The notes below the pieces were generated by a model. That model saw nothing but the letters and a program-made list of their open reading frames with translations, made no database searches and had not been told where the DNA came from. The position numbers were made by a program, and so were the translations under genes. 64,000 bases of DNA from Chitinophagales bacterium (GTDB taxonomy: Bacteria > Bacteroidota > Bacteroidia > Chitinophagales > Saprospiraceae): the NCBI GenBank assembly GCA_013299105.1, contig JAAFJY010000002.1, positions 62,001 to 126,000 on the forward strand, given 5' to 3'. Below, piece by piece: positions 1 to 64,000 of the stretch (its first letter is position 1; every line of letters starts with the position of its first letter).

Positions 1-63
1 TTCGGCTAGCTTTTTTTCGAGAGCCTCCATTTGTTGAATAAGGTTTTCCCTGTTAGCTTCCAT
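1..63 (-). CDS. N-terminus of an unknown gene, cut by window edge
   Basis: An ATG on the minus strand at 63 opens 21 codons that run off the left edge without a stop. It lies 18 bases after the stop of the PAPS-reductase-like gene, on the same strand, so it is probably the next gene of that operon. The visible residues are rich in E, K, L and Q (MEANRENL, MEALEKKLAE), which suggests an amphipathic or coiled-coil helix. It is too short to assign. In Ssp-type loci an effector of the SspE type can follow the modification genes, but nothing here proves that. Confidence 0.55.
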   Translation of the reverse strand, partial: MEANRENLIQQMEALEKKLAE

Positions 64-81
64 CGTATAATGAATAGTAGT

Positions 82-1179
82 TTAGAGAAAACAAGCTGCA
101 CACCCCACTTCTTCTTCCTCTTCGAGGATATCGAGTAAAAAGGGGCCATTTCTTTTCACTCCTGTTGTTTTTGATATAAACTCATACTTAATTTGCTCTA
201 TCCTTTCAGGCTTAATTAACTCTGCGAGACTCTCATTTTGCCCCCAAGTGTAGCCATCACGCTCATACTCCATCGCCTTAAAGAAAAGGTCAGGGTGTTG
301 CTCATACAGCCAGACCCATTCTATTCTTTGTTGGAAAAAGCAAAAATAACATCCCGAACGACTACGGGCGTACTCCCCCTTTTTTCCATTTACTTCGAAT
401 TCTATCTTCTTGTAATAGGACGGAGTTCCAACCCCACTATCTTCCAGCAGTCGGAATATGTCCTCTCTCACCAAGTTACTTTCATCTTCAACCAAAGGAA
501 AATATTCTTCTAAGGCAACAGGATAACTTGTTTCACGTAGAGAAGCAAATACTAATTTATTGAAATCACGAATATTAAGATCAAGGATTAGGTTAAGTTT
601 TTGTTGCATTGGAAAACTTACACCTATTTGCTGTCCCAAAAGCTCCAATAACCTAGCACTCCGATTTTCTAGATCGATACTCGAAAATAAATCCAGCATC
701 TTTTCGATATTTGAATTAGATAGGACAAGTTTAATAATTTCTTCACTCCATATGTTTCTGCGAAAAGGAAAAATAGATTGTATGTTTGTTTTCGTAGAAA
801 TATATCCCTCACGATCCTCATCGCCCCTTATTCCAACATATGATAAAGTTGGGTCACTTCCAATGTATCGTTCAAAAGGCTCTAACTTCAAAGAGCGGGT
901 ACACCATCTAACTAATGAAGAAGGTAAAAAATAGCCCTTAATTTTTACATAATGATCAAAAGGATTAAGATGACTATTTTCAACTGCTCGCAATTTTGAA
1001 ATTTTCTTGCCCAGAAAATTTTCTAAACTTTCAATTAACTGATACGTTTCATCTAATTCTTTTCCAGTGTCACATGTATAATAATCTATATCCAAGTTAG
1101 GGTACTTGGTTTTCATATAAATTGCAAGTGCTGCACTGTCTTTACCACCTGAAATTCCCAAAACATGTCTTACACTCAT
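82..1179 (-). CDS. PAPS reductase / ATP pyrophosphatase family protein (SspD/DndC-like)
   Basis: The protein is an adenine-nucleotide alpha-hydrolase-fold ATP pyrophosphatase. The PP-loop SGGKDS lies at residues 10-15. Candidate metal or sulfur cysteines are in RWCTRS (C93), GCYFC (C277, C280) and the C-terminal tail GCAAC (C360, C363). I chose the ATG at 1179; the open frame also allows a TTG two codons upstream. In DNA phosphorothioation systems this family (DndC, SspD) activates the DNA backbone for sulfur insertion. The gene follows the large ATPase with a 12-base gap, and the upstream genes are the ATPase and a DUF4007 protein. That trio makes SspD a better label than a sulfate-assimilation CysH. 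No cysteine desulfurase is visible in the window. The exact substrate is inference. Confidence 0.85.
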   Translation of the reverse strand: MSVRHVLGISGGKDSAALAIYMKTKYPNLDIDYYTCDTGKELDETYQLIESLENFLGKKISKLRAVENSHLNPFDHYVKIKGYFLPSSLVRWCTRSLKLEPFERYIGSDPTLSYVGIRGDEDREGYISTKTNIQSIFPFRRNIWSEEIIKLVLSNSNIEKMLDLFSSIDLENRSARLLELLGQQIGVSFPMQQKLNLILDLNIRDFNKLVFASLRETSYPVALEEYFPLVEDESNLVREDIFRLLEDSGVGTPSYYKKIEFEVNGKKGEYARSRSGCYFCFFQQRIEWVWLYEQHPDLFFKAMEYERDGYTWGQNESLAELIKPERIEQIKYEFISKTTGVKRNGPFLLDILEEEEEVGCAACFL

Positions 1180-1191
1180 GATCAAACAAGT

Positions 1192-4100
1192 TTAGTTTTG
1201 AAGCAAGTCCTTCAGTACATTAGCAAGGGCTGCGATATTAAGGGTTTTATCTTTGCTCAATCGGGTTCGAATCTCCTCTTCTATTCGGCTGATTTCGGCT
1301 TTCTTTTTCTTGGGGAATCGAACCATCTTGCGTTCAACAGCTTCAAAGGTAGTAATTTCTAAGCCTAAAGCGCTTTCTTTTTCCTCATCAAAACCCTGCT
1401 GCGAAAGATTTGTTAATGTGTCAAGTTCTAAAACGTAGTTTTTGAGCTTATCGTACAACAATGGTTCGTCTTCATCCTTCAGTTTTTCTAGCGTCGTGCC
1501 AATGATCGCTTGCGCAAGAGAGTTGAGCCAAGCCTTTCTATCATCCAATTCAGATGAAAGGCGAATCAGCAATGTTTTATGGTGAGGCAGCAATTGATGC
1601 TGCTTAATTCCTTTGAAGCGTTCATTTAGTTTAGTCTTGTACTCCTCAAATGCTAGTGATTCATACAAGATTTCCTCGGTAATGAATGCTTCGAAACGGT
1701 TAATCAATTCATCATAAGATGCTTGAAGTTCTCTGACCCCAGTTTGTAATCGAGAGATGAAGCCTTCTAATAGACCAGAAGATTTTTTTAATTGGTCCAA
1801 AGTCAAGCCTAAAGCAAGTGGGAAATCTTCAAAGAAGGTTTTCTCGGGATCTGTTGCTGTTGCAATAGCTTTTCTTATCGCAAGTGTTTCTTTTTGGAGG
1901 CGCTTAGTATGTTTTGCATAATCAGGCAATGCTCGATAAAAACTTAGAAATGGACGGATTGTTTCAATAAATGTGCTGTTGTCCAGCCGTTCTTTTGCAT
2001 GCTGATTCAGTAGTTGGCGATAGTGATTGAAAATTTCCAAACGCACTCCATCAACATCAAATGCTTTGATTTGGTAATCTTTGGGGCTTTTTGCGATAAG
2101 CTCAAGCGTTTCCTCTCTTAAATCAGGGAGGTACACTCCATTTCCGAATAAAGCGAACTCATTTCGCTTGATAAATAGAAATGAAGGCAACCAAAAATCA
2201 ATCAGCCCCTGTTTAAGTTTAAAAGGAGGTTTTGTTAACGATTCATAGAATTCGATTAATGGCAGACGGTGCTTTTTAGCCTTCTCCAAAAACTCTTCAC
2301 CATGCTTCCACAATGCCATGAACTTTGAATCTTCATTAATGCATACTGCTGCGAAAGGATCTTGAGGATTAGAAATCAAACCATTCTCCTTCAAGAGTGT
2401 AAGGAATATAGTTTTCTCAGGAGGAAATTTATCTTTTTCAAAGCCTAAATCTGGATCATTCCAATGATTTACCAAATGTCTGAGGTATGATTTTTTTGCA
2501 GTGTGAACCTGTGACGACAATTTATTCCTATTAACCAATTCACTAAGATAAACTGGTGTGCCATGGTAAACATCTGCACATATTTTTGTCAAGCAGCTAT
2601 TTAAGTCTCGCTTTGACCGAACATTCAAAATGCTACCTTGATAAACCCAATCCACATGATTAGAACCACTATACAAATGGTCCAATATATAATGACTGAG
2701 TAACATTTCTTGATGAAATAGAATATTTCTTAGTTCATTTTGTGCCACCCGATCTTCAGAGCTTACATTTTGAATGGTTTTTTTGGTCTTTTCAATTTCC
2801 TTTAAAAGATCACGGATTACAGCAGTATTTTTATAAACACCAAACAATATAGCCTTATCTTTAATTTTCCTGCTTGTTTCTTTAATTTTTTCGAGCTCTA
2901 ACTCCTCATTAAAGATAAGATTGATAAATCCATCAGTGTCCCCCTTTAGTGATAGTTTAAACTCAGGCTCTTTCGAAAAAACGAATTCAAAAATTCGTGG
3001 AGTACCTGTTTGATAGTAGTACTCTTTTGCAAAAACAGCAGGGAAAGAGAAGTATTTATTAAGCAACCCAATCACATCTCCTATTTCCCCTATTTGATCA
3101 CCTGCTTGTAACAACTCTTGGTCAATATCAACATCAGTCCCTTCATTGATTACAAATCGTGAGTGATACTTTCGAAAGGACAAGACTTTTTTATCAATCA
3201 AATTCTTTAAAACACTAGGCGGTGATAAAACCCCCAAGCAATGCTCTGCATACTCAAGCAAGAAAGTTTCGTCAAGTTTCGATCCTTTTGATGCAAAAAT
3301 ATTGAGTAAGCCTACCGACTTGATAAGTTTTAAGGAATCACTTAAAAAATGCCCTTCCACTTCATTTTCTACTTTTTCTAATGCTCCTTTAATACCTATC
3401 CAAGCTGATAAGTCTGGATTGTATTTTGAGTTAAGAAAAGTGTAGTAATTGAAGATTAGATTGTCATAAAGATTACTGAGATTGTAGAAAGGATTACTTC
3501 TTCGGTCATAGTTACCGTTGATGCTTGTGTGTTCCGTCCCTTCTAAAAAAGAAAAAAGAGAACGTTCGTTCTGTCCATATCTTTGCATTGCTAATGTTGA
3601 TACAGATGCAGTCAACAAGTCTAATGGAAAAAGCTTCGGCGCTAGTGATTTTGCAAAGCTTGATGTAAAAGAGAAAGCTTTAGTTTGCAAAAATAATTGA
3701 GTTGCTTTCTCAACCAATTTTGCATCTAATGACTCAATTTTTTTTTGCCCTAGTCGCTCGCCTGCCAAAAGGAGTAGTTGCTCAACAGGCTCGTTGAATG
3801 TGAGCTCTCGAAATCGCCCTTTTACTTTGGTCCATTCCTGCCGCTGTACATTATTCAAAGAGAGTGCATAAGCGTCAAAATTTTGATGCAGCGTAGTGAC
3901 AAGAATAATGTTATATACTGGGTTATTTACGAATTCGGCTAGTTGCTGAAGAAAGTAAAGTTCTCTTTCAGGTATGTTTTTAGTCGCATATTCTAAAAAT
4001 TTTCCAAATTCATCTATCATTAGTACAAGTAAACCTTTATTAGCACCTAATTGGTGATAACGATGATAGATTTCAGCAAACACTTCTTCTGTTGAAGCAT

Positions 4101-4419
4101 TTTTATTTAAAAATTTGTTTGCAAAGAACTCTGACAAAGAGCTAAATTCACCAATCAAAGGTAACACCTCTACATTGAGGGTTTCTAGTCCACCCGCATC
4201 AAAAAAATGTTTTCTATTTCTTAGCACATTAGATAACGCCCAAAGAAATGAAGATTTACCAGTACCATATGATCCAATAATGGTGAAAGACCGAAATCCG
4301 CCATTGAAATCATCAGCAATTTGAGCAGCTAAACGTTTAGCGTTTGGCGTAGGCAAATAGTTGATTTCAGAATCTTGATCCCGAAAAATGTTTACTGAAG
4401 GAGTGAATTTAGTAGCCAT
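1192..4419 (-). CDS. Large P-loop ATPase of a DUF4007/PAPS-reductase operon (SspC-like)
   Basis: This is a 1075-residue protein with an N-terminal AAA-type P-loop. Walker A is GSYGTGKSS at 49-57, and a Walker B-like strand LLVLMIDEF is at about 130-138. The rest is long and helical, with no domain I recognise and charged stretches near the C-terminus (FPKKKKAEISRIEEE). The ATG at 4419 overlaps the end of the DUF4007 gene by 11 bases, so the two are probably translationally coupled. By position it corresponds to SspC, the ATPase of Ssp phosphorothioation loci, but it is large, and large ATPases also occur in BREX and other defence systems. The ATPase fold is seen; the Ssp role is inferred from the neighbours. 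Confidence 0.8.
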   Translation of the reverse strand: MATKFTPSVNIFRDQDSEINYLPTPNAKRLAAQIADDFNGGFRSFTIIGSYGTGKSSFLWALSNVLRNRKHFFDAGGLETLNVEVLPLIGEFSSLSEFFANKFLNKNASTEEVFAEIYHRYHQLGANKGLLVLMIDEFGKFLEYATKNIPERELYFLQQLAEFVNNPVYNIILVTTLHQNFDAYALSLNNVQRQEWTKVKGRFRELTFNEPVEQLLLLAGERLGQKKIESLDAKLVEKATQLFLQTKAFSFTSSFAKSLAPKLFPLDLLTASVSTLAMQRYGQNERSLFSFLEGTEHTSINGNYDRRSNPFYNLSNLYDNLIFNYYTFLNSKYNPDLSAWIGIKGALEKVENEVEGHFLSDSLKLIKSVGLLNIFASKGSKLDETFLLEYAEHCLGVLSPPSVLKNLIDKKVLSFRKYHSRFVINEGTDVDIDQELLQAGDQIGEIGDVIGLLNKYFSFPAVFAKEYYYQTGTPRIFEFVFSKEPEFKLSLKGDTDGFINLIFNEELELEKIKETSRKIKDKAILFGVYKNTAVIRDLLKEIEKTKKTIQNVSSEDRVAQNELRNILFHQEMLLSHYILDHLYSGSNHVDWVYQGSILNVRSKRDLNSCLTKICADVYHGTPVYLSELVNRNKLSSQVHTAKKSYLRHLVNHWNDPDLGFEKDKFPPEKTIFLTLLKENGLISNPQDPFAAVCINEDSKFMALWKHGEEFLEKAKKHRLPLIEFYESLTKPPFKLKQGLIDFWLPSFLFIKRNEFALFGNGVYLPDLREETLELIAKSPKDYQIKAFDVDGVRLEIFNHYRQLLNQHAKERLDNSTFIETIRPFLSFYRALPDYAKHTKRLQKETLAIRKAIATATDPEKTFFEDFPLALGLTLDQLKKSSGLLEGFISRLQTGVRELQASYDELINRFEAFITEEILYESLAFEEYKTKLNERFKGIKQHQLLPHHKTLLIRLSSELDDRKAWLNSLAQAIIGTTLEKLKDEDEPLLYDKLKNYVLELDTLTNLSQQGFDEEKESALGLEITTFEAVERKMVRFPKKKKAEISRIEEEIRTRLSKDKTLNIAALANVLKDLLQN

Positions 4420-5287
4420 GATAGTAACGATCTAGAATTTTATAGGGATTGGGTTTTGACTTAAATTGAAGCTCTCGAATACCTGCATCGTCTTTGTAAA
4501 CTAAAAAAGGGTGATCTTTACAAAGTGTTTCTATCTTCTCCATTAGCCCTGAACGACTGATCGCAAAAATAGAGCCAACGCTATCATATTCTCTCTCTAA
4601 GGTTTCTAAATTGACGGACATGCCAAGTTTAGGATCATTGAGCAGGTTGAATAGAAGCACTTCATTAGGTATCTGCTCTTTTTCATTGGTTTCTATATGA
4701 TAATTTATTGCCTTCTCTTTTTGGATTATATTCACTAGTTTTAATTCTGGGAATATACCTGATACTATTTCTTCTTTGTCTTTCCCATTGGAATCGACTC
4801 CTATATAGAGTTTTATGAAGACATCAAAGTCATTTTCTAATGTGTTTACACTAAACTCCGCTTTTGTTATTGATTCAATTTTTATTTTCATCAATTTCAC
4901 AAAATTATCCTTTGAAAATTCTAATTTCTCTTTTCTTAATTCATTGAAAATAAAACTGTAAGCCGTTGCATATCCTTTATGTACTAATCTATGGTGTAGT
5001 AACCAAAGGCTTGCATCATCTTCAAGATATGGGTCTTTACCGTCTTCGCCAAATAGATAGTCTGCAAATTCATTGGTTTTTAAGCCGTCCTTTTCAAGTA
5101 GATCGAAGGCTCGCATCCAATATCTGATTGATGTAACCATGTTTTTTCCAACCCCCAATTTTACAACCGCATCATTGTCACTAAATGATTTGCCTGATCG
5201 GATATAATCATACCCTTTTTTGAGCCAAAGATGCCTGCATTGAAAACTTTCATGACCTGAAAATACGGGTTTGGAGAAGGTATTCAT
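4409..5287 (-). CDS. DUF4007 family protein (SspB-like)
   Basis: The N-terminus carries the hallmark FSGHESF followed by a LWLKKGYDYI segment, typical of the DUF4007 family. The length, 292 residues, is normal for that family. DUF4007 proteins are found with PAPS-reductase-like and ATPase genes in Ssp-type DNA phosphorothioation systems, where SspB is a DNA nickase; that link is from memory of the family. It is the first gene of the operon and has a good promoter immediately upstream. The residues KLGVGKNMVTSIRYWMRAF at about 45-63 look like a DNA-binding helix-turn-helix. No classical nuclease motif is evident by eye. Confidence 0.8.
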   Translation of the reverse strand: MNTFSKPVFSGHESFQCRHLWLKKGYDYIRSGKSFSDNDAVVKLGVGKNMVTSIRYWMRAFDLLEKDGLKTNEFADYLFGEDGKDPYLEDDASLWLLHHRLVHKGYATAYSFIFNELRKEKLEFSKDNFVKLMKIKIESITKAEFSVNTLENDFDVFIKLYIGVDSNGKDKEEIVSGIFPELKLVNIIQKEKAINYHIETNEKEQIPNEVLLFNLLNDPKLGMSVNLETLEREYDSVGSIFAISRSGLMEKIETLCKDHPFLVYKDDAGIRELQFKSKPNPYKILDRYYHGY

Positions 5288-5313
5288 CTTACTAGGTCTA
5301 TTTTTGAATACTG

Positions 5314-5343
5314 CAAAGTTAGCACAAATCGCCGAAAATACAA
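5314..5343 (-). promoter_or_regulatory. Bacteroidota-type promoter of the DUF4007 operon
   Basis: On the minus strand TTG (5341-5343) is followed after 19 bases by TAACTTTG (5314-5321), a full match to the TAnnTTTG -7 element. It lies about 27 bases upstream of the DUF4007 ATG. Confidence 0.6.
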
Positions 5344-5434
5344 GTTGTTTTAAAAAATACTACCCACTTCGTGAATCTTTCCTTCCCCATTTCTTCCTAC
5401 CTTTATATCACCATTGAAAAGCAAAAACAAGCAC

Positions 5435-6244
5435 ATGCTACTCCACCACACCCATTACGCTGGAAAGAAACAAGCCTGGTTCAAACACGGCCAAGGCCCA
5501 TGTATTGTGTTGTTGCACGGTTTTTGTGAAAACCACCGCATCTGGGCCGATTATTACAAACCTTTGACCCAGCGAGGCTACCAGGTTTTGGGCATCGACT
5601 TACCTGGTTTTGGGCAATCAGAAACCCTGGAGCAAGCAAGCATGGCTGAAATGGCCGCTGCGGTAAAAAGTGTGCTGGACACAGAAAAACTGGAGCAAGT
5701 CATCATGATCGGGCACTCAATGGGTGGCTATGTGGCTCTGGAATTTGCGGCTGCTTATCCTGATCGTTTGTTGGGCTTTGGTTTGTTTCATTCACACCCA
5801 TATGTGGATAGCCCAGAGAAAAAAACTGGGCGCTACCAAAGTGCCGAAAAAGTGCTCGAAGAAGGCAGTCGGGCATTTGTGAGCCGCTTGTATCCGGGGC
5901 TTTTCCCAGCAGCTTGGCCCGCAGCACACCCCGCTGAAATGAGTGACTTAATCGAACAAGGCAGCCACCTGTCGCCCGAAGGCATCGCTTATGGCCTGCG
6001 TTGCATGGCTGATCGGCGCGACCATACCGACACTTTAACCCAAAGCAAGGTCCCCGTACTTTTCATCGTAGGCTTGGATGATCCACTGCAAGACGAGCGC
6101 CACAAAACCGAGCCGCCAAGCCTACCAGCTGTGGCAATGGTCCATTTTTTGCCTGGGGTTGGGCACATGGGCATGTTGGAAGCTTTTGCAGAAACATTAG
6201 CAATTGTCGGCAATTTTTCCGACTTTTGTACTAAAGGCCACTGA
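5435..6244 (+). CDS. Alpha/beta hydrolase
   Basis: This is an alpha/beta-hydrolase fold enzyme. It has an oxyanion-hole motif LLHGF, the nucleophile elbow GHSMGG (Ser at about 95 from the ATG), an acid in GLDDPL and a catalytic His in GVGHMGM near the C-terminus. Length is about 269 residues. I chose the ATG at 5435; a TTG seven codons upstream is also open. No signal peptide is seen, so it is probably cytoplasmic. Substrate cannot be read from the sequence; esterase, haloperoxidase-like and MhpC-like proteins all share this layout. It diverges from the DUF4007 operon and stands alone. Confidence 0.85.
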   Translation: MLLHHTHYAGKKQAWFKHGQGPCIVLLHGFCENHRIWADYYKPLTQRGYQVLGIDLPGFGQSETLEQASMAEMAAAVKSVLDTEKLEQVIMIGHSMGGYVALEFAAAYPDRLLGFGLFHSHPYVDSPEKKTGRYQSAEKVLEEGSRAFVSRLYPGLFPAAWPAAHPAEMSDLIEQGSHLSPEGIAYGLRCMADRRDHTDTLTQSKVPVLFIVGLDDPLQDERHKTEPPSLPAVAMVHFLPGVGHMGMLEAFAETLAIVGNFSDFCTKGH

Positions 6245-6276
6245 AAGAACAACTTGTAGAAATTGACACATGCATT

Positions 6277-6360
6277 ACCTAGCTTCGCTAGGTTTGTTGG
6301 GAACACGGATTTTACGGATGAAACGGATCTTCACGGATTTCCAATATGATTTTGACCTCC
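6277..6360 (+). repeat. Short derivative of repeat family R2
   Basis: A perfect hairpin ACCTAGC-TTC-GCTAGGT (6277-6293) is followed by GGGAACACGGAT and, near the end, CGGATTTCCAATATGATTTTG. These match the hairpin, the post-hairpin and the distal parts of the R2 copies. The long GT-rich/CA-rich middle is missing and is replaced by short ACGGAT repeats. Confidence 0.5.
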
Positions 6361-6467
6361 AAAGTAAAAGCTTACCCTACAAGCATAACAGGGCGGGCAT
6401 GATTTCTACAAAGTTGCTTTTCTCGCCTTGACCACTCACAAAACCTCAGTCACCCTAAAACAACCGA

Positions 6468-7202
6468 ATGCTTCCTCCCATGATTTTGGCCGTGATTCCC
6501 GGCCTATTGATTGCTTGGCTCATTTTTAGGGCCGACCGCCATGAGCGGGAATCCTGGTTTCCACTCTTGGTCTGCTTCATGCTTGGCATGATCGTCACCG
6601 TACCAGTGATGCTGGTACAGGAGAAAGTTCATGCGTTGGGTGCGGATGACCCCAGCAGCCTGGTTTGGGCTTTGTTTTCTTCTTTTCTGGTCATTGCACT
6701 GGTTGAGGAGCTGTTCAAATTTCTGATTTTAGTGGTTTTTCCTTATCGGCAGCCCTTTTTCAACGAACCCCTCGATGGCATTGTGTACGCCATGATGATC
6801 GGCATGGGTTTTGCAACGCTTGAAAACCTCTTGTACGCCCTGGAATTTGGCATTCCTACCGTGGTGTTGCGCGGCCTTACTGCGGTACCTACCCACGCCG
6901 TTTGTGCGGTCATGATGGGCTATTTTGTGGGCAAAGCCAAGTTCAACAAAGACAAGAAAAAGAGCCAGAAACTGCTGCTTTCAGGTTTACTTTTGGCATT
7001 TGCGGTGCATGGCATTTACGATTTTTTCATCATCCAAGAAATCTACGACTGGCTCATTGGCTTTTCGATCCTTACGCTGATGGTGAGTTTGGTTTTTGCC
7101 TTGAAAATGTTCAAAGAAGAACAGCAGGAGTCCGAAGAAATGTGGCGCGAAAGGCATCCTGAAACGCCAGCACAAGACCCTGCTGATAAACAAGATTTAT
7201 GA
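6468..7202 (+). CDS. PrsW-family intramembrane metalloprotease
   Basis: This is a multi-pass membrane protein of 244 residues with the PrsW (M82) signature in hydrophobic segments: VEELFK (E80, E81), ENLLYA (E119), an Arg at 135, HAVCAVMMG (H143) and HGIYDF (H181, D185). The family is related to CAAX/Abi proteases. Bacillus PrsW cleaves an anti-sigma factor, but the substrate here is unknown. The stop overlaps the ATG of the following M1 peptidase (ATGA overlap, 4 bases), so the two are co-translated. The C-terminus is a charged cytoplasmic tail. Confidence 0.88.
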   Translation: MLPPMILAVIPGLLIAWLIFRADRHERESWFPLLVCFMLGMIVTVPVMLVQEKVHALGADDPSSLVWALFSSFLVIALVEELFKFLILVVFPYRQPFFNEPLDGIVYAMMIGMGFATLENLLYALEFGIPTVVLRGLTAVPTHAVCAVMMGYFVGKAKFNKDKKKSQKLLLSGLLLAFAVHGIYDFFIIQEIYDWLIGFSILTLMVSLVFALKMFKEEQQESEEMWRERHPETPAQDPADKQDL

Positions 7203-9079
7203 AACATTCGTTTTGGCTTCTCATCTTGACCAGTTTTGTATTTCAGCAATCGTGGGCGCAAAACTTATATACCCCACTCAATTTTCAGGAGGCTTACCAA
7301 AACCAGACCCGCAGCCCCAAAGGTGGCCCAGGCCCAAGATACTGGCAAAACCGCGCCGACTACCAAATCCATCTCCAAATCAAGCCACCCAGTCGGCTCA
7401 TCAAGGGCAAGGAAAACATCATTTATTTCAACAACAGCCCGGATACCTTAAATGAACTGAACTTTAAACTGATCCAAAATACGCGTATCCCCAGCACCTC
7501 GCGGGCCAACAACGTAGCGAGCAACTGGCTAACCAAAGGACTGACGATTCAGTCCGTTCAAATTGCAGGCAAACCGATTCCCTGGGACAATGTGGAAGTC
7601 AATGCATCTGAAAACCCAACAAACCATTTTCTGCCCTTTGCACAGCCGCTCCTGCCTGGCCAAACGTTAAACCTCGAATTGAGTTGGACTTTTGAACTCG
7701 GCAATTCCTCCGATGGCGACCGCGAAGGAGTGGTGGACAAAACCACTTTTTTCTTGGCTTACTTTTTCCCCCGAATCGCTGTGTATGATGACCTTGATGG
7801 CTGGGACGATGTACAACTCAACGAGCAAACCGAGTATTACAATGACTTTGGCAATTTTGAATTGAGTGTAGAAGTGCCCAAAAACTACTTGGTTTGGGCA
7901 ACGGGCGTTTTACAAAACCCCGAACAAGTGCTGCAAGCGCCTTTGGTGCAAAAACTCAAAAGCGCAATAAAGTCCAATCAGGTAAAACACATCGTAAACC
8001 AAAGCGACCTGACGAGTAAAAAAGTGACCTTGCAAAGCCCCAACTTAATTTGGAGGTTCAAAGCCGAAAATGTGACTGATGTGGCCTTGGGCCTCAGCGA
8101 CCATTACTGCTGGGACGCTGTCAGTGCTAAGGGTAACGAAGGTGGTTCCAAGCAAGTTTTAGTGCAAACTGCTTACCACCCCGAATCGGAAGACTACCCT
8201 GAAATGGCCGATATTTGCCGCAAAACGGTAGAGTATTATTCGACCCAAATGCCGGGGTTTCCTTTCCCCTATCCAGTTCTGACCGCTTTCAATGGCCTGG
8301 GGCAAATGGAATATCCGATGATGATCAACGACATCACCCTGACCAACCCAGATGACGTAATCACCCTCGCTACCCACGAGATCGCCCACCAATACCTACC
8401 CTTCATGATGGGTACCAACGAAAGCCGCTGGGCCTGGATGGACGAAGGTTGGGCTTCGTTTTTTGAATACCACGCCAGCCTCAACGCCTTTGAGATCAAA
8501 GACCCTGGGGCTACTTTTCCCGACTATTACCAATACATGGTGAGCCGCAGCCGCAACGCAGAGATGGATGTGCCTTTATACACCCCTTCCAACCAGCAAT
8601 TTGTCGAGAGCTATGGCTTCAATGCTTACGGCAAGGCCGCCGCTGCTTACACGGCACTCAAGTTGCACCTGGGCGAAGGCACCTTTAAAAAATGCCTGCA
8701 CGAGTATTTTCACCGTTGGGAAGGCAAACACCCTGCACCACACGATTTTTTCAACACCATCAGTGATGCCAGCGGCGAGAATTTAAACTGGTTTTGGCAA
8801 GCCTGGTTTTTTGATTTCAATACTGTCAACCTCGGCATCGCTGATGTCAATTCAGACGGTATTCGCATTGACAACACTGGCGGCAAACCCATCCCCATCC
8901 AACTGAAACTCAGCTTCAGCGACGGCAGCAGCACTGAGGTCAACGAGCCACTGGGCATTTGGAAAGGCCGCGATGCTGTAATTTTGCCCCTGCCAGTTGG
9001 CAAAAACCTGGTCAAAGCAGAGTTGTTGCAAAATTGGTTCCATGAAAAGAGCCTGAAAGACAATGTTTGGGCCAAATAA
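7199..9079 (+). CDS. Secreted M1-family metallopeptidase
   Basis: An N-terminal signal peptide ends near WAQ (residue 21). The protein has the gluzincin zinc site HEIAHQ (H393, E394, H397) and a third ligand E416 in MDEGW, that is HExxH-x18-E. The exopeptidase motif is present in altered form, GQMEYP, in place of GxMEN. The length of 626 residues fits an M1 peptidase with an N-terminal beta domain and a C-terminal tail. It is expected to be periplasmic or exported and to cleave N-terminal residues from peptides. It overlaps the PrsW gene by 4 bases. A second, different M1 peptidase lies at 37.6-39.3 kb. Confidence 0.9.
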   Translation: MKHSFWLLILTSFVFQQSWAQNLYTPLNFQEAYQNQTRSPKGGPGPRYWQNRADYQIHLQIKPPSRLIKGKENIIYFNNSPDTLNELNFKLIQNTRIPSTSRANNVASNWLTKGLTIQSVQIAGKPIPWDNVEVNASENPTNHFLPFAQPLLPGQTLNLELSWTFELGNSSDGDREGVVDKTTFFLAYFFPRIAVYDDLDGWDDVQLNEQTEYYNDFGNFELSVEVPKNYLVWATGVLQNPEQVLQAPLVQKLKSAIKSNQVKHIVNQSDLTSKKVTLQSPNLIWRFKAENVTDVALGLSDHYCWDAVSAKGNEGGSKQVLVQTAYHPESEDYPEMADICRKTVEYYSTQMPGFPFPYPVLTAFNGLGQMEYPMMINDITLTNPDDVITLATHEIAHQYLPFMMGTNESRWAWMDEGWASFFEYHASLNAFEIKDPGATFPDYYQYMVSRSRNAEMDVPLYTPSNQQFVESYGFNAYGKAAAAYTALKLHLGEGTFKKCLHEYFHRWEGKHPAPHDFFNTISDASGENLNWFWQAWFFDFNTVNLGIADVNSDGIRIDNTGGKPIPIQLKLSFSDGSSTEVNEPLGIWKGRDAVILPLPVGKNLVKAELLQNWFHEKSLKDNVWAK

Positions 9080-9333
9080 TGATGAACGAGTAAAAGTTCA
9101 GATCGCTCCGAACAAGGGATCTATTTGTTCATCACATAAGCAATTACGGCTAATATTGATTATAATACTGGCAACATATTCATCAAGGTCAATCATTTTT
9201 GCTTCCGGCTGACACATCGAAATGCCTCTTCAATATATTTGTATTTTAGCTCAAATACTTAACCCAGAATCGCGCAACATTTGGTTTGAAAAATAACGCT
9301 ATTTTATGAAAAGTAGATTTCTAATGTCTACTT

Positions 9334-9765
9334 TCAACCAATAGAGACGGCTTTCTCCAACCATCCCTGCTGCTCAAACAAGCGCTCCATGTCCTTCAGC
9401 AAGGAAGCGTAGACAAAATTTTCTATTTTCTTTTTGGGAAAAACTTCCTTCAGGGCTTGCAAGTACTTTTGAGCCATGATGGGCAAAACCTGCTCGCGGG
9501 TGAGTTGCTCAACCAAATCATAAGGCAAATGAAATTGCAGGTGCAGCAAGCGATCTTTGCCCGTGTAGCGGCTGTACTCGCGGTGGTTCTGGTTGTCAGG
9601 TGGCAAAACGATGTAGAAAAAGGAAATGCCGACCAAGCCAGCGCCGTAATGGCTGAATTGGAGGTTCTCGTTGAGGAGGTCTTGAATCAGGTTTGAATTC
9701 GTAAAGGTAATTTTGTCCGATACGGTATGTTGAGTTATACCAGAAATAACAAATGGTGCGTACAT
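9334..9765 (-). CDS. Uncharacterised 143-residue protein
   Basis: I do not recognise the family. It is a soluble-looking mixed alpha/beta protein with no signal peptide, and its C-terminal third is helical and charged (YLQALKEVFPKKKIEN). The start follows directly after the end of the upstream minus-strand gene (10-base gap), so the two form one transcription unit. Its small size, and its position after a protein with a possible nuclease-like C-terminal domain, would fit an immunity or antitoxin role. That is only a positional inference. Confidence 0.65.
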   Translation of the reverse strand: MYAPFVISGITQHTVSDKITFTNSNLIQDLLNENLQFSHYGAGLVGISFFYIVLPPDNQNHREYSRYTGKDRLLHLQFHLPYDLVEQLTREQVLPIMAQKYLQALKEVFPKKKIENFVYASLLKDMERLFEQQGWLEKAVSIG

Positions 9766-9775
9766 AATGATACTT

Positions 9776-10357
9776 TTATAGGTCTGATTTATTGCCTGGA
9801 GGCCGTTTAATTGGTTTAACGCGGATAATATTCTCAGGTAAAAGAGGGTAATGAAAAATCTTATCCGCTTCCGCTTTTAAGCATTCAGTAGTCCCGCTTT
9901 TGAGCTGAACTTCGTACGCTAAGCCCATCGCATTGAGTCCCTTGAGGGTGTAGCGCTTTTTCTGCCCTTGAACCGTGACTCCATATTTCCAGACATGCCC
10001 CACAAGCAAAAAAATACTTGTGTCTTGATCACAGCTATAACAGGGAAAAAGCCCATTTCGGTTGGCCAACAATGCATACTGTTCAGCTTCTTCCAGCCGT
10101 TTGATGCGCTTTTCGTACTCCTCTTCACGCTTTGGAGCCAGTTTAGGATTTCCGTCCGCATCGGGTACCAGAAAATCCACACCTTTCCAATATGCTAACA
10201 AGCCCAAGGTAGTACAAAATACCAATAAAAGCAAGTACCTTTTGGGGTGCTTTGGCTCTTGATCTGGTTCCGGCTCAACTTGAATTTGTTCTTTAGGCCT
10301 ATAAACGGTCATGCCCTTGTGATTTTTGTGAAAAAGATAAGGTGAAAGCTTTGTCAT
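9776..10357 (-). CDS. Single-pass membrane protein with a possible GIY-YIG-like C-terminal domain
   Basis: This 193-residue protein has an N-terminal cytoplasmic part rich in P, E and K (15-40), one transmembrane helix at about 41-57 (LLLLVFCTTLGLLAYW), a charged coiled region (75-95) and a globular end. The end contains CYSCD, VWKYGVT, a basic KKRYTL, a Glu at about 163 and RPPGNK. The order KYGVT...RY...E...N resembles GIY-YIG nuclease folds, but the match is weak and the family is not certain. The downstream 143-residue gene is likely its partner. An XRE regulator gene diverges upstream. Confidence 0.65.
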   Translation of the reverse strand: MTKLSPYLFHKNHKGMTVYRPKEQIQVEPEPDQEPKHPKRYLLLLVFCTTLGLLAYWKGVDFLVPDADGNPKLAPKREEEYEKRIKRLEEAEQYALLANRNGLFPCYSCDQDTSIFLLVGHVWKYGVTVQGQKKRYTLKGLNAMGLAYEVQLKSGTTECLKAEADKIFHYPLLPENIIRVKPIKRPPGNKSDL

Positions 10358-10446
10358 AATCGCTTACATTTGACAAATGGTTCCTGTCGGGGTCAAAGAT
10401 AATCAATTGTCTCAAAAAATATCTTTTTGGGAATAAAAAATACAAA

Positions 10447-10761
10447 ATGGAGGAAAAAAAATCTCCTTTTCCAGACAAATATGCCCAAGTGAAGGGTATT
10501 TTGAGAACACTCAAATTGGATCAAGATGCTCTTGCTGACAAATTTGGCATTAAACAAGCGTCCATTAGCAAGGCGTTGAATGGTGCAAATGAAAAGACAT
10601 TTAAAAAAATCGTTCAATTGCTGGAGGAGGAATATGGAGTAAACTCTTTGAATCAGCATTTGGAATCGGGTGTTGCTAAGGACATCGCCGAAATCAAAGC
10701 CGAGCTAGCCGAAATCAAAGCTGCCGTAGCCCGTATTGAGGCGCACCTGAACAAAAAGTGA
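10447..10761 (+). CDS. Small XRE-type HTH protein with C-terminal coiled coil
   Basis: The protein has 104 residues. Residues 12-60 form a lambda-repressor-like HTH (DALADKFGIKQASISKALNG). Residues 75-104 are a heptad-rich coiled coil (IAEIKAELAEIKAAVARIEA), probably for dimerisation. The start is ATG at 10447. It diverges from the membrane-protein/partner pair at 9.3-10.4 kb and lies 107 bases upstream of the LytS kinase gene. It could regulate either. A symmetric CATTTGACAAATG lies at 10367-10379 between the divergent genes. Confidence 0.75.
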   Translation: MEEKKSPFPDKYAQVKGILRTLKLDQDALADKFGIKQASISKALNGANEKTFKKIVQLLEEEYGVNSLNQHLESGVAKDIAEIKAELAEIKAAVARIEAHLNKK

Positions 10762-10867
10762 CAGGCAAGTTCAGCAATAGAAATCCGCCGCAAAAAAACA
10801 GGCTTTTGCCGCAAAAAATCCGCAAATCCACAATGCTGCTTATCTTCAAGCCATACAATTACTTGGT

Positions 10868-11920
10868 ATGCGCGCTGTGTTGCAGTTTTTTGGGGTCAAT
10901 CTGTTATTCTTCATCGCATTTGCAGCTATGCTGTACATTGTAAGCGATGACAAGAATCTCGATTGGACATGGATTAAAAACAATCCACGCGACCTGAGCA
11001 AATACCTCGCTTACCTGCTCATCGCTGGGTATGCTTACCTAAACTATTACGTGCTGGTGCCCCGTTTTGTATTGGCCAACAAGCGATTTATTTTCAGGGT
11101 ACTGACCTTGTTGATCATTGCCTTCATTTTGATTTTTGCTGAATATTTTCCCTGGTATTGGTTCATTGGGAAAAGCACTTCAATTGAATATGTAAATCCT
11201 GAACTTCCAACTAAAGGGCTATTGAAAAAGCCAATCTGGATCCTGGATTACGGCCGTACAATCCTGGTTTTTTCCAATATCTTCTTGTTCACCTCCCTGA
11301 TGCGTTACAATCAGTACAAAAACGAGGTGGAAACAGAAAAACTAAATACCGACCTGCGCTTCTTAAGGGCTCAGATCAATCCTCATTTTTTGTTCAATAC
11401 CCTCAATAGCATTTACGCCCTAACCCTCAGCGAAAAAGCCAAATCATCGGCCAAGGCAATCTTGCAACTATCGGGCATGATGCGCTATGTGGCTAGCGAT
11501 TCACACCAGCATTTTGTGAAACTGGAACGGGAATTGGCTTATATCCAGACTTATCTGGACTTGCAGCACCTGCGTTTTGGCGAATCGTTAGTGGTCAATT
11601 ACCACCAAGAAGAGCTGGACATGAATGCTGTGATCGCCCCGATGATTTTGGTTACATTCCTTGAAAATGCGTTTAAATATGGTGTAAACCCCGAAGTGAC
11701 GTCACAAATCGACATCTCCATTCAGCAAAATGGCCAAGACTTCAGTTTTTACATCCACAACCAGAAAGTACGCCTAAAAGAGGGCCCCCGTGAAGGCGGT
11801 GGCATCGGCTTGTCCAATACCCGTACCCGCTTGGAATTGACATACCCTCACAAACACAAATTGGACATCACCGAAACCAGTCATGATTTTACTGTCAAGT
11901 TATGGATCGAGCTGAACTGA
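10868..11920 (+). CDS. LytS/YehU-type sensor histidine kinase
   Basis: There are four hydrophobic segments (about 8-24, 47-62, 78-98, 130-145). These are followed by the His_kinase motif LRAQINPHFLFNTLN with phospho-acceptor H173, an intact N box (FLENAFKYG) and a glycine-rich GGGIGLSN. This is the short membrane-bound kinase class that pairs with LytTR response regulators. The downstream regulator gene overlaps its 3' end by 19 bases. The signal sensed is unknown; there is no extracellular domain of any size. Confidence 0.92.
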   Translation: MRAVLQFFGVNLLFFIAFAAMLYIVSDDKNLDWTWIKNNPRDLSKYLAYLLIAGYAYLNYYVLVPRFVLANKRFIFRVLTLLIIAFILIFAEYFPWYWFIGKSTSIEYVNPELPTKGLLKKPIWILDYGRTILVFSNIFLFTSLMRYNQYKNEVETEKLNTDLRFLRAQINPHFLFNTLNSIYALTLSEKAKSSAKAILQLSGMMRYVASDSHQHFVKLERELAYIQTYLDLQHLRFGESLVVNYHQEELDMNAVIAPMILVTFLENAFKYGVNPEVTSQIDISIQQNGQDFSFYIHNQKVRLKEGPREGGGIGLSNTRTRLELTYPHKHKLDITETSHDFTVKLWIELN

Positions 11921-12621
11921 TAAAACAAACACGCTTGAAGGCCGTTGCCATTGACGACGAGCAACCTGCACTCCAAGTCATTCGCAATTATTGCAATGAC
12001 TTTGAAAACCTAGACTTATTAGGCGAATTTAGCAAGCCCTCGGATGCCCTGGCTTTTTTGGGGAAAAATGATGTTGACTTGCTTTTTTTAGACATCAACA
12101 TGCCCTCCGTATCAGGAATTGACTTGTACCGCAACTTGGACCAGCGCATCATGGTCATTTTTACCACCGCTTACAGCGAATATGCCGTAGAGGGATTTAA
12201 CCTCAAAGCGCTCGATTATTTACTGAAACCCATTACGCCAGAGCGATTTGAACAAGCTGTAGAAAAAGCCCAGGAGCATTTTCACTTTATACTAAAAAAT
12301 GAAAATGCCTTGCAAACCCACCTGATGATCAAAGCGGACTATAGCCTGTACAAAGTGTACCTGCACGAGATTGAATACATCGAAGGCCTTGATGATTACC
12401 TCAAAATCTACTTAACCAATGCTCGCCCCATCGTAGCCCGCATGACCATGAAAGCCATGCTGGAGCAACTGCCTGCTGCGGATTTCATTCGGGTGCATCG
12501 CTCATTTATTGTGCCTTTTCGGCGCATTGAGTCGGTACGAAACCGGATCATTACCCTGGGAAAAGCCGAAATCCCCATCGGACGCTCCTACGAAAGCAGT
12601 TTTCAGGAGCGCTACCAATGA
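11902..12621 (+). CDS. LytTR-family response regulator
   Basis: The protein has an N-terminal REC domain with acidic pocket DDE (18-20), phospho-acceptor D64 in LLFLDINMP and a switch Lys in LLKP. A C-terminal LytTR DNA-binding domain (about 135-239) carries FIRVHRSFIV and IPIGRSY. It overlaps the kinase gene, so the two form a classic LytS-LytR pair. The gene is followed by a 1.3-kb gene-free repeat region, so its targets cannot be read from position. Confidence 0.93.
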   Translation: MDRAELIKQTRLKAVAIDDEQPALQVIRNYCNDFENLDLLGEFSKPSDALAFLGKNDVDLLFLDINMPSVSGIDLYRNLDQRIMVIFTTAYSEYAVEGFNLKALDYLLKPITPERFEQAVEKAQEHFHFILKNENALQTHLMIKADYSLYKVYLHEIEYIEGLDDYLKIYLTNARPIVARMTMKAMLEQLPAADFIRVHRSFIVPFRRIESVRNRIITLGKAEIPIGRSYESSFQERYQ

Positions 12622-12776
12622 CGCTTACCGCTAGAAGGGGCGCATTGGCCTCAAAAAAATGAAGAGTAGTAATTTTATAGTTAACTTTGCGTCAATTCAT
12701 CAAAAAGTGAATATTTCTTATTTCATTTTTCCCTATCCCATCTAATGGTCCGAATGCTAAATTCCGCCCGAAATTT

Positions 12777-12827
12777 AGGGCACGTTTAAATATCGGAGAC
12801 TTAGGCAGAAAACGAGCCAAATTTTGA
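12777..12827 (+). repeat. R3 element, one end eroded
   Basis: It begins AGGGCACGTTTAAA and shares the internal stretch TTAGGC.GAAAACGAG.CAAA with the R3 copy at 12913-12972. The inverted right end is not recognisable. Confidence 0.5.
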
Positions 12828-12912
12828 CCAACCCTTTTTTGAAAGGTAGTAGGAAAAGCTAGTCATGCCTTGGTGAGATGAGCATTTTCTCAACGACCTT
12901 GTTAAAAGGCTT

Positions 12913-12972
12913 AGAGCGTGTTTAAAAATTAGAGGTTTAGGCGGAAAACGAGTCAAATTTCAAACATGCTCT
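12913..12972 (+). repeat. R3 hairpin element
   Basis: The terminal arms AGAGCGTGTTT (12913-12923) and AAACATGCTCT (12962-12972) are inverted repeats with one mismatch. They enclose a 38-base core that is shared with 12777-12827. Confidence 0.6.
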
Positions 12973-13005
12973 TAGGGAAAATTAGGCTGTTTTACGGCAA
13001 ATTAA

Positions 13006-13270
13006 GGAGTGTAGGAAGCTCAAAAAAATGAGGTGAACGGGTTTGGGTTTAGTGAAAAGACATAAAAACCTGTTTAAGCAATTTGATGACAGGAAGTCGT
13101 GTTCTTTTTTTTGCTAAATCTAAAAAGCAAAGTTGTTTACCTTTCCTTAGCTCAAATACTTAAAACATGCTCCTGCCCATAAGACTATACGAACAGTTAA
13201 ACCAATTGGCCATAAAAGGTTCTTTTCGCCTGCTTTTCGTTTCTTTTTAGCCCGTAGCTGGCTATTCGTT
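13006..13270 (+). repeat. R1 repeat copy A plus tail
   Basis: The core, about 13006-13153, contains GGTTTGGGTTTAGTGAAA, a TCGTGTTCTTTTTTTTGC block and ends at TTAGCTCAAATAC. A tail at 13182-13270 (CAATTGGCCATAA..., CGTTTCTTTTT..., GTAGCTGG) is shared only with copy C at 32079-32170. This is the most diverged R1 copy; its left inverted end is disturbed by a short insertion. Confidence 0.65.
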
Positions 13271-13590
13271 AAAAATTCATGCCATTAGTAACAACTGAAA
13301 ATCACGACTCCCTTTTCCCATGTCCAACAACATGCTTGTTTCCAACCATCATGTTCGTAATCAACATCCCTCAATCAAATATCATTTTCAGAAAGGGGGC
13401 TGGCCTCTTTCCAGGGTCACATGAGTACATTTTAATTTGCGAGCAGAGCATCCCTCACATGTAGTTATCAACCTATGTTGTATCAGGGAGTGAAAGTGCT
13501 AAGGGCAGGTACTACTTGTCCTTGGCCTTTCTGCTAAAATCCGAACTACTCAGTCCACAATACATGCTGTGGAATACTGTCAGCCAAAAA

Positions 13591-13887
13591 GTGACTAAGT
13601 GGCAAGCCACGAATAAACCTTACCAAATGGCAACTTCGTTGCCTCGCTGCGCGAGGCTTTTTTTGGCACACGGATAAAATTGGGTTTGGGTGTGCCTGTT
13701 TGGGTGTGAGTGTGCATAAACCCCAGTTCCAATTAGCTGAGTCGATAGATTCAGCTCGAAGCCACACCCACTCGAACTCACACTTACACAAGACACACTC
13801 ATTCTTGCGGATTTCCAGCATGACGTTGACCATGATGTTGACAACTAGCGATTAAAAAATTGGAAAGGTTTATTTTTGAACCGTTAC
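13591..13887 (+). repeat. R2 repeat copy 1
   Basis: The ends are GTGAC and GTTAC with imperfect terminal inverted repeats (ACGAATAAACC at the left, AGGTTTATTTTTG at the right). Inside, two competing hairpins, GGCAAC-TTC-GTTGCC (13629-13643) and GCCTCGC-TGC-GCGAGGC (13641-13657), are followed by TTTTTTT. A GT-rich arm (about 13678-13715) and a CA-rich arm (about 13762-13800) could fold back on each other. It is nearly identical to copy 2 at 21381-21682 in the opposite orientation. Confidence 0.8.
13641..13664 (+). terminator. Terminator-like hairpin inside R2 copy 1
   Basis: GCCTCGC-TGC-GCGAGGC forms a perfect 7-bp stem with a 3-base loop, followed by seven T. This is a textbook intrinsic terminator on the plus strand, carried by the repeat. 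Confidence 0.55.
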
Positions 13888-13923
13888 TAATCTTGCTCAA
13901 AGTGTTTTTAATACTCGCTAAAT

Positions 13924-14670
13924 TCAAAAAACCTGATTAACCCAAGCCTCGTATTTCTCTCTTTTAAACCGATAAAGATACGGAGACTTATATGCTCCGC
14001 CGATTTTCCTTTCATCTATGCGCTCCAAAATAGCAGTGCTCAAAATTTTCTTTTGAAAATTAGAACGCTCCAGTTTTTCGCCAAGTACCTCTTCATGCAG
14101 TTTTTGCAACTCGCCAATGGTGAATTTCTTAGGTAGCAAATGATAACTCAAAGGCAAGTGATCGAACTGTGCCTTGAGCGATTTTACAGCAGTGTTGATG
14201 ATTTGAACATGGTCAAAAATCATTGCAGGGAGTTCCTCAATATCGTGCCATGCAGTAAGATCTGTAAGGATATCTTGGGTGAAAATTACTTCCCTATGAT
14301 TGACTAAAGCATAATAGCCAACCGAAATACTACGATTAGGAAAATACTCCATTGCAAAAGGCGGTACCAGGCGAGACATGACTTCTTTGATATTGGCACG
14401 CTCAACTTCGCCAAAAGTTTGAAACTGTTTGAGGTAAATGGAGTCTAAACCTGTTCTTTCCTGTAAAGTGCGGAAAGCAGATTGGTGCAGCGACTCGTGC
14501 TTGAAAACCAATCCTCCGGGCAAGGACCAAATATCAGTATTCCGGTAACGCAGACAGAGCACTTTTAAGCGTTCTTCTTGATACGCAAAAGCTACACAAT
14601 CGACAGAAATACCGGACATGGCATTTTCAAAAAGCCATTTCAGCTGATTGTTTAGGTCATCTTGAGTCAT
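13924..14670 (-). CDS. Nudix-domain transcriptional regulator (NrtR/AraR-like), degenerate Nudix box
   Basis: Residues 20-150 are a Nudix fold (WSLPGG at 48-53). The C-terminal 90 residues form a winged helix (FTIGELQKLHEEV, ERSNFQKKIL). The Nudix box keeps G, E and R, but reads RTLQERTG where catalytic enzymes have REUxEExG. Two glutamates needed for metal are therefore missing, as in many regulatory members of the NrtR family. In Bacteroidota this architecture controls NAD or sugar-utilisation genes. A perfect palindrome lies 24 bases upstream of its ATG. The effector and targets are not known. Confidence 0.85.
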   Translation of the reverse strand: MTQDDLNNQLKWLFENAMSGISVDCVAFAYQEERLKVLCLRYRNTDIWSLPGGLVFKHESLHQSAFRTLQERTGLDSIYLKQFQTFGEVERANIKEVMSRLVPPFAMEYFPNRSISVGYYALVNHREVIFTQDILTDLTAWHDIEELPAMIFDHVQIINTAVKSLKAQFDHLPLSYHLLPKKFTIGELQKLHEEVLGEKLERSNFQKKILSTAILERIDERKIGGAYKSPYLYRFKREKYEAWVNQVF

Positions 14671-14693
14671 GATATTGCAAACTTACAAAACAA

Positions 14694-14710
14694 TGTGTAA
14701 ATCTTACACA
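14694..14710. promoter_or_regulatory. Palindromic operator candidate upstream of the Nudix regulator
   Basis: TGTGTAA-ATC-TTACACA is a perfect 7-3-7 palindrome. A TAAGTTTG -7-like box on the minus strand (14678-14685) lies between it and the gene, so autoregulation is plausible. Confidence 0.5.
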
Positions 14711-14877
14711 ATGAATAGGCCATTCCATTAATTTGATAGGCATTTTACTTTTATACTGGGAACTTCGGTGAAGTTTCTGTAGCTGTGAATTTTGCGATTT
14801 TTATAGTGAACATGAAGCGGTCATGAACGCGAAGCGGGCCAATTCTGAAAATTCTTTCAAATTCTGTCTTGGTATTT

Positions 14878-15013
14878 GAGCTAAAATATGACGGACATCT
14901 TTGTTTTTGAAGTTTAGCAAAAAAAGAACACAACTTACTTTCATCCAGTTGCTTAAGCAGGTATTTATCTTTTTTCACTAAACCCAAATCCGTTTACCTT
15001 ATTTTTTACTCTC
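14878..15013 (-). repeat. R1 repeat copy D
   Basis: This minus-orientation copy is bounded by GAGC (14878-14881) and a GGAGAG-type end (to 15013). It differs from copy C at only a few positions. The gap 14671-15077 holds this repeat and the operator palindrome and otherwise no gene. Confidence 0.75.
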
Positions 15014-15077
15014 CCTAAGCCCCTCTATATCCGAATGAACCCGCACCAAGTCGCAAAATTCATTTAAATTTGTATGA

Positions 15078-15983
15078 ATGGAAAAGGTAGAAAGCATCGA
15101 AGATTTTTACCAGCGAAGGTTCAACAACCTACCTGGTTTTATTCAGCAAGATCTTGGGCATTTCAATGTGTTCAGGCTGGAGCCTTTTGTGGGTCCTCGT
15201 GCAAAGCCTGTACCTTACAAACGCAGGGATTATTTCAAAGTCATGTTGCTGCAAGGCCAGGGCAAGGTTTTTTATGCTGATAAGGTTTTTACAGTCAAAA
15301 AACAGGCTTTGTCTTTTTCCAATCCACAAATTCCATACAAATGGGAAAATACGGACCATATTTCTTGGGGCGTATTCTGTATTTTCAATGCCCAGTTCTT
15401 TCACCAATTTGGGAAGTTAAACCAGTACGAGGTTTTTCAACCCCAGGGCAACCACATTTTTGAGCTGACGGATGAGCAGTTTGAAAAAGCCAATCAGGTT
15501 TTCTTTCGCATGTTTGAGGAAATTGAATCCGACTACATTCACAAATTCGATGTACTGCGCAACCAAGTACACGAGCTTTTGCACTTTGCTATGAAGATGC
15601 AGCCATCTTCTTCGCATTTTGAGCAGCAGCCATTCAATGCCGCACAGCGCATCACAACCCTTTTTCAGGAATTGCTAGAGCGCCAAGTTCCGATCGACAA
15701 ATCTCATCTGCAAATACAGCTACGCAGCGCCTCCGATTATGCACAGCAACTCAATGTGCATGTCAATCACCTCAACAAGGCGGTGAAAGAAATTACGGGC
15801 AAAACCAGCACCCAGGTCATCGCCGAGCGCATTTTGCAAGAAGCCAAAATTCTCTTGCACCACAGCCCTTGGAACGTAGGCGAAATTGCTTTTGCTCTAG
15901 GCTTCAAGGAAGTGACCCATTTCAATAATTTTTTCAAAAAACATGCTTTGACCAGCCCCTTGAAATTTAGAACTGGGAAATAG
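15078..15983 (+). CDS. AraC-family transcriptional regulator
   Basis: The protein has 301 residues: an N-terminal cupin-like effector domain (about 25-130) and a C-terminal AraC DNA-binding domain with two helix-turn-helices. The second contains VGEIAFALGFKEVTHFNNFF. The layout matches the regulators common in Bacteroidota that sense small organic ligands. A TAAATTTG box lies at 15065-15072, very close to the ATG. No divergent target gene adjoins it; the neighbours are repeats. Ligand unknown. Confidence 0.9.
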   Translation: MEKVESIEDFYQRRFNNLPGFIQQDLGHFNVFRLEPFVGPRAKPVPYKRRDYFKVMLLQGQGKVFYADKVFTVKKQALSFSNPQIPYKWENTDHISWGVFCIFNAQFFHQFGKLNQYEVFQPQGNHIFELTDEQFEKANQVFFRMFEEIESDYIHKFDVLRNQVHELLHFAMKMQPSSSHFEQQPFNAAQRITTLFQELLERQVPIDKSHLQIQLRSASDYAQQLNVHVNHLNKAVKEITGKTSTQVIAERILQEAKILLHHSPWNVGEIAFALGFKEVTHFNNFFKKHALTSPLKFRTGK

Positions 15984-16002
15984 CAGGCTGAAATTGGTGC
16001 TT

Positions 16003-16333
16003 CGTAATAAGCCACAAATAAATCTTTCCTATTCTAAACTTGGCTTCTCCTATGTGGCCACGAATCTTTTTTGCCCCGCTTTGCGGGTTGGGAACACAGA
16101 TGAAAATGGGTTTGGGTGTGTGTTTGGGTGTGCGTGTGAGGGAACACCGTTTCCAATTGGCCAAGACGAAAGATTCAACTCGAAGCACCACACACCCGAA
16201 CTCACACTTACACACACACCCATTCTTGCGGATTGCCAACACGATTTTGACCGTGATTTTGACCATCAGGTTAATACTTATTGTGATCAACATCTGTGAA
16301 AATTGGAAACCTTTATTTTTTAAATTGGTGCTT
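16003..16333 (+). repeat. R2 repeat copy 3 (diverged), flanked by a 12-base direct repeat
   Basis: The element runs from GTAATAAGCC to CTTACT. The hairpin CCCGC-TTT-GCGGG (16075-16087) is followed by GGGAACACAGATG, then a GT-rich arm and a CA-rich arm (CACACACCCGAACTC...), then GCGGATTGCCAACACG. AAATTGGTGCTT occurs at 15991-16002 and again at 16322-16333, bracketing the element. The right end runs into the stop codon of the DinB-like gene. The 348-base gap 15984-16331 is filled by it. Confidence 0.7.
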
Positions 16334-16928
16334 ACTCCCTTACTTTTCCGGTTAATACACTGGCTTTGCTGTTGAAAGGATTGCCCGAAGCGCGCCGAAA
16401 ACTGACCACTTGCCCCACATGCCACAGTGCATCGGCAATGGGGCCATTGATCATGTTCCAAAAAGGGAACTCAGTTTTGTTGTCGCCGTTTTGAAAAATG
16501 ATTTTGTGTTTTTTCAACTTCGCGTCTTTCTTCTTGAGCAGCTCGCTGGCTTCCCACAAGATTTCAAGGGTCCTTTTTCTTTTCACCTCAAAACTCAAGC
16601 TGGAGGTTTCTTCTCCACTGCGCACATTCGCTTGATCTTTGAGCGAATTGATCAAAATGGTAGCCAGGCCCAAGATATGATCAATCGTTTCCTCACTGCT
16701 GCGGGCCTCTTTGCTGGGGCGATAAGCCAAATCTTCGGGCCGCAAGCCATCGGTGGCCCAGTAGTAACGAAACCCCAAGCCATCGATCATCCGTGCTACT
16801 GCGTTTTCAGCAGTGTAAGATGCCGGATAGGAGGGTATTTCACGGTAGGGTAAAGTCTGCATGGTTTGAGCTGATGTGAACGAGAGGATGGTGAGAAGGC
16901 AGATGATGAGGCTGGTGGTGGTTTTCAT
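16332..16928 (-). CDS. Secreted DinB-like fold protein
   Basis: This 198-residue protein has a signal peptide ending near TSAQT (about 21). It has a helical-bundle layout with metal-ligand-type histidines in TIDHILG (H84) and ALWHVGQ (H170), as in DinB/YfiT-like proteins. DinB-fold members bind divalent metal and include thiol transferases; an exported one is probably not a DNA-damage protein. Its start overlaps the end of the upstream restriction-modification gene by 4 bases. The link with that enzyme is positional only. Confidence 0.75.
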   Translation of the reverse strand: MKTTTSLIICLLTILSFTSAQTMQTLPYREIPSYPASYTAENAVARMIDGLGFRYYWATDGLRPEDLAYRPSKEARSSEETIDHILGLATILINSLKDQANVRSGEETSSLSFEVKRKRTLEILWEASELLKKKDAKLKKHKIIFQNGDNKTEFPFWNMINGPIADALWHVGQVVSFRRASGNPFNSKASVLTGKVRE

Positions 16929-19822
16929 GTTCTTTTCTTGTTTTTAGGATAATCCACTCCAAACATGGGGGCGGTGTATTGTTCGTAAAGCCCAAAGAGA
17001 AACTCAATTCTGCTGAGTTCGTTGCCAAAAGCTTGCGGACGATAGCACAAATCTACGGCCTTGTCCAGCGCTTGGTGAACCTTGAACAAGTCGGGCGACA
17101 TGGTAATTGGGTCATACAAATCAGCCAAGCTGCTCTTTGGGTACTTAGCCCTGGTATCAAGTATTGCTTGAGCGGCTTCTGCTACTTTTTTTTGCTGGGC
17201 CTCTGTAGGATTTAATGGAAAGGGATAATTGTTGTAAACGATTGAGTTGGAATAACGGTAATCACTTTTTAAGCGCCCGCAAACATGTTTGACCCAAGTC
17301 ATGTGCATTATTGATGACAGAAGACCAAAATGAAATAAGCTAGCATTTGGAACCATGCGCGCCAAGTCACTGGCGATTACTTCTGGAGGCAAAAAACCGA
17401 TGGGTATATAGTTTCTACTCTCTGATGAAACTCCAGGAATGAGTAGATAATTAGAGTCGCTTTGCCGAATTTCACCGAACAAATGTGAAAATGCAGCTAG
17501 TTTTCGAGTGGTATCGCGTTTACTCCTGCTTCGGTGCTCTTCAACAGCTTTAACCCGGTTTTTGACAAATTGAAGTTTTCTCAATTCATCGGGTTGTATG
17601 TTGATTAACCATAGACAATAGCGCTTGATGTTGTTGATGAATTCTTCGGAGCCCAAAAACAATCGTATAAATTTTTCCGCACCTGGTTCATTGTTCAAAA
17701 GTTCAGTTTTCTCTTCTTCTGACAAAATCAGGTTACCTCCGTCATTAGCCATACTTCCGTATACGATTTTAGGAACGCGACAAATTGGTTCTTTTCGACT
17801 TGAAACAGCCATATCACTCCCTTCCACCAAATAAGGATTAATATTCCTCACCACCCGCTCCGCAGGCTCTCCTTTGATGTCCTGATAATCAAATATCCGT
17901 TTCAGATTGGTGTCAAAAGCAGCAAATCCAATGATCACACAATGAACTGCAGCATTCCCTCTGGCTTCATTTTTCCAAGCGAAAGTGCGGTGGGCAAAGT
18001 GAATTTTGATTTTGTAAAGATTGAACATGGCACCCCACAAAACCCCAACCTGCTCGCCTTGTGAAATACTGTTGGTGCTTACAAAAGCGACCTTGGTCGA
18101 GGTATTTTGTATGTATTGTGCTGCTTTCAGGTACCAGGCAGCTACGTAATCCAATACCCCAGCCCCTTGTACACCACTGAAAACCATATCCATATCGGCT
18201 TTCTGCTGCTCATTTTGCAATTGCTTGCCGATGAAAGGTGGATTACCCAAGATGTAATCAAAGAAAGTGCCTTTGCTTTTGGGTTCGGGCAAGGTGCTGG
18301 TGCTTTCGTTTTGGCTGAACAAATTGACTTGCTTGGTAAAAACATTGACCGCTTGGTAATGGGCCCGTGGCTCGTTGACCTGGAAAATATTCACCTCGTC
18401 GGCACTAAAGTCGTAAACCGAAGCATGGTGCAGGCTTCGCCAGTCTAACTTTAAAGCATTTCCATGCACAATTTTAGCCGACTTATTCAGGGGCAAACGC
18501 ACAAAGTACTGACCAAATTCGTCTGACACTTTGTAGTTCATCTGGTGGTCGATCAACCACATGGCCACTTCTGCGATTCGAGCAGGGAATTCGTCGTATT
18601 CGATCCCCGCAAATTGGTCTACATCCACTCTGATCAGTTCCTGAACATCCAAAAAGCCTTGTCCAGATTTGTTCAACTCCCGCAAAATCAGCAACTCCAA
18701 CTCGCGCAACTCGCGGTAAGAGATGATCAGGAAATTGCCACAACCACAAGCTGGATCGAGAAAGTTCAGTTTGGCAATTTTATGGTGCAGCTCTTTAAGC
18801 CGACTTTTGTTGCCTTTGGCCTTCTCAAATTCCAGGTATAAATGATCGAGAAACAGTGGTTTGATGACCTTCAAAATGTTCTTTTCGGAAGTGTAGTGCG
18901 CTCCCAGATTGCGCCTTTCTTTGGGGTTCATCACCGCCTGGAACATAGAGCCAAAAATGGCGGGCGAGATCATGCTCCAATCCAAGGCACAACACGACAA
19001 AAGACTTTCCCGCATTTTGCTGTCAAAAGCTGCCAAAGGCAACATTTCTTCAAAAAGTTTGCCATTGACATAGGGAAAAGCCCCCAGGGCCTCATGTAAG
19101 GTCTTCAATCGTTGACTGGAGGGCGTATCTAGCGTTTGAAACAACTGTGCAAGGTATAAAGCAAGGTCGCTTCCATCCGGTTTGGTGTGGACATCAATCA
19201 GGTCCTGAAATTGGGTTCGCTCAAAAATCCCCGTGTCTTCCGCAAACACGCAGAACAAGAGTCGTACCAAATAAACTTCCAAAGCATGACCTGTGTAGCC
19301 TGCTGTTTCGAGGCTATCGTGCAGCTTGCCCATGCGTTCGGCGGCTTCAATGTTGACCGGGTCTTCGTCTTTGTAAGTCCGTTTTTGATAGCCTGCCATG
19401 AACCCAAACAAATGCACATTGCTGACGAATTCTTTTAGGGTGAATTCGTGCGTGTTGTTGCCATCAAGGTCGAACAAGTGAAAACGTTCAAAATCGGATA
19501 CGAGGATGTATTTGGGCAATTCGTGCTCTTTCAGCCCGGGAAAATAGTCCTTGGCCTGTTGAAAAGCTTTGTCCAGATCTTTGCCCCTTGATTTGTGCTC
19601 TACCAAAATCACACCTTTCCAAAGCAGGTCGATAAAGCCTTGCTTGTTGTCGCTTTTCTGAACGGCAGTTTCAAAAGTGGCCACCCTACGTCGCGACACA
19701 TCAAATACATGAAAGAATCCGTCCCAAAAAGATTTGGCTTCGGCATCTTCGCTTTTTTCATTTTCCCATTCTTTGGCAAAAGCAAGCGCACGGGATTTGA
19801 TCTCATTCCAGCTTAATGGCAT
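16925..19822 (-). CDS. MmeI-like single-chain (type IIL/IIG) restriction-modification enzyme
   Basis: The protein has 965 residues. N-terminal nuclease: D65-x9-E75-x-K77 (LVEHK), the same spacing as the PD-(D/E)xK site of MmeI. After a helical linker comes the adenine-methyltransferase domain, with motif I LDPACGCGNF (355-364) and motif IV ILGNPPF (524-530). The C-terminal third is the presumed target-recognition region and ends with short helices. Cleavage and methylation in one chain mean no partner is needed, and none is found nearby. The recognition sequence cannot be read. All motifs look intact, so it is probably active. Confidence 0.9.
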   Translation of the reverse strand: MPLSWNEIKSRALAFAKEWENEKSEDAEAKSFWDGFFHVFDVSRRRVATFETAVQKSDNKQGFIDLLWKGVILVEHKSRGKDLDKAFQQAKDYFPGLKEHELPKYILVSDFERFHLFDLDGNNTHEFTLKEFVSNVHLFGFMAGYQKRTYKDEDPVNIEAAERMGKLHDSLETAGYTGHALEVYLVRLLFCVFAEDTGIFERTQFQDLIDVHTKPDGSDLALYLAQLFQTLDTPSSQRLKTLHEALGAFPYVNGKLFEEMLPLAAFDSKMRESLLSCCALDWSMISPAIFGSMFQAVMNPKERRNLGAHYTSEKNILKVIKPLFLDHLYLEFEKAKGNKSRLKELHHKIAKLNFLDPACGCGNFLIISYRELRELELLILRELNKSGQGFLDVQELIRVDVDQFAGIEYDEFPARIAEVAMWLIDHQMNYKVSDEFGQYFVRLPLNKSAKIVHGNALKLDWRSLHHASVYDFSADEVNIFQVNEPRAHYQAVNVFTKQVNLFSQNESTSTLPEPKSKGTFFDYILGNPPFIGKQLQNEQQKADMDMVFSGVQGAGVLDYVAAWYLKAAQYIQNTSTKVAFVSTNSISQGEQVGVLWGAMFNLYKIKIHFAHRTFAWKNEARGNAAVHCVIIGFAAFDTNLKRIFDYQDIKGEPAERVVRNINPYLVEGSDMAVSSRKEPICRVPKIVYGSMANDGGNLILSEEEKTELLNNEPGAEKFIRLFLGSEEFINNIKRYCLWLINIQPDELRKLQFVKNRVKAVEEHRSRSKRDTTRKLAAFSHLFGEIRQSDSNYLLIPGVSSESRNYIPIGFLPPEVIASDLARMVPNASLFHFGLLSSIMHMTWVKHVCGRLKSDYRYSNSIVYNNYPFPLNPTEAQQKKVAEAAQAILDTRAKYPKSSLADLYDPITMSPDLFKVHQALDKAVDLCYRPQAFGNELSRIEFLFGLYEQYTAPMFGVDYPKNKKRT

Positions 19823-19949
19823 AAGAGGGCAATTTTACGGAGTTTTAAAATGGCAGATAGCTGGTAGAATGGTATAAGGTAAATCTAAAAGTGGGGTTTG
19901 TTACCTCAATTTGGTGAGGTTTCTCAAATGTACAAAAATTGTTGAAAAC

Positions 19950-21344
19950 TCAGGCTTCCTTCACCAAAACCCGATCCGGACTCAGCACAAAAGGAGGCAG
20001 GTAGGCGGGAATATTGCTAAAGGGCAGTACTTCCGGCTTGAGTTGAATGCCAATTACCTCGGCCATGAAGGTCCTACGCGCTCGAATACGCGCCCAGGTC
20101 TCCGGGAATTTTTGGGCAATTTCATTGCGTAGGGCCTCATCCGCCAAAGCGATGCCATCTTCAATATTAATGGTATGGTAAGCCGAACCTGTAGCTGGAA
20201 TGACGTCCACTTGTAACGCTACACCACTTTGCAAAGTGATGCTGCTGCCTTTAAAAATCGGAGAGTGGACCCATTCGTCGTAGTGGATGTAGTGGCCAGG
20301 ATTGAGCTGTACCCCAAAAAAAGGATCGCCGATTTCACGGTGAATGATGTCGTATAGTTCGCCTCCAGTCACCCCAATGCCGATGTGTTCGTACCACTTC
20401 GTGATCGCCCGAAAGTATGGAATGGCTAGGCGATCGAGGTAGTCCTGCACCCCCTCCGGCAACTCTGTTTCATCGTGCACCAACCAACCCGCACGGGCAT
20501 TGAGCGCCCCCCAAAGACACATGCACATGGTAAAGGGCTCCCCAACTTTCAGGGTATTCATCGAAGGGCTGGGCAGGCCATAAGCTGCGCGTGGGCCATT
20601 GGTCAGCATGGTATGGGCGGCATGGGGAAAGCCATTGGCTCCCATCAAGGCCGCTGCCTGGTATTCGGTCATACCTGGTTGGAGGCCAAAAAGCACGTTT
20701 TTCAGCCCATCGGAGCTCAGGCAAGCAGCAAATTCAAAAGCGGCCAACTGCTCCGCTTCGTTGATGATGCGCAAGCCATCTTGCGGATGCATGAACAAGT
20801 TATTGGCATTGCGCACACGGTCGTGACCGACGATTTTTCGCAAAGCATCGATCAAGAAAGAAGGGGTTTCAAAAACCAGGGATGGCTGCTCAAATTCCTG
20901 CGCAGTGTAGTACTTCCAGCCCGCTACGCCGATATTTTGCCCTTTTCGGATGCCTTCTTCCAGCAATAAGTCGTGCAAAGCAGGAGACAGGCTGCGGTCT
21001 TGCCCCATCAAGCTTAAAGGTTGGTAAAGGATGCTGCACACTGGCGAAGGGCAAAGCTCGGCATAACCCAAACCTTCATTGCCTACCAACAACGCAGGTA
21101 CTTCAGCAGCACCAAATATCAACAAGGCCTCTTCAAACCGAGGATCATAGCCACACAGCCAGGTCAGGTTGGCATGGTGCTCGCGATCAGCATACACGAC
21201 GAGGGCATCAATTCCCAGTTCGCTCATGCGTTTTTTGAGGCGTTCCTGGCGCTGCAAAAAAATTGCTTCCGAAAGTGCAGGTTCGATGGTCACTGCACCA
21301 AAATCGGGCAAAGAGACACTTTGTAAGCTTATGTTCATCTCCAT
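19950..21344 (-). CDS. M24 (Xaa-Pro peptidase/creatinase-fold) protein lacking metal ligands
   Basis: This is a 464-residue pita-bread-fold protein: a creatinase-like N-domain (VVYADREHHANLTWLCGY), then the catalytic-type domain with NPGHYIHYDEW and a terminal INIEDGIAL. In active M24 peptidases the metal is held by D, D, H, E, E. Here the segment that should carry the first two aspartates reads FTMCMCLWGALNARAGW and has none. Only the H and E regions are kept. It may be a non-metallic creatinase-type hydrolase or a pseudo-enzyme. No signal peptide. Confidence 0.8.
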   Translation of the reverse strand: MEMNISLQSVSLPDFGAVTIEPALSEAIFLQRQERLKKRMSELGIDALVVYADREHHANLTWLCGYDPRFEEALLIFGAAEVPALLVGNEGLGYAELCPSPVCSILYQPLSLMGQDRSLSPALHDLLLEEGIRKGQNIGVAGWKYYTAQEFEQPSLVFETPSFLIDALRKIVGHDRVRNANNLFMHPQDGLRIINEAEQLAAFEFAACLSSDGLKNVLFGLQPGMTEYQAAALMGANGFPHAAHTMLTNGPRAAYGLPSPSMNTLKVGEPFTMCMCLWGALNARAGWLVHDETELPEGVQDYLDRLAIPYFRAITKWYEHIGIGVTGGELYDIIHREIGDPFFGVQLNPGHYIHYDEWVHSPIFKGSSITLQSGVALQVDVIPATGSAYHTINIEDGIALADEALRNEIAQKFPETWARIRARRTFMAEVIGIQLKPEVLPFSNIPAYLPPFVLSPDRVLVKEA

Positions 21345-21380
21345 TCTGGTTCACATGTTTGCACAAAAAACTGTGGTTTA

Positions 21381-21682
21381 GTAACGATTCAAAAATAAGC
21401 CTTTCAATTTTTTAATTACTAGTTGTCAACATCATGGTCAACGTCATACTGGAAATCCGCAAGAATGAGTGTGTCTTGTGTAAGTGTGAGTTCGAGTGGG
21501 TGTGGCTTCGAGCTGAATCTATCGACTCAGCTAATTGGAACTGGGGTTTATGCACACTCACACCCAAACAGGCACACCCAAACCCAATTTTATCCGTGTG
21601 CTAAAAAAAGCCTCGCGCAGCGAGGGCATAATCTATAAAGTACGCAGTTGCAACTTGGTAAGGTTTATTCGTAGCTTGTTAC
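21381..21682 (-). repeat. R2 repeat copy 2, abutting the mnmE stop codon
   Basis: This is the reverse-orientation near-identical partner of copy 1. It begins GTAACGATTC on the plus strand and ends CTTGTTAC, one base before the TGA complement of mnmE. It carries the same GT-rich and CA-rich arms and the GCGCGAGGCTTTTTTT hairpin reading toward the minus strand. It fills the 338-base gap between mnmE and the M24 gene. Confidence 0.8.
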
Positions 21683-23062
21683 TCACTTCCCAATACAAAA
21701 CCGTGAGAATATATTCCCCAACAAGTCCTCGGTCGTGATCTCACCTGTGATTTCACCCAAATAAGCCAGGGCATGGCGGATGTCCATCGCCACAAAATCG
21801 CTGGTGACAGCGCCCCCCAAGCCAGTGAGCACGGATTCCAGGCTTTGGCGGGCTTTGGCCAGAGCTTCGTAATGGCGGGCATTGCTCACGATGGCCGCGT
21901 CCATGCTGGTATCGGTATCGACCACCAGTTGGTACAACTGCTCTTTCAAGAACTCAATGTTCATCTGGTTGATGGCCGAGATGGGGGTCCATTGGGGCTC
22001 GCTGAAGTAAGGATTGGCGTAATGTTCGTAAGTGGTGTAAGGGTTGAGGTCCATTTTATTGGGCACCACAATCAGCTGGATGTCGTCGTGCAGCAGTTGC
22101 TTCAGGTCGGCTTCCAAATCGGCGGGTTGGGTTTTGATCACATCAAAAACATAGACCAAAACAGCCGATTGGCGGATTTTTTCCAGGGTTTTTTCCACCC
22201 CAATCGCCTCGATCGTGTCCGAAGCTTCGCGGATGCCTGCGGTGTCGATGATCCTGAATTGGACCCCTTTGATGTTGAGGCTTTCTTCGATGGTATCACG
22301 GGTCGTACCTGCGATTTCACTCACGATGGCCCGTTCTTCGTTGAGCAGGGCATTGAGTAGAGTCGATTTTCCGGCATTGGGCCGACCAGCGATCACAGCG
22401 GTTACGCCTTCTTTGATGGCGTTGCCAAGTTGGAAGGAATCGAGCAGGGCATTGATCAAGCGCAAGAGTTTTTGGACCAGTGCTTGCAACTGGGGCCGAT
22501 TGGCAAACTCCACATCTTCTTCGCCAAAGTCGAGTTCCAATTCGATCAAACTGGCAAAATCGATCAATTCTTGTCTCAGCTTTTTAATCTCGTCCGAAAT
22601 ACCACCCCTGAGCTGACCGATCGCCAGGTGATGCGAAGCTTCTGAGCTGGAGGCGATCAAGTCGGCCACTGCTTCGGCTTGGGTCAGGTCCATGCGACCA
22701 TTCAGGAAAGCCCGCATGGTGAATTCCCCTGGCTTGGCCAGGCGTGCCCCTTTGCGCAAAAACAGCCGAATGATTTCCTGAAGGATAAAATTGGAGCCGT
22801 GGCAGGAGATTTCAACCACATTTTCGCCAGTGTACGAGCGGGGCGCTACAAAAAGCGAGGCCAAAACCTCGTCCAATATTTGCCCTTGCTCGTCTCGAAT
22901 CGAGCCAAAATGAATGGTATGACTGGCTTGATCGACTAGCTTTTTACCAAAAAACACTTCATCGGCCAAGCGAATCGCATCGCTGCCCGACAAGCGGATG
23001 ACTCCGATGGCCCCCACTCCGGGCGGGGTAGCCAGGGCAACAATTGTATCGGCAAGGAACAT
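21683..23062 (-). CDS. mnmE: tRNA modification GTPase MnmE
   Basis: This is a complete 459-residue MnmE. It has the N-terminal folate-binding domain (IVALATPPGVGAIGVIRLSG), a helical domain, an inserted G domain with G1 GRPNAGKST, G2/G3 GTTRDT and DTAG, and G4 NKMD, and the invariant C-terminal FCIGK with the essential cysteine. With MnmG it makes the carboxymethylaminomethyl group on U34 of several tRNAs. It is followed by R2 copy 2 right after its stop, and it lies 4 bases downstream of a proline-rich protein gene, probably in one operon. Confidence 0.98.
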   Translation of the reverse strand: MFLADTIVALATPPGVGAIGVIRLSGSDAIRLADEVFFGKKLVDQASHTIHFGSIRDEQGQILDEVLASLFVAPRSYTGENVVEISCHGSNFILQEIIRLFLRKGARLAKPGEFTMRAFLNGRMDLTQAEAVADLIASSSEASHHLAIGQLRGGISDEIKKLRQELIDFASLIELELDFGEEDVEFANRPQLQALVQKLLRLINALLDSFQLGNAIKEGVTAVIAGRPNAGKSTLLNALLNEERAIVSEIAGTTRDTIEESLNIKGVQFRIIDTAGIREASDTIEAIGVEKTLEKIRQSAVLVYVFDVIKTQPADLEADLKQLLHDDIQLIVVPNKMDLNPYTTYEHYANPYFSEPQWTPISAINQMNIEFLKEQLYQLVVDTDTSMDAAIVSNARHYEALAKARQSLESVLTGLGGAVTSDFVAMDIRHALAYLGEITGEITTEDLLGNIFSRFCIGK

Positions 23063-23066
23063 ACGC

Positions 23067-23819
23067 TTAAAGATACCTTCTCCTGATCAATTTAATGAAC
23101 GTTTCAGCGGTTTCCAGGCGCTCGCCTTCCATCCACTTGTACTGCTCTGCAAACGTAAGCAGGTAAGCCTTGGCGCTGTCCAGATTGGGCATTTGGTTGA
23201 GCATGTTCAAAGCAGCCTCTAATTCTTTCATGTTACGACCAAAAAGCTCACTCATGTACATCAATCGATCATTGATTGAGAGGGCTCGATTGAGGTCAGC
23301 GATGGGGCTCTCAGCCAGTTTTTCTGATACTTCGGTGGCTTTTTTACTCGAAAACAGCTTGTCAAATGCGGCATTGCCACTTTTGCTCAAGGCTAGCTCT
23401 GGCTTCGGGGCTGGAGGGGGTGGCACCACTGGTTTGGGTGGAGCCACTGGTTCAGGCTCCGGATCAGGAGCTGGCGGAGGTACTTCTTTCACTTCGATGG
23501 GTGGTGCTGGGGGGACTGGTTTAGGCTCAGGCTTGGGAGCAGGTGGTGGCGCTGGGGTTTCTACGACGGGCGCTGCGACCACGGGCTTGACGGGCTCAAT
23601 GGGCGGCGTAGGAACTGCTGCGGGCGCTACCCTGGGTGCCGCAACCGTGATGATCGGCGGTTCCATGCCTTCATCCAAAAAAGCCTGGTACAATTGGCGC
23701 AGGTAACTGAGCATGAGGTCGCGCTCGATGGGGGTTGGCTGGGGCGAGCCATCCATTTCCATGCTTTTGAACAGGGAATCGATTTTGCGAATCAGAATGC
23801 GAGCTTGGTTGATGTCCAT
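23067..23819 (-). CDS. Proline-rich linker protein, conserved-type hypothetical
   Basis: The protein has 250 residues. An N-terminal helical segment (1-50) is followed by a long P/A/E/V-rich linker with PPAP, PKPEP and PEPEP repeats (about 55-145) and a C-terminal helical domain (about 150-250, with YMSELFGRNMKEL and IKLIRRRYL). There is no signal peptide. The linker looks like a spacer between two folded parts of a cytoplasmic or membrane-associated scaffold. It is cotranscribed with mnmE (gap of 4 bases). Function not known. Confidence 0.75.
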   Translation of the reverse strand: MDINQARILIRKIDSLFKSMEMDGSPQPTPIERDLMLSYLRQLYQAFLDEGMEPPIITVAAPRVAPAAVPTPPIEPVKPVVAAPVVETPAPPPAPKPEPKPVPPAPPIEVKEVPPPAPDPEPEPVAPPKPVVPPPPAPKPELALSKSGNAAFDKLFSSKKATEVSEKLAESPIADLNRALSINDRLMYMSELFGRNMKELEAALNMLNQMPNLDSAKAYLLTFAEQYKWMEGERLETAETFIKLIRRRYL

Positions 23820-23872
23820 TTTGTTGGGTTTCGTAGGTCAGGGCCAGTTTTGACCATAAGTCCTGCCTTTTT

Positions 23873-23902
23873 TTTGAATTGAGTAGAAAAAAGCTACTTT
23901 CG
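23873..23902 (+). promoter_or_regulatory. Promoter candidate for tdk
   Basis: TTTG (23873-23876), 18 bases, then TACTTTCG (23895-23902), one mismatch to TAnnTTTG. It is about 200 bases before the tdk ATG and reads toward it. Confidence 0.4.
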
Positions 23903-24102
23903 CAAACGCAAAATAGGCAAAACTTAGGTACAAACGGGGCCTTGTTTTAAGATATTTTTAAGATGTGCTGTGTGACGTGCTTGATTTCAATGCAATAACC
24001 TGCTTTTTGCCGTGAAATATCCTGAACAGCAGTCTTACAGTACATACAACCGGATTTGAGGTGGAGGCACACCCAAACCCACACCTACACCACACACTTT
24101 TT

Positions 24103-24678
24103 ATGTTTTTAGAACCTCATTTCAAAGGCAATCGCGGCGGTTGGATCGAAGTCATTTGTGGCTCCATGTTTTCTGGCAAAACGGAAGAATTGCTCCGCCG
24201 TTTGAAGAGGGCAAAAATTGCCAACCAGCAGATCGAAATTTTTAAACCCAAAGTGGATACCCGCTACGACGAAACGAAAGTAGTATCCCACGACGCCAAT
24301 TTCATCCACTCGACCCCCATCGAGCATTCGAGTGCCATGCTCAACTTGGCCGAGGGCGTTTCGGTCATCGGGGTCGATGAAGCCCAATTTTTTGACGCAG
24401 ACCTGCCTACGGTGTGTGAAAAATTGGCCATGCGTGGCATTCGGGTCATCGTCGCGGGTTTAGACATGGATTTTCGAGGCCAACCTTTTGGGCCTGTTCC
24501 GGCACTGCTGGCAATCGCTGAGTACATTACCAAGGTACATGCCATTTGCCCGCATTGTGGCAACCTGGCCACCCATTCTTACCGCCTTGCCGAAGAGGAT
24601 TCAACGGTGTTGTTGGGAGAAAAAAATGTGTACGAGCCCCGCTGTAGGACCTGTTATCATTTGGGAAAGATTTTGTGA
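24103..24678 (+). CDS. tdk: Thymidine kinase
   Basis: The P-loop [11 protein letters not shown] lies at about 20-30, the lasso-side motif [10 protein letters not shown] in the middle, and a zinc ribbon with CPHC and CRTC cysteine pairs near the C-terminus. This is the type II (TK1-like) enzyme that phosphorylates thymidine in salvage. I chose the ATG at 24103 (191 residues). A GTG 14 codons upstream is open, but the residues it would add come from a CA-rich stretch that resembles the R2 repeats. It converges with xerD, the stops being 9 bases apart. Confidence 0.95.
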
Positions 24679-24687
24679 GTTGATCGA

Positions 24688-25632
24688 TCATTCCTCCTCC
24701 TCCTCGCTCCAAGCCGCCGGGTTATTCCGCGGGTGAAAACGCAAGACCGTTTCCCGCAAAAATTCAGTGTCGAGGTGGGTGTAAATTTCGGTAGTCAGGA
24801 TGGATTCGTGCCCCAACATGTCCTGAATGGCTTTCAAATCGGCACCGCCTTCCAGTAAATGGGTGGCAAAAGAGTGTCGAAAGGTGTGCGGGCTCACGTT
24901 TTTTTGCACGCCTGCCAGTTCAGCCAACTCTTTTACGATCAAAAACACCATCACCCGCGTCAATCTTTTGCCGCGCCGATTGAGAAAAAGGTAGTTTTCG
25001 TGCCCCGATTCGATTTTTGGCAAATGCCGTCGGGTGCCGTCCAGGTAAAATTGGATGTGTTTGAGGGCTTCCTGGCCGATGGGCACAATGCGCTCCTTGT
25101 TTCCCTTGCCAATTACTTTCAGGTAGCCCAGATCGGCAAAAAGGTTTGACAAGCGCAGGTCACAGAGCTCGCTCACCCTCAGCCCACAGGCGTAGAGAGT
25201 TTCCATCATGGCCCGGTTGCGCTGCCCTTGGGGTTCACTCAAGTCAATGGCCGCCAGCATGGTTTGGATTTCTGGAAAACTCAGCACCGTTGGAATGACC
25301 CTGGCCAGTTTTGGTCCTTCCAACAATTCAGTAGGATTGTCGGCAATGGCTTCTTCGATCAAAAGGTACTTGTAAAAAGTCTTGATCGCCGACAACAAGC
25401 GCCCTTGCGAACGTGCGCCCAAGCCCAGCTCGTTGATCCACAGGATAAAGGCCCGCAAGTCTTCGGTTTTGAGTTGCGCGGGCAGTTGCGGTTTTTCAAT
25501 CAAAAGCACATATTCCGCCAGTTTACCGATGTCGCGCTGGTAAGCTTCAATGGTATTGGCTGAAAGGCTGCGCTCCAACAACAAATAAGCCTTAAAGCCT
25601 TGGAGCCAGGGTTTCCAGGCGGGATTTTCCAT
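24688..25632 (-). CDS. xerD: Tyrosine recombinase XerD
   Basis: This 314-residue tyrosine recombinase has a SAM-like N-terminal core-binding domain (1-110) and a catalytic domain with all active residues: R152 (GLRVSEL), K175 (IGKGNKER), H249 and R252 (HTFRHSFATHLL), H275 (LGHES) and Y284 (IYTH). The length and lack of extra domains fit the chromosome-dimer-resolution enzyme rather than an integron or phage integrase. The C-terminus ends in a run of glutamates. XerC versus XerD cannot be settled by eye. Confidence 0.88.
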   Translation of the reverse strand: MENPAWKPWLQGFKAYLLLERSLSANTIEAYQRDIGKLAEYVLLIEKPQLPAQLKTEDLRAFILWINELGLGARSQGRLLSAIKTFYKYLLIEEAIADNPTELLEGPKLARVIPTVLSFPEIQTMLAAIDLSEPQGQRNRAMMETLYACGLRVSELCDLRLSNLFADLGYLKVIGKGNKERIVPIGQEALKHIQFYLDGTRRHLPKIESGHENYLFLNRRGKRLTRVMVFLIVKELAELAGVQKNVSPHTFRHSFATHLLEGGADLKAIQDMLGHESILTTEIYTHLDTEFLRETVLRFHPRNNPAAWSEEEEE

Positions 25633-25660
25633 TAGTCAAACTCATGTTGGTCTTCGGCGA

Positions 25661-26914
25661 TCACTCCGTGTAATCCAAATCTTTCCCAAAAGTCTCTGGC
25701 AAACTCAAAATCGAAAAAAAGGCCAGCCCAAGGCAAACCCCTCCCACGATCAAGGCACCTAAAGTAAGGGATGCTGTACTATTTTTGATGAAGAAAAAAC
25801 TAAGGCCGATTGGAATCACCGCCCCACGTACAAAATTGGGCACTGTAGTCGTCACCGTAGCGCGAATATTGGTGCCAAACTGCTCGGAAGCGATGGTCAC
25901 GAACAGCGCCCAATACCCTGTACAAGCTCCCAGCATAAAGGCGAGGAAATAAAAAGTCGAAGGAGAAATATCTTTTACGAACAAATAAATCAACATCATT
26001 AGGGTCATCAGGCCCAGGTACAAAAGCACCACTTTGCGGCGGCTGCGCAAAACTTGACTGAGAAACCCGCTGAACAAATCCCCTACCGACAGCCCTAGAT
26101 ATGCCATCATGATGCAAGTAGCAATGCTGACCTCGCCCACGCCAATTTGCGCCGCAAAACTGGGCGATAATTTGACCAAAACCCCTAGTACAAACCACAC
26201 TGGCAAACCAATGCTGATGCAGTGCAGGTACTTGAACAGGCGCTTGCGGTCGGAGAACAACATGCCAAAATTGCCCTTGGAAACCGATTGCTGTTTCATC
26301 TCGTGGAACATGCCCGACTCAAAAGTACCAAAGCGCAAAAGCAACAACAACAAACCCAAAACCCCTCCAATCAAATAAGCCGTTTGCCAGGGTTCAAAGC
26401 CGAGCAAGCTCAGTTTCATATTGGCAACGAGGGCCGCAGCTACGGCTCCAAGTGCCCCCAAAGTCACAATCAAGGCAGTACCCCAACCCCGGTTTTCTTT
26501 GGTCATGATTTCCGAAACCAGAGTGATAGCAGCCCCCAATTCCCCCGCCAAGCCCAAGCCAGCTAGGAAACGAACGGCCTGGTATTGCCAGATATCGGTC
26601 ACAAAAGCATTGAGGATATTGGCCACCGAGTACATCAAAATGGACCCAAAAAGGATCGACTTGCGCCCTTTGAGGTCGCCCATGATGCCCCACAGCAAGC
26701 CACCAACCAACATACCCGCCATTTGCCAATAAAAAAGGTTGTTGTCAAAAAGATCAGCTACCCGTGCCGGGTCGGAAACATTCAGGCCAGCCGGGCTTTG
26801 GATGCTCTGTTTGCCAATGATGTTGAAAAGCTGGATGTCATAAATATCAACAAAGTAGCCCAGTGCAGCTACAATGACGGTAGAATTGAAAACTTTGCTG
26901 GTTTGTGTACTCAC
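25661..26914 (-). CDS. MFS transporter (metabolite/H+ symporter-like)
   Basis: This 417-residue protein has about 12 hydrophobic segments. The inner-loop signature GDLKGRKS lies after helix 2, and RFLAGLGLAGELG is a sugar/metabolite symporter type motif. The N-terminal Gly-Tyr-Phe-Val-Asp-Ile-Tyr-Asp segment is like MHS-type carriers. Substrate unknown. It has its own promoter and is bounded by an R1 element upstream. The downstream neighbour is xerD, 28 bases away on the same strand. Confidence 0.88.
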   Translation of the reverse strand: MSTQTSKVFNSTVIVAALGYFVDIYDIQLFNIIGKQSIQSPAGLNVSDPARVADLFDNNLFYWQMAGMLVGGLLWGIMGDLKGRKSILFGSILMYSVANILNAFVTDIWQYQAVRFLAGLGLAGELGAAITLVSEIMTKENRGWGTALIVTLGALGAVAAALVANMKLSLLGFEPWQTAYLIGGVLGLLLLLLRFGTFESGMFHEMKQQSVSKGNFGMLFSDRKRLFKYLHCISIGLPVWFVLGVLVKLSPSFAAQIGVGEVSIATCIMMAYLGLSVGDLFSGFLSQVLRSRRKVVLLYLGLMTLMMLIYLFVKDISPSTFYFLAFMLGACTGYWALFVTIASEQFGTNIRATVTTTVPNFVRGAVIPIGLSFFFIKNSTASLTLGALIVGGVCLGLAFFSILSLPETFGKDLDYTE

Positions 26915-26942
26915 GAATGTGCTGATTTAGGTGCATGAGGCG

Positions 26943-26974
26943 GAAAGGTAAAGCGAAATTGCTGATCTTGCAAA
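26943..26974 (-). promoter_or_regulatory. Promoter of the MFS gene
   Basis: On the minus strand TTTG (complement of 26971-26974) is followed after 20 bases by TACCTTTC (26943-26950), one mismatch from TAnnTTTG. It lies 28 bases before the MFS ATG and directly beside R1 copy B. Confidence 0.5.
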
Positions 26975-26976
26975 GA

Positions 26977-27101
26977 GAGCGTAAAAAAATAAGGTGACCG
27001 GATTTGGGTTTAGTGAAAAAAGAAAAGCACCTGGATTAAAGGAAGTTGTGTTCTTTTTTTGCCAAACCTCAAAAGCAAATTTGGTTACCTTATTTTAGCT
27101 C
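26977..27101 (+). repeat. R1 repeat copy B
   Basis: The left end GAGCGTAAAAAAATAAGGTG and right end TTACCTTATTTTAGCTC are inverted repeats. The core carries GGATTTGGGTTTAGTGAAA and GTTGTGTTCTTTTTTTGCC. It lacks the tail seen in copies A and C. Confidence 0.75.
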
Positions 27102-27166
27102 AAATAGAAAAGATGCACGGGGCCTTGTTGCATGAATTTCCTACTTTTGTGCCAAATTCTTACTGC

Positions 27167-29071
27167 ATGCCATCCCTGCAACGCCCATTGAGCCTGACCC
27201 TTGCCGGAGTTTGTTTTGTTTTTTCTAGCTTGTTTGCCCAAATCGACTTGCCTCTTGACAGCGCCACTCGCCAAAGGCTCGACAGTGTGATCGAGGCTGA
27301 AAGGGCCTTGCAACAAATCGTGGGCCTGGCCGTGACCGTAGTGCGCGATGGCCAGATCAGCATGGCCCGGGGCTATGGCTATTCCGATTGGGAAAGCTTG
27401 CGGCCGGTGGATACCCAGACCATTTTTCGTTGGGCCTCCATGTCCAAAAGTTTGACCTCGGTCACCGCTTTTAAACTGAAAGAACAAGGCTTGCTCAACC
27501 TGGATTCGACTGCGCATCATTACGTCCCTGATTTCAACTTTGAAGGGGTAAAAGTGGCGCATTTGTTGCAAAACCGCAGTGGTTTGGGGCATTACGATGA
27601 AATGAACAAGACCTACCCGGAATGGGGCTTGCGTTTGCCTTTTTACCCAAATCGCGATACGCTTGACATGTTTGCTGCGGTCAACATATTCAAAGGCGCT
27701 CCCTTGCAATTTGTACCGGGGGAACGTAATTTGTATTCCACTTTTGGATTCGTGGTAGCTGGTTTAGTGATTGATCGCATTGGGGTCGAACATTTCCAAA
27801 AAGGCTATCCTACCCTGGTCAATGAATACATCGCTTCGCCCTTGGGTATGACAACTCTCAAACCCGAACTCAAAGACCCACTCCCTCCAGAAACTACGGG
27901 TTATTACCTCGACAATGAAAGCGAAATCCAGGTTCGCAAAGACGATGACATCCGCTGGAAACTGGCGGGTGGTGGTTTTCATTCCAATATCTTGGACCTT
28001 GGGCGCTACATTGGCGGCCTGATGACTGGAAAAATCCTGAGCCCTGAGAGTTATGCGCAGATGTGGACCAAACAGACCGATGCCGATTATGCCTATGGTT
28101 TTGATGTAAAGGGTGAAGGCAATTTGCGCAGCGTGGGCCATTCGGGCGCACAAGCCAAAACCCGTACTGTTTTCATGATTTTCCCAGCCTTCAAAACGGG
28201 TATTGGTGTAATGTGTAACTCCGAATGGGCCTCGCCCGAACGCATGGCCCACCTCATCGCCCGTGCTCTGGGAATTGAAGTAAAAGTAGAAAACTACGAG
28301 CCCGCCTGCAACGAAAAAAGCAAATCCAAAAACAGTTACCTGGCGATTGTGGAAGTTGGTACTGGTACTCAACTGGTTCGCAAAGCCTATCCAAGTCGCC
28401 AATTCCAAGCCGAGGTTGCCGTCTTGGCCAAAGTAGGCTATCGCTTGCAAGAAGCAGATTCATACCTCGACAAAAACAATGTCAGGCGCTGGGATGGGGT
28501 ATTTCGCTTGCTGGGACCAGAAACTCAGTTTATGACCCAACAACACCCCGACAGCTTCAATGTAAGGATCAATCGCTTGGCCAAAGAAGGGTTCCACCTG
28601 ATCGACATGGAAACCTACATTGCCAACAAAAACCGATTATGGGCCGGAGTTTTTCAACGCAATGAGCGCCCCGCACAGTTTTTCCACGACCTGGAAGAAA
28701 CCTCGTTTCAGAAGAAATTCCAGGAATTGAGCCGCAAAGGTCAACAACTGGTAGACATCAAAAACTACTGGGACGGCAAAACCCGGCGTTGGGCAGGCCT
28801 GTTTGTACCCGGCAGGCAAAGTCAGGCTTTTTTGCGAAATTTAACGGAAGAAGCTTTCTGGCAAAAGGACAAGACCTTGGCTGAACAAGGGCTTAAGCTG
28901 GTTGATGTAGAAGTGTATGTCCAAAACCGCCAAACCTTTTGGTCAGGTGTTTGGCAGCAAGAAAATGACGACCGCCAACTGATCCGAGACAATCAATCTT
29001 GCAGTTTTCAAAAACGTTGCCGAGGCTTGACTGAAAAAGGCCTCCTGATCGTGGAATGGGAGCGGTTTTGA
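27167..29071 (+). CDS. Exported serine hydrolase (beta-lactamase fold) with C-terminal tandem repeats
   Basis: A signal peptide (residues 1-24, ending SLFAQ) fits an ATG at 27167; earlier open codons lie in the R1 repeat. Residues 35-380 are a class C beta-lactamase/esterase domain: SMSK at 91-94, a YSTFGF tyrosine motif and a late VGHSGA in place of KTG. The C-terminal 240 residues hold four repeats of about 45-50 residues with the pattern Lys-Gly-x-x-Leu-x-Asp-x-x-x-Tyr...Arg-Trp-x-Gly-Val/Leu, typical of bacterial tandem repeat domain BTRD1. The repeats may bind peptide or glycan. It is likely periplasmic or surface-bound. Confidence 0.88.
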   Translation: MPSLQRPLSLTLAGVCFVFSSLFAQIDLPLDSATRQRLDSVIEAERALQQIVGLAVTVVRDGQISMARGYGYSDWESLRPVDTQTIFRWASMSKSLTSVTAFKLKEQGLLNLDSTAHHYVPDFNFEGVKVAHLLQNRSGLGHYDEMNKTYPEWGLRLPFYPNRDTLDMFAAVNIFKGAPLQFVPGERNLYSTFGFVVAGLVIDRIGVEHFQKGYPTLVNEYIASPLGMTTLKPELKDPLPPETTGYYLDNESEIQVRKDDDIRWKLAGGGFHSNILDLGRYIGGLMTGKILSPESYAQMWTKQTDADYAYGFDVKGEGNLRSVGHSGAQAKTRTVFMIFPAFKTGIGVMCNSEWASPERMAHLIARALGIEVKVENYEPACNEKSKSKNSYLAIVEVGTGTQLVRKAYPSRQFQAEVAVLAKVGYRLQEADSYLDKNNVRRWDGVFRLLGPETQFMTQQHPDSFNVRINRLAKEGFHLIDMETYIANKNRLWAGVFQRNERPAQFFHDLEETSFQKKFQELSRKGQQLVDIKNYWDGKTRRWAGLFVPGRQSQAFLRNLTEEAFWQKDKTLAEQGLKLVDVEVYVQNRQTFWSGVWQQENDDRQLIRDNQSCSFQKRCRGLTEKGLLIVEWERF

Positions 29072-29078
29072 ACGCTGA

Positions 29079-29519
29079 TCATCTTTCCTGCCAATAGCGA
29101 TAAGTGCGGTCCACTGGTTCAAAGTCCAGTTTTTGGTAAAACCGCGCAGAATATCCACTGTTGCGCCTAATTTCTAGCAAAATACCCTTGTGGTTTTGGC
29201 GGCGAACCTGTTTTTGGGCTTCTTGCAGCAGCTCTTCGGCCACATCCTCAGCACGCTCACCGATACTGGTAAACATATCGCTGATCAGCCAATCTTGGCG
29301 CAAATCGGCAGCCGAAAAAATGGGGTACATGATCGCAAAACCCAAAGCGTCATCATTGCGTTGGGCCAGCAAAATGATGGCTTCGCTGCGGCGTAAGCGC
29401 TGGCTCAAAAACTCCTCCGCTTGGGTAGCATCTGGGCGCTGCCCCAGGCTTTGACGATACTGTTCAAACAATGGCGTCAATTTCTCCAGGTGACGGCGTG
29501 CGGCTTTGATGACTCTCAT
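29079..29519 (-). CDS. GNAT family N-acetyltransferase
   Basis: This 146-residue protein has a GNAT layout: an N-terminal helix pair (ARRHLEKLTPLFEQYRQ), a central strand ALGFAIMYPIFS, the DMFT strand before the acetyl-CoA loop (motif A, ERAEDVAEELL), and the terminal SARFYQKLDFEPVD typical of the family. The acetyl acceptor is unknown. It converges with the serine hydrolase gene (7-base gap). Confidence 0.85.
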   Translation of the reverse strand: MRVIKAARRHLEKLTPLFEQYRQSLGQRPDATQAEEFLSQRLRRSEAIILLAQRNDDALGFAIMYPIFSAADLRQDWLISDMFTSIGERAEDVAEELLQEAQKQVRRQNHKGILLEIRRNSGYSARFYQKLDFEPVDRTYRYWQER

Positions 29520-29592
29520 GGTTTGAATTTAGGGAGCAAACAAAAAATAAAATACCCAAATTCATTGTGCTTTGACACCATTCAGGTTTCCT

Positions 29593-29626
29593 CTTTTCAA
29601 CATTTCAACCCTTCAACATTTCAACT
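29593..29626. repeat. TTTCAAC heptad repeat
   Basis: Four TTCAAC units (at CTTTTCAACA, TTTCAACCC, TTCAACATTT and TTTCAACT) occur in the gap between two minus-strand genes. The same heptad recurs at five other intergenic sites in the window. Confidence 0.55.
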
Positions 29627-29688
29627 ACAGTAGGGTTTTAGTAGAACCGAGAACATATGTCTTTGGTATATTTTATTCAGGAACTCTA

Positions 29689-30945
29689 TTACTCTTGTTC
29701 CAGGTTGGTTTTCAGTTGCGCCAAGTACTCGCTCAGGCTACTGCTGAAATAAGGCAACAAAGACTCCGGTAGCTTGCTTTCCAAGGTCTTCATCAGCTCG
29801 CGAGCCTGCGGCTTTTTGCCAGCTTCCAAGAGCTGAAAAATGGCATTGGCGTAACCCAAGCGGTAGTAATTGAGCTGGGTCATCAGGTCAGGATTGTTTT
29901 TGATCGCCTCTTGGTTACTGGCCAGGCTTTGCAATTGGTAGTTTTGCAAATACTCTTCCGGGGCTTTGCTTTCCACTTCCGAGCAAGGGTTGAGGTATTG
30001 CACCAAAACGCCGTATTCCAATTTGGATTCGAGGTAAAGCATGTCTTCGGTAGGAAATCCAGCCGTGAAATACACATCTGCCTGGAATTCGTTTTCGAGG
30101 ATGAATTGTAGTAAAATCCACTCAGCGCGGTACAAAAACTCGCCATGGTGGAACTGTGGGATTTCCCATTCAAATTCATCTTTTTCACCACAGCGATTTT
30201 TGGCAATGCCAGCGAAAACCTTGCCTGTGGTCCAAGTCATGAGGCTAGGGATGTAACCGATGTCGAGTGAATCGCGAATGACCGGGTTTTGGGCTTTTTC
30301 GTCCAAATACAAGCAGTACCAATCGGTATTCAGCAGGCCCATGTCCAAAACTTCTACATCGGGGCGGTATTTCTCGACTACTTGCACGTACCAAAGTGGG
30401 AAGGAAAAATTGTCGCCCGCCGAAAACAAAACGGCTTTGGGTTTGCAATTGCCCAAAACATTACGGGCCATTTCCAGCAGTGGTTCGGCAAAACCACCGC
30501 GCTTGCGGCCTTCCAGAAATGCAAATTTAGCGGAATCAGGCTCCTCTTGGGCCAAATAAGCCAAAGCGAGGGCACCCCATACCGAGCCAATTTTGGAATG
30601 CGGGTCCAAAGCTACTTTTTCACCCTGGTAAATAGGGTTGATTTTGATCACCTGCTCCAGGTAATAACTCACCCGCTCGGTTTGACTGCGGCTGATGGTA
30701 TTGAGCATGGCCATGCTGCGAGCATTCAGGCGGTCGTGGGCATACGCGAGGAAATAATTCACTTCTGCGTTCTGAGCTTGCAGGGCACGAGCCTGGGTCA
30801 GGAGATTCACCGCCTGGTTAAAATCTTGTTCTGCGTAGTCTTTTCGAAACTCTTCCTTGGCGCGGCTCAAAAGCGTTGAGACTTCTTGCGACCAGGCAAA
30901 CGTTTCCAAGCAAAAAAACAAGGCAAAAGTGAGGATGTATTTCAT
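29689..30945 (-). CDS. Exported TPR-like protein related to the soluble part of DUF2723 proteins
   Basis: The ATG at 30945 gives a clean signal peptide (MKYILTFALFFCLETFAWSQ). Residues 25-160 look like tetratricopeptide helices. The later part contains FSAGDNFSFPLWYVQVVE, RPDVEVLDMGLLNTDWY, which matches the pattern of the C-terminal soluble region of Bacteroidota DUF2723 membrane proteins (GDNDTFPLWYLQ type). The multi-pass DUF2723 membrane part is absent. It is therefore a secreted or periplasmic form of that domain. Its role, possibly envelope glycan assembly, is unknown. Confidence 0.75.
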   Translation of the reverse strand: MKYILTFALFFCLETFAWSQEVSTLLSRAKEEFRKDYAEQDFNQAVNLLTQARALQAQNAEVNYFLAYAHDRLNARSMAMLNTISRSQTERVSYYLEQVIKINPIYQGEKVALDPHSKIGSVWGALALAYLAQEEPDSAKFAFLEGRKRGGFAEPLLEMARNVLGNCKPKAVLFSAGDNFSFPLWYVQVVEKYRPDVEVLDMGLLNTDWYCLYLDEKAQNPVIRDSLDIGYIPSLMTWTTGKVFAGIAKNRCGEKDEFEWEIPQFHHGEFLYRAEWILLQFILENEFQADVYFTAGFPTEDMLYLESKLEYGVLVQYLNPCSEVESKAPEEYLQNYQLQSLASNQEAIKNNPDLMTQLNYYRLGYANAIFQLLEAGKKPQARELMKTLESKLPESLLPYFSSSLSEYLAQLKTNLEQE

Positions 30946-31224
30946 GTTGTGGTGATGGTCCGAAGTTGAGCTGTGATAGACGTTTTGATACGCTTTCAAA
31001 CGTCTATTTTATCAAAAATCTTGTTCCGCTGTATTTACATCCAACCCAAATGCAGTAAATAATGTTTGAATCAAGTTTTTTTTGTCCACCACCATTATGG
31101 TTTGTGAATCAAATGTCCTAAGCGAGACTATAAATTGTGTAACTTCGCAGGTGTTTATACATGTAAATCTCGTTTGTGCATTTTTCAAACTTGGTTTTAC
31201 CGACCCAATTAAACCTTTTGCCGG

Positions 31225-31929
31225 ATGAGTGATCAAAGTTTTTGGTATTTAGAAAACATCGACGTTACAGGAATTTTTTGCCCCCAAAAAATTCGTCGTG
31301 GTGACTTAGAAGAGCATTTTCACCGTTGTTACAAGCGGGGAGAATACATTTATCTACCCGATGAAGCTGCTGATCGAATTTTCTTCCTCACCGAAGGAAG
31401 GGTGAAAGTAGGGACCTACAGTGATGGAGGCAAAGAAATCACCAAAGCCATCCTGGGTAAAGGGGATGTGTTTGGAGAGTTGGCCCTGATTGGAGAAAGC
31501 AAACGACGGGATTTTGCCTACACCATGGATGAGGCGACGGTTTGTGTGGTCAATGTCGATGAAATGAAAGCCCTGATGCGTGACCACAGCGCTTTGAATC
31601 TTTTTCTACTCAAGATCATGGGCTCCAGAATGCTGGAAATGGAGAAACGATTGGAGTCATTGGTGTTCAAAGATTCCAAAACGCGGATCATCGATTTTTT
31701 GCTGGAAATGGCGCAGACCAAAGGTCGAAAAGTGGGTTTTGAAACCGAGGTGCGCAAGTTCATCACCCACCAGGAAATTGCCAACCTCACGGCTACTTCT
31801 CGCCAAACGGTAACCACCCTGCTCAATGACCTGCGCGATCGAAATATATTGACTTTTGACCGCAGACGCCTTTTGATTCGTGACATGGTGCTGCTGGAAA
31901 AAGAAGTACTTACAGCTGAAGGTGTATAA
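31225..31929 (+). CDS. Crp/Fnr-family transcriptional regulator
   Basis: The protein has 234 residues: an N-terminal cyclic-nucleotide-binding-like domain (about 20-140; GDVFGELAL) and a C-terminal winged helix with the recognition segment HQEIANLTATSRQTVTTLLNDL. There is no four-cysteine iron-sulfur cluster of the FNR type (cysteines are at CPQ, HRCY and VCVV). The ligand may be a nucleotide or none. It is followed immediately by R1 copy C, with the M28 lipoprotein gene 347 bases on. The upstream gap contains TAACTTCG at 31140-31147, a weak -7-like box. Confidence 0.9.
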   Translation: MSDQSFWYLENIDVTGIFCPQKIRRGDLEEHFHRCYKRGEYIYLPDEAADRIFFLTEGRVKVGTYSDGGKEITKAILGKGDVFGELALIGESKRRDFAYTMDEATVCVVNVDEMKALMRDHSALNLFLLKIMGSRMLEMEKRLESLVFKDSKTRIIDFLLEMAQTKGRKVGFETEVRKFITHQEIANLTATSRQTVTTLLNDLRDRNILTFDRRRLLIRDMVLLEKEVLTAEGV

Positions 31930-31931
31930 GG

Positions 31932-32170
31932 GAGCGTAAAAAAATAAAGTGGACAGGTTTGGGTTTAGTGAAAAAAGATAACTACCTGCTTAAGCAACTG
32001 GATGAAAATAAGTTGTGTTCTTTTTTTGCTAAACTTCAGAAACAAAGATGTCCATCTTATTTTAGCTCAAATACCAATAGACTTTATGAACAATTAAATT
32101 AATTGGCCATAACAGGGCCGTTTTCACCTGCTTATCGTTTCTTTTTTTGCCCATAGCTGGACTACGAACT
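31932..32170 (+). repeat. R1 repeat copy C plus tail, directly after the crp-type gene
   Basis: The core 31932-32068 runs from GAGCGTAAAAAAATAA to TTATTTTAGCTC. The first base is two bases after the Crp/Fnr stop codon. The tail 32079-32170 (AATTAATTGGCCATAA, CGTTTCTTTTTTTGCCC) is shared with copy A. The 347-base gap 31930-32276 holds nothing else I can call. Confidence 0.75.
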
Positions 32171-32276
32171 AAAAAGAAGCCTCAATCAGCCAAAAAACTC
32201 CTCTGTTCTGTCTCAAAAATCTAATGTACATAGAGTCTAATTTTTCATCAAATTTGTGCCCGAAAATCTAATCTAC

Positions 32277-33296
32277 ATGTTAAAAAAATCACTCTTGTTA
32301 CTCGGTGCCCTCGGCTTGTGCACCCTGCTCATGGTTCAATGCCGCAATAAAAAAGTCGAAACGGAATCAACGGAAAATGAACCAGTGACCGAAGTAAAAG
32401 TACCACTTTTTGACCGCGATTCGGCCTTCAATTTTGTGGCCAAACAGACTGAATTCGGCCCCCGTGTACCCAATACCCCTCCACATAAGGCCTGCCGCGA
32501 TTGGTTGATCCAGCAATTCAAAGGTTTTGGCATGGAGGTCATTGAACAGGATTTTACGGCCAAAGCCTTTACTGGTGCCACCCTGAATGGTACCAATATC
32601 ATCGCCCAGTACAAACCAGAACTCAAGCGCCGCCTGCTTTTCGCAGCCCACTGGGATTCTCGCCCTTTTGCGGATTCACCCCTGAACAAGGGCAATAAAA
32701 AAGCCCCCGTCATGGGTGCCGATGACGGCGCATCAGGCGTTGGGGTTTTGCTGGAAGTAGCACGTCAATTGCAAGCCAACCCACTGGATTTGGGCGTGGA
32801 CATCATCTTGTTTGACCTGGAAGACTATGGTGCCGATACCGATGATCCCAATGATTCACAAGTCAATACCTGGTGCCTGGGCTCACAGCATTGGGGTAGC
32901 AACGTACATTATAAGGATGGTATTCGCCCCGATTACGGTGTTCTGCTCGACATGGTAGGTGCGCCCAATGCCCGCTTTGGTTACGACCAGGCTTCCTACG
33001 CTTATGCACCCGATGTGTTACAAAAAGTATGGGATTTGGCCGCCGAAATGGGTTATGGTCAATACTTCAAAAAAGAAGACAGTGGAGGCATCACCGACGA
33101 TCACGTGTATGTGAACCAACTGGCCAAAATCAAAATGATCGACATCATCAACCGGCCTACCACCAACGAAATCGGTTTTGTGGACCACTGGCATACCAAT
33201 GGCGACACCATTGACAAGATCGACAGATTTACCTTGCGGGCGGTAGGCCAGGTTTTGCTGGCTTTAATTTACCGCGAACACAACGGATCGATCTAA
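32277..33296 (+). CDS. Glutaminyl-cyclase-like M28 family lipoprotein
   Basis: The ATG at 32277 gives a lipoprotein signal peptide with lipobox LMVQC (C22). The mature domain carries the M28 zinc ligands: H125 (AAHWDSRP), D149/D150 (GADDGASG) and E182 (DLEDYG). WCLGSQHW and the WDSRPFAD segment are more like glutaminyl cyclase (N-terminal pyroglutamate formation) than a true aminopeptidase. The GTG 7 codons upstream would spoil the signal peptide. It is the first gene of a run with truA and a nitrilase-family gene, with a 1-base gap to truA. Confidence 0.9.
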   Translation: MLKKSLLLLGALGLCTLLMVQCRNKKVETESTENEPVTEVKVPLFDRDSAFNFVAKQTEFGPRVPNTPPHKACRDWLIQQFKGFGMEVIEQDFTAKAFTGATLNGTNIIAQYKPELKRRLLFAAHWDSRPFADSPLNKGNKKAPVMGADDGASGVGVLLEVARQLQANPLDLGVDIILFDLEDYGADTDDPNDSQVNTWCLGSQHWGSNVHYKDGIRPDYGVLLDMVGAPNARFGYDQASYAYAPDVLQKVWDLAAEMGYGQYFKKEDSGGITDDHVYVNQLAKIKMIDIINRPTTNEIGFVDHWHTNGDTIDKIDRFTLRAVGQVLLALIYREHNGSI

Positions 33297-33297
33297 A

Positions 33298-34071
33298 ATG
33301 GCCAAATTCAAACTAACACTCGAATACGACGGCAGCCGCTACCGGGGTTGGCAATTGCAAGAAGAATCGCGCTCGATTCAAGGCGAGCTCCTACGGGCTT
33401 GCCGAAAGGTGTTCCAAACTGACAAAGTAGAACTCTACGGATCGGGCCGCACCGATTCCGGAGTACACGCCCTGGGGCAAGTTGCGCATCTGGAAGTCAA
33501 AAGCACCCTGGCCCCCAAGGATATTCGAGCCCAACTCAACGAAATCCTCAACCACGACCTCAACGTATTGAAGGTAGAACCCGCCAAGCCCAAGTTTCAC
33601 GCCCGGCATGATGCCTCGGCGCGCAGCTATGTGTACCAAATCAGCCGCCGCCGTTCGGCTTTTGGCAAGCACTTTTGTTGGTGGGTAAAAGATCCGCTTG
33701 ATGTGGCCAAGATGAACGAGGCCGCACAAGTTCTGATTGGATTTCACGATTTCAAGTCTTTTTCCAACGAAAAAGGGTCTGAAAAAAGCTCACAAGTCGA
33801 CTTGTTGCAGCTCAAAGTGGTGGAAAAAGACGAACTCCTGATCGTGCACGTGGTCGCCTCTCATTTTTTGTGGAAAATGGTGCGCCGCATGGTTGGTGTT
33901 CTGGTCGAAGTGGGTGCCGGACGCATGGGCATCGCCCAGGTCAAAGCCTACCTTGATCAACCTGGTAGCCCGGAGCCCGCCAAGTACACCGCCCCTCCTT
34001 CTGGATTGTTTTTGGAAAAAGTGTACTACCCTGGTGAACGCATTGAAACCACTTTTCAGACGCTTTTTTGA
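33298..34071 (+). CDS. truA: tRNA pseudouridine synthase TruA
   Basis: The protein is 257 residues, normal for the family. The catalytic aspartate is D53 in YGSGRTDSGVHALGQ. It has the two-domain alpha/beta layout of TruA, which converts U38-U40 of tRNA anticodon stems. The stop overlaps the first open codon of the following amidase gene, so the two lie in one operon. Confidence 0.97.
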   Translation: MAKFKLTLEYDGSRYRGWQLQEESRSIQGELLRACRKVFQTDKVELYGSGRTDSGVHALGQVAHLEVKSTLAPKDIRAQLNEILNHDLNVLKVEPAKPKFHARHDASARSYVYQISRRRSAFGKHFCWWVKDPLDVAKMNEAAQVLIGFHDFKSFSNEKGSEKSSQVDLLQLKVVEKDELLIVHVVASHFLWKMVRRMVGVLVEVGAGRMGIAQVKAYLDQPGSPEPAKYTAPPSGLFLEKVYYPGERIETTFQTLF

Positions 34072-34079
34072 AAAATGGC

Positions 34080-34844
34080 ATGAGAGTTACCACCATCCAA
34101 GCACGCCTCAATTGGGAAGACGCTGAAACCAACCGGGCTTATTTCAGCGAAAAAATAGCTGGCTTGAGCGAAACCCCTGATTTGGTCGTTTTGCCTGAAA
34201 TGTTCAGTACAGGATTCAGCATGAATGCCGCTGCTTTGGCTGAAACAATGGATGGTCCCACCCTGGCCTGGCTGCGCAATGAAGCCAGTAAATTGGGTGC
34301 GGTCATCACGGGCAGTTTCATCGTGAAGGATGGAGAGCACTACTACAATCGCTTGATCTGGATGCAGCCCGATGGGCAGTTTTTTCATTACGACAAACGC
34401 CACTTGTTCACCTTTGCAGGCGAAAACAAGCATTACGATGCGGGCCAAAAACACTTGATCGTGGAGTGGAAAGGCTGGAAAATCATGCCTTTGATCTGCT
34501 ATGACTTGCGTTTCCCGGTTTGGAGCCGCAACGTGCAAGGTTACGACTTGCTGATCTACGTGGCCAATTGGCCCGAAGTACGCAGTTATGCCTGGCAAAG
34601 CCTGCTCACTGCCCGCGCCATCGAAAACCAGGCTTACACCATCGGCGTCAATGTAGTAGGGCAGGATGGCAAAGGGATTTCGTATTCAGGGGACACGGTC
34701 ATTCACAATTACGCTGGCGAGGTGCTGTACCGCGTTTCGCACACCGAGGATGTGTTTACCCTCGAATTAGACAAAACTGCTCAAGCCGAATTTCGCGCCA
34801 AATTCGCTTTTTTGAACGACCGGGATGGGTTTGAGCTGAGGTGA
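34080..34844 (+). CDS. Nitrilase-superfamily amidohydrolase (omega-amidase/YafV-like)
   Basis: The protein is 254 residues with the E-K-C triad: E40 in VVLPEMFSTGF, K106 in YDKRHLF and C140 in LICYDLRFP. The FxxGF and RFPVWSR details are closest to omega-amidases that hydrolyse alpha-ketoglutaramate and alpha-ketosuccinamate. I chose the ATG at 34080; a TTG four codons upstream overlaps the truA stop. No signal peptide. Confidence 0.9.
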   Translation: MRVTTIQARLNWEDAETNRAYFSEKIAGLSETPDLVVLPEMFSTGFSMNAAALAETMDGPTLAWLRNEASKLGAVITGSFIVKDGEHYYNRLIWMQPDGQFFHYDKRHLFTFAGENKHYDAGQKHLIVEWKGWKIMPLICYDLRFPVWSRNVQGYDLLIYVANWPEVRSYAWQSLLTARAIENQAYTIGVNVVGQDGKGISYSGDTVIHNYAGEVLYRVSHTEDVFTLELDKTAQAEFRAKFAFLNDRDGFELR

Positions 34845-34902
34845 GTTTGGGGATCAAACCAGTTGACCAGTGTAAACCATTAGTTCCCTTAAAACGTCCA
34901 CC

Positions 34903-36258
34903 TTACTCCCTACTAGAACTCTGATAAACCCCAATCTCCGCCAATTCCACCTGCCCTTTCAGCGCACGCAGCACTGTGATCCGTAGTTTATTGGTCTCAA
35001 TGGGCTTGAAGCGCAGGAGGCGCTTGTAGCCAATGGTGCTGAAAGTTGCCAATTCTTTCCATTGGCCTCCGCTCCAATACTCCAACTTGGCCTCCGCGAT
35101 GCGCTGGCCGTTGAGGATGTTTTCCTGCAAAGCGATGCGGTCAAAGCGCAGGGGCTTTTTGCCCAATTCTAAAACCTGGGCCTGCATGGTCGTGAGGGGA
35201 ATCGCGGTATTGAACTCGCCATCGGTTAGTTTGGCCAGCTTTTTCCCTTTTTTGGCCAGATTTTTCTTAAAAGTTTCATCCAAAATGCTGCGAAACTCTT
35301 TGATATTGGTCACATCTTGGGCACTGAGCAGACCCTCGCGGTTGGGAGGGATGTTGAGCAGCAAGAGGCTATTGCGCCCCACGGATTGGTAATACAGGTT
35401 CACCAGGTTTTGGGGTGAGCGCACCTTGTCGTCTTCTTTGGGGTGGTAAAACCAGCCCGGACGAATGGACACATCGGTTTCGGCAGGGATCCATTTGTCG
35501 CCGTACTCGTCACCACGATTCAGGTAAGTGGCATCGGCCACACCGGGGGCCATGCCTTGGGTAATGATCGTTGACCAGCAGGTTTCACCGCCATTGCCAG
35601 CCTCGTTGCCTACCCAGCGCACATCGGGGCCTACGTCTGAAAACATCACGGCTTTGGGTTGCAACTCGCGTACCATGGCCCAGTAACCTTCAAAATCGTA
35701 GTGCATGTCCTTGGCGTTTTCGCCTTTGGCCCCATCAAACCACACTTCATACATCTCGCCGTATTCGGTCAACAACTCGCGCAGTTGGTTTTTGTAAAAA
35801 TCATTGTACGCCGCTGTGCCGTAGCTGGGCTCATGTCGATCCCAAGGCGAGAGGTAGAAGCCAAATTTCAGCCCGGCAGCGCGGCAGGCATCGGCCACTT
35901 CGCGCACGATGTCGCCTTGTCCATTCTTCCAAGGGCTGTTTTTGACCGAGTGCTCGGTATATTTTGAGGGCCACAGGCAAAAGCCGTCGTGGTGCTTGGC
36001 GGTCAGAATGGCCAATTTGAAACCCGCTGCCTTGAGGGCCGTCGCCCATTGCTTGGCGTCGAATTTAGTGGGGCTAAAAATGCTGGGGCTCTCGGTACCA
36101 TCCCCCCACTCCTTGTCGGTGAAAGTGTTCACGGTGAAGTGCAGGAAAGCGGTGGTTTCCATTTGCTGCCAAGCAAGCTGCCGGGAATGTGGCAGGGGCA
36201 GATCCTGGGCTTGGACAAGGGTGGCGATCAGGAGAAAGAATAGGGTGAGGTAGCGCAT
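34903..36258 (-). CDS. GH29 alpha-L-fucosidase
   Basis: The ATG at 36258 gives a signal peptide ending VQAQ. The catalytic (beta/alpha)8 domain carries KHHDGF (88-93), YLSPWDRHEP and the nucleophile D175 in EVWFDGAKGE. The C-terminal part (about 330-451) includes a beta-sandwich of the type found in bacterial GH29 enzymes. It hydrolyses terminal alpha-linked fucose from glycans. It is the last gene of a minus-strand carbohydrate block. Confidence 0.93.
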   Translation of the reverse strand: MRYLTLFFLLIATLVQAQDLPLPHSRQLAWQQMETTAFLHFTVNTFTDKEWGDGTESPSIFSPTKFDAKQWATALKAAGFKLAILTAKHHDGFCLWPSKYTEHSVKNSPWKNGQGDIVREVADACRAAGLKFGFYLSPWDRHEPSYGTAAYNDFYKNQLRELLTEYGEMYEVWFDGAKGENAKDMHYDFEGYWAMVRELQPKAVMFSDVGPDVRWVGNEAGNGGETCWSTIITQGMAPGVADATYLNRGDEYGDKWIPAETDVSIRPGWFYHPKEDDKVRSPQNLVNLYYQSVGRNSLLLLNIPPNREGLLSAQDVTNIKEFRSILDETFKKNLAKKGKKLAKLTDGEFNTAIPLTTMQAQVLELGKKPLRFDRIALQENILNGQRIAEAKLEYWSGGQWKELATFSTIGYKRLLRFKPIETNKLRITVLRALKGQVELAEIGVYQSSSRE

Positions 36259-36259
36259 G

Positions 36260-36291
36260 GTTGGTGAGTTGAAATGTTGAAAGTTGAAAAG
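36260..36291. repeat. GTTGAAA heptad repeat (upstream of GH29)
   Basis: Units GTTGGTGA, GTTGAAAT, GTTGAAA and GTTGAAAAG lie just upstream of the GH29 ATG. They can pair with the TTTCAAC heptads at 36462-36491. Confidence 0.55.
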
Positions 36292-36461
36292 AAAAGGCTT
36301 CGAGATCGGGTTTTGCGGTATAAAGAGATCATCCTTTGGGTCTTTTTCCAAAAACAGGCCATGAAAGGGTACAAACCCGCTTCATGACCTGCTTTGTAAG
36401 GATTTGAGAAGCGACAAAAGCAAATTGAGGCTAAAATTTCAAAAATCAAGACCAGCCCCTC

Positions 36462-36491
36462 TTTTTAACATTTCAACCCTCAACATTCAAC
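36462..36491. repeat. TTTCAAC heptad repeat (downstream of the isomerase-like gene)
   Basis: TAACATTTCAACCCTCAAC and ATTCAAC units lie right after the stop of the TIM-barrel gene, in inverted orientation to 36260-36291. Confidence 0.55.
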
Positions 36492-36496
36492 GCCCC

Positions 36497-37549
36497 TCAG
36501 ATGCCCAATACCTTGCGATTGAACGCCTCGTCTGAGCCGCCGCCTGCAAAGTCGTCGAAGGCTTTGGTGGTCACTTCGATGATGTGATCCTGGATAAAAG
36601 GCGCGCCTTCAGCCGCGCCCTGTTGTGGGCTCTTGATGCAACATTCCCATTCCAATACCGCCCAGCCATCGTAGTCGTACTGCGACAATTTGCTGAAAAT
36701 ACCCGCAAAATCCACTTGGCCATCGCCTAATGAGCGGAAACGGCCCGCCCGCTGCGCCCAGCCTTGGAAGCCACTGTAAACGCCTTGAGCGCCAGTTGGG
36801 TTGAACTCGGCATCTTTCACGTGGAAGGCTTTGATGCGGTCGTGGTACAGGTCGATGAAGGACAAATAATCCAAGCATTGCAATACAAAGTGGCTGGGGT
36901 CATAGTTGATATTGGCGCGTGGGTGGCCATCAAGCGCATCCACAAACATCTCGAAAGTGACCCCATCGTGCAGGTCTTCGCCGGGGTGGAGTTCGTAGCA
37001 AGCGTCCACACCACAGTCTTCAAACACGTCGAGGATGGGCTTCCAACGCTTGGCCAATTCGCCAAAACCTGTTTCCACCAAACCCGCAGGGCGCTGCGGC
37101 CAAGGGTAGAGGAAAGGCCAAAGCAAGGCCCCAGAAAAAGTCACATGCGACTTGAGGCCCAGGTTTTTGCTGGCCATTGCGGCCCATTTCACCTGTTGTA
37201 CCGCCCATTCGGTGCGGGCTTTGGAGTTGCCGTGTACGCTGGCAGGTGCAAAACCGTCGAACATGGCGTCGTAAGCCGGGTGTACAGCCACCAATTGCCC
37301 TTGTAAGTGGGTGCTCAATTCGGTGATCGACAAACCGTAAGCGGCAATTTTGCCTTTCAGTTCATCGCAATAAGTTTTGCTTTCAGCAGCTTTTTGCAGG
37401 TCGATCAAGCGTGGGTCCCAGGTTGGGATCTGAATGCCTTTGTAGCCTAGGCCGGAAGCCCATTTGCATACGCTATCCAGGCTATTGAACGGGGCCTCAT
37501 CGCCCATGAACTGGGCCAGAAAAATGGCTGGTCCTTGGATGGTTTTCAT
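36497..37549 (-). CDS. Sugar phosphate isomerase/epimerase-like TIM-barrel protein
   Basis: This 350-residue xylose-isomerase-like (AP endonuclease family 2 fold) protein has probable metal ligands in ACYELHPGED, INYDPSHFVLQ, FHVKDAEF and VLEWECC. There is no signal peptide. In Bacteroidota, such proteins next to a Gfo/Idh oxidoreductase take part in sugar oxidation-epimerisation routes, and that pairing is seen here with the gene at 39.8 kb. Substrate unknown. Confidence 0.87.
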   Translation of the reverse strand: MKTIQGPAIFLAQFMGDEAPFNSLDSVCKWASGLGYKGIQIPTWDPRLIDLQKAAESKTYCDELKGKIAAYGLSITELSTHLQGQLVAVHPAYDAMFDGFAPASVHGNSKARTEWAVQQVKWAAMASKNLGLKSHVTFSGALLWPFLYPWPQRPAGLVETGFGELAKRWKPILDVFEDCGVDACYELHPGEDLHDGVTFEMFVDALDGHPRANINYDPSHFVLQCLDYLSFIDLYHDRIKAFHVKDAEFNPTGAQGVYSGFQGWAQRAGRFRSLGDGQVDFAGIFSKLSQYDYDGWAVLEWECCIKSPQQGAAEGAPFIQDHIIEVTTKAFDDFAGGGSDEAFNRKVLGI

Positions 37550-37574
37550 AATTGAATATGGATTTGCAATTTAT

Positions 37575-37600
37575 GGTTGAAGGGTTGAAATGTTGAAGAG
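37575..37600. repeat. GTTGAAA heptad repeat (upstream of the isomerase-like gene)
   Basis: The units GGTTGAAG, GGTTGAAAT and GTTGAAG stand in the gap between the M1 peptidase stop and the TIM-barrel start. Confidence 0.5.
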
Positions 37601-37620
37601 AACGGGTGTCTCGTCAGCGA

Positions 37621-39282
37621 TCAGGAGCCTTTCGCAATGTCGTAAAGCCCCCACCGGTTGGGGTCCACCTCCGGTTTATCGCCAGGTGAAAGCTTGATGA
37701 TCTTTTCGGTGCTGTTGAGCTCAATTCGTTCCAGCTTTCCGCCCACTTTTACTTCGATGGGCAGGTAAACGGGCAATTGATTGGGGCCTTCCCAGCGCAG
37801 GCTCAAGGTATTGTTCTCCACCTTCGAAATCAACTTTGGCAAAGCTGCCTGGCGCAGGTAAAGGTCAAAAAACCAGTCAAGTTTCAGCTTGCTGTGTTTT
37901 TCACAAATGCGTTGAAAGTCTTCGGTGGTAGCAAAATGGCATTGGCTGCCATCCGTTGTGCGTTCCATCTCAGCGTCAGCGTAGCACATTTCACGCAAGG
38001 CATTCATCAGGGCTTCTTTGCCGATCAGGTAGCGCAAGGTATGCAAAATCCAAGCTCCTTTGGTATAAATCGGGGCCCGGTAAATTTCTTTGGACGACTG
38101 GCTTTTAGCCGGAGCAACGGCCAGGTTGTTCGGAAAGCGGCGCATGTTGTCCATGTAGGCGTGGTAGCCTTTCATGCCTTGTTTTTCTTCCAGGTAAAGG
38201 GCCTGCATGTACGTGCAAAAACCCTCGTGGATCCACATGTCTTTCCAGTCGAAATTGGTCACGAGGTTGCCCCACCATTCGTGGCCAAATTCGTGGTGGT
38301 GCAGGGCGTCGAAACCCCAGTCTTTGCCGCCAGTCATCGAGCCATTGTTGAAATTGGCCCCGTAAGCAATGATGCTCTGGTGCTCCATACCCAGGTGAGG
38401 GGTTTGGGCTACACCATATTTATCGGCCCGAAACGGGTAAGGGCCAAGTAAGCTTTCATAAAATCGGATGTGCTCCATGATTTCCGTAAAAAGCTTTTTG
38501 CCTTTGTCATAATCTTCGGGCAACACAAAAAACATCACTGGAAAATCCTCCCCTGCGATGCTTTTGTAAGTGCCATCAATGCGGCGGTAGGGCGCGATGT
38601 TAAGCGCTACATTATATACATTGATCGGCGTGGAGATGAACCAATTGTAGCTCACACTGCCGTCTTTGTGCTCGGCTTCGGTTTCCATGCGGCCATTACA
38701 GGCGGCTACCAGGCCCTTGGGCACTCGCACATGGAGAGCCATCGAGTCGGGTTCGTCCGACACATGGTCTTTGACAGGCCACCACAAATCGGCCCCTTCG
38801 CCCTGGCAAGTGGTCGCGATCCAATGGGCCCCTTGCTTGGTTTTGGCCCATGAGAAGCCGCCGTCCCAAGGTGCACGGATGGCTATCCTGGGGTTGCCGC
38901 CGTAGCGAATGCGCACTGACACCCATTCCCCTGCTTGCCGAGTATGGCCCAGGTTAATCCAGATTTTGCCTTGCTCGCGGCGCTGATTGGTGACTTGTGG
39001 ACTGACTGGGTCGCTGAGGTCCCATACTTCTTCCACCTGCAGAAGGGTATCGAGGTCCAGAACCAGGTAGTTCATCGGGTGTACCACCTTGGCTTTGACG
39101 ATGACTTGCCCCTCAATGCGTTTTTCATCTGGAAAAATGCGGATCGCCAGGTCGTAAAAACTGACATCGTAGGCTGCTTGCTCATACATCAAGGGGCCCC
39201 CTGAGTCGAGGATGGGTACTTGGGCTTGCAGTAGTTTTGCAAACCCAAGTACGAGCAGTAAAAAGAAGAAAGTTTTCTTCAT
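37621..39282 (-). CDS. Secreted M1-family metallopeptidase (second copy type)
   Basis: The ATG at 39282 gives a signal peptide ending LLQAQ. The zinc site is HEFGHE (H330, E331, H334) with third ligand E353 in IHEGF. The exopeptidase signature is GMEHQ at about 298-302. The length of 553 residues is shorter than classical aminopeptidase N, with no large C-terminal helical domain. It sits inside the carbohydrate block but has no obvious link to it. Confidence 0.9.
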   Translation of the reverse strand: MKKTFFFLLLVLGFAKLLQAQVPILDSGGPLMYEQAAYDVSFYDLAIRIFPDEKRIEGQVIVKAKVVHPMNYLVLDLDTLLQVEEVWDLSDPVSPQVTNQRREQGKIWINLGHTRQAGEWVSVRIRYGGNPRIAIRAPWDGGFSWAKTKQGAHWIATTCQGEGADLWWPVKDHVSDEPDSMALHVRVPKGLVAACNGRMETEAEHKDGSVSYNWFISTPINVYNVALNIAPYRRIDGTYKSIAGEDFPVMFFVLPEDYDKGKKLFTEIMEHIRFYESLLGPYPFRADKYGVAQTPHLGMEHQSIIAYGANFNNGSMTGGKDWGFDALHHHEFGHEWWGNLVTNFDWKDMWIHEGFCTYMQALYLEEKQGMKGYHAYMDNMRRFPNNLAVAPAKSQSSKEIYRAPIYTKGAWILHTLRYLIGKEALMNALREMCYADAEMERTTDGSQCHFATTEDFQRICEKHSKLKLDWFFDLYLRQAALPKLISKVENNTLSLRWEGPNQLPVYLPIEVKVGGKLERIELNSTEKIIKLSPGDKPEVDPNRWGLYDIAKGS

Positions 39283-39310
39283 GATTGAAATACTAGCACT
39301 CAGTTTTGAC

Positions 39311-39721
39311 CTATGCATACTTTCTCCAGCCACCCAAAATGGCTCCGGCGATGGCATAAATCACAATGTTACAACCCCCATCAATCCAAGACAGTTCGTA
39401 AGGGCGAAAGCTGAACAAGTTATTGATCATCGTAGGCAAAAAGGTAAACACAAAACCAATGCCCGTACCTGTGACCAGGCCATCTTGCAGGGACTCCACC
39501 CGCATCCGACGAAACAATAGTGCCATCATGGTAGCAATAATGGCTGAAGCAATGATACTGCTGATGTAGGTTTTGGGCCCCACATTTGCGGCCGCTTCAG
39601 CAGTAAGCTCATTCAGGTCCATCCATTTTTGGTTGAAAAGGGTGTACCAACCCATGGGAATGACTTGTCCCAAAATGGTGATGACCACAATGGCCAGGGT
39701 GTTGATTTTTAAGTTTCTCAT
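39311..39721 (-). CDS. DUF1761-like small integral membrane protein
   Basis: The protein has 136 residues with four hydrophobic helices (about 8-27, 52-68, 84-104, 113-130). The pattern of an early GQVIPMGWYTLFNQKWMDL, then AAANVGPKTYISS, resembles DUF1761 proteins. It overlaps no other gene and lies 28 bases before the M1 peptidase. Function not known. Confidence 0.75.
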   Translation of the reverse strand: MRNLKINTLAIVVITILGQVIPMGWYTLFNQKWMDLNELTAEAAANVGPKTYISSIIASAIIATMMALLFRRMRVESLQDGLVTGTGIGFVFTFLPTMINNLFSFRPYELSWIDGGCNIVIYAIAGAILGGWRKYA

Positions 39722-39733
39722 AGTCGCTGTTTA

Positions 39734-39773
39734 GAGTTGAAAAGTTTAAGGTTGAAGGGTTGAAAAGAGGGGG
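39734..39773. repeat. GTTGAAA heptad repeat (upstream of the DUF1761-like gene)
   Basis: GAGTTGAAAAG, GGTTGAAGGGTTGAAAAG units. The GGGTTGAAAA at the end is the inverse of TTTTCAACCC at 39792-39802, so a stem with a loop of about 35 bases is possible. Confidence 0.55.
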
Positions 39774-39790
39774 AGCATTTGAGCAAGTCC

Positions 39791-39830
39791 GTTTTTCAAC
39801 CCCTCTTCTCAACTTCTCACCCCCTCAACT
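39791..39830. repeat. TTTTCAAC heptad repeat (downstream of the Gfo/Idh gene)
   Basis: TTTTTCAACCCCTCTTCTC, AACTTCTCACCCCCTCAAC units reach the stop codon of the Gfo/Idh gene. Confidence 0.55.
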
Positions 39831-40981
39831 CACATCTTGATCCACTTCTGGTCAGATTGCCCCGACTCAATCACCTTGTCGATGAAATGCATGCCGCGTA
39901 CCCCATCGCTCACCGTGGGGTAATCGGTGTAAACTGGATCGGGCTCCAGACCTGCCAGGCGGGCTTGTACGCACATGGCAAAGTTGCGGTAAATGTTGGC
40001 AAAAGCCTCCAGGTAGCCTTCAGGATGCCCGGCTGGCACGCGCATGTTGGCGTTGGCATCGGGGGCCAATGGGCTCATTTTGGGGCGCAAGACCTGCTTG
40101 GGCTGATCCAGCCATTTCACGGTCAGGGTGTTGGGCTCCATTTGGTGCCATTCCAGGCCGCCTTTTTCGCCATACACCCGGATGTTGAGGGCATTTTCTT
40201 CACCTGCCGAAATCTGGCTGGCGTGTAAAACCCCTTTTGCACCATTTTCAAAACGCAGCAACACGTTGCCGTCGTCGTCGAGCTGGCGACCAGGTACAAA
40301 AATGCTGATGTCAGCGCAGAGCTCGGTGATTTTCAGTCCCGTGATGTATTCAGCCAAGTTTTCGGCGTGGGTGCCGATGTCGCCCATTGCACCTGCAATC
40401 CCCGATTGCTTGGGGTCGGTGCGCCAGATGGCTTGCTTGTAGTTGTTGTCTTCTTCCTTGGTCGAAAGCCAACCCTGGGGATATTCGACCACAATTTTGC
40501 GGATCTTGCCCAAGTCCCCATTTTTGATCATCCAGCGGGCGTGTTTCACCATTGGGTAGCCTGTGTAGTTGTGGGTAAGCGCAAACAGGAGGCCCGTTTT
40601 TTTCACCAGGGCTTCCAGTTCCAAGGCTTCTTCCATGTTGAACGAGATGGGCTTATCGCATACCACGTGGAAACCGTTTTCCAAGGCCATTTTGGCAGGA
40701 CCGTAGTGCACGTGGTTGGGGGTCACGATGGCGATGAAGTCCATGCGCACCCCTTCGGGTAGGGCTTTTTCTTTTTCGATCATTTCCTGGTACGAGCCAT
40801 ATACACGATCAGCGGGCAGGTACAGGTCTTCGCCAGATAGACGAGATTTTTCGGGGTCGGCACTGAAGGCACCACAAACCAATTCAATATGGCCGTCGAT
40901 GGCCGCTGCAATGCGGTGTACACTGCCAATAAAGGCCCCGCGTCCACCACCGACCATGCCCATACGGATTTTTCTTTTCAT
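39830..40981 (-). CDS. Gfo/Idh/MocA-family oxidoreductase
   Basis: The N-terminal Rossmann fold has GMVGGGRGAFIG at about 8-19. The family motif in the nucleotide domain includes VTPNHVHYGPA and VVCDKPIS with the conserved Lys. The C-terminal alpha/beta domain contains IGTHAENLAEY. The length of 383 residues is normal. It probably oxidises a sugar, inositol or glycoside with NAD(P). It lies downstream of an MFS carrier, but a terminator separates the two, so expression is partly independent. Confidence 0.93.
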   Translation of the reverse strand: MKRKIRMGMVGGGRGAFIGSVHRIAAAIDGHIELVCGAFSADPEKSRLSGEDLYLPADRVYGSYQEMIEKEKALPEGVRMDFIAIVTPNHVHYGPAKMALENGFHVVCDKPISFNMEEALELEALVKKTGLLFALTHNYTGYPMVKHARWMIKNGDLGKIRKIVVEYPQGWLSTKEEDNNYKQAIWRTDPKQSGIAGAMGDIGTHAENLAEYITGLKITELCADISIFVPGRQLDDDGNVLLRFENGAKGVLHASQISAGEENALNIRVYGEKGGLEWHQMEPNTLTVKWLDQPKQVLRPKMSPLAPDANANMRVPAGHPEGYLEAFANIYRNFAMCVQARLAGLEPDPVYTDYPTVSDGVRGMHFIDKVIESGQSDQKWIKM

Positions 40982-41036
40982 GATAAAAGTTGGGTTTGTT
41001 GATTAGAGTATAAAACTTGAACAGGCTGTAAAGTAT

Positions 41037-41081
41037 AAAAAATTGGGCACTTGGAACAACAGCCCAAATGCCCAATTTTTT
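41037..41081 (-). terminator. Intrinsic terminator after the MFS gene
   Basis: AAAAAATTGGGCA (41037-41049) and TGCCCAATTTTTT (41069-41081) form a perfect 13-bp inverted repeat with a 19-base loop. Read from the MFS gene it ends in a T run; symmetry makes it bidirectional. Confidence 0.75.
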
Positions 41082-41096
41082 CAAAAACTGAAAAAA

Positions 41097-42311
41097 CTAG
41101 TGTTTCGTCCGTTGCTCTTCCAATTTGCCACGCATGAAAAACAAGATGCCGAAGGCAACGATCAGAATGGCAGGAAAAATCATCAGGTTACTGAGCGCGT
41201 ATTGGCCTGCGGCAAGCTCTGCTGCATCACCCGTCAGGCCAGAAGCAGTGGCTTTATTACGGGCTGAGTCGATCCAGCCGCCCACGACGGGCTGCATGAT
41301 CCCCGTGGCAAACATCCCAACCCCACCAATCAAAGACAAGCCCATAGCGCCAGACTTTGGAATGTATTCGGCCACAAAACCAAGCATAGTTGGCCAGAAA
41401 TAACACACACCAATGGCAAACAAGATGGCAGATACGTAAACCATCACTCCTCCATCGGTTTTGCTCATCAGAAAGATTCCCAGGCAAGCAATGATGGCTG
41501 AAATAAACAGTACCCCGATCGGATTTAGGCGGTGTACCACAGGTCCAGCAAAGAAACGCCCAACTGCCATCAAGCCAGTTACCATTGCTAAAACCAGCAT
41601 TGGCTGACCGCTGGCTGCACCCAAGAGGCGCTCGATCCATTGTTGTGTACTCAATTCAGCATTCGCAGTCAGGACCATGCACAGCAGCATAAAAATGTAC
41701 AAGGGAGTGAAAATGCCTTTGAGGTTGGAACCCAGGCTGGCCTCTCCGGCTTCTTCGCCTTTAGGAAAATGCTGCCCCATGAACAAGTAACCGTAAATGG
41801 CCATCGGAATCAACATGACTGCAACTTGCATTTGCCAAGTAGCACCCGCTCCTGTTAAAAACTGCGAAATCAATGCCCCCAAGAAGATCCCTCCAGGGAA
41901 CCACACATGGAAGCGGTTGAGCATGGTTGTTTGGTTGTTTTTGTACATTCCAGCAACGAGCGGATTACAAGCTGCTTCAACAGAGCCATTGGCAAAACCA
42001 ATGAAAAAGTTGGAGATCAATAACACGCCAAAACTCCCAGCAAAAATGGTAGAAACAATCCCAACCAGGTGCGAAACAAAGGCCACCCAAATCATTTTTT
42101 TAGCACCCAGCACATTATATAGATACCCCCCCACCATCGTGGCAATCGGAAAACCCAAGATCGCCATTTGGTTGATGTATCCCAGTTGCGTGTCGTTCAA
42201 ATTCAGTTTGGTACTCAGTTCGGACAGAATCCCCGCCCGAATGGCGAAGGCAAAGGCAGTGGTAACCAGTGCAAAACAGCTGGCAATGAAGAGTCGAGAC
42301 TTGCTGTACAT
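41097..42311 (-). CDS. MFS transporter (sugar/fucose-permease-like)
   Basis: This 404-residue protein has about 12 transmembrane helices (start MYSKSRLFIASCFALVTT). The YINQMAILGFPIATMVGGYLY segment and the GLMAVGRFFAGPVVHR motif are like FHS/FucP-type sugar symporters. It heads the carbohydrate block with the Gfo/Idh gene. Substrate not proven. The 311 bases upstream hold only AT-rich sequence with no gene or confident promoter. Confidence 0.88.
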   Translation of the reverse strand: MYSKSRLFIASCFALVTTAFAFAIRAGILSELSTKLNLNDTQLGYINQMAILGFPIATMVGGYLYNVLGAKKMIWVAFVSHLVGIVSTIFAGSFGVLLISNFFIGFANGSVEAACNPLVAGMYKNNQTTMLNRFHVWFPGGIFLGALISQFLTGAGATWQMQVAVMLIPMAIYGYLFMGQHFPKGEEAGEASLGSNLKGIFTPLYIFMLLCMVLTANAELSTQQWIERLLGAASGQPMLVLAMVTGLMAVGRFFAGPVVHRLNPIGVLFISAIIACLGIFLMSKTDGGVMVYVSAILFAIGVCYFWPTMLGFVAEYIPKSGAMGLSLIGGVGMFATGIMQPVVGGWIDSARNKATASGLTGDAAELAAGQYALSNLMIFPAILIVAFGILFFMRGKLEEQRTKH

Positions 42312-42622
42312 AGTTTATGTGTTAGTAGGTAAAAACTTACCCTGCTCATTTTGCCGCTAGGCTAAGTTTTTACGTTAGTAGATGATGCAGCCAATGTACA
42401 AAATCTTATTGCGAATTAAATACATCATACCGTATAAAACACTTAAAAATAGATCAAAGGACATAAAAATGGGGTGTTTGCTTGCACTTTGTAGGGTTTT
42501 TGGCTGCATTTAGAGGCAAAAAACAGCGGTTCACCTAATTTTCACCTGCTTTGTGGCGCTTTGTGTACCTTCGGAAGGATTTCTGCTTTGCAGAGCTTTT
42601 TTCTATATATACTTACTCTTCT
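42312..42622. other. Intergenic region between divergent MFS and esterase genes
   Basis: This 311-base AT-rich gap has no gene. It contains GTAGGTAAAAACTTACC near 42325-42342, a short inverted repeat, and weak TACCTTCG at about 42568-42575, a -7-like box for the esterase gene. Confidence 0.4.
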
Positions 42623-44227
42623 ATGCAAAAAATAGTCCTCTTTCTCAGCATCTACACCATGCTGGGCACAACGCTACTTGCCCAAATTCAGACGGGCGAA
42701 AATGTAGCCATTGCCAATACCGAATCAGGCAAAGTACGCGGTTACATCCAACGGGGTATTTTCACTTACAAAGGCATTCCCTATGCAGAAGCCAAGCGCT
42801 TTGAAATGCCCCAAAAACCCAAACCCTGGACCAACATTCGCAGCTCCATGACTTACGGACCCGTGGCTCCCTTGATGGATCCTACCTACGTGACTGGCGA
42901 CGAGTCGGAGTTCATTTTTCACCACGATTGGGGCTTTACAGGCGAAGATTGCCTGCGCATCAACATCTGGAGCCCCGGCATTAGCGATGGCAAAAAACGC
43001 CCGGTGATGTTTTGGATCCACGGCGGCGGCTTTTGGGCGGGTTCTTCCCAGGAATTGCCTTCTTACGACGGCGAAAACCTGGCTCGCAAAGGCGATGTGG
43101 TGGTCGTGTCGATCAATCACCGCTTGAATGTGTTGGGCTATTTGGACCTCTCGGCTTACGGCGAAAAATACAAGCACTCGGCCAACCTCAGCATCATCGA
43201 CATGCGGGCAGCCCTGGAATGGGTCAAAGCCAACATCGCCAACTTCGGGGGTGATCCAGGCAATGTGACCATTTTTGGCCAATCAGGTGGTGGCGCAAAG
43301 GTCAACACCCTGATGGCCATGCCTTCTGCCAAGGGCCTTTTCCACAAAGCCATCAACCAAAGTGGCTCTTTCCGCACCGCAATGCTGGAAAAAACCGAGA
43401 CCCAGGCCATTACCGCTGAACTACTGAAAATCCTGAATATCCCCGCCAGCAAAGTGGATAGTTTGCAAAAAATTCCTTTTGTGGTGTTGAGTGAAGCCAG
43501 CAAAAAGGCATTGAAGGCCGTAGAAAACAACATGAAAGCCGCAGGCAAACCCCTGGTGGGCGGCAGCCTCGGTTGGGGGCCTAGCCGCGATGGCGAAGAC
43601 TTACCCTATCAACTGTTTTCATCCGAAGCAATGAACCTCTCAAAGGACATTCCGCTGATGCTCGGTACGGTGAAAAACGAGTTTGCTCCCTTCATGGCCG
43701 CCATGCGGGGCAAAATGAGCGCAGAGCAAGAAATGGAAACCGCCAAAAAGCAATACGGCGAAAAAGGCGATGCCTACTTGGCCGCAGTGAAAAAAGCTTA
43801 CCCCAACGACAAGCGCCCCGGCGATATGCTCGACATCGACTTGATGTTTCGCCCCGGCTGTGTGCTCCAGGCCAATCTGAAATCGGCCATTCCGGGTGGC
43901 GCGGCAGTGTATACCTACCTATTCAGTTGGCACTCGACCGTGATGGATGGCAAGTGGAAGTCTTTCCATTGCCTGGAATTGCCTTTTGTGTTCAACAACG
44001 TAGCCCGTTGCCCAGAGATGACCGGAGCCACCAAAGAAGCTGAAGCGCTGGGTGCCCGAATGAGCCAAGCCTGGATCAATTTTGCCCGCAGCGGCAATCC
44101 GAATCATCCAGGTCTGCCGCTTTGGGAAAAGTACAGTGCAGCAAAAGGCAGCACGATGTTTTTTGACAATACCTGCCAAATTCGCAACAACCACGATGCC
44201 GACCTGATGTCGCTGACGGGAAATTGA
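42623..44227 (+). CDS. Secreted type-B carboxylesterase
   Basis: The ATG at 42623 gives a signal peptide (ending TLLAQ). The enzyme has the carboxylesterase features GIPYAEAKRF, the EDCLRINIWSP motif, the oxyanion hole HGGGF, and the nucleophile S221 in GQSGGG. Length 534 residues. It hydrolyses carboxylic esters; natural substrate unknown. It is exported and stands alone between divergent and convergent neighbours, with its own terminator. Confidence 0.93.
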   Translation: MQKIVLFLSIYTMLGTTLLAQIQTGENVAIANTESGKVRGYIQRGIFTYKGIPYAEAKRFEMPQKPKPWTNIRSSMTYGPVAPLMDPTYVTGDESEFIFHHDWGFTGEDCLRINIWSPGISDGKKRPVMFWIHGGGFWAGSSQELPSYDGENLARKGDVVVVSINHRLNVLGYLDLSAYGEKYKHSANLSIIDMRAALEWVKANIANFGGDPGNVTIFGQSGGGAKVNTLMAMPSAKGLFHKAINQSGSFRTAMLEKTETQAITAELLKILNIPASKVDSLQKIPFVVLSEASKKALKAVENNMKAAGKPLVGGSLGWGPSRDGEDLPYQLFSSEAMNLSKDIPLMLGTVKNEFAPFMAAMRGKMSAEQEMETAKKQYGEKGDAYLAAVKKAYPNDKRPGDMLDIDLMFRPGCVLQANLKSAIPGGAAVYTYLFSWHSTVMDGKWKSFHCLELPFVFNNVARCPEMTGATKEAEALGARMSQAWINFARSGNPNHPGLPLWEKYSAAKGSTMFFDNTCQIRNNHDADLMSLTGN

Positions 44228-44250
44228 GAACTTGAGCGTTCTTGTGGAAA

Positions 44251-44291
44251 ATGCAGCCAAAAAGCTACTCAATTTTTGGCTGCATTTTTTT
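44251..44291 (+). terminator. Intrinsic terminator of the esterase gene
   Basis: ATGCAGCCAAAAA (44251-44263) pairs perfectly with TTTTTGGCTGCAT (44273-44285) and is followed by TTTTTT. The loop is nine bases. Confidence 0.9.
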
Positions 44292-44528
44292 AGAGGCTAC
44301 TCTTCGTCTCGATCAAAAACAGGCATATTTATAAAAATAATTAACTACGTATTTTTTTCGTATCAAATTAATAAAATTTACATTTATTTAATTTCTTACG
44401 CAATTCTTTGTTTTTGAGCTACTTGTATTCATTGCAGTTTGATCTTTTTCTAAAAAAATAGTGTTTAACCGAGCCAAATGTGGATGAAAAAGAGTAGATT
44501 AGACTCGGTTAAACGCATATTTCGATAA

Positions 44529-45716
44529 TCACCGCACCACCTTCAATCTCCAAGCCAAAGCCAGGGCAATCACACTCATCGCAATCGCAAAGTGCCCTGC
44601 TTGGTGAAAATTGAGCAAGTACCCATCCGCGTGCTTGGTGACGATGAAACCTGAAATCAGCGAAGAAATGGCCAGGCCCATTTCGTTGAAGGAACCCCTC
44701 ATGCTCATGAAACTGCCCCGGTTATCGGGTTTGACAACAGCGGTGGCCATCGTCAAAGCAGGCACGTTACGGCCACCCGCCACGATGAAAAACGAAGAGG
44801 TAACACTCAACGCCAACCAAATTGGCACCCTGGCAAGGTGGGTAACGGCCCAAATCGAACCCAAGGCAGCAATACTGGCAATGCTGAAAACCTGTAAATG
44901 CCCATAACGATCGGCCAATTTGCCGAACAATGGCAAACAGATCGCCGAGCACAAGCCTCCTGCCAAGTAAATATAGGACAGCTCTTTGGGCCGCAGGCCC
45001 ACATTGAACTGCATATAAGGCGCAATAAAAGGCACAATCGTGAAGTGGCCCAATACCAACACCAGGGAAAAAAGCAAAGCCGCCCGCTGGTTGGGGTCCT
45101 TGAAAATGGTCCCAAATTTTTGCAGCCCACCTTGGGGTACACCACTTTCCAAGTGTTTGGTCATGGAAGGCATAAAGTGGTAAATAGGGTAGATCAGGAG
45201 CAAAGAAAGACCACCAATGATCAAAAATGGAGCCTTCCAGGACCATTCCGAGGCGAGATAAATACCTGCGGGCACTCCCAGCACCGAGGCAATCGAAAAA
45301 GCAGTCATGATCCAACCCATTGCGGTCCCACGCCGCTCAAGTGGGACAAGATCACCCACAATCGACAAAATCAAAGAACCCAGAGCTCCACCGAACATGC
45401 CCGTAAGGCCACGCGTCAGCAAAAAACTCACAAAATCATCTGCTTGCGCGCAAAGCAAGGTGCCAATGGAAAAGGCCAAATACAAAAACAGCAAGGCCTT
45501 TTTCCGGTCAAAGCGATCGATGACAGCGGCATTGACCAAGCCACTGGTGAATGCCCCGATGGCATAAATCGACACAATCAGGCTGAATTGCTGGGGGCTG
45601 AGACCAAAGATTTTCATGAATTGCGGCCCCAGGGGCATCACAATCATGAAATCGAGGATGTGCGTAAATTGAATGGCTGCCAGGAGCAGCAGGATTAGTT
45701 TTTCGTTGCGTTGCAT
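44529..45716 (-). CDS. MFS transporter (DHA1 family-like)
   Basis: The protein has 395 residues with 12 hydrophobic segments. Characteristic motifs are DFMIVMPLGPQFMKIFGLSP in helix 1 and VIDRFDRKKAL between helices 2 and 3, as in drug:H+ antiporter 1 carriers. It lies 8 bases downstream of the cystathionine gamma-synthase-like gene, same strand, so it is in the same operon. The 301-base gap on the other side, to the esterase gene, holds the esterase terminator and an AT-rich spacer. Confidence 0.88.
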   Translation of the reverse strand: MQRNEKLILLLLAAIQFTHILDFMIVMPLGPQFMKIFGLSPQQFSLIVSIYAIGAFTSGLVNAAVIDRFDRKKALLFLYLAFSIGTLLCAQADDFVSFLLTRGLTGMFGGALGSLILSIVGDLVPLERRGTAMGWIMTAFSIASVLGVPAGIYLASEWSWKAPFLIIGGLSLLLIYPIYHFMPSMTKHLESGVPQGGLQKFGTIFKDPNQRAALLFSLVLVLGHFTIVPFIAPYMQFNVGLRPKELSYIYLAGGLCSAICLPLFGKLADRYGHLQVFSIASIAALGSIWAVTHLARVPIWLALSVTSSFFIVAGGRNVPALTMATAVVKPDNRGSFMSMRGSFNEMGLAISSLISGFIVTKHADGYLLNFHQAGHFAIAMSVIALALAWRLKVVR

Positions 45717-45724
45717 ACTTTTGA

Positions 45725-46894
45725 TTAGGGGAGGCGATCGAGGGCTTGGGCCAAGTCTTCCAGCAAATCGTCTACGTCCTCAATGCCCACACTGAGGCGA
45801 ATTAGGGAGTCGCTGAGGCCAACTTTACGGCGTTCTTCGGCAGGAATAGAGGCGTGGGTCATGGTCGCCGGGTGGCCGATTAGGGACTCTACACCGCCCA
45901 GCGATTCGGCCAAAGTGAACAGTTTTGTATTGCTCAACACATGAGTGGCATAATCCAAGGTATCGGTATGGAGGTCGAAGGAGACCATGGCCCCAAAATG
46001 ACGCATCTGTTTTTTAGCAATGTCATGCCCTGGGTGACTGACAAAACCAGGGTAGTACACGTTGCGTACCTTAGGATGCTTTTGTAAAAATGCTGCGATT
46101 TTTTCGGCATTTTGGCAAGCCCTTTCTACCCGCAGGTGCAGGGTTTTGATGCCCCTAAGGATCAAAAAACAGTCTTGTGGTCCAGGAATCGCCCCCACTG
46201 CGTTTTGCAAGAAGCGCAATTGTTGAGCCAATCCATCGTCATTAAGGATAACCGCACCATGTACCACATCGGAGTGACCGCCAAGGTATTTGGTTGCGGA
46301 ATGGGTAACAATGTCAGCACCTAAATCAATCGGCGTTTGTAAGTAAGGGGAGGCAAACGTGTTGTCTACACAAGTCAAAACTCCATGTTTTTTTGCCACT
46401 GTACACACCGCTGCAATGTCAATGATATTCAACATGGGATTGGTAGGCGTTTCGATCCACAGGAGTTTGGTTTTGGGGCCAATCGCTGCTTCAAGAGCGG
46501 CCAAATCCTGCATCGGCACAAAGCGCGATTCGATGCCATAACGCCCATGCACGCGCACTATTTGGCGGTACGAACCTCCGTACAAGTCATTGGTTGCGAT
46601 GATTTCGTCGCCGGGGTTCAAGAGGCGTAAAATGGCGTCCATTGCTGCCAATCCACTACTGAAGCAAATTGCGTGTTGAGCGTTTTCCAAAGCGGCAAGG
46701 TTAATTTCCAAAACACTGCGGGTTGGGTTTTGAGTCCTTGCATACTCATACCCTTTGTGGATGCCCGGGGCCTCTTGGGCGTATGTAGAGGTTTGGAAAA
46801 TGGGGGTCATGATTGCCCCAGTGCTGGCGTCGGGTTCGATGCCTGCGTGGATCACTTTTGTACCGAATTTCATTCCTGCTTTTGATTTTGACAT
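45725..46894 (-). CDS. Cystathionine gamma-synthase / gamma-lyase family PLP enzyme
   Basis: This is a Cys/Met-metabolism PLP enzyme. The phosphate-binding YARTQNPTR, the PLP-stacking DLYGGSYR and the Schiff-base lysine in SATKYLGGHSD are all present. Length about 389 residues from the ATG at 46894 (eight codons after the first open codon). Sequence alone does not separate synthase from lyase activity. It precedes the MFS gene with an 8-base gap. The upstream region (46895-47330) is 436 bases without a gene. Confidence 0.92.
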   Translation of the reverse strand: MSKSKAGMKFGTKVIHAGIEPDASTGAIMTPIFQTSTYAQEAPGIHKGYEYARTQNPTRSVLEINLAALENAQHAICFSSGLAAMDAILRLLNPGDEIIATNDLYGGSYRQIVRVHGRYGIESRFVPMQDLAALEAAIGPKTKLLWIETPTNPMLNIIDIAAVCTVAKKHGVLTCVDNTFASPYLQTPIDLGADIVTHSATKYLGGHSDVVHGAVILNDDGLAQQLRFLQNAVGAIPGPQDCFLILRGIKTLHLRVERACQNAEKIAAFLQKHPKVRNVYYPGFVSHPGHDIAKKQMRHFGAMVSFDLHTDTLDYATHVLSNTKLFTLAESLGGVESLIGHPATMTHASIPAEERRKVGLSDSLIRLSVGIEDVDDLLEDLAQALDRLP

Positions 46895-47036
46895 GCGGTG
46901 AAAGATCAAGAACGACACAATGCTGTTCCTGGTTTAGCGATAAGGATAAAAATGGGTGGTTTTTACCCAAATTCGAGATATTTCCACAAATCAATAGAAA
47001 CTTGCCCCTTTCAGGTCACAAACCTCGTATTTTTCG

Positions 47037-47066
47037 TTGTGCATCTTAAAAAAATATGCTACTTTG
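47037..47066 (+). promoter_or_regulatory. Promoter of the hybrid kinase gene
   Basis: TTG (47037-47039), 20 bases, then TACTTTG (47060-47066), matching TAnnTTTG. It reads toward the kinase about 270 bases on. Confidence 0.5.
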
Positions 47067-47077
47067 CAGAGGCATTT

Positions 47078-47120
47078 AGGGCGTGTTTATATTTGCGTTA
47101 TTGACGCTTAAACGTGCTCT
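47078..47120 (+). repeat. R3 hairpin element, short form
   Basis: AGGGCGTGTTTA (47078-47089) and TAAACGTGCTCT (47109-47120) are inverted ends. Inside them, GCGT-TATTG-ACGC-type arms (47095-47098, 47104-47107) form a second stem. Confidence 0.6.
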
Positions 47121-47184
47121 AGCGACAAATATCAGCAGTACTTCAGGTTCAATTATACACTTCTAATTTTCTACCCCTATTGAT

Positions 47185-47225
47185 TAGACTTTATGAGCAA
47201 CAAATCCAAATTTCCATAAAGTCTA
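47185..47225 (+). repeat. Perfect inverted repeat (possible leader hairpin)
   Basis: TAGACTTTATG (47185-47195) and CATAAAGTCTA (47215-47225) are an 11-bp perfect inverted repeat with a 19-base loop. It lies in the 5' leader of the kinase gene. Confidence 0.6.
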
Positions 47226-47330
47226 TTGGCAATAGTAAAAAATCCGTCCGGCGATTGAGCACGAAGAAAGCGGCTTCTTTCCACTCAAGCAGTCAAAAAA
47301 CAACACTGTTAATCCGTAGCGCAGCTTCTT

Positions 47331-50120
47331 ATGACCAAAGAATTCACCCAAACAAACCTACCCACTTCTTCTCATCCAGGCGACACCTCGCAAATGGAAG
47401 AGCGACTAGCTGAATATGAACGTTTAATTGAGGAACTGCGCAAGGAAAACACCCAGCTGCGCAATGAGCTCAAATATTTGCCGACTGAAGGACTCTTTGA
47501 AAGCATCATTCAAAGCGCTCCTGATATCATTTACACTTCCGATCACGAAGGAAAGTTTCGATTCGCCAACCAAGCTGCCGCGAAGTTGATCAATCTTGAT
47601 CCAACTGAAATAAATGGAAAATTATACACTGACTTGATTGACGATCAATCGGTCCTTGATATAGTGAAGGAATACGTAACCCTTATCAAACAAAAAGAGA
47701 CCAGCGCTTACAAAGAATTTAAAGTCAAAACCATTGACAATACCGAGTTGTGGATAGGCCAAAAAGTAGTTTTCAACTACAACGAGGATGGACATTTCGA
47801 AGGGACTTATACCATTGCCCGCGATATTACTGAAGAGCGACAATCAAAGCAAGAGAACGATATCCTGCTGCGTCGTTTTGTAGGTTTGTTGGAAAACCTA
47901 CACGCTGCTGTTTTGGTAGAAGATGAAAGCAGGAAAATCGTTTTGGTCAATCAAAAGTTTTGTGACTTTTTCCAAATACCCGTTCCACCAGAACACCTGA
48001 TTGGGGCCGATTGCGCCGAATCTGCCGAGCAGTCGAAGCACTTTTTTAAAGACCCCAAAGGATTTGTAAAGCGCATTGAGGTCTTGCTACGAGAAAAACA
48101 GCTGGCCCTGGGAGACGAACTGGAGATGGTGAATGGTACCATCCTGGAACGCCACTACATCCCTGTGTTCCGCAGCGATCAATACTTGGGGCACCTGTGG
48201 CACTACACCGATATCACCGAGAAACGCAAGGCGCAGGAAACACTCCGCAAAAGTGAAGAAAAGTACCGCAGTATCATCGAAACCATGCAACTCGGACTTT
48301 TAGAAGTTTCTCCAGAGCGTACCATTCGTTGGGTCTCTCAGCGTTTCTGCGAAATGACAGGGTACAGCCACGAAGAGTTGATCGACCAAGACCCTAGGGA
48401 CATTTTCATCCCTGATGGTGATTTGGAGCGTTTTCAACGCTGGGTACGCAGTATTTATGACGAAAGCAATGAGTTGAGCGAATTGCCGATCCTCAAAAAG
48501 AGTGGCGAAATCATGTGGTTATTGAGTTGTGGTACCCAGCAACACGACGAGAAAGGGCAGCCTGATGGGTACATTGGCATCCATTTCGACATCACCTCAC
48601 AAAAAAACCTGCAAGCAGACCTACAAGCCGCCCGCATCATTGCTGAAAAAGCACGCGATGCTGAAAAAGATTTCTTGGCTAACATCAGCCATGAAATCCG
48701 AAACCCGATCAATTCCATTTTGGGAATGGCACACTTATTGTACGACACTGGACTGAACGCCGAACAAGCACAATACGTCAACTCCTTGAAATATTCTGCT
48801 GAATTGCTCCATGCAAGGGTGAGTGAGGTGTTGGACATCGCCAAACTTGATGAGGGCAAAATCAATCCCAAACCACAAATTTTTGACCTCAAAGGCCTTT
48901 TACAAGGCTTGGCTAGGGCTTTTGAAATGCGTTTGCGAGACCGGCACATCGGTTTCAATTTGCACCTTGACAGCCGCTTACCCCAATACGTCAGTGCAGA
49001 TCCTGACATCTTTACCCAGATCGTATTGAACCTTTTGAGCTACGCAGAAAAACATGCCAAACAAGGTAAAGTAGGCTTGAGCGTCAGCCCAATGCTTTCG
49101 GATGACCAGCAAAAAACCTGGTTGCATCTATCCGTCTATTACAATGGTGAGTTCATCACCCCTGAACGGATTCCTTTTCTATTTGAGCGATTCAACAAAT
49201 CGGGTGAAGTAAACACAGGTATTGAGGGACTTGAACTCAGTTTGTACCTTACTAGGCGCTTGACTCAAATGCTGAGTGGGCAAGTTGGCGTAAACAGCGA
49301 CCCGATTTCAGGGACCAAGTTTAAAATTGAATTGCCGATCACTGCTACAGATAAAGTTGAAATCAGATCAACCCAACGCCCCAAGGAAACGGCTAATCCA
49401 CGGGTTTTGATTGTAGAAGATAATCCTATCAATCGCTTGTACCTCGAAAACTTGCTCCGCAAATGGGGGCTTGAGTACAAATCAGCTCAAGACGGGATGG
49501 ATGCCTTGCAAAAGTTGGAGCAACTGCCTTTTGACCTCATTCTGATGGATATTCGTATGCCCATAATGGACGGGTATGAAACTACCCTCCGCCTACGCAA
49601 TAACTCTAATAGTCCAAGCCAGGAAGTTCCTATTATTGCCCTCACCGCTTCCACACAACCAGAAGAAAAAGTCAGGGCCATCGAAGCAGGCATGAATACC
49701 CTTTTATCCAAACCCTTTGTTCCCGAGCAATTGATCGAATTATTCCAGCAGTTTTTCCCTGGATTTAGCATTGCTACTTATTCCAATATCCTGGACCGCG
49801 ATGCCCTCAATGAGATTTATGCAGGAGATAACGCTTATTGGCGCGAGATGGCCACTCTGTTTCTAAAGACGATGCCATCCGAGTTGCAAATTCTGGAAAA
49901 CGAAGCCCAGGAAAAAAATTGGATCGGCTTCAAGGCGCAGGCCCACAAACTAAAACCATCTTTTACCATGGTAGGCTTGACCCAATTGGGCCAACAATTG
50001 GGCAAAATGGAAGAGTTGGCGCTGGCTGAACATTACAATTTACTAGAAGCTACGCTACCCGCATTTTTGGCAGAAGCAGGAACTGGCATGGAAATTATCC
50101 GGCAAGACATTGATGGGTGA
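47331..50120 (+). CDS. Hybrid sensor histidine kinase: PAS x3 - HisKA - HATPase (eroded) - REC - HPT
   Basis: The protein has 929 residues. An N-terminal coiled coil (22-48) precedes three PAS domains (about 55-170, 180-295, 312-425). HisKA has H454 in ANISHEIRNP. An HATPase-like region spans about 555-670, a REC domain has D740 (LILMDIRMP), and the HPT carries H872 (AHKLKPSFT). No membrane helices: cytoplasmic. The HATPase N box reads NLLSYAEKH where the catalytic Asn should be. The G1 box reads VYYNGEFI instead of DxGxGI, and the G2 box IEGLELSL instead of GxGLGL. ATP binding is therefore doubtful. Confidence 0.92.
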   Translation: MTKEFTQTNLPTSSHPGDTSQMEERLAEYERLIEELRKENTQLRNELKYLPTEGLFESIIQSAPDIIYTSDHEGKFRFANQAAAKLINLDPTEINGKLYTDLIDDQSVLDIVKEYVTLIKQKETSAYKEFKVKTIDNTELWIGQKVVFNYNEDGHFEGTYTIARDITEERQSKQENDILLRRFVGLLENLHAAVLVEDESRKIVLVNQKFCDFFQIPVPPEHLIGADCAESAEQSKHFFKDPKGFVKRIEVLLREKQLALGDELEMVNGTILERHYIPVFRSDQYLGHLWHYTDITEKRKAQETLRKSEEKYRSIIETMQLGLLEVSPERTIRWVSQRFCEMTGYSHEELIDQDPRDIFIPDGDLERFQRWVRSIYDESNELSELPILKKSGEIMWLLSCGTQQHDEKGQPDGYIGIHFDITSQKNLQADLQAARIIAEKARDAEKDFLANISHEIRNPINSILGMAHLLYDTGLNAEQAQYVNSLKYSAELLHARVSEVLDIAKLDEGKINPKPQIFDLKGLLQGLARAFEMRLRDRHIGFNLHLDSRLPQYVSADPDIFTQIVLNLLSYAEKHAKQGKVGLSVSPMLSDDQQKTWLHLSVYYNGEFITPERIPFLFERFNKSGEVNTGIEGLELSLYLTRRLTQMLSGQVGVNSDPISGTKFKIELPITATDKVEIRSTQRPKETANPRVLIVEDNPINRLYLENLLRKWGLEYKSAQDGMDALQKLEQLPFDLILMDIRMPIMDGYETTLRLRNNSNSPSQEVPIIALTASTQPEEKVRAIEAGMNTLLSKPFVPEQLIELFQQFFPGFSIATYSNILDRDALNEIYAGDNAYWREMATLFLKTMPSELQILENEAQEKNWIGFKAQAHKLKPSFTMVGLTQLGQQLGKMEELALAEHYNLLEATLPAFLAEAGTGMEIIRQDIDG

Positions 50121-50174
50121 TCCTGGCTCAATATTCTTGCTGTGGATAGCGTTCAATGGCAAAATTATTGCCCG

Positions 50175-51056
50175 ATGAGACCTTCTTGTCTGCGTTTTTG
50201 CAACTTGTTTTGCTGCAACATGTTTTTGTTGCTTTCCAATTTTGTAACTGCTCAATCGACTACCTTTCAGCAAGCTGTTGACCAAGGCTGGATTCAGTTG
50301 GAAGCGCGTGGTTTGGGTGGCTACCAAGGAGATTGCCTACAGTTGGTTTTGCATAATCAGCACAGCAAAACCCTGCGGGTACTGATTACGCCAGGCATGG
50401 TGTTCAAATCACAGGACACTTTGTATCAAGACTTGATATTGGTAGATCAAGAAGATTTTTTGCTTTCGCCCAAACAAAAGAAGGTCCTGAAAATCAATGC
50501 CTACTGCTGTAAAATGCACCGTGGCGGGCCTGATTCCTCTAAAGTTTTCACTTTTGAAGGCACCCGCTCAGCGGAGTTGAGCCTAGTGGCCGACTACTTG
50601 TACCGAAATGCGCTGGGTAAAAGCAACCTGGTACAGCCTGCCATTTGGGCGGTGAGTGACAATGCCGATCTGGCTGGTATTTGGGATCCTGCGAAACGAG
50701 ATATTTCACAAAAACTCATCGAGTTTGTGGCCAAAACCACCAATCGACCCGTACCCTGGTACCGTGCCCAATACGCCCCGCAAGCACCCGGTCCTCAAAT
50801 GGCCAAAAGGCCCATGATGCAAATTTTTTCGGAATGGGAATTCAATCTGGGCCAAACTGACAAACTCAGCTTGGCCATCTATGACCAGGATGGCAAACAA
50901 GTGGATGTGGTCATGCAAAACAGGGACTACACTTCCGGCATCTACACCTTTAGTTTTTCCTACAAAACCAACAAGCTGCCCAATGGTCGTTACTACTATT
51001 TCCGGATGCACGGGGAAAAAAGTGGCTTGCTAAAAGAAAAACGCATCTATTTTTGA
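50175..51056 (+). CDS. Exported hypothetical protein with C-terminal beta domain
   Basis: The ATG at 50175 gives a signal peptide (ending SNFVTAQ). The 293-residue protein has a beta-rich middle (VLHNQHSKTLRVLITPGM) and two cysteines close together (INAYCCKMHRGGP). It ends in an Ig-like/FlgD-type repeat (YTSGIYTFSFSYKTN, LPNGRYYYFRMH) that resembles a C-terminal sorting or structural domain. I do not recognise a family. The gap to the PLP enzyme gene is 19 bases, so the two are probably cotranscribed. Confidence 0.7.
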   Translation: MRPSCLRFCNLFCCNMFLLLSNFVTAQSTTFQQAVDQGWIQLEARGLGGYQGDCLQLVLHNQHSKTLRVLITPGMVFKSQDTLYQDLILVDQEDFLLSPKQKKVLKINAYCCKMHRGGPDSSKVFTFEGTRSAELSLVADYLYRNALGKSNLVQPAIWAVSDNADLAGIWDPAKRDISQKLIEFVAKTTNRPVPWYRAQYAPQAPGPQMAKRPMMQIFSEWEFNLGQTDKLSLAIYDQDGKQVDVVMQNRDYTSGIYTFSFSYKTNKLPNGRYYYFRMHGEKSGLLKEKRIYF

Positions 51057-51075
51057 GGGGTAAAAGAAGCCATTT

Positions 51076-52128
51076 ATGCCCAAACCACCCCTTCATTTAC
51101 AACATTTACCCGGTCGCACCCTGCGGCAAGGGCAGGATGAATACCTGTATTTCAGTGGTACGGGCTACCTGGGTACTGCACATGACCCCATCATTCAAAG
51201 TAATTTACAGCAAGCAATCGCCCAATATGGCCTCCACTTTGGCGGTTCTCGCCTGTCCAATATCCGTTTAGCCGTTTTCGACGAAGCTGAAATTTATCTG
51301 GCTACTTATTGTGGAGCTGAATCCGCCTTGCTGCTTTCATCGGGAAGTTTGGGAGGGCAGTTGATCAGGCAAGTTTTGTATGGTTTGGGCAATTTTTTGC
51401 CCTCGCCCGATTTTCATCCGGCTTTGTGGCAACACGATTTGCCATTTCTCGGCACTTGGGAACAATGGCAGGAGGAGGTCAGGGCCAAAACTCAAATGGA
51501 AGGTCCTCCCTTGTTTTTACTGAGCAATAGCCTAGACCCTCTACAAGTAAAACGGCACGATTTTTCTTGGCTTGCCACGCTAGACATCCAACGAGAATTG
51601 GTGTTGATCCTTGACGATTCGCATGGTTTTGGCATCAGCGGACGGGAAGGCTCCGGCGTTTTGAGTTTGTTAGATTTGCCAACATCAATCCCTTGTTTGG
51701 TACTTAGTTCGATGGGAAAAGCCTTTGGCGTACCCGCTGGCTTGGTTTTGGGGCCTGAAAAATGGCTACGACTGCTACGCCAGAGCCCATTTTTTGGGGG
51801 TGCTTCCCCTCCTCCTCCAGCCTTTGTACAGGCTTTTTTGGATAGCCAAAGTCGGTATGCCGAACTGCGAGAACGGCTTTTTGCGAATCTCCGTTTTTTC
51901 AAAAAAGGGCTTCCATCGGCACCTCAACTGCACTACATGGACGATTACCCTGTGTTTTTATGCCAAAATCACGAGCTGGTGGAGCATTTTTTGGCTAGCA
52001 AAATTATTGCGTCCAGTTTCCCTTATCCCACTGCCAGTTCGCCTGTTTTTACCAGAATTGTACTCAGTAGTTTGCATACTGAGCAGGATTTGAAGGAATT
52101 GCAGCGCTGTTTGGAACTTTACCCTTAA
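51076..52128 (+). CDS. PLP-dependent aminotransferase class I/II (KBL/8-amino-7-oxononanoate synthase-like)
   Basis: The length is 350 residues. The fold motifs include YFSGTGYLGTAHDP at the start, GGSRLSN, LILDDSHGFGISG in the middle, and a Schiff-base lysine in LSSMGKAFGVPAG. The pattern is that of alpha-oxoamine synthases, but it is shorter, so it may be a specialised form. It follows the exported hypothetical gene. Substrate unknown. Confidence 0.85.
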   Translation: MPKPPLHLQHLPGRTLRQGQDEYLYFSGTGYLGTAHDPIIQSNLQQAIAQYGLHFGGSRLSNIRLAVFDEAEIYLATYCGAESALLLSSGSLGGQLIRQVLYGLGNFLPSPDFHPALWQHDLPFLGTWEQWQEEVRAKTQMEGPPLFLLSNSLDPLQVKRHDFSWLATLDIQRELVLILDDSHGFGISGREGSGVLSLLDLPTSIPCLVLSSMGKAFGVPAGLVLGPEKWLRLLRQSPFFGGASPPPPAFVQAFLDSQSRYAELRERLFANLRFFKKGLPSAPQLHYMDDYPVFLCQNHELVEHFLASKIIASSFPYPTASSPVFTRIVLSSLHTEQDLKELQRCLELYP

Positions 52129-52168
52129 CTTTGCAGGTATACGTGCATCCTTAAAAAAACCATTCGCC

Positions 52169-53467
52169 ATGATCAGATTGATATTGGTAGCCCTGATCTG
52201 CTTGTGCTGTTTCGCCGAACCCTGTCTGGCACAGCGCAATCCGCTCAAAACAATTTTGCTCAAGAAAAGTCCACTGATCGATTCTGTACTGAATAACCTG
52301 GAGGAGTACCAGGTCCAGATCGTTTATACCCAAATTGACCGCAACGCGAGCAACGTGCCTAGTTTCCGGTCTTATACATTCAACCTCGATACCAATTTAT
52401 ACTACTATCCGGCCAGCACAGTGAAAATGCCAGCGGCTTTTTTGGCCCTGGAAAAACTCAACCAGATCAGAGTAGAAGGCCTGAGCAAGGACAGCCCAAT
52501 GAAAATTGGTATGGTCAAAGCCCCCCAAACTGCGGTGATGAGCGATTCTACTGCTGCCAATGGCCTGCCTTCGATTGCGCACTACATCAAAAAAATCTTT
52601 CTGGTCAGCGACAATGACGCTTACAACCGTTTGTACGAGTTTTTGGGCCAGGAGTACTTTAACAAACAGCTCTGGAACAAGGGTTATGAGCGCACCCGCC
52701 TCATCCATCGTTTGTCGGTACCGGGTTTTGACAGCGAGACCAATCGCCTGACCAACCCAGTCAGTTTTTTAAACGACAACGGACAAGTCATTTACCAGCA
52801 GGGCCAAGTCAACAGTGGATGGAATCCCAAGCTCACTTTGCGCAAACAAGTGCGTGGAAAAGGCTACATCGAGGGCGACAGTACGTTGGTGGAGCAAGCA
52901 ATGGAGTTTCAGGACCGCAATTACATCGGCTTGGAGGAACTACACGACATGCTCAAAGCGGTGATATTCCCGGAGTACACCCCACCTGCCAGCCGCTTTG
53001 ACCTCAGTGAATCTGATTATCGCTTTTTGTACAAATACCTGTCGATGTGGCCCCGCGAAAGCGATTACCCAGCCTACCCAGAGCACGCCCACCAGGATAA
53101 CTATGTCAAGTTCCTGATGTTTGGCGACATGAAGCAGGATACGGTAAAGATTTCGCCCAACATTCGGGTATTCAACAAAGTGGGCTTGGCCTATGGCTTC
53201 ATCACCGATGTGGCCTACATCATCGACTACGACAAAGGCGTAGAGTTCATGCTTTCAGCCACCATCCACGTCAACAAAGACGGCATTTACAACGATGGCA
53301 AATACGAGTACGAAACCGTAGGCTTCCCCTTCTTGGGCCAATTGGGCCGCGCAGTGTACGACTACGAAGTGACCCGCCCCAAGACCTTCCGGCCTATCCT
53401 GACCAAGTTCAAAGTACACGGCGAAGACGGCGCAGTGGAGCCTGAAAGCAGTGAAGGGAAAAATTGA
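52169..53467 (+). CDS. Class-A beta-lactamase-like serine hydrolase, exported
   Basis: A signal peptide ends at CLAQ (22). The protein has the beta-lactamase-fold motifs STVK (S83, K86), SDN (147-149) and KVG (NKVGLAYG). The overall length, 432 residues, is larger than a true class A enzyme, and the usual E166 motif is not evident. Such proteins are often called beta-lactamase-related or DD-peptidase-like. Cell-wall or peptide hydrolysis is an inference; resistance is not shown. Confidence 0.85.
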   Translation: MIRLILVALICLCCFAEPCLAQRNPLKTILLKKSPLIDSVLNNLEEYQVQIVYTQIDRNASNVPSFRSYTFNLDTNLYYYPASTVKMPAAFLALEKLNQIRVEGLSKDSPMKIGMVKAPQTAVMSDSTAANGLPSIAHYIKKIFLVSDNDAYNRLYEFLGQEYFNKQLWNKGYERTRLIHRLSVPGFDSETNRLTNPVSFLNDNGQVIYQQGQVNSGWNPKLTLRKQVRGKGYIEGDSTLVEQAMEFQDRNYIGLEELHDMLKAVIFPEYTPPASRFDLSESDYRFLYKYLSMWPRESDYPAYPEHAHQDNYVKFLMFGDMKQDTVKISPNIRVFNKVGLAYGFITDVAYIIDYDKGVEFMLSATIHVNKDGIYNDGKYEYETVGFPFLGQLGRAVYDYEVTRPKTFRPILTKFKVHGEDGAVEPESSEGKN

Positions 53468-53476
53468 AGCCTGGAC

Positions 53477-53507
53477 TTGCTAAATCATAGTTTTTAACTT
53501 ATATTTG
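53477..53507 (+). promoter_or_regulatory. Promoter upstream of tRNA-Thr
   Basis: TTG (53477-53479), 20 bases, then TATATTTG (53500-53507), an exact TAnnTTTG match. It reads toward the palindrome and the tRNA. Confidence 0.65.
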
Positions 53508-53555
53508 CAGTCCTTGTAAAAAATAGATCGCGCATAAGCTTGAGTGCTTGAGCAC

Positions 53556-53656
53556 AAAATGAGGGCATTTTTGCCCAGGCAAGGCGCAAAAAGCGGAGTT
53601 ATGCAGCGCATAATGAGCATTTTTGTAACGAAGCATGGGTAAAAAGGAGCCATTTT
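53556..53656. repeat. Long palindrome upstream of tRNA-Thr
   Basis: A 101-base quasi-palindrome is centred near 53606. The centre is TTATGC-AGC-GCATAA, then an AAAAA/TTTTT pair, and the outermost arms are AAAATG and CATTTT; TTTTTGCCCAGGC pairs with GCATGGGTAAAAA. It lies between the promoter at 53500 and tRNA-Thr. Confidence 0.7.
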
Positions 53657-53696
53657 GGGCCAAGAACATAAGATTATGCCCGATCTAAGAAAATAT

Positions 53697-53772
<76 letters not shown>

Positions 53773-53925
53773 GAGTTATGAACATACTCTATAAGGCCCG
53801 TAGATTTACGGGCCTTTACTTTTTGACATATATTTCCCAACTTTTCACAATGTTTTCTATTTTCCTCTATCATTTTTTGCATTATTAATGTAATTTTTTA
53901 ACTTTACAGGGTTGAAGCAATGTAA

Positions 53926-54270
53926 CTAGTAAGTTCACATGGTTTCGAGACGAAATTTGGTGGTTTTGTCATCAAGATCAGCCCCTTCATCGAAGGGGGC
54001 GACTGGGTGAGCGGCAATTGGATCGAGAGACTGGCCAAGATCATCGGTGACTAGATCGCAGTGATCGTGACCCAAACACAAGGGGTGCAAATTAAACATG
54101 CCTGGGCACAAGGCACCAAAGTGCGCCTCACGCCGGCCAACTTCAACTTCCCGATCTTCGAGATCGATGCACAGGAAGTGGTGGAAATCTGGGATGTGCG
54201 GTGTAGGGTGACTGCGAATGTCATGCTGCCGCCAAGCGGTGTGGCGCACGCAGTGATACTAGCGAGGTGA
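53926..54270 (+). pseudogene. Decayed ORF with an in-frame TAG
   Basis: One reading frame is open from 53926 to the stop near 54270, except for a single TAG at 54052-54054. It has no plausible start. The residues before the TAG (FGGFVIKISPFIEGGDWV) and after it (VRLTPANFNFPIFEIDAQEV) look like ordinary protein. The base composition is more GC-rich than the genes on its right. I do not recognise the family. It could be the remnant of an earlier gene of the accessory block. Confidence 0.45.
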
Positions 54271-54390
54271 GGTGGATGCTGCACGTCGTTCGGGTGGTGG
54301 TGCCGGAGGAGGGGAAAGAGGAGAATTAAGAACAGAGCGAATAGAGGCTATGCATATTTAAGAGCGAGAATTCCACTAAATTATAGCGAA

Positions 54391-54957
54391 GTGAGTGAAA
54401 CAATTTTCATTGAGGACATCAAGACAAAGCTTGGTGTTGCCCAGTCTTTTGCGGACATGATGCGCGATTGCGCTGTTTTTGCTTTCCATGAACACGGTTA
54501 TTCGTCTGGTCTTGAATTAACTTTGACTTACGAAAACCAGAAACTGAAATTCAACGTTGAATGGGAAGTGGAGATCACGGATAGCATAAAAGCCAGTATG
54601 AACGATATGGATCGGACGGTAGAGTTTGGTGCTTACTGTTTCGCAATCCTGTTTTGTAGCAAATTCGTAACCAATTGTAAATACTTTTGGGTTTCAAAAA
54701 AAAGAACAGGGGTTGACTTTCTATTATTCGACAAAGAGAAAGTTGACATCAAAGTTGATGCTGCTTGTGGCAGATTGGAAGTGTCTGGAATCAACAAAGC
54801 AAGCTCAACGAACAATATGAAAACCCGGTTAAAAATCAAAAATAAACAGACAGAAATGTCTGATAATCTGGGAATTCCTGCGTATATTTCGATAACGGAA
54901 TTTTCCACAACACAATCATCATTCACACAGAGAAATGGACGCAACAGCACTACATGA
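54391..54957 (+). CDS. Uncharacterised protein, first gene of an overlapping pair
   Basis: The 188-residue frame starts with GTG at 54391 and is soluble in appearance: an N-terminal helical part (IKTKLGVAQSFADMMRDCAVFAFHE), beta strands in the middle (LTLTYENQKLKFNVEWEVEI) and a polar tail with STTQSSFTQRNG. No signal peptide or membrane helix. Its 3' end overlaps the next gene by 23 bases, so the products are likely coexpressed. I do not recognise the family. Confidence 0.6.
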   Translation: MSETIFIEDIKTKLGVAQSFADMMRDCAVFAFHEHGYSSGLELTLTYENQKLKFNVEWEVEITDSIKASMNDMDRTVEFGAYCFAILFCSKFVTNCKYFWVSKKRTGVDFLLFDKEKVDIKVDAACGRLEVSGINKASSTNNMKTRLKIKNKQTEMSDNLGIPAYISITEFSTTQSSFTQRNGRNSTT

Positions 54958-56035
54958 ACAGGCTATGCAATACGCTCAAGATGCGATGGTTGCAAAAATG
55001 ATTGGAGATGAAGAGGCTGCAACTTCATCGAATCTACAAGCATATGAGTTGGAAAAACAGGCCGCGATGGCTTTGCTTGATGATTTCGACGTAGAACCAG
55101 TACGTTCCCTGTTGTTTCGTAGCGCTGCCGTATTAGCATTTGAATGTGGCCAATATAGAGAAGCTGAAAAACTGGCTTCACTGGGTGTAGCGGGGGACCC
55201 CCCTTCCGATATAGCTGAAGAGTTGCGTAATCTTTTAGAAGATATTAATTTTTACCGACATCTTGAATTGAACGGCATTGAGTTGATGAGCTCTGAAATG
55301 CAAATATCTCTTGCGGGAAGTGAAGTAGCTTATGGTATGGTAGCTGCGGATGAGTATGACGAGCGCACCAAAATAATTGAAATGTTGACCTATCGCACGG
55401 CAGAACGTAAAAGAGGCGATTCTTACCGTACTGCGGGTAAAATTGATCCGGTTATAAAAAACAGCTTTCGTCGTTATTATTCTGCGCCTAGGGCCGCAAG
55501 CTTTGCAGTTACTCTTCGTATTGGTAAAAATAGCAACCCAAACCAACTTTCGTTTTTTAAAGGCGATATGATCAGCGAAGTGATTGAGGAGCTGTTCGAA
55601 AACCTCAAATTGATGAATGAAAGCAGGGAAGACGAATTGCGAGAAGTGATTGACGATGAGGATTACTACCAAAACTTTGTAAGCTTGGCCAAAAGCCTAG
55701 CTCCCGACGGTCAGCGAATAAGCCAAGTAGGGTTTACTATTTACAGACCAGGCCGATCTGAGCGTTTCGGCTTCGTGCGTAAAAAAACAGATTTTTTCAA
55801 ACCTCAAATCGAACCTGGTGATGGTGATGCTGAAATCATTACGATTACAGGTGTACTACGAGGCGCTGATGCCGATACCTCAAAAATAAAAATAAACGCT
55901 GACGAGGGCGGTATTTACAGCATTAAGGTACCTCAAGGCATGCGCGACATAGTTAAAATGTACTGGGAAGAGCAGACTAAAGTTACTTTTCGAAGGAAAG
56001 GAAAGAGACTTACGTTGCTTGATTTGGATAAGTAG
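54935..56035 (+). CDS. Uncharacterised protein with N-terminal TPR-like helices
   Basis: The 366-residue protein starts MDATALHEQAM. Residues 1-110 are helical and TPR-like (EPVRSLLFRSAAVLAFECGQ). The middle has a beta-rich RAASFAVTLRIG segment; the C-terminal part contains ITGVLRGADADTSKIKIN and YWEEQTKVTFRRKG, resembling an RNA- or ligand-binding beta domain. I have a feeling of having seen the family in other bacteria, always with a small partner, but cannot name it. The 5' end overlaps the 188-residue gene. Confidence 0.75.
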   Translation: MDATALHEQAMQYAQDAMVAKMIGDEEAATSSNLQAYELEKQAAMALLDDFDVEPVRSLLFRSAAVLAFECGQYREAEKLASLGVAGDPPSDIAEELRNLLEDINFYRHLELNGIELMSSEMQISLAGSEVAYGMVAADEYDERTKIIEMLTYRTAERKRGDSYRTAGKIDPVIKNSFRRYYSAPRAASFAVTLRIGKNSNPNQLSFFKGDMISEVIEELFENLKLMNESREDELREVIDDEDYYQNFVSLAKSLAPDGQRISQVGFTIYRPGRSERFGFVRKKTDFFKPQIEPGDGDAEIITITGVLRGADADTSKIKINADEGGIYSIKVPQGMRDIVKMYWEEQTKVTFRRKGKRLTLLDLDK

Positions 56036-56075
56036 GGGTGAGTCTAATTTATTTATTTGCAAATTTATCAGGAAA

Positions 56076-57356
56076 ATGACAACAATACTTAGTGAAATAC
56101 AGGACTTAATTGATTCAATCGATTCCACCCTTTCCGATCAAGAGGAATTGATAAAATCTTTTATCAAAGACCTTATCAATGCAAAATTCAATTATACCAG
56201 TGACTACTATCTTCGTTTTAAACAGTATCGAGCGATTAAACAGAATAGATATGCTCTCGTTGAAAAGTTGGCATTACTTGATGAAGTCTTATCTTCTAAG
56301 CCTTTAGAAGATCAAGCAACTCATTCCGAGTTAATAAAAATAGCGAATTCATTAAAGGAAAAGAATGAATCACTAGTTCTACAGGAATTGACATTGCAAA
56401 TTTTAAATACGAAGTATTTTAAGCCTATTCCGCACCTAAATGATCTAGATACTCCTTTGGACCGTTTTTTGCTATCTAGTTCCAAAGAATATGCTTTGTT
56501 CAGAAAAGAACCAGAAAAATTGAGCACCCATTTTTTTAGACATAGAAAGAAGGATTCATTCTTGGTATTTCGATATTTAGTAGCATCAATTAACATTTCA
56601 CCACCTTCAGATTTTCAAAAACATAAAGAACAAGTCATAGAGTCATTACTTTCTGATTATTCAAACAGACCTCCATTTCTTATAACAGAAGATAATTCAC
56701 CTGAATTATATATGTTTTTTAACAAATATGATTCGTCGTTGTTCGTAATAACAATCTCCACATATTCTGTTGGAGTCAATCTCAATCAAATCATCATTGA
56801 CACTGACAGGCAAATCTTATTAATAGATGGTTCTATAAAGGAGTTGGATATTGCTTTCATGGCTGTAAATCTTTTTGAAAAAGAATTGAGGGATAAGGTC
56901 AGATCATATGGCTACAGCTTTAATGTCCGGGAATTGCCTTCAGCAGAAAAATTCTGGAACCACATTGAAGATTCTGAAAATATTTACGAATTAAGCCTGG
57001 TATTGAATACCCCCAACATGTTTGGAGGCAACCAGGAAACAAAAGATTTGTTAAAAAAGGTAAAAGAAGCTGTCAACATAGAGGAGGTTGAAGTTGTTTT
57101 CCGCAATAAGGATGGGCTACTGAAGGTGATAAAGAAGACCATTGGTGATTATTTAAGGTATATTTTTCAGATTGGTGGCTCTTACAGGTTGATAATTGGT
57201 AAAGATGGTATCAAAGAAACAAAAACCAGCAAAGAAGACATTGTGACAATCAAGGGAATTAACCTTGTGGACGAAAATGGGCAGATTGACCCTGAAAAAC
57301 TCAGTGAAATCAGGGAGAAACTAGAGCAGATAGACTCTGATCGTAAATCTGCATAA
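56076..57356 (+). CDS. Uncharacterised soluble protein paired with a four-helix membrane protein
   Basis: The ATG at 56076 (426 residues) begins MTTILSEIQDLIDS. The N-terminal half is helical (about 1-190); the middle contains ELYMFFNKYDSSLFVITIS and ILLIDGSIKELDIAFMAVN. The C-terminal 110 residues are charged with repeats of K, E and I. No nucleotide-binding motif or nuclease motif is seen. The membrane protein gene starts 9 bases after its stop. Confidence 0.7.
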   Translation: MTTILSEIQDLIDSIDSTLSDQEELIKSFIKDLINAKFNYTSDYYLRFKQYRAIKQNRYALVEKLALLDEVLSSKPLEDQATHSELIKIANSLKEKNESLVLQELTLQILNTKYFKPIPHLNDLDTPLDRFLLSSSKEYALFRKEPEKLSTHFFRHRKKDSFLVFRYLVASINISPPSDFQKHKEQVIESLLSDYSNRPPFLITEDNSPELYMFFNKYDSSLFVITISTYSVGVNLNQIIIDTDRQILLIDGSIKELDIAFMAVNLFEKELRDKVRSYGYSFNVRELPSAEKFWNHIEDSENIYELSLVLNTPNMFGGNQETKDLLKKVKEAVNIEEVEVVFRNKDGLLKVIKKTIGDYLRYIFQIGGSYRLIIGKDGIKETKTSKEDIVTIKGINLVDENGQIDPEKLSEIREKLEQIDSDRKSA

Positions 57357-57365
57357 ACAACCTGC

Positions 57366-57929
57366 ATGATGAAGAAACTTCTCAAATATATAAAGCCAAC
57401 ACTGCTATTCACAGTGTTCATTATAGCCTCCAGCCTGCTCGTATACCACACTGATGCAGAGAAGATAGCTCTTTTCGAGCCAGTGGGGCTTTTTACTTAT
57501 GTAGGGGTTCTTCTGGGCTTCGCCATTACCATCTACAAATTTACCCTTTCCCTTGTTGACAACATAAAGGAAAGCATCCAAAAGCTGACCGAACTGAATG
57601 ATGAGACCAAAGAACAACTGATTGCACAGCTTATGAGGGGTTTTAAAGAGATGAAGGAAAACATCATGCTGCTTTTTGTAGGGTTGGTAGTCATCACCAT
57701 TTTTGCAATGCTTGCACTAATCGAGAATCCATATATGAATGATGTATCAAGGTTCCAAATCCCAGAGATTGCGCTTTTGAGTACGTTCTTTTTCTGTACT
57801 TATTCTATTTATGATCTGATGCGTACACTGTTTAATATCTCTGAGGTGAAGCTGATACTGGTGCAAGCAAAGCCTAAAAAGCCTGGGGATGTGGCTGGAC
57901 AGGATATAGAGGGGATAAAGAAGGATTAG
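57366..57929 (+). CDS. Four-helix membrane protein
   Basis: This 187-residue protein has hydrophobic helices at about 12-28, 41-60, 99-119 and 132-152. Between helices 2 and 3 is a long charged helix (NIKESIQKLTELNDETKEQL). The N-terminus is basic (MMKKLLKYIK). There are no catalytic motifs. The tight linkage to the preceding soluble gene is the pattern of a sensor plus membrane effector, as in several abortive-infection systems, but no family is recognised. Confidence 0.7.
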   Translation: MMKKLLKYIKPTLLFTVFIIASSLLVYHTDAEKIALFEPVGLFTYVGVLLGFAITIYKFTLSLVDNIKESIQKLTELNDETKEQLIAQLMRGFKEMKENIMLLFVGLVVITIFAMLALIENPYMNDVSRFQIPEIALLSTFFFCTYSIYDLMRTLFNISEVKLILVQAKPKKPGDVAGQDIEGIKKD

Positions 57930-58033
57930 CAAGGGGCATCTCAATAGGTATTTTTGAAAGGAGAAGAAAATTTGAGTAAGTTTCATGCAACAAGACTGGT
58001 GTATGAAGTCTGTTATTGTACTAATCTTTAACC

Positions 58034-59551
58034 ATGAGAATTCTACTTGACACCAACATCATCATCCACAGAGAGGCCAGTTCAGTTAAAGAAGACTGGA
58101 TAGGTAAGTTATTCAACTGGATGGATCGCCTTAAATACAATAAATGTGTCCATCCAACAACACTGGAGGAGATCAAAGAGCATAAAGATCCCAAAGTTGT
58201 TAAAACGATGAATACCAAACTTGAAAGCTACAATTTGCTTAAGACCAAAGCACCAATTACACCTAAAATTCAAGAAGTGATTGATAAATTTGATCAAAAC
58301 AAAAATGACCAAAATGATTCCCTAATACTAAACGAAGTTTTTTCTGATCGGGTCGATTTTCTGATCACCGAAGACAAAAAAATTCATAAAAAAGCTGCCT
58401 ATCTTGGTATATCCTCCAAAGTGTATAGCATAACTTCATTTATTGAAAAGGTTACTGTAGAGAACCCTGACTTAACGGACTACAAGGTGCTTTCAGTAAA
58501 AAAGTATCATTTTGGAGAATTGGACATTGCTGACGAATTTTTCGACAACTTTAGAGAGGATTATCTAGGTTTTGATATGTGGTTCAACAAAAAAGCTGAC
58601 GAAATAGCATATGTATGTTTAGCGGATGACAACAAAGTACTCGCTTTTCTTTATGTAAAAGTTGAAGGTAAAGAAGAAAATTACCAAGACATTACACCTG
58701 TGTTACCCCCTAAAAAGCGGCTCAAAATAGGCACGTTCAAAGTTGTAATGAATGGATATAAGTTGGGCGAACGCTTCCTTAAAATCATTTTCGACAATGC
58801 TTTGCTGTTTAAGGTTGAGGAAATCTATGTCACTATTTTTCCAAAGAGAAAAGAGCAAATGCTTTTGATCCATTCCCTAAAAGATTGGGGATTTTATGAG
58901 CATGGTATAAAGAAAACCCCAACGGGCGAAGAGCACGTTTTTGTAAGAGATTTTAGTAAGCAGATTAATGTCAAGGATCCCAAACTAGTTTACCCTTTTG
59001 TCTCAGCAAAATCCAATATTTTCATGGTATCGATTTATCCTGATTACCATACCGAGCTTTTTCCTGATTCCATTTTAAGGACAGAATCCGCCTCGGATTT
59101 TATTGAGAACCAACCACACAGAAATGCAATAAGCAAAGTTTTTATCAGTCGTTCAATAAATAAAAACCTCAAGCCTGGAGATTTGATTGTTTTTTATAGA
59201 ACAGGGGGTACGTATCAAGGTGTCGTTAGTACCATTGGCGTTGTGGAAAATGTAGTACTTAACATCAAAGATGAAAACGATTTAATCCTTCATTGCAGAA
59301 AAAGAAGTGTGTTCAGTGACCAAGAGCTCAGGGATTTTTGGAACTTTAATAAGACCAAACCCTTCGTTGTAAACTTTTTGTATGTTTTTTCATTGAAAAA
59401 GCGAATTAACTTAAAGACTTTAATAGATTTGGGGATCATAAAAGATCTTGGTTCAGCACCTCGAGGTTTTGAGCTAATATCTAAACAACATTTTGATCTC
59501 ATCATCAAAGAATCTCAAAGCGATGCAAGTATTATTGTCGATCAAACCTGA
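58034..59551 (+). CDS. PIN - GNAT - ASCH/EVE-like three-domain protein
   Basis: The protein has 505 residues. Residues 1-140 are a PIN nuclease domain: D6 (LLDTNIIIH), E46, D95 (NDSLIL) and D114 (FLITEDKKI) form the acidic site. Residues about 150-310 look like a GNAT acetyltransferase (IAYVCLADDNKVLAFLYVKV, GTFKVVMNGYKLGERFL). Residues about 325-500 resemble an ASCH/EVE (PUA-like) domain: FMVSIYPDYHTELFP, LKPGDLIVFYRTG, GVVSTIGVVENVV. PIN domains cut RNA; ASCH domains bind RNA or modified nucleotides. It overlaps the following ASCH gene by 29 bases. Confidence 0.85.
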   Translation: MRILLDTNIIIHREASSVKEDWIGKLFNWMDRLKYNKCVHPTTLEEIKEHKDPKVVKTMNTKLESYNLLKTKAPITPKIQEVIDKFDQNKNDQNDSLILNEVFSDRVDFLITEDKKIHKKAAYLGISSKVYSITSFIEKVTVENPDLTDYKVLSVKKYHFGELDIADEFFDNFREDYLGFDMWFNKKADEIAYVCLADDNKVLAFLYVKVEGKEENYQDITPVLPPKKRLKIGTFKVVMNGYKLGERFLKIIFDNALLFKVEEIYVTIFPKRKEQMLLIHSLKDWGFYEHGIKKTPTGEEHVFVRDFSKQINVKDPKLVYPFVSAKSNIFMVSIYPDYHTELFPDSILRTESASDFIENQPHRNAISKVFISRSINKNLKPGDLIVFYRTGGTYQGVVSTIGVVENVVLNIKDENDLILHCRKRSVFSDQELRDFWNFNKTKPFVVNFLYVFSLKKRINLKTLIDLGIIKDLGSAPRGFELISKQHFDLIIKESQSDASIIVDQT

Positions 59552-59894
59552 GTTTGCTAACAAAATTTTCCAAGGCATCAAGCTTTATGAATTTAGAAGA
59601 ACAATTTTTAAGCACCCCGTGAATAAAGTAGTAGTATATGCTTCAGCTCCAATCAGTAAGGTAATTGGAGAATTTGAAGTTGACTCTATTCTTCATCACG
59701 ATTTATCTACACTCTGGGAAAAAACGGAATCTTTCGCTGGCATCGAGAAGGATTTTTTCTTTGATTACTTCGATGGCAAAGAGCATGGTTATGCAATTAG
59801 AATCAAAAAGCCAAAGCAATACCGAATTCCACGATGTATCAAATCATATTACAACATTCAGCCCCCACAATCTTTTGCCTATATTATGAGTTGA
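59523..59894 (+). CDS. Stand-alone ASCH domain protein
   Basis: The ATG at 59523 gives 123 residues starting MQVLLSIKPEFANKIFQG with LYEFRRTIF, a typical ASCH start (Lys-Pro...Phe-x-Lys/Arg). The strand VVVYASAPISKVIGEFEV fits the PUA-like beta-barrel. Its start overlaps the end of the PIN-GNAT-ASCH gene. ASCH proteins of this size include the E. coli YqfB amidohydrolase of N4-acetylcytidine, so a base-modification or RNA role is possible, but it is not shown here. Confidence 0.8.
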   Translation: MQVLLSIKPEFANKIFQGIKLYEFRRTIFKHPVNKVVVYASAPISKVIGEFEVDSILHHDLSTLWEKTESFAGIEKDFFFDYFDGKEHGYAIRIKKPKQYRIPRCIKSYYNIQPPQSFAYIMS

Positions 59895-60056
59895 GGTTTT
59901 CGTTTTTTCGCCATTGTGCCCAGCTTCGATTGATTCCACATAAAAAGCTACCTCAAGATCCATCTCATGGAGAAATATCCTTTTACTACCAAACCATAAA
60001 CTATACAACGGAACAATGCAAAATACAAGCGGAAGGCAGAGTTTTTCCAATCCCCC

Positions 60057-61538
60057 TCACCCCAACAACTTATTCAATCGATCCTGCACCATTTGAAACT
60101 GTTGGCGCTTCTCAATTACAAGCGGCGGCGCAGCCCTTTCAGTACAATTAGGCAAGGCACAGCGTTCACAAGTAGTATGCACCTCGCGGGAGAGGATAGC
60201 CGGGTCGTTCAGGAATTTGATCTTGCTGCGCAGCTCTTCGTCAATCAAAAGCCCGATGGTCACACTGACGTTTTTGTTCGGGCTAGGGTAAGAGGTCCTG
60301 GCGATGGTGATGCACAAATACTCGTCCTTGGTATTGAGGTAGCTGGAAATTTGGGCTTTGATCAAGGTTTCTTGTCCTGCGGGCTGCATGGTTGCCAACT
60401 CTTGCAACAAGGAAATCGACAACCAACGGCGGCAGTAATGCTCGTACAAACCGTTGCCGTGCGGATGGTGTCGATAGCTGAGGTGCAGTTCTTTGTCTAC
60501 CTCAAAGGTGTTTTTGTCAGGATCGTGTACGAAGCGCAGGAAAAACAACTTGCGGATGCCAAAAAACTTGGGCAAAATATTGGTCAAGCGATGGTACAGC
60601 ATTTCGGGAGTCACATCGTAGTGCTTCATCAGGTCCAAAAAAGCTTCACCACTCCAGGTTTTCGACTGAAAAATCTGCTCCAAATCGGCATTGATGCGGG
60701 CCAAAGGCAGGTGCAAGGCCACCGAAAAATAAATGGCTTGCGAATGGTTAAGTACTTCGTTGAAGGTTTTTCCCCGCAAGATCGAAGAAGTATATGCCCT
60801 TTCGCTCAAGTTGAGGGATTGAAAACCCAGCTCTTTGCCCAATTCAAAATTGCGCTGGATGCCGCTCAACCCACTGCTCAACAGCAACTCCTTGCGTTTA
60901 GGGATAAAAATGCTGCGCAAGTGTCGCAACTCTGGGTAGCGATCCAAACCACTGCTCAATACTAGGTAATCATATTTTTCCTCCAGGATGTTTTGCAGGG
61001 TTTCAAAAGTCAAGGGACGTTGATCGCTCAACTTATTCGCAGCGATAAAACGAGCAGCGGCATCTTCCAAGTCCTGGAAATAGTTGTTGTGCAATTCAAG
61101 GTAAGCCCGCAGCGCACCGAAGTAAAAGTTTTCTTGCCTCAGGGCGTAGTTGCGCGACAGTTCGAGCAAGGTAGAAATAAAGGCATTCACTTTGGCGGGT
61201 GCGCCAGCGATGATCTCCACGACTTTGGCCATATCAATGCCAAAGCGCTCCAAGGGCAGTTCGCTGAGAAAATTAGATTGCAAAAGATCGTTGACCGGGG
61301 CCAGGCCCTCGTCCACTTCTTGCGAAGCCAAGGCCTCAGCCGACACGCCCAGGGCTTGGGCCAGGGTGGCAATTTTTTCTTCTCGTGGGTATTTCTTCCC
61401 TTTCTCGATTTCATTGAGGTAAGAAACCGACAGTTGTGATGCCTCCGACAGTTCCACAAAAGAGAGGCCCTTTTGCTGTCGCAGTTGTTTCACTTTTAAC
61501 CCGAAAAGAATCCGCTCGTTTTGCGCCTTGGTGCTCAT
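60057..61538 (-). CDS. XRE-family regulator with ScfR/DUF2083-type C-terminal domain
   Basis: The 493-residue protein has an N-terminal XRE HTH (VKQLRQQKGLSFVELSEASQ, about 16-70). This is followed by a long helical-rich body of the short-chain-fatty-acid regulator (ScfR/RamB) class, where an ImmA/IrrE-like part (YSLR, HHPHG region) is often found. A C-terminal cysteine cluster is present (TTCERCALPNCTERAAPP). The family regulates acyl-CoA and short-chain fatty acid metabolism in other bacteria. No such genes adjoin. Confidence 0.85.
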   Translation of the reverse strand: MSTKAQNERILFGLKVKQLRQQKGLSFVELSEASQLSVSYLNEIEKGKKYPREEKIATLAQALGVSAEALASQEVDEGLAPVNDLLQSNFLSELPLERFGIDMAKVVEIIAGAPAKVNAFISTLLELSRNYALRQENFYFGALRAYLELHNNYFQDLEDAAARFIAANKLSDQRPLTFETLQNILEEKYDYLVLSSGLDRYPELRHLRSIFIPKRKELLLSSGLSGIQRNFELGKELGFQSLNLSERAYTSSILRGKTFNEVLNHSQAIYFSVALHLPLARINADLEQIFQSKTWSGEAFLDLMKHYDVTPEMLYHRLTNILPKFFGIRKLFFLRFVHDPDKNTFEVDKELHLSYRHHPHGNGLYEHYCRRWLSISLLQELATMQPAGQETLIKAQISSYLNTKDEYLCITIARTSYPSPNKNVSVTIGLLIDEELRSKIKFLNDPAILSREVHTTCERCALPNCTERAAPPLVIEKRQQFQMVQDRLNKLLG

Positions 61539-61669
61539 GGAGGCCCAAAATAAGCGTTATGGCGAAATTTCGCAAAAAAGCACGCCCCTTAGTTTCTACA
61601 ATTATCGTAAAAACTTAGCCAGGCGGTTTCGAATCAAAAAAGATGGCGGTTTTTCGTCAGCCGAGCCTG

Positions 61670-61707
61670 CTTTTAGCGGGGGTAGCCGGGGCTACCTTCG
61701 CTAAAAG
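61670..61707. terminator. Long hairpin downstream of the TrmH-family gene
   Basis: CTTTTAGCG (61670-61678) pairs perfectly with CGCTAAAAG (61699-61707), and GGTAGCC (61681-61687) with GGCTACC (61690-61696), around a two-base loop. There is no T run directly after it, so termination is possible but not certain. Confidence 0.45.
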
Positions 61708-61772
61708 AGGCGAAGGATCACGGAAAAGCGACCTATTTAGACCGAAATGGGAGCAGGGTAAGCTTTTACCAA

Positions 61773-62576
61773 CTATCTGTTTTGCCTTTGCCGCAAAGCC
61801 TCAAACAGCAAAATTCCCGTCGAAACCGATACATTCATCGAATCCACCCGCCCGTACATGGGGATGATGATGCGCTGTTGGGCGACTTGGATCCAAAAAT
61901 CGGAAATGCCCGTAGCCTCGGCACCCATGACCAAGGCGCAAGCTGATTTCAAGTCACAGTTATAATAAGGTATACTGGCTTCTAAATGGGTGGCCAAAAC
62001 CGGAATTTGTTGCGCTTTTAGCCAATCCAGGGCCTCTTCCGCATTGACGCTAAAAGTAGGCAAGCTAAATACCGCGCCCAAGCTAGCCCGGATCACGTTG
62101 GGGTTGTACCAATCGGTTTGGGGGTCGCAGAGCAATACCGCATCTACCCCAGCTGCGTCGGCAGTGCGCAGGATGGCCCCCAGGTTACCGGGTTTTTCCA
62201 CGGTTTCCAAAATCAGGATCAGGGGATTTTGAGGCAAGGTCAAAGCACTGATATTGGCTTCTTTTTGCCGAAAAACACCCACCACATTGGGCACACCAGC
62301 CCGATAAGCGATTTTTTCCATCACGGCGGCGTTGACCTGGATGGTTTCCATGACCTGCTTTTCGTGTGGTTTCAAGGGCTGTAAATCCAGTTCACTGGTC
62401 AGCCCCGGATCGTACAACAATTGCTCGGCCACATACCCCGCTTGCAAAGCCATGCGCACTTCAATCAACCCCTCGGCGACCAAAAGGCCCTGTTTTCGCC
62501 GCTCTCGTGCTTTTTCCAGCAGCGTAGCAATGTTTTTTATCAATGGATTCTGGATGCTCGTAATTACCTTTGCCAT
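61773..62576 (-). CDS. TrmH/SpoU-family RNA 2'-O-methyltransferase
   Basis: The 267-residue protein has an N-terminal substrate-binding part (KARERRKQGLLVAEG) and the SPOUT knot with motif 1 (ETVEKPGNLGAILRTADAAG), motif 2 (ALVMGAEATGIS) and motif 3 (IPMYGRVDSMNVSVSTGILL). The ribose 2'-O-methyl acceptor is rRNA or tRNA; RlmB-like is a reasonable guess. It diverges from the class I methyltransferase gene (34-base gap). Confidence 0.93.
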   Translation of the reverse strand: MAKVITSIQNPLIKNIATLLEKARERRKQGLLVAEGLIEVRMALQAGYVAEQLLYDPGLTSELDLQPLKPHEKQVMETIQVNAAVMEKIAYRAGVPNVVGVFRQKEANISALTLPQNPLILILETVEKPGNLGAILRTADAAGVDAVLLCDPQTDWYNPNVIRASLGAVFSLPTFSVNAEEALDWLKAQQIPVLATHLEASIPYYNCDLKSACALVMGAEATGISDFWIQVAQQRIIIPMYGRVDSMNVSVSTGILLFEALRQRQNR

Positions 62577-62610
62577 TCTTTTCCAATATGGATGTACTCA
62601 AAGCGAAGGT

Positions 62611-63501
62611 ATGGAAATTTATGGCTTGCCGCCTTTTCCTGATTATGAACTGCTCGATTCTGGTGATTTTAAAAAACTGGAACGTTTCGGTTTACATCTC
62701 TTGTCTCGCCCCGAACCACAAGCCATCTGGCCTTGTTCGCTCTCAGAAAGCGAGTGGGAAAAACTGGCCCAAGCGACCTTTACCCGCAAGTCAGACAAGC
62801 AACAAGCCGAGGATGGCGCGTGGAAACTGAAGCCCCAAATGCCCGAACAGTGGTTCATGAGTTATCCATTAGGCCAACATACCTTGCGTTTTCGCCTGGG
62901 CCTTACCTCCTTCAAGCACGTTGGTATTTTTCCAGAACAAGCGGAAAATTGGAACTACTTGTACGAGAAATTGCCCCAACTGAAGGTGCCCAATCCCAGT
63001 GTACTCAACCTTTTTGCCTACACCGGAGGCGCTTCCTTGGCCGCCAAAGCTGCCGGGGCCGATGTGGTACATGTGGATTCGGTAAAACCAGTGGTAAGCT
63101 GGGCCCGCCAAAATATGGAGGCCAGCAAGCTCGAAAACATCCGTTGGACAGTAGAGGATGCACTGAAATTTGCCCGCAAGGAAGCCAAGCGTGAAAAGAT
63201 TTACCAGTGCATCGTGCTCGACCCACCCGCTTATGGGCGTGGACCAGATGGGGAAAAATGGTTATTGGAGCAGCATTTACCGCAATTGCTGGAAGCTTGT
63301 GCCCAAATCCTGGACCCCAAAAACCATGTCTTTATCCTTAATCTCTATTCGATGGGTTTTTCGGCCTTGATCGCCCAAAACCTGTGCAGGCACTATTTCC
63401 CTTTTGCCCAAAACATTGAATTTGGCGAATTGTGCGTTACTGATCAGGCGGGTAGAAACTTGCCTTTGGGTATTTTTTCAAGGTTCTGTTCGACTCCTTG
63501 A
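62611..63501 (+). CDS. Class I SAM-dependent methyltransferase (RlmI/RlmK-like)
   Basis: The ATG at 62611 gives 296 residues (the earlier open codons belong to the opposite-strand trmH gene). SAM motif I is in LNLFAYTGGASLAAKAAGA, the acidic loop VVHVDSVKPVV, and the active-site motif DPPAYGRGPDG resembles the DPP(A/S)F motif of 23S rRNA m5C methyltransferases. No PUA domain is attached at the N-terminus. It diverges from the TrmH-family gene, so two RNA methyltransferases share this promoter region. Confidence 0.88.
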   Translation: MEIYGLPPFPDYELLDSGDFKKLERFGLHLLSRPEPQAIWPCSLSESEWEKLAQATFTRKSDKQQAEDGAWKLKPQMPEQWFMSYPLGQHTLRFRLGLTSFKHVGIFPEQAENWNYLYEKLPQLKVPNPSVLNLFAYTGGASLAAKAAGADVVHVDSVKPVVSWARQNMEASKLENIRWTVEDALKFARKEAKREKIYQCIVLDPPAYGRGPDGEKWLLEQHLPQLLEACAQILDPKNHVFILNLYSMGFSALIAQNLCRHYFPFAQNIEFGELCVTDQAGRNLPLGIFSRFCSTP

Positions 63502-63596
63502 AGCATTTTTCCGTCTAAACTTCCTACAGGCATACAACCCTGAGACCTTTTAGTTCATCTTTTTAGCCGAAAACCTCATTGTGGAACAGGAAAATC

Positions 63597-63626
63597 TTGT
63601 TCGCAATAAATATTACCGTACTTTCG
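63597..63626 (+). promoter_or_regulatory. Promoter candidate for bamA
   Basis: TTG (63597-63599), 19 bases, then TACTTTCG (63619-63626), one mismatch to TAnnTTTG. It lies 33 bases before the bamA ATG; a GAGGAA Shine-Dalgarno-like stretch ends 3 bases before it. Confidence 0.5.
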
Positions 63627-63658
63627 CGGTCGTTATTCGAAAAAGTAACTGAGGAATA

Positions 63659-64000
63659 ATGAGATATCGTTGTGGAGTGCCTGGAATGGCTCTTGTTTTG
63701 CTGTGTTTTTTGGGAGTAGGGTTGGCTTCAACCTTGCGGGCACAAACTGACAGTCTACCCATCGTAGACTATACCACACCAGCTACTTACGAAATTGGCG
63801 GGGTAAAAGTGACAGGTGCTAACTTTAGTGACGCTAACGCCATCACCAGTATTTCTGGATTGAAAGTGGGTGAAAAGATCCGTATTCCGGGTCCGGATAT
63901 CCCTCGTAGCATCAAGGCTTTGTTGCGTTTGCGCTTGTTTACCAACGTGCAAATCATCGAAGAAAAGATCATTGGTGACGTGGTTTTCCTGGAAATCAAT
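63659..64000 (+). CDS. bamA: Outer membrane assembly factor BamA, N-terminal part
   Basis: The ATG at 63659 opens a frame of 114 codons that runs off the right edge. A signal peptide (hydrophobic core ALVLLCFLGVGLAS, cleavage after LRAQ) is followed by the start of the first POTRA domain: YEIGGVKVTGA, ISGLKVGEKIRIPG, and RLRLFTNVQII, typical of Bacteroidota BamA. BamA inserts beta-barrel proteins into the outer membrane. Only about the first sixth of the protein is visible. Confidence 0.93.
   Translation, partial: MRYRCGVPGMALVLLCFLGVGLASTLRAQTDSLPIVDYTTPATYEIGGVKVTGANFSDANAITSISGLKVGEKIRIPGPDIPRSIKALLRLRLFTNVQIIEEKIIGDVVFLEIN

Follow-up and report, generated by a model that had tools for sequence, protein, structure and literature searches.

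A chromosomal PIN-GNAT-EVE and ASCH gene pair of a Chitinophagales bacterium belongs to an already described class of predicted toxin-antitoxin modules

Described relatives of the locus

The closest systems described so far are the operons in which Bell, Wolf and Koonin (2020) found (PIN)-GNAT-EVE genes combined with ASCH genes, along with AAA_17 genes and R-M neighbours; the available part of that paper states that no module of these systems has been experimentally characterised and credits the proposal of base acetylation to Iyer et al. (2013) (PMC7641849). PADLOC lists such a pair as PDC-M11, a candidate phage defence system, and a PIN-less pair of homologues, GevT and GevA, is carried by the phage PhiR47_2. 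Among the relatives of single domains, ZmASCH of Zymomonas mobilis (PDB 5guq, 5gus) has been studied as a lone, Mg-dependent single-strand RNase which, according to the accessible text, cuts ssRNA and leaves bound ssDNA undegraded (PMC5615036); the ac4C amidohydrolase YqfB also has the ASCH fold; and the GNAT fold of TacT, AtaT and ItaT and the PIN fold of VapC are those of toxins that inhibit translation (in part from the available text of PMC7641849). In the literature searched we found no experimental study of PDC-M11, GNAT-EVE, GevT/GevA or ASCH antitoxins, and such studies may well exist; in the accessible portion of the DefensePredictor paper, no mention of ASCH, GNAT, EVE or acetyltransferase was found.

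The locus considered here lies in a genome of 7.67 Mb, within the 64,000-nucleotide stretch of DNA that was analysed as a whole (hereafter, the window), and consists of two genes on the plus strand. The first (58034-59551) is a single open reading frame of 505 codons that starts with ATG and encodes a PIN-GNAT-EVE protein, the predicted toxin; the second runs from an ATG at 59523 to a stop at 59894 and encodes a 123-aa ASCH protein, the predicted antitoxin. The two frames share 29 nt (59523-59551), a layout that suggests translational coupling of both genes, and the presence of a separate ASCH gene overlapping the 3' end, as noticed in the first-pass annotation of this DNA, is borne out by the coordinates 59523-59894. 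The long protein matches PDC-M11A at 5.9e-213 over residues 1-502 of 505, the adjacent ASCH protein matches PDC-M11B at 2.6e-50 over residues 1-121 of 123, and no difference from PDC-M11 was seen in either protein.

With the class of Bell et al. (2020) the window pair has in common the domain order, the ASCH partner and the proposed toxin-antitoxin setting, and it differs in the frequent AAA_17 gene and the R-M neighbours, neither of which was found by the pair: no AAA_17 gene was detected within the window at E 1e-10, and a scan of the neighbouring genes did not reveal any recognisable R-M gene. With GevT-GevA it shares the combination of GNAT-EVE toxin and ASCH antitoxin homologues in overlapping frames, whereas GevT is devoid of a PIN domain and the window pair is not located beside a recognised phage repressor. 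The novelty initially expected of such a module thus has to be given up: the pair is not new in kind, being catalogued by PADLOC and described, in the available part of their paper, by Bell et al. (2020) (PMC7641849), and the two-gene locus is one ordinary chromosomal member of this class. Judging from sequence comparison, we consider it probable that the pair is a toxin-antitoxin module acting as phage defence of the abortive-infection type.

Domains and active sites of the long protein

The union of PIN, GNAT and PUA-like folds in one chain, proposed at first sight of the sequence, is backed by profiles, by a confident AlphaFold2 model (pLDDT 91.0) and by fold comparison, the three folds covering residues 1-134, 141-310 and 327-495. 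The N-terminal PIN domain (residues 1-140; 58034-58453, plus strand) matches Pfam PIN_3 at 3.7e-6, and VapC2 is the PIN match among the solved-structure matches listed. The GNAT-fold domain occupies the middle of the chain (residues 150-310; 58481-58963, plus strand). The C-terminal, EVE/ASCH-like domain of the PUA superfamily (residues 325-505; 59006-59548, plus strand) matches Pfam EVE under the cut-off (7.8e-4); ZmASCH is the best-ranked solved fold for this part, and no EVE structure appears among the solved-structure matches listed. Homology in sequence between this domain and the ASCH partner was considered and judged unconvincing (hhalign probability 6.0, E 0.0063, 68 columns); the two have the fold alone in common.

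Conservation was assessed after dereplication at 75%, which left 85 rows, 57 of them PIN-bearing and 28 PIN-less. In the PIN domain, D6, T7, N8, H40, E46, D95 and D114 are invariant in 57/57 PIN-bearing rows, and by this pattern the nuclease should be active. Across all 85 rows, K209, K231, G245, Y265 and T267 of the GNAT region and H339, N364, K368 and Y388 of the C-terminal domain do not vary. In a profile alignment the GNAT region is weakly matched to Arabidopsis Naa50 (E 0.035), with K231 and T267 aligned with the Tyr and His of the Naa50 catalytic pair. The textbook GNAT P-loop motif is Q/R-x-x-G-x-G/A; the commonest pattern in this family is [NH]-G-[YT]-[KR]-[LI]-G, where the first position is Asn in 55/57 PIN-bearing and His in 17/28 PIN-less proteins and the fourth is Lys or Arg in all 57 of the former and in 21 of the 28 latter. 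The site is therefore conserved though not textbook and, the P-loop being altered, acetyl-CoA use is plausible and not assured.

The GNAT fold is what the long protein has in common with TacT, AtaT and ItaT, and the PIN fold with VapC. Unlike these toxins, it unites both folds, and a domain of RNA-binding type, in a single chain, and its partner is an ASCH protein in place of the RHH antitoxin of TacT and AtaT or the VapB antitoxin of VapBC.

Distribution, pairing and neighbourhood of the family

The module is patchily and widely spread. Matches to the family were obtained in 11 of 298 genomes of the same order, the window genome included; a scan of genome contigs gave 454 relatives (the 80 best were retained) in Bacteroidota, Pseudomonadota, Chloroflexota, Nanoarchaeota and other taxa; a scan of viral contigs gave 61 loci; and matches were also obtained in 33 plasmid and 16 phage records. 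A profile match of more than 330 positions in one reading frame was the threshold for a census of 144 loci; 13 of the 157 matching sources, fragments or broken copies, stay outside the toxin counts (L008, L011, L012, L087, L128, L136, L140-L143, L145, L146, L151), although for several of these the ASCH partner is still one of the 151 ASCH proteins that the census comprises. Near copies are present among the 144 loci (the window and L001, L003 and L059, and also phage copies that are identical), and figures are therefore quoted for the 85 loci dereplicated at 75% as well. Among these 85, a full-length ASCH partner on the same strand is present in 83, and the toxin and ASCH frames overlap in 75, 53 of them by 23 nt; the non-overlapping pairs comprise five with gaps below 110 nt and three separated by a gene of about 1 kb. 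In one further locus (L075) the ASCH gene, behind such a ~1-kb gene, is cut off by the contig end, and for one toxin gene (L031) no ASCH match was found in its contig or in the draft genome, the empty answer from the draft genome being weak.

Several variants of this organisation were seen. In L141, L142, L145 and L151, the GNAT and EVE-like C-terminal parts are split over two overlapping frames ahead of ASCH, an arrangement that is probably, to judge from the reading frames, natural gene fission at a domain border. A 308-kb viral contig (L143, 7731-8552) encodes a protein with the GNAT part alone (E 5e-42 to the family profile), with no ASCH match in the locus. On the Mesorhizobium huakuii plasmid p_1 (L169, 5561-7874), a GNAT-EVE gene is flanked by two ASCH genes, the upstream one on the same and the downstream one on the opposite strand.

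Two gene families recur next to the pair. In 50/144 loci the toxin gene has as its same-strand neighbour a small P-loop gene, the AAA_17 ATPase gene mentioned above, which lies immediately upstream in 48; its copy in L120 matches PADLOC VakA at 1.8e-4. The second family, of ~310-355 aa, has matches in 16 loci, some of them weak (L066, 2.8e-11; L032, 2e-7; L092, 2.4e-6). It is located directly behind the toxin gene in eight (L015, L022, L041, L052, L072, L075, L081, L084), preceding ASCH in the seven of these where the ASCH gene is in view, and directly upstream in L066, L092, L097 and L144; part of it lies further upstream in L032, and in L054, L070 and L132 it is nearby on the opposite strand. 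No Pfam match over the cut-off was obtained for the two members scanned (L084 and L015; best 0.085) and no PADLOC match for five (L084, L015, L097, L066 and L092). Given a C-terminal hydrophobic stretch, judged by eye, the protein is apparently membrane-anchored.

In the window itself, four consecutive same-strand open reading frames of 188, 366, 426 (from ATG) and 187 aa lie between a tRNA-Thr gene and the toxin gene (54391-57929); by eye, the 187-aa product is hydrophobic. None has a Pfam or NCBIfam match over the curated cut-off; the PADLOC scan of the four gave a weak GajB match (0.011) and nothing else, and no VapB is listed in the Pfam, NCBIfam or PADLOC scans. Among 198 genomes searched, the 426-aa frame matches that of the window alone, and the 366-aa frame matches six, the window genome included, mostly through part of its first 130 residues. 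A genomic island integrated at tRNA-Thr was considered and not upheld: a repeat search of 53600-60300 gave no direct or inverted repeat of at least 18 nt and hence no island ends around the locus, and no empty site can be demonstrated because the best matches of the flanks in genome G179 sit in different places. The near-empty PADLOC result upstream and the missing island ends, like the altered GNAT P-loop, count against the defence reading.

Could the neighbourhood point to DNA as the substrate? Following Iyer et al. (2013), as cited in the available part of Bell et al. (2020), the GNAT domain would acetylate a base of DNA, and the modified DNA would be read by EVE and ASCH in a restriction-like manner. 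This proposal can draw on relatives of EVE and ASCH with known or predicted binding to modified DNA bases, and on the type I R-M neighbours and the ASCH-HsdS fusion reported in the same text (PMC7641849). Genes near PIN-bearing loci were scanned with PADLOC and Pfam (a random 140 of 207) and genes far from them with PADLOC (139 of 149). AAA_17 (Pfam) was found in 15 of the 140 near genes, and each R-M family listed matched just one. Enrichment of defence genes was not concluded from this comparison, given that the figures, 138 PADLOC families for the 140 near genes and 39 for the 139 far ones, count families and are inflated by many models per gene; only mads_2, mads_3 and mads_8 matched more than one gene in the near or far set. 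Apart from the scarcity of R-M genes, the PIN domain has an RNase fold whose acidic residues D6, E46, D95 and D114 are invariant (57/57), and ZmASCH, in the accessible text, cuts ssRNA and spares the ssDNA that it binds (PMC5615036). With this evidence against it, modification of DNA appears to us a quite unlikely explanation.

The toxin-antitoxin reading that we favour has a counterpart in phages, where the pairing implied by the first-pass annotation reappears under these very names. In Escherichia phage PhiR47_2 (PV340567.1), the two genes of a PIN-less homologous pair, in overlapping frames, are annotated as 'GevT toxin' and 'GevA antitoxin', names that come from the record annotation; GevT is 38.8% identical to residues 160-502 of the window toxin, and GevA 49.6% identical to the window ASCH protein. 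The pair lies directly downstream of cI, ahead of kil and gam, and the lambda-like phage 4A7 has the order cI - GNAT/EVE - ASCH - kil. The equivalent place in lambda is that of the exclusion genes rexAB. Of 5426 complete E. coli genomes, 274 carry GevTA, always on the chromosome (megablast, at least 99% identity). In a PHROGs scan of 41 proteins (40 of the 46 open reading frames that precede the module in a set of 25 dereplicated PIN-less viral loci, a single locus being without any, plus the PhiR47_2 cI), the repressor family phrog_4 was matched by 10, this cI among them. The Rhizobium etli partner, encoded upstream of the toxin in the classical antitoxin-first order, is an HTH-ASCH fusion of 301 aa, with matches to solved HigA antitoxins in the HTH region (1.3e-6 and 1.6e-5) and to ZmASCH in the C-terminal part (9.6e-20). 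Methanothermobacter phage psiM100 carries a PIN-bearing pair in which an annotated inserted fragment ends within the toxin gene, and psiM2 retains, at 99.4% identity, ASCH together with the final codons of the toxin gene, without the toxin body. An ASCH gene that stands without the toxin is what would be expected of an antitoxin; the toxin gene of L031, for which no ASCH match was found, argues against this expectation.

In the Lactobacillus prophage Lj965 (L156, 2346-4441), a GNAT-EVE and ASCH pair is located directly behind four phage tRNA genes. Adjoining tRNA genes were considered as a hint to the target and discarded as not general: ARAGORN found tRNA in 18 loci with long matches, mostly kilobases away.

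The division between phage and chromosomal forms is central to another proposal of Bell et al. (2020), in the available part of their paper: that GNAT-EVE is a weapon of phages and that the chromosomal PIN-GNAT-EVE degrades the aminoacyl-tRNAs acetylated by it (PMC7641849). In line with this proposal, PIN-less forms make up 50 of the 52 viral-contig loci with long matches, and all 79 kept genome loci have PIN, the 80 kept being the closest of 454, so that these proportions tell little about nature; in a tree of the common part, one branch separates the PIN-bearing from the PIN-less proteins (support 97/100, the bootstrap not being fully settled), which would fit a single gain or loss of PIN on the family tree. 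Yet the PIN-bearing proteins keep the GNAT site and the overlapping ASCH gene, beyond what a pure counter-toxin would need, and PIN-bearing forms also occur in phage psiM100 and in viral contigs L093 and L094. A role of the chromosomal protein in neutralising phage weapons is thus improbable in our judgement.

The ASCH partner and a possible mode of action

How the ASCH protein would serve as the antitoxin is best approached through its conserved residues. In an alignment of 84 of the 85 dereplicated rows (without L062), S6, I15, K20, E23, R25, Y39, P43, W65, Y82, A91, P115, Q116 and S117 are invariant, and eight of these positions (K20, E23, R25, Y39, W65, Y82, Q116 and S117), checked across all 151 census proteins including L062 and the near copies, are constant in 151/151. 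Aligned with ZmASCH, R25, Y39, Y82, Q116 and S117 correspond to R32, Y47, Y90, Q127 and S128 (5gus numbering, checked against the residues named in the ZmASCH paper), which in the accessible text are placed by simulation at the bound RNA, in the nucleic-acid cleft; the mutants of Y47, K53 and S128 are reported there to be impaired (PMC5615036). ZmASCH K53 aligns with Ser45 of the window protein, next to which is Lys46.

These residues bear directly on the suggestion, made in the first-pass annotation, that the GNAT domain acetylates RNA cytidines and the ASCH protein removes the acetyl group as YqfB does. YqfB, in the available text, needs Lys21, Thr24 and Arg26, the Thr being the essential nucleophile (PMC6972931). 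The ASCH fold is shared, and K21-T24-R26 has the same spacing as K20-E23-R25 here, active-site Lys and Arg included; the position of the catalytic Thr, however, is Glu in 151/151, so that the Thr-Lys-Glu triad with Arg of the YqfB type is not present in the window protein. With Lys20, Glu23 and Arg25 constant in every partner, we have abandoned a YqfB-like eraser as the leading idea and see little chance for it. Because the cleft residues are kept and the YqfB Thr is Glu, the ASCH partner appears to be a ZmASCH-like binder of nucleic acid rather than an eraser, and its invariant cleft suggests an antitoxin that would act through nucleic acid. Acetyl marks on RNA may still be written or read by the module. 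A housekeeping module of RNA modification or turnover with no role in conflict is still harder to accept and has a very slim chance, considering the patchy spread (11/298 genomes of the order; 274/5426 E. coli genomes for near-identical GevTA), carriage by phages and plasmids, and the toxin and antitoxin annotation of homologues.

We therefore return to a toxin-antitoxin module active in phage defence, for which the domains, the invariant active sites, the near-constant pairing, the phage and prophage homologues, the annotated homologue and psiM2 form the observed basis. Under this scenario, the C-terminal PUA-superfamily domain would dock the 505-aa toxin on RNA, probably modified, such as tRNA; the GNAT domain would acylate the bound target; and, in the chromosomal branch, the PIN domain would additionally cut RNA. 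The overlapping ASCH gene would provide the antitoxin in step with the toxin, and, since the nucleic-acid cleft of a solved relative is lined by the counterparts of its invariant residues, the antitoxin would probably protect, hide or process the nucleic-acid target or product of the toxin, beyond gripping the toxin itself. We infer RNA to be the target from the PIN fold, from a partner whose cleft is of the ZmASCH type, and from the toxins known for either fold; the acylation chemistry, the trigger and the way in which ASCH would neutralise the toxin are put forward in the same spirit. A more elaborate version, possible though doubtful as a whole, is that the ASCH antitoxin competes for, or processes, the modified RNA recognised by the PUA-fold domain of the toxin, that the GNAT domain (K231/T267) acylates this RNA or the amino acid charged on it and PIN cuts it, and that the ~310-355-aa protein is a third, sensory or effector part.

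In a module spread over bacteria, archaea, phages and plasmids, the residue counts frame two questions: whether ASCH would act through its nucleic-acid cleft or as an eraser, and whether the altered GNAT site would use acetyl-CoA. An ASCH antitoxin that may act on nucleic acid is the aspect that we judge most worth testing, and the recurrent gene of ~310-355 aa is likewise of note.
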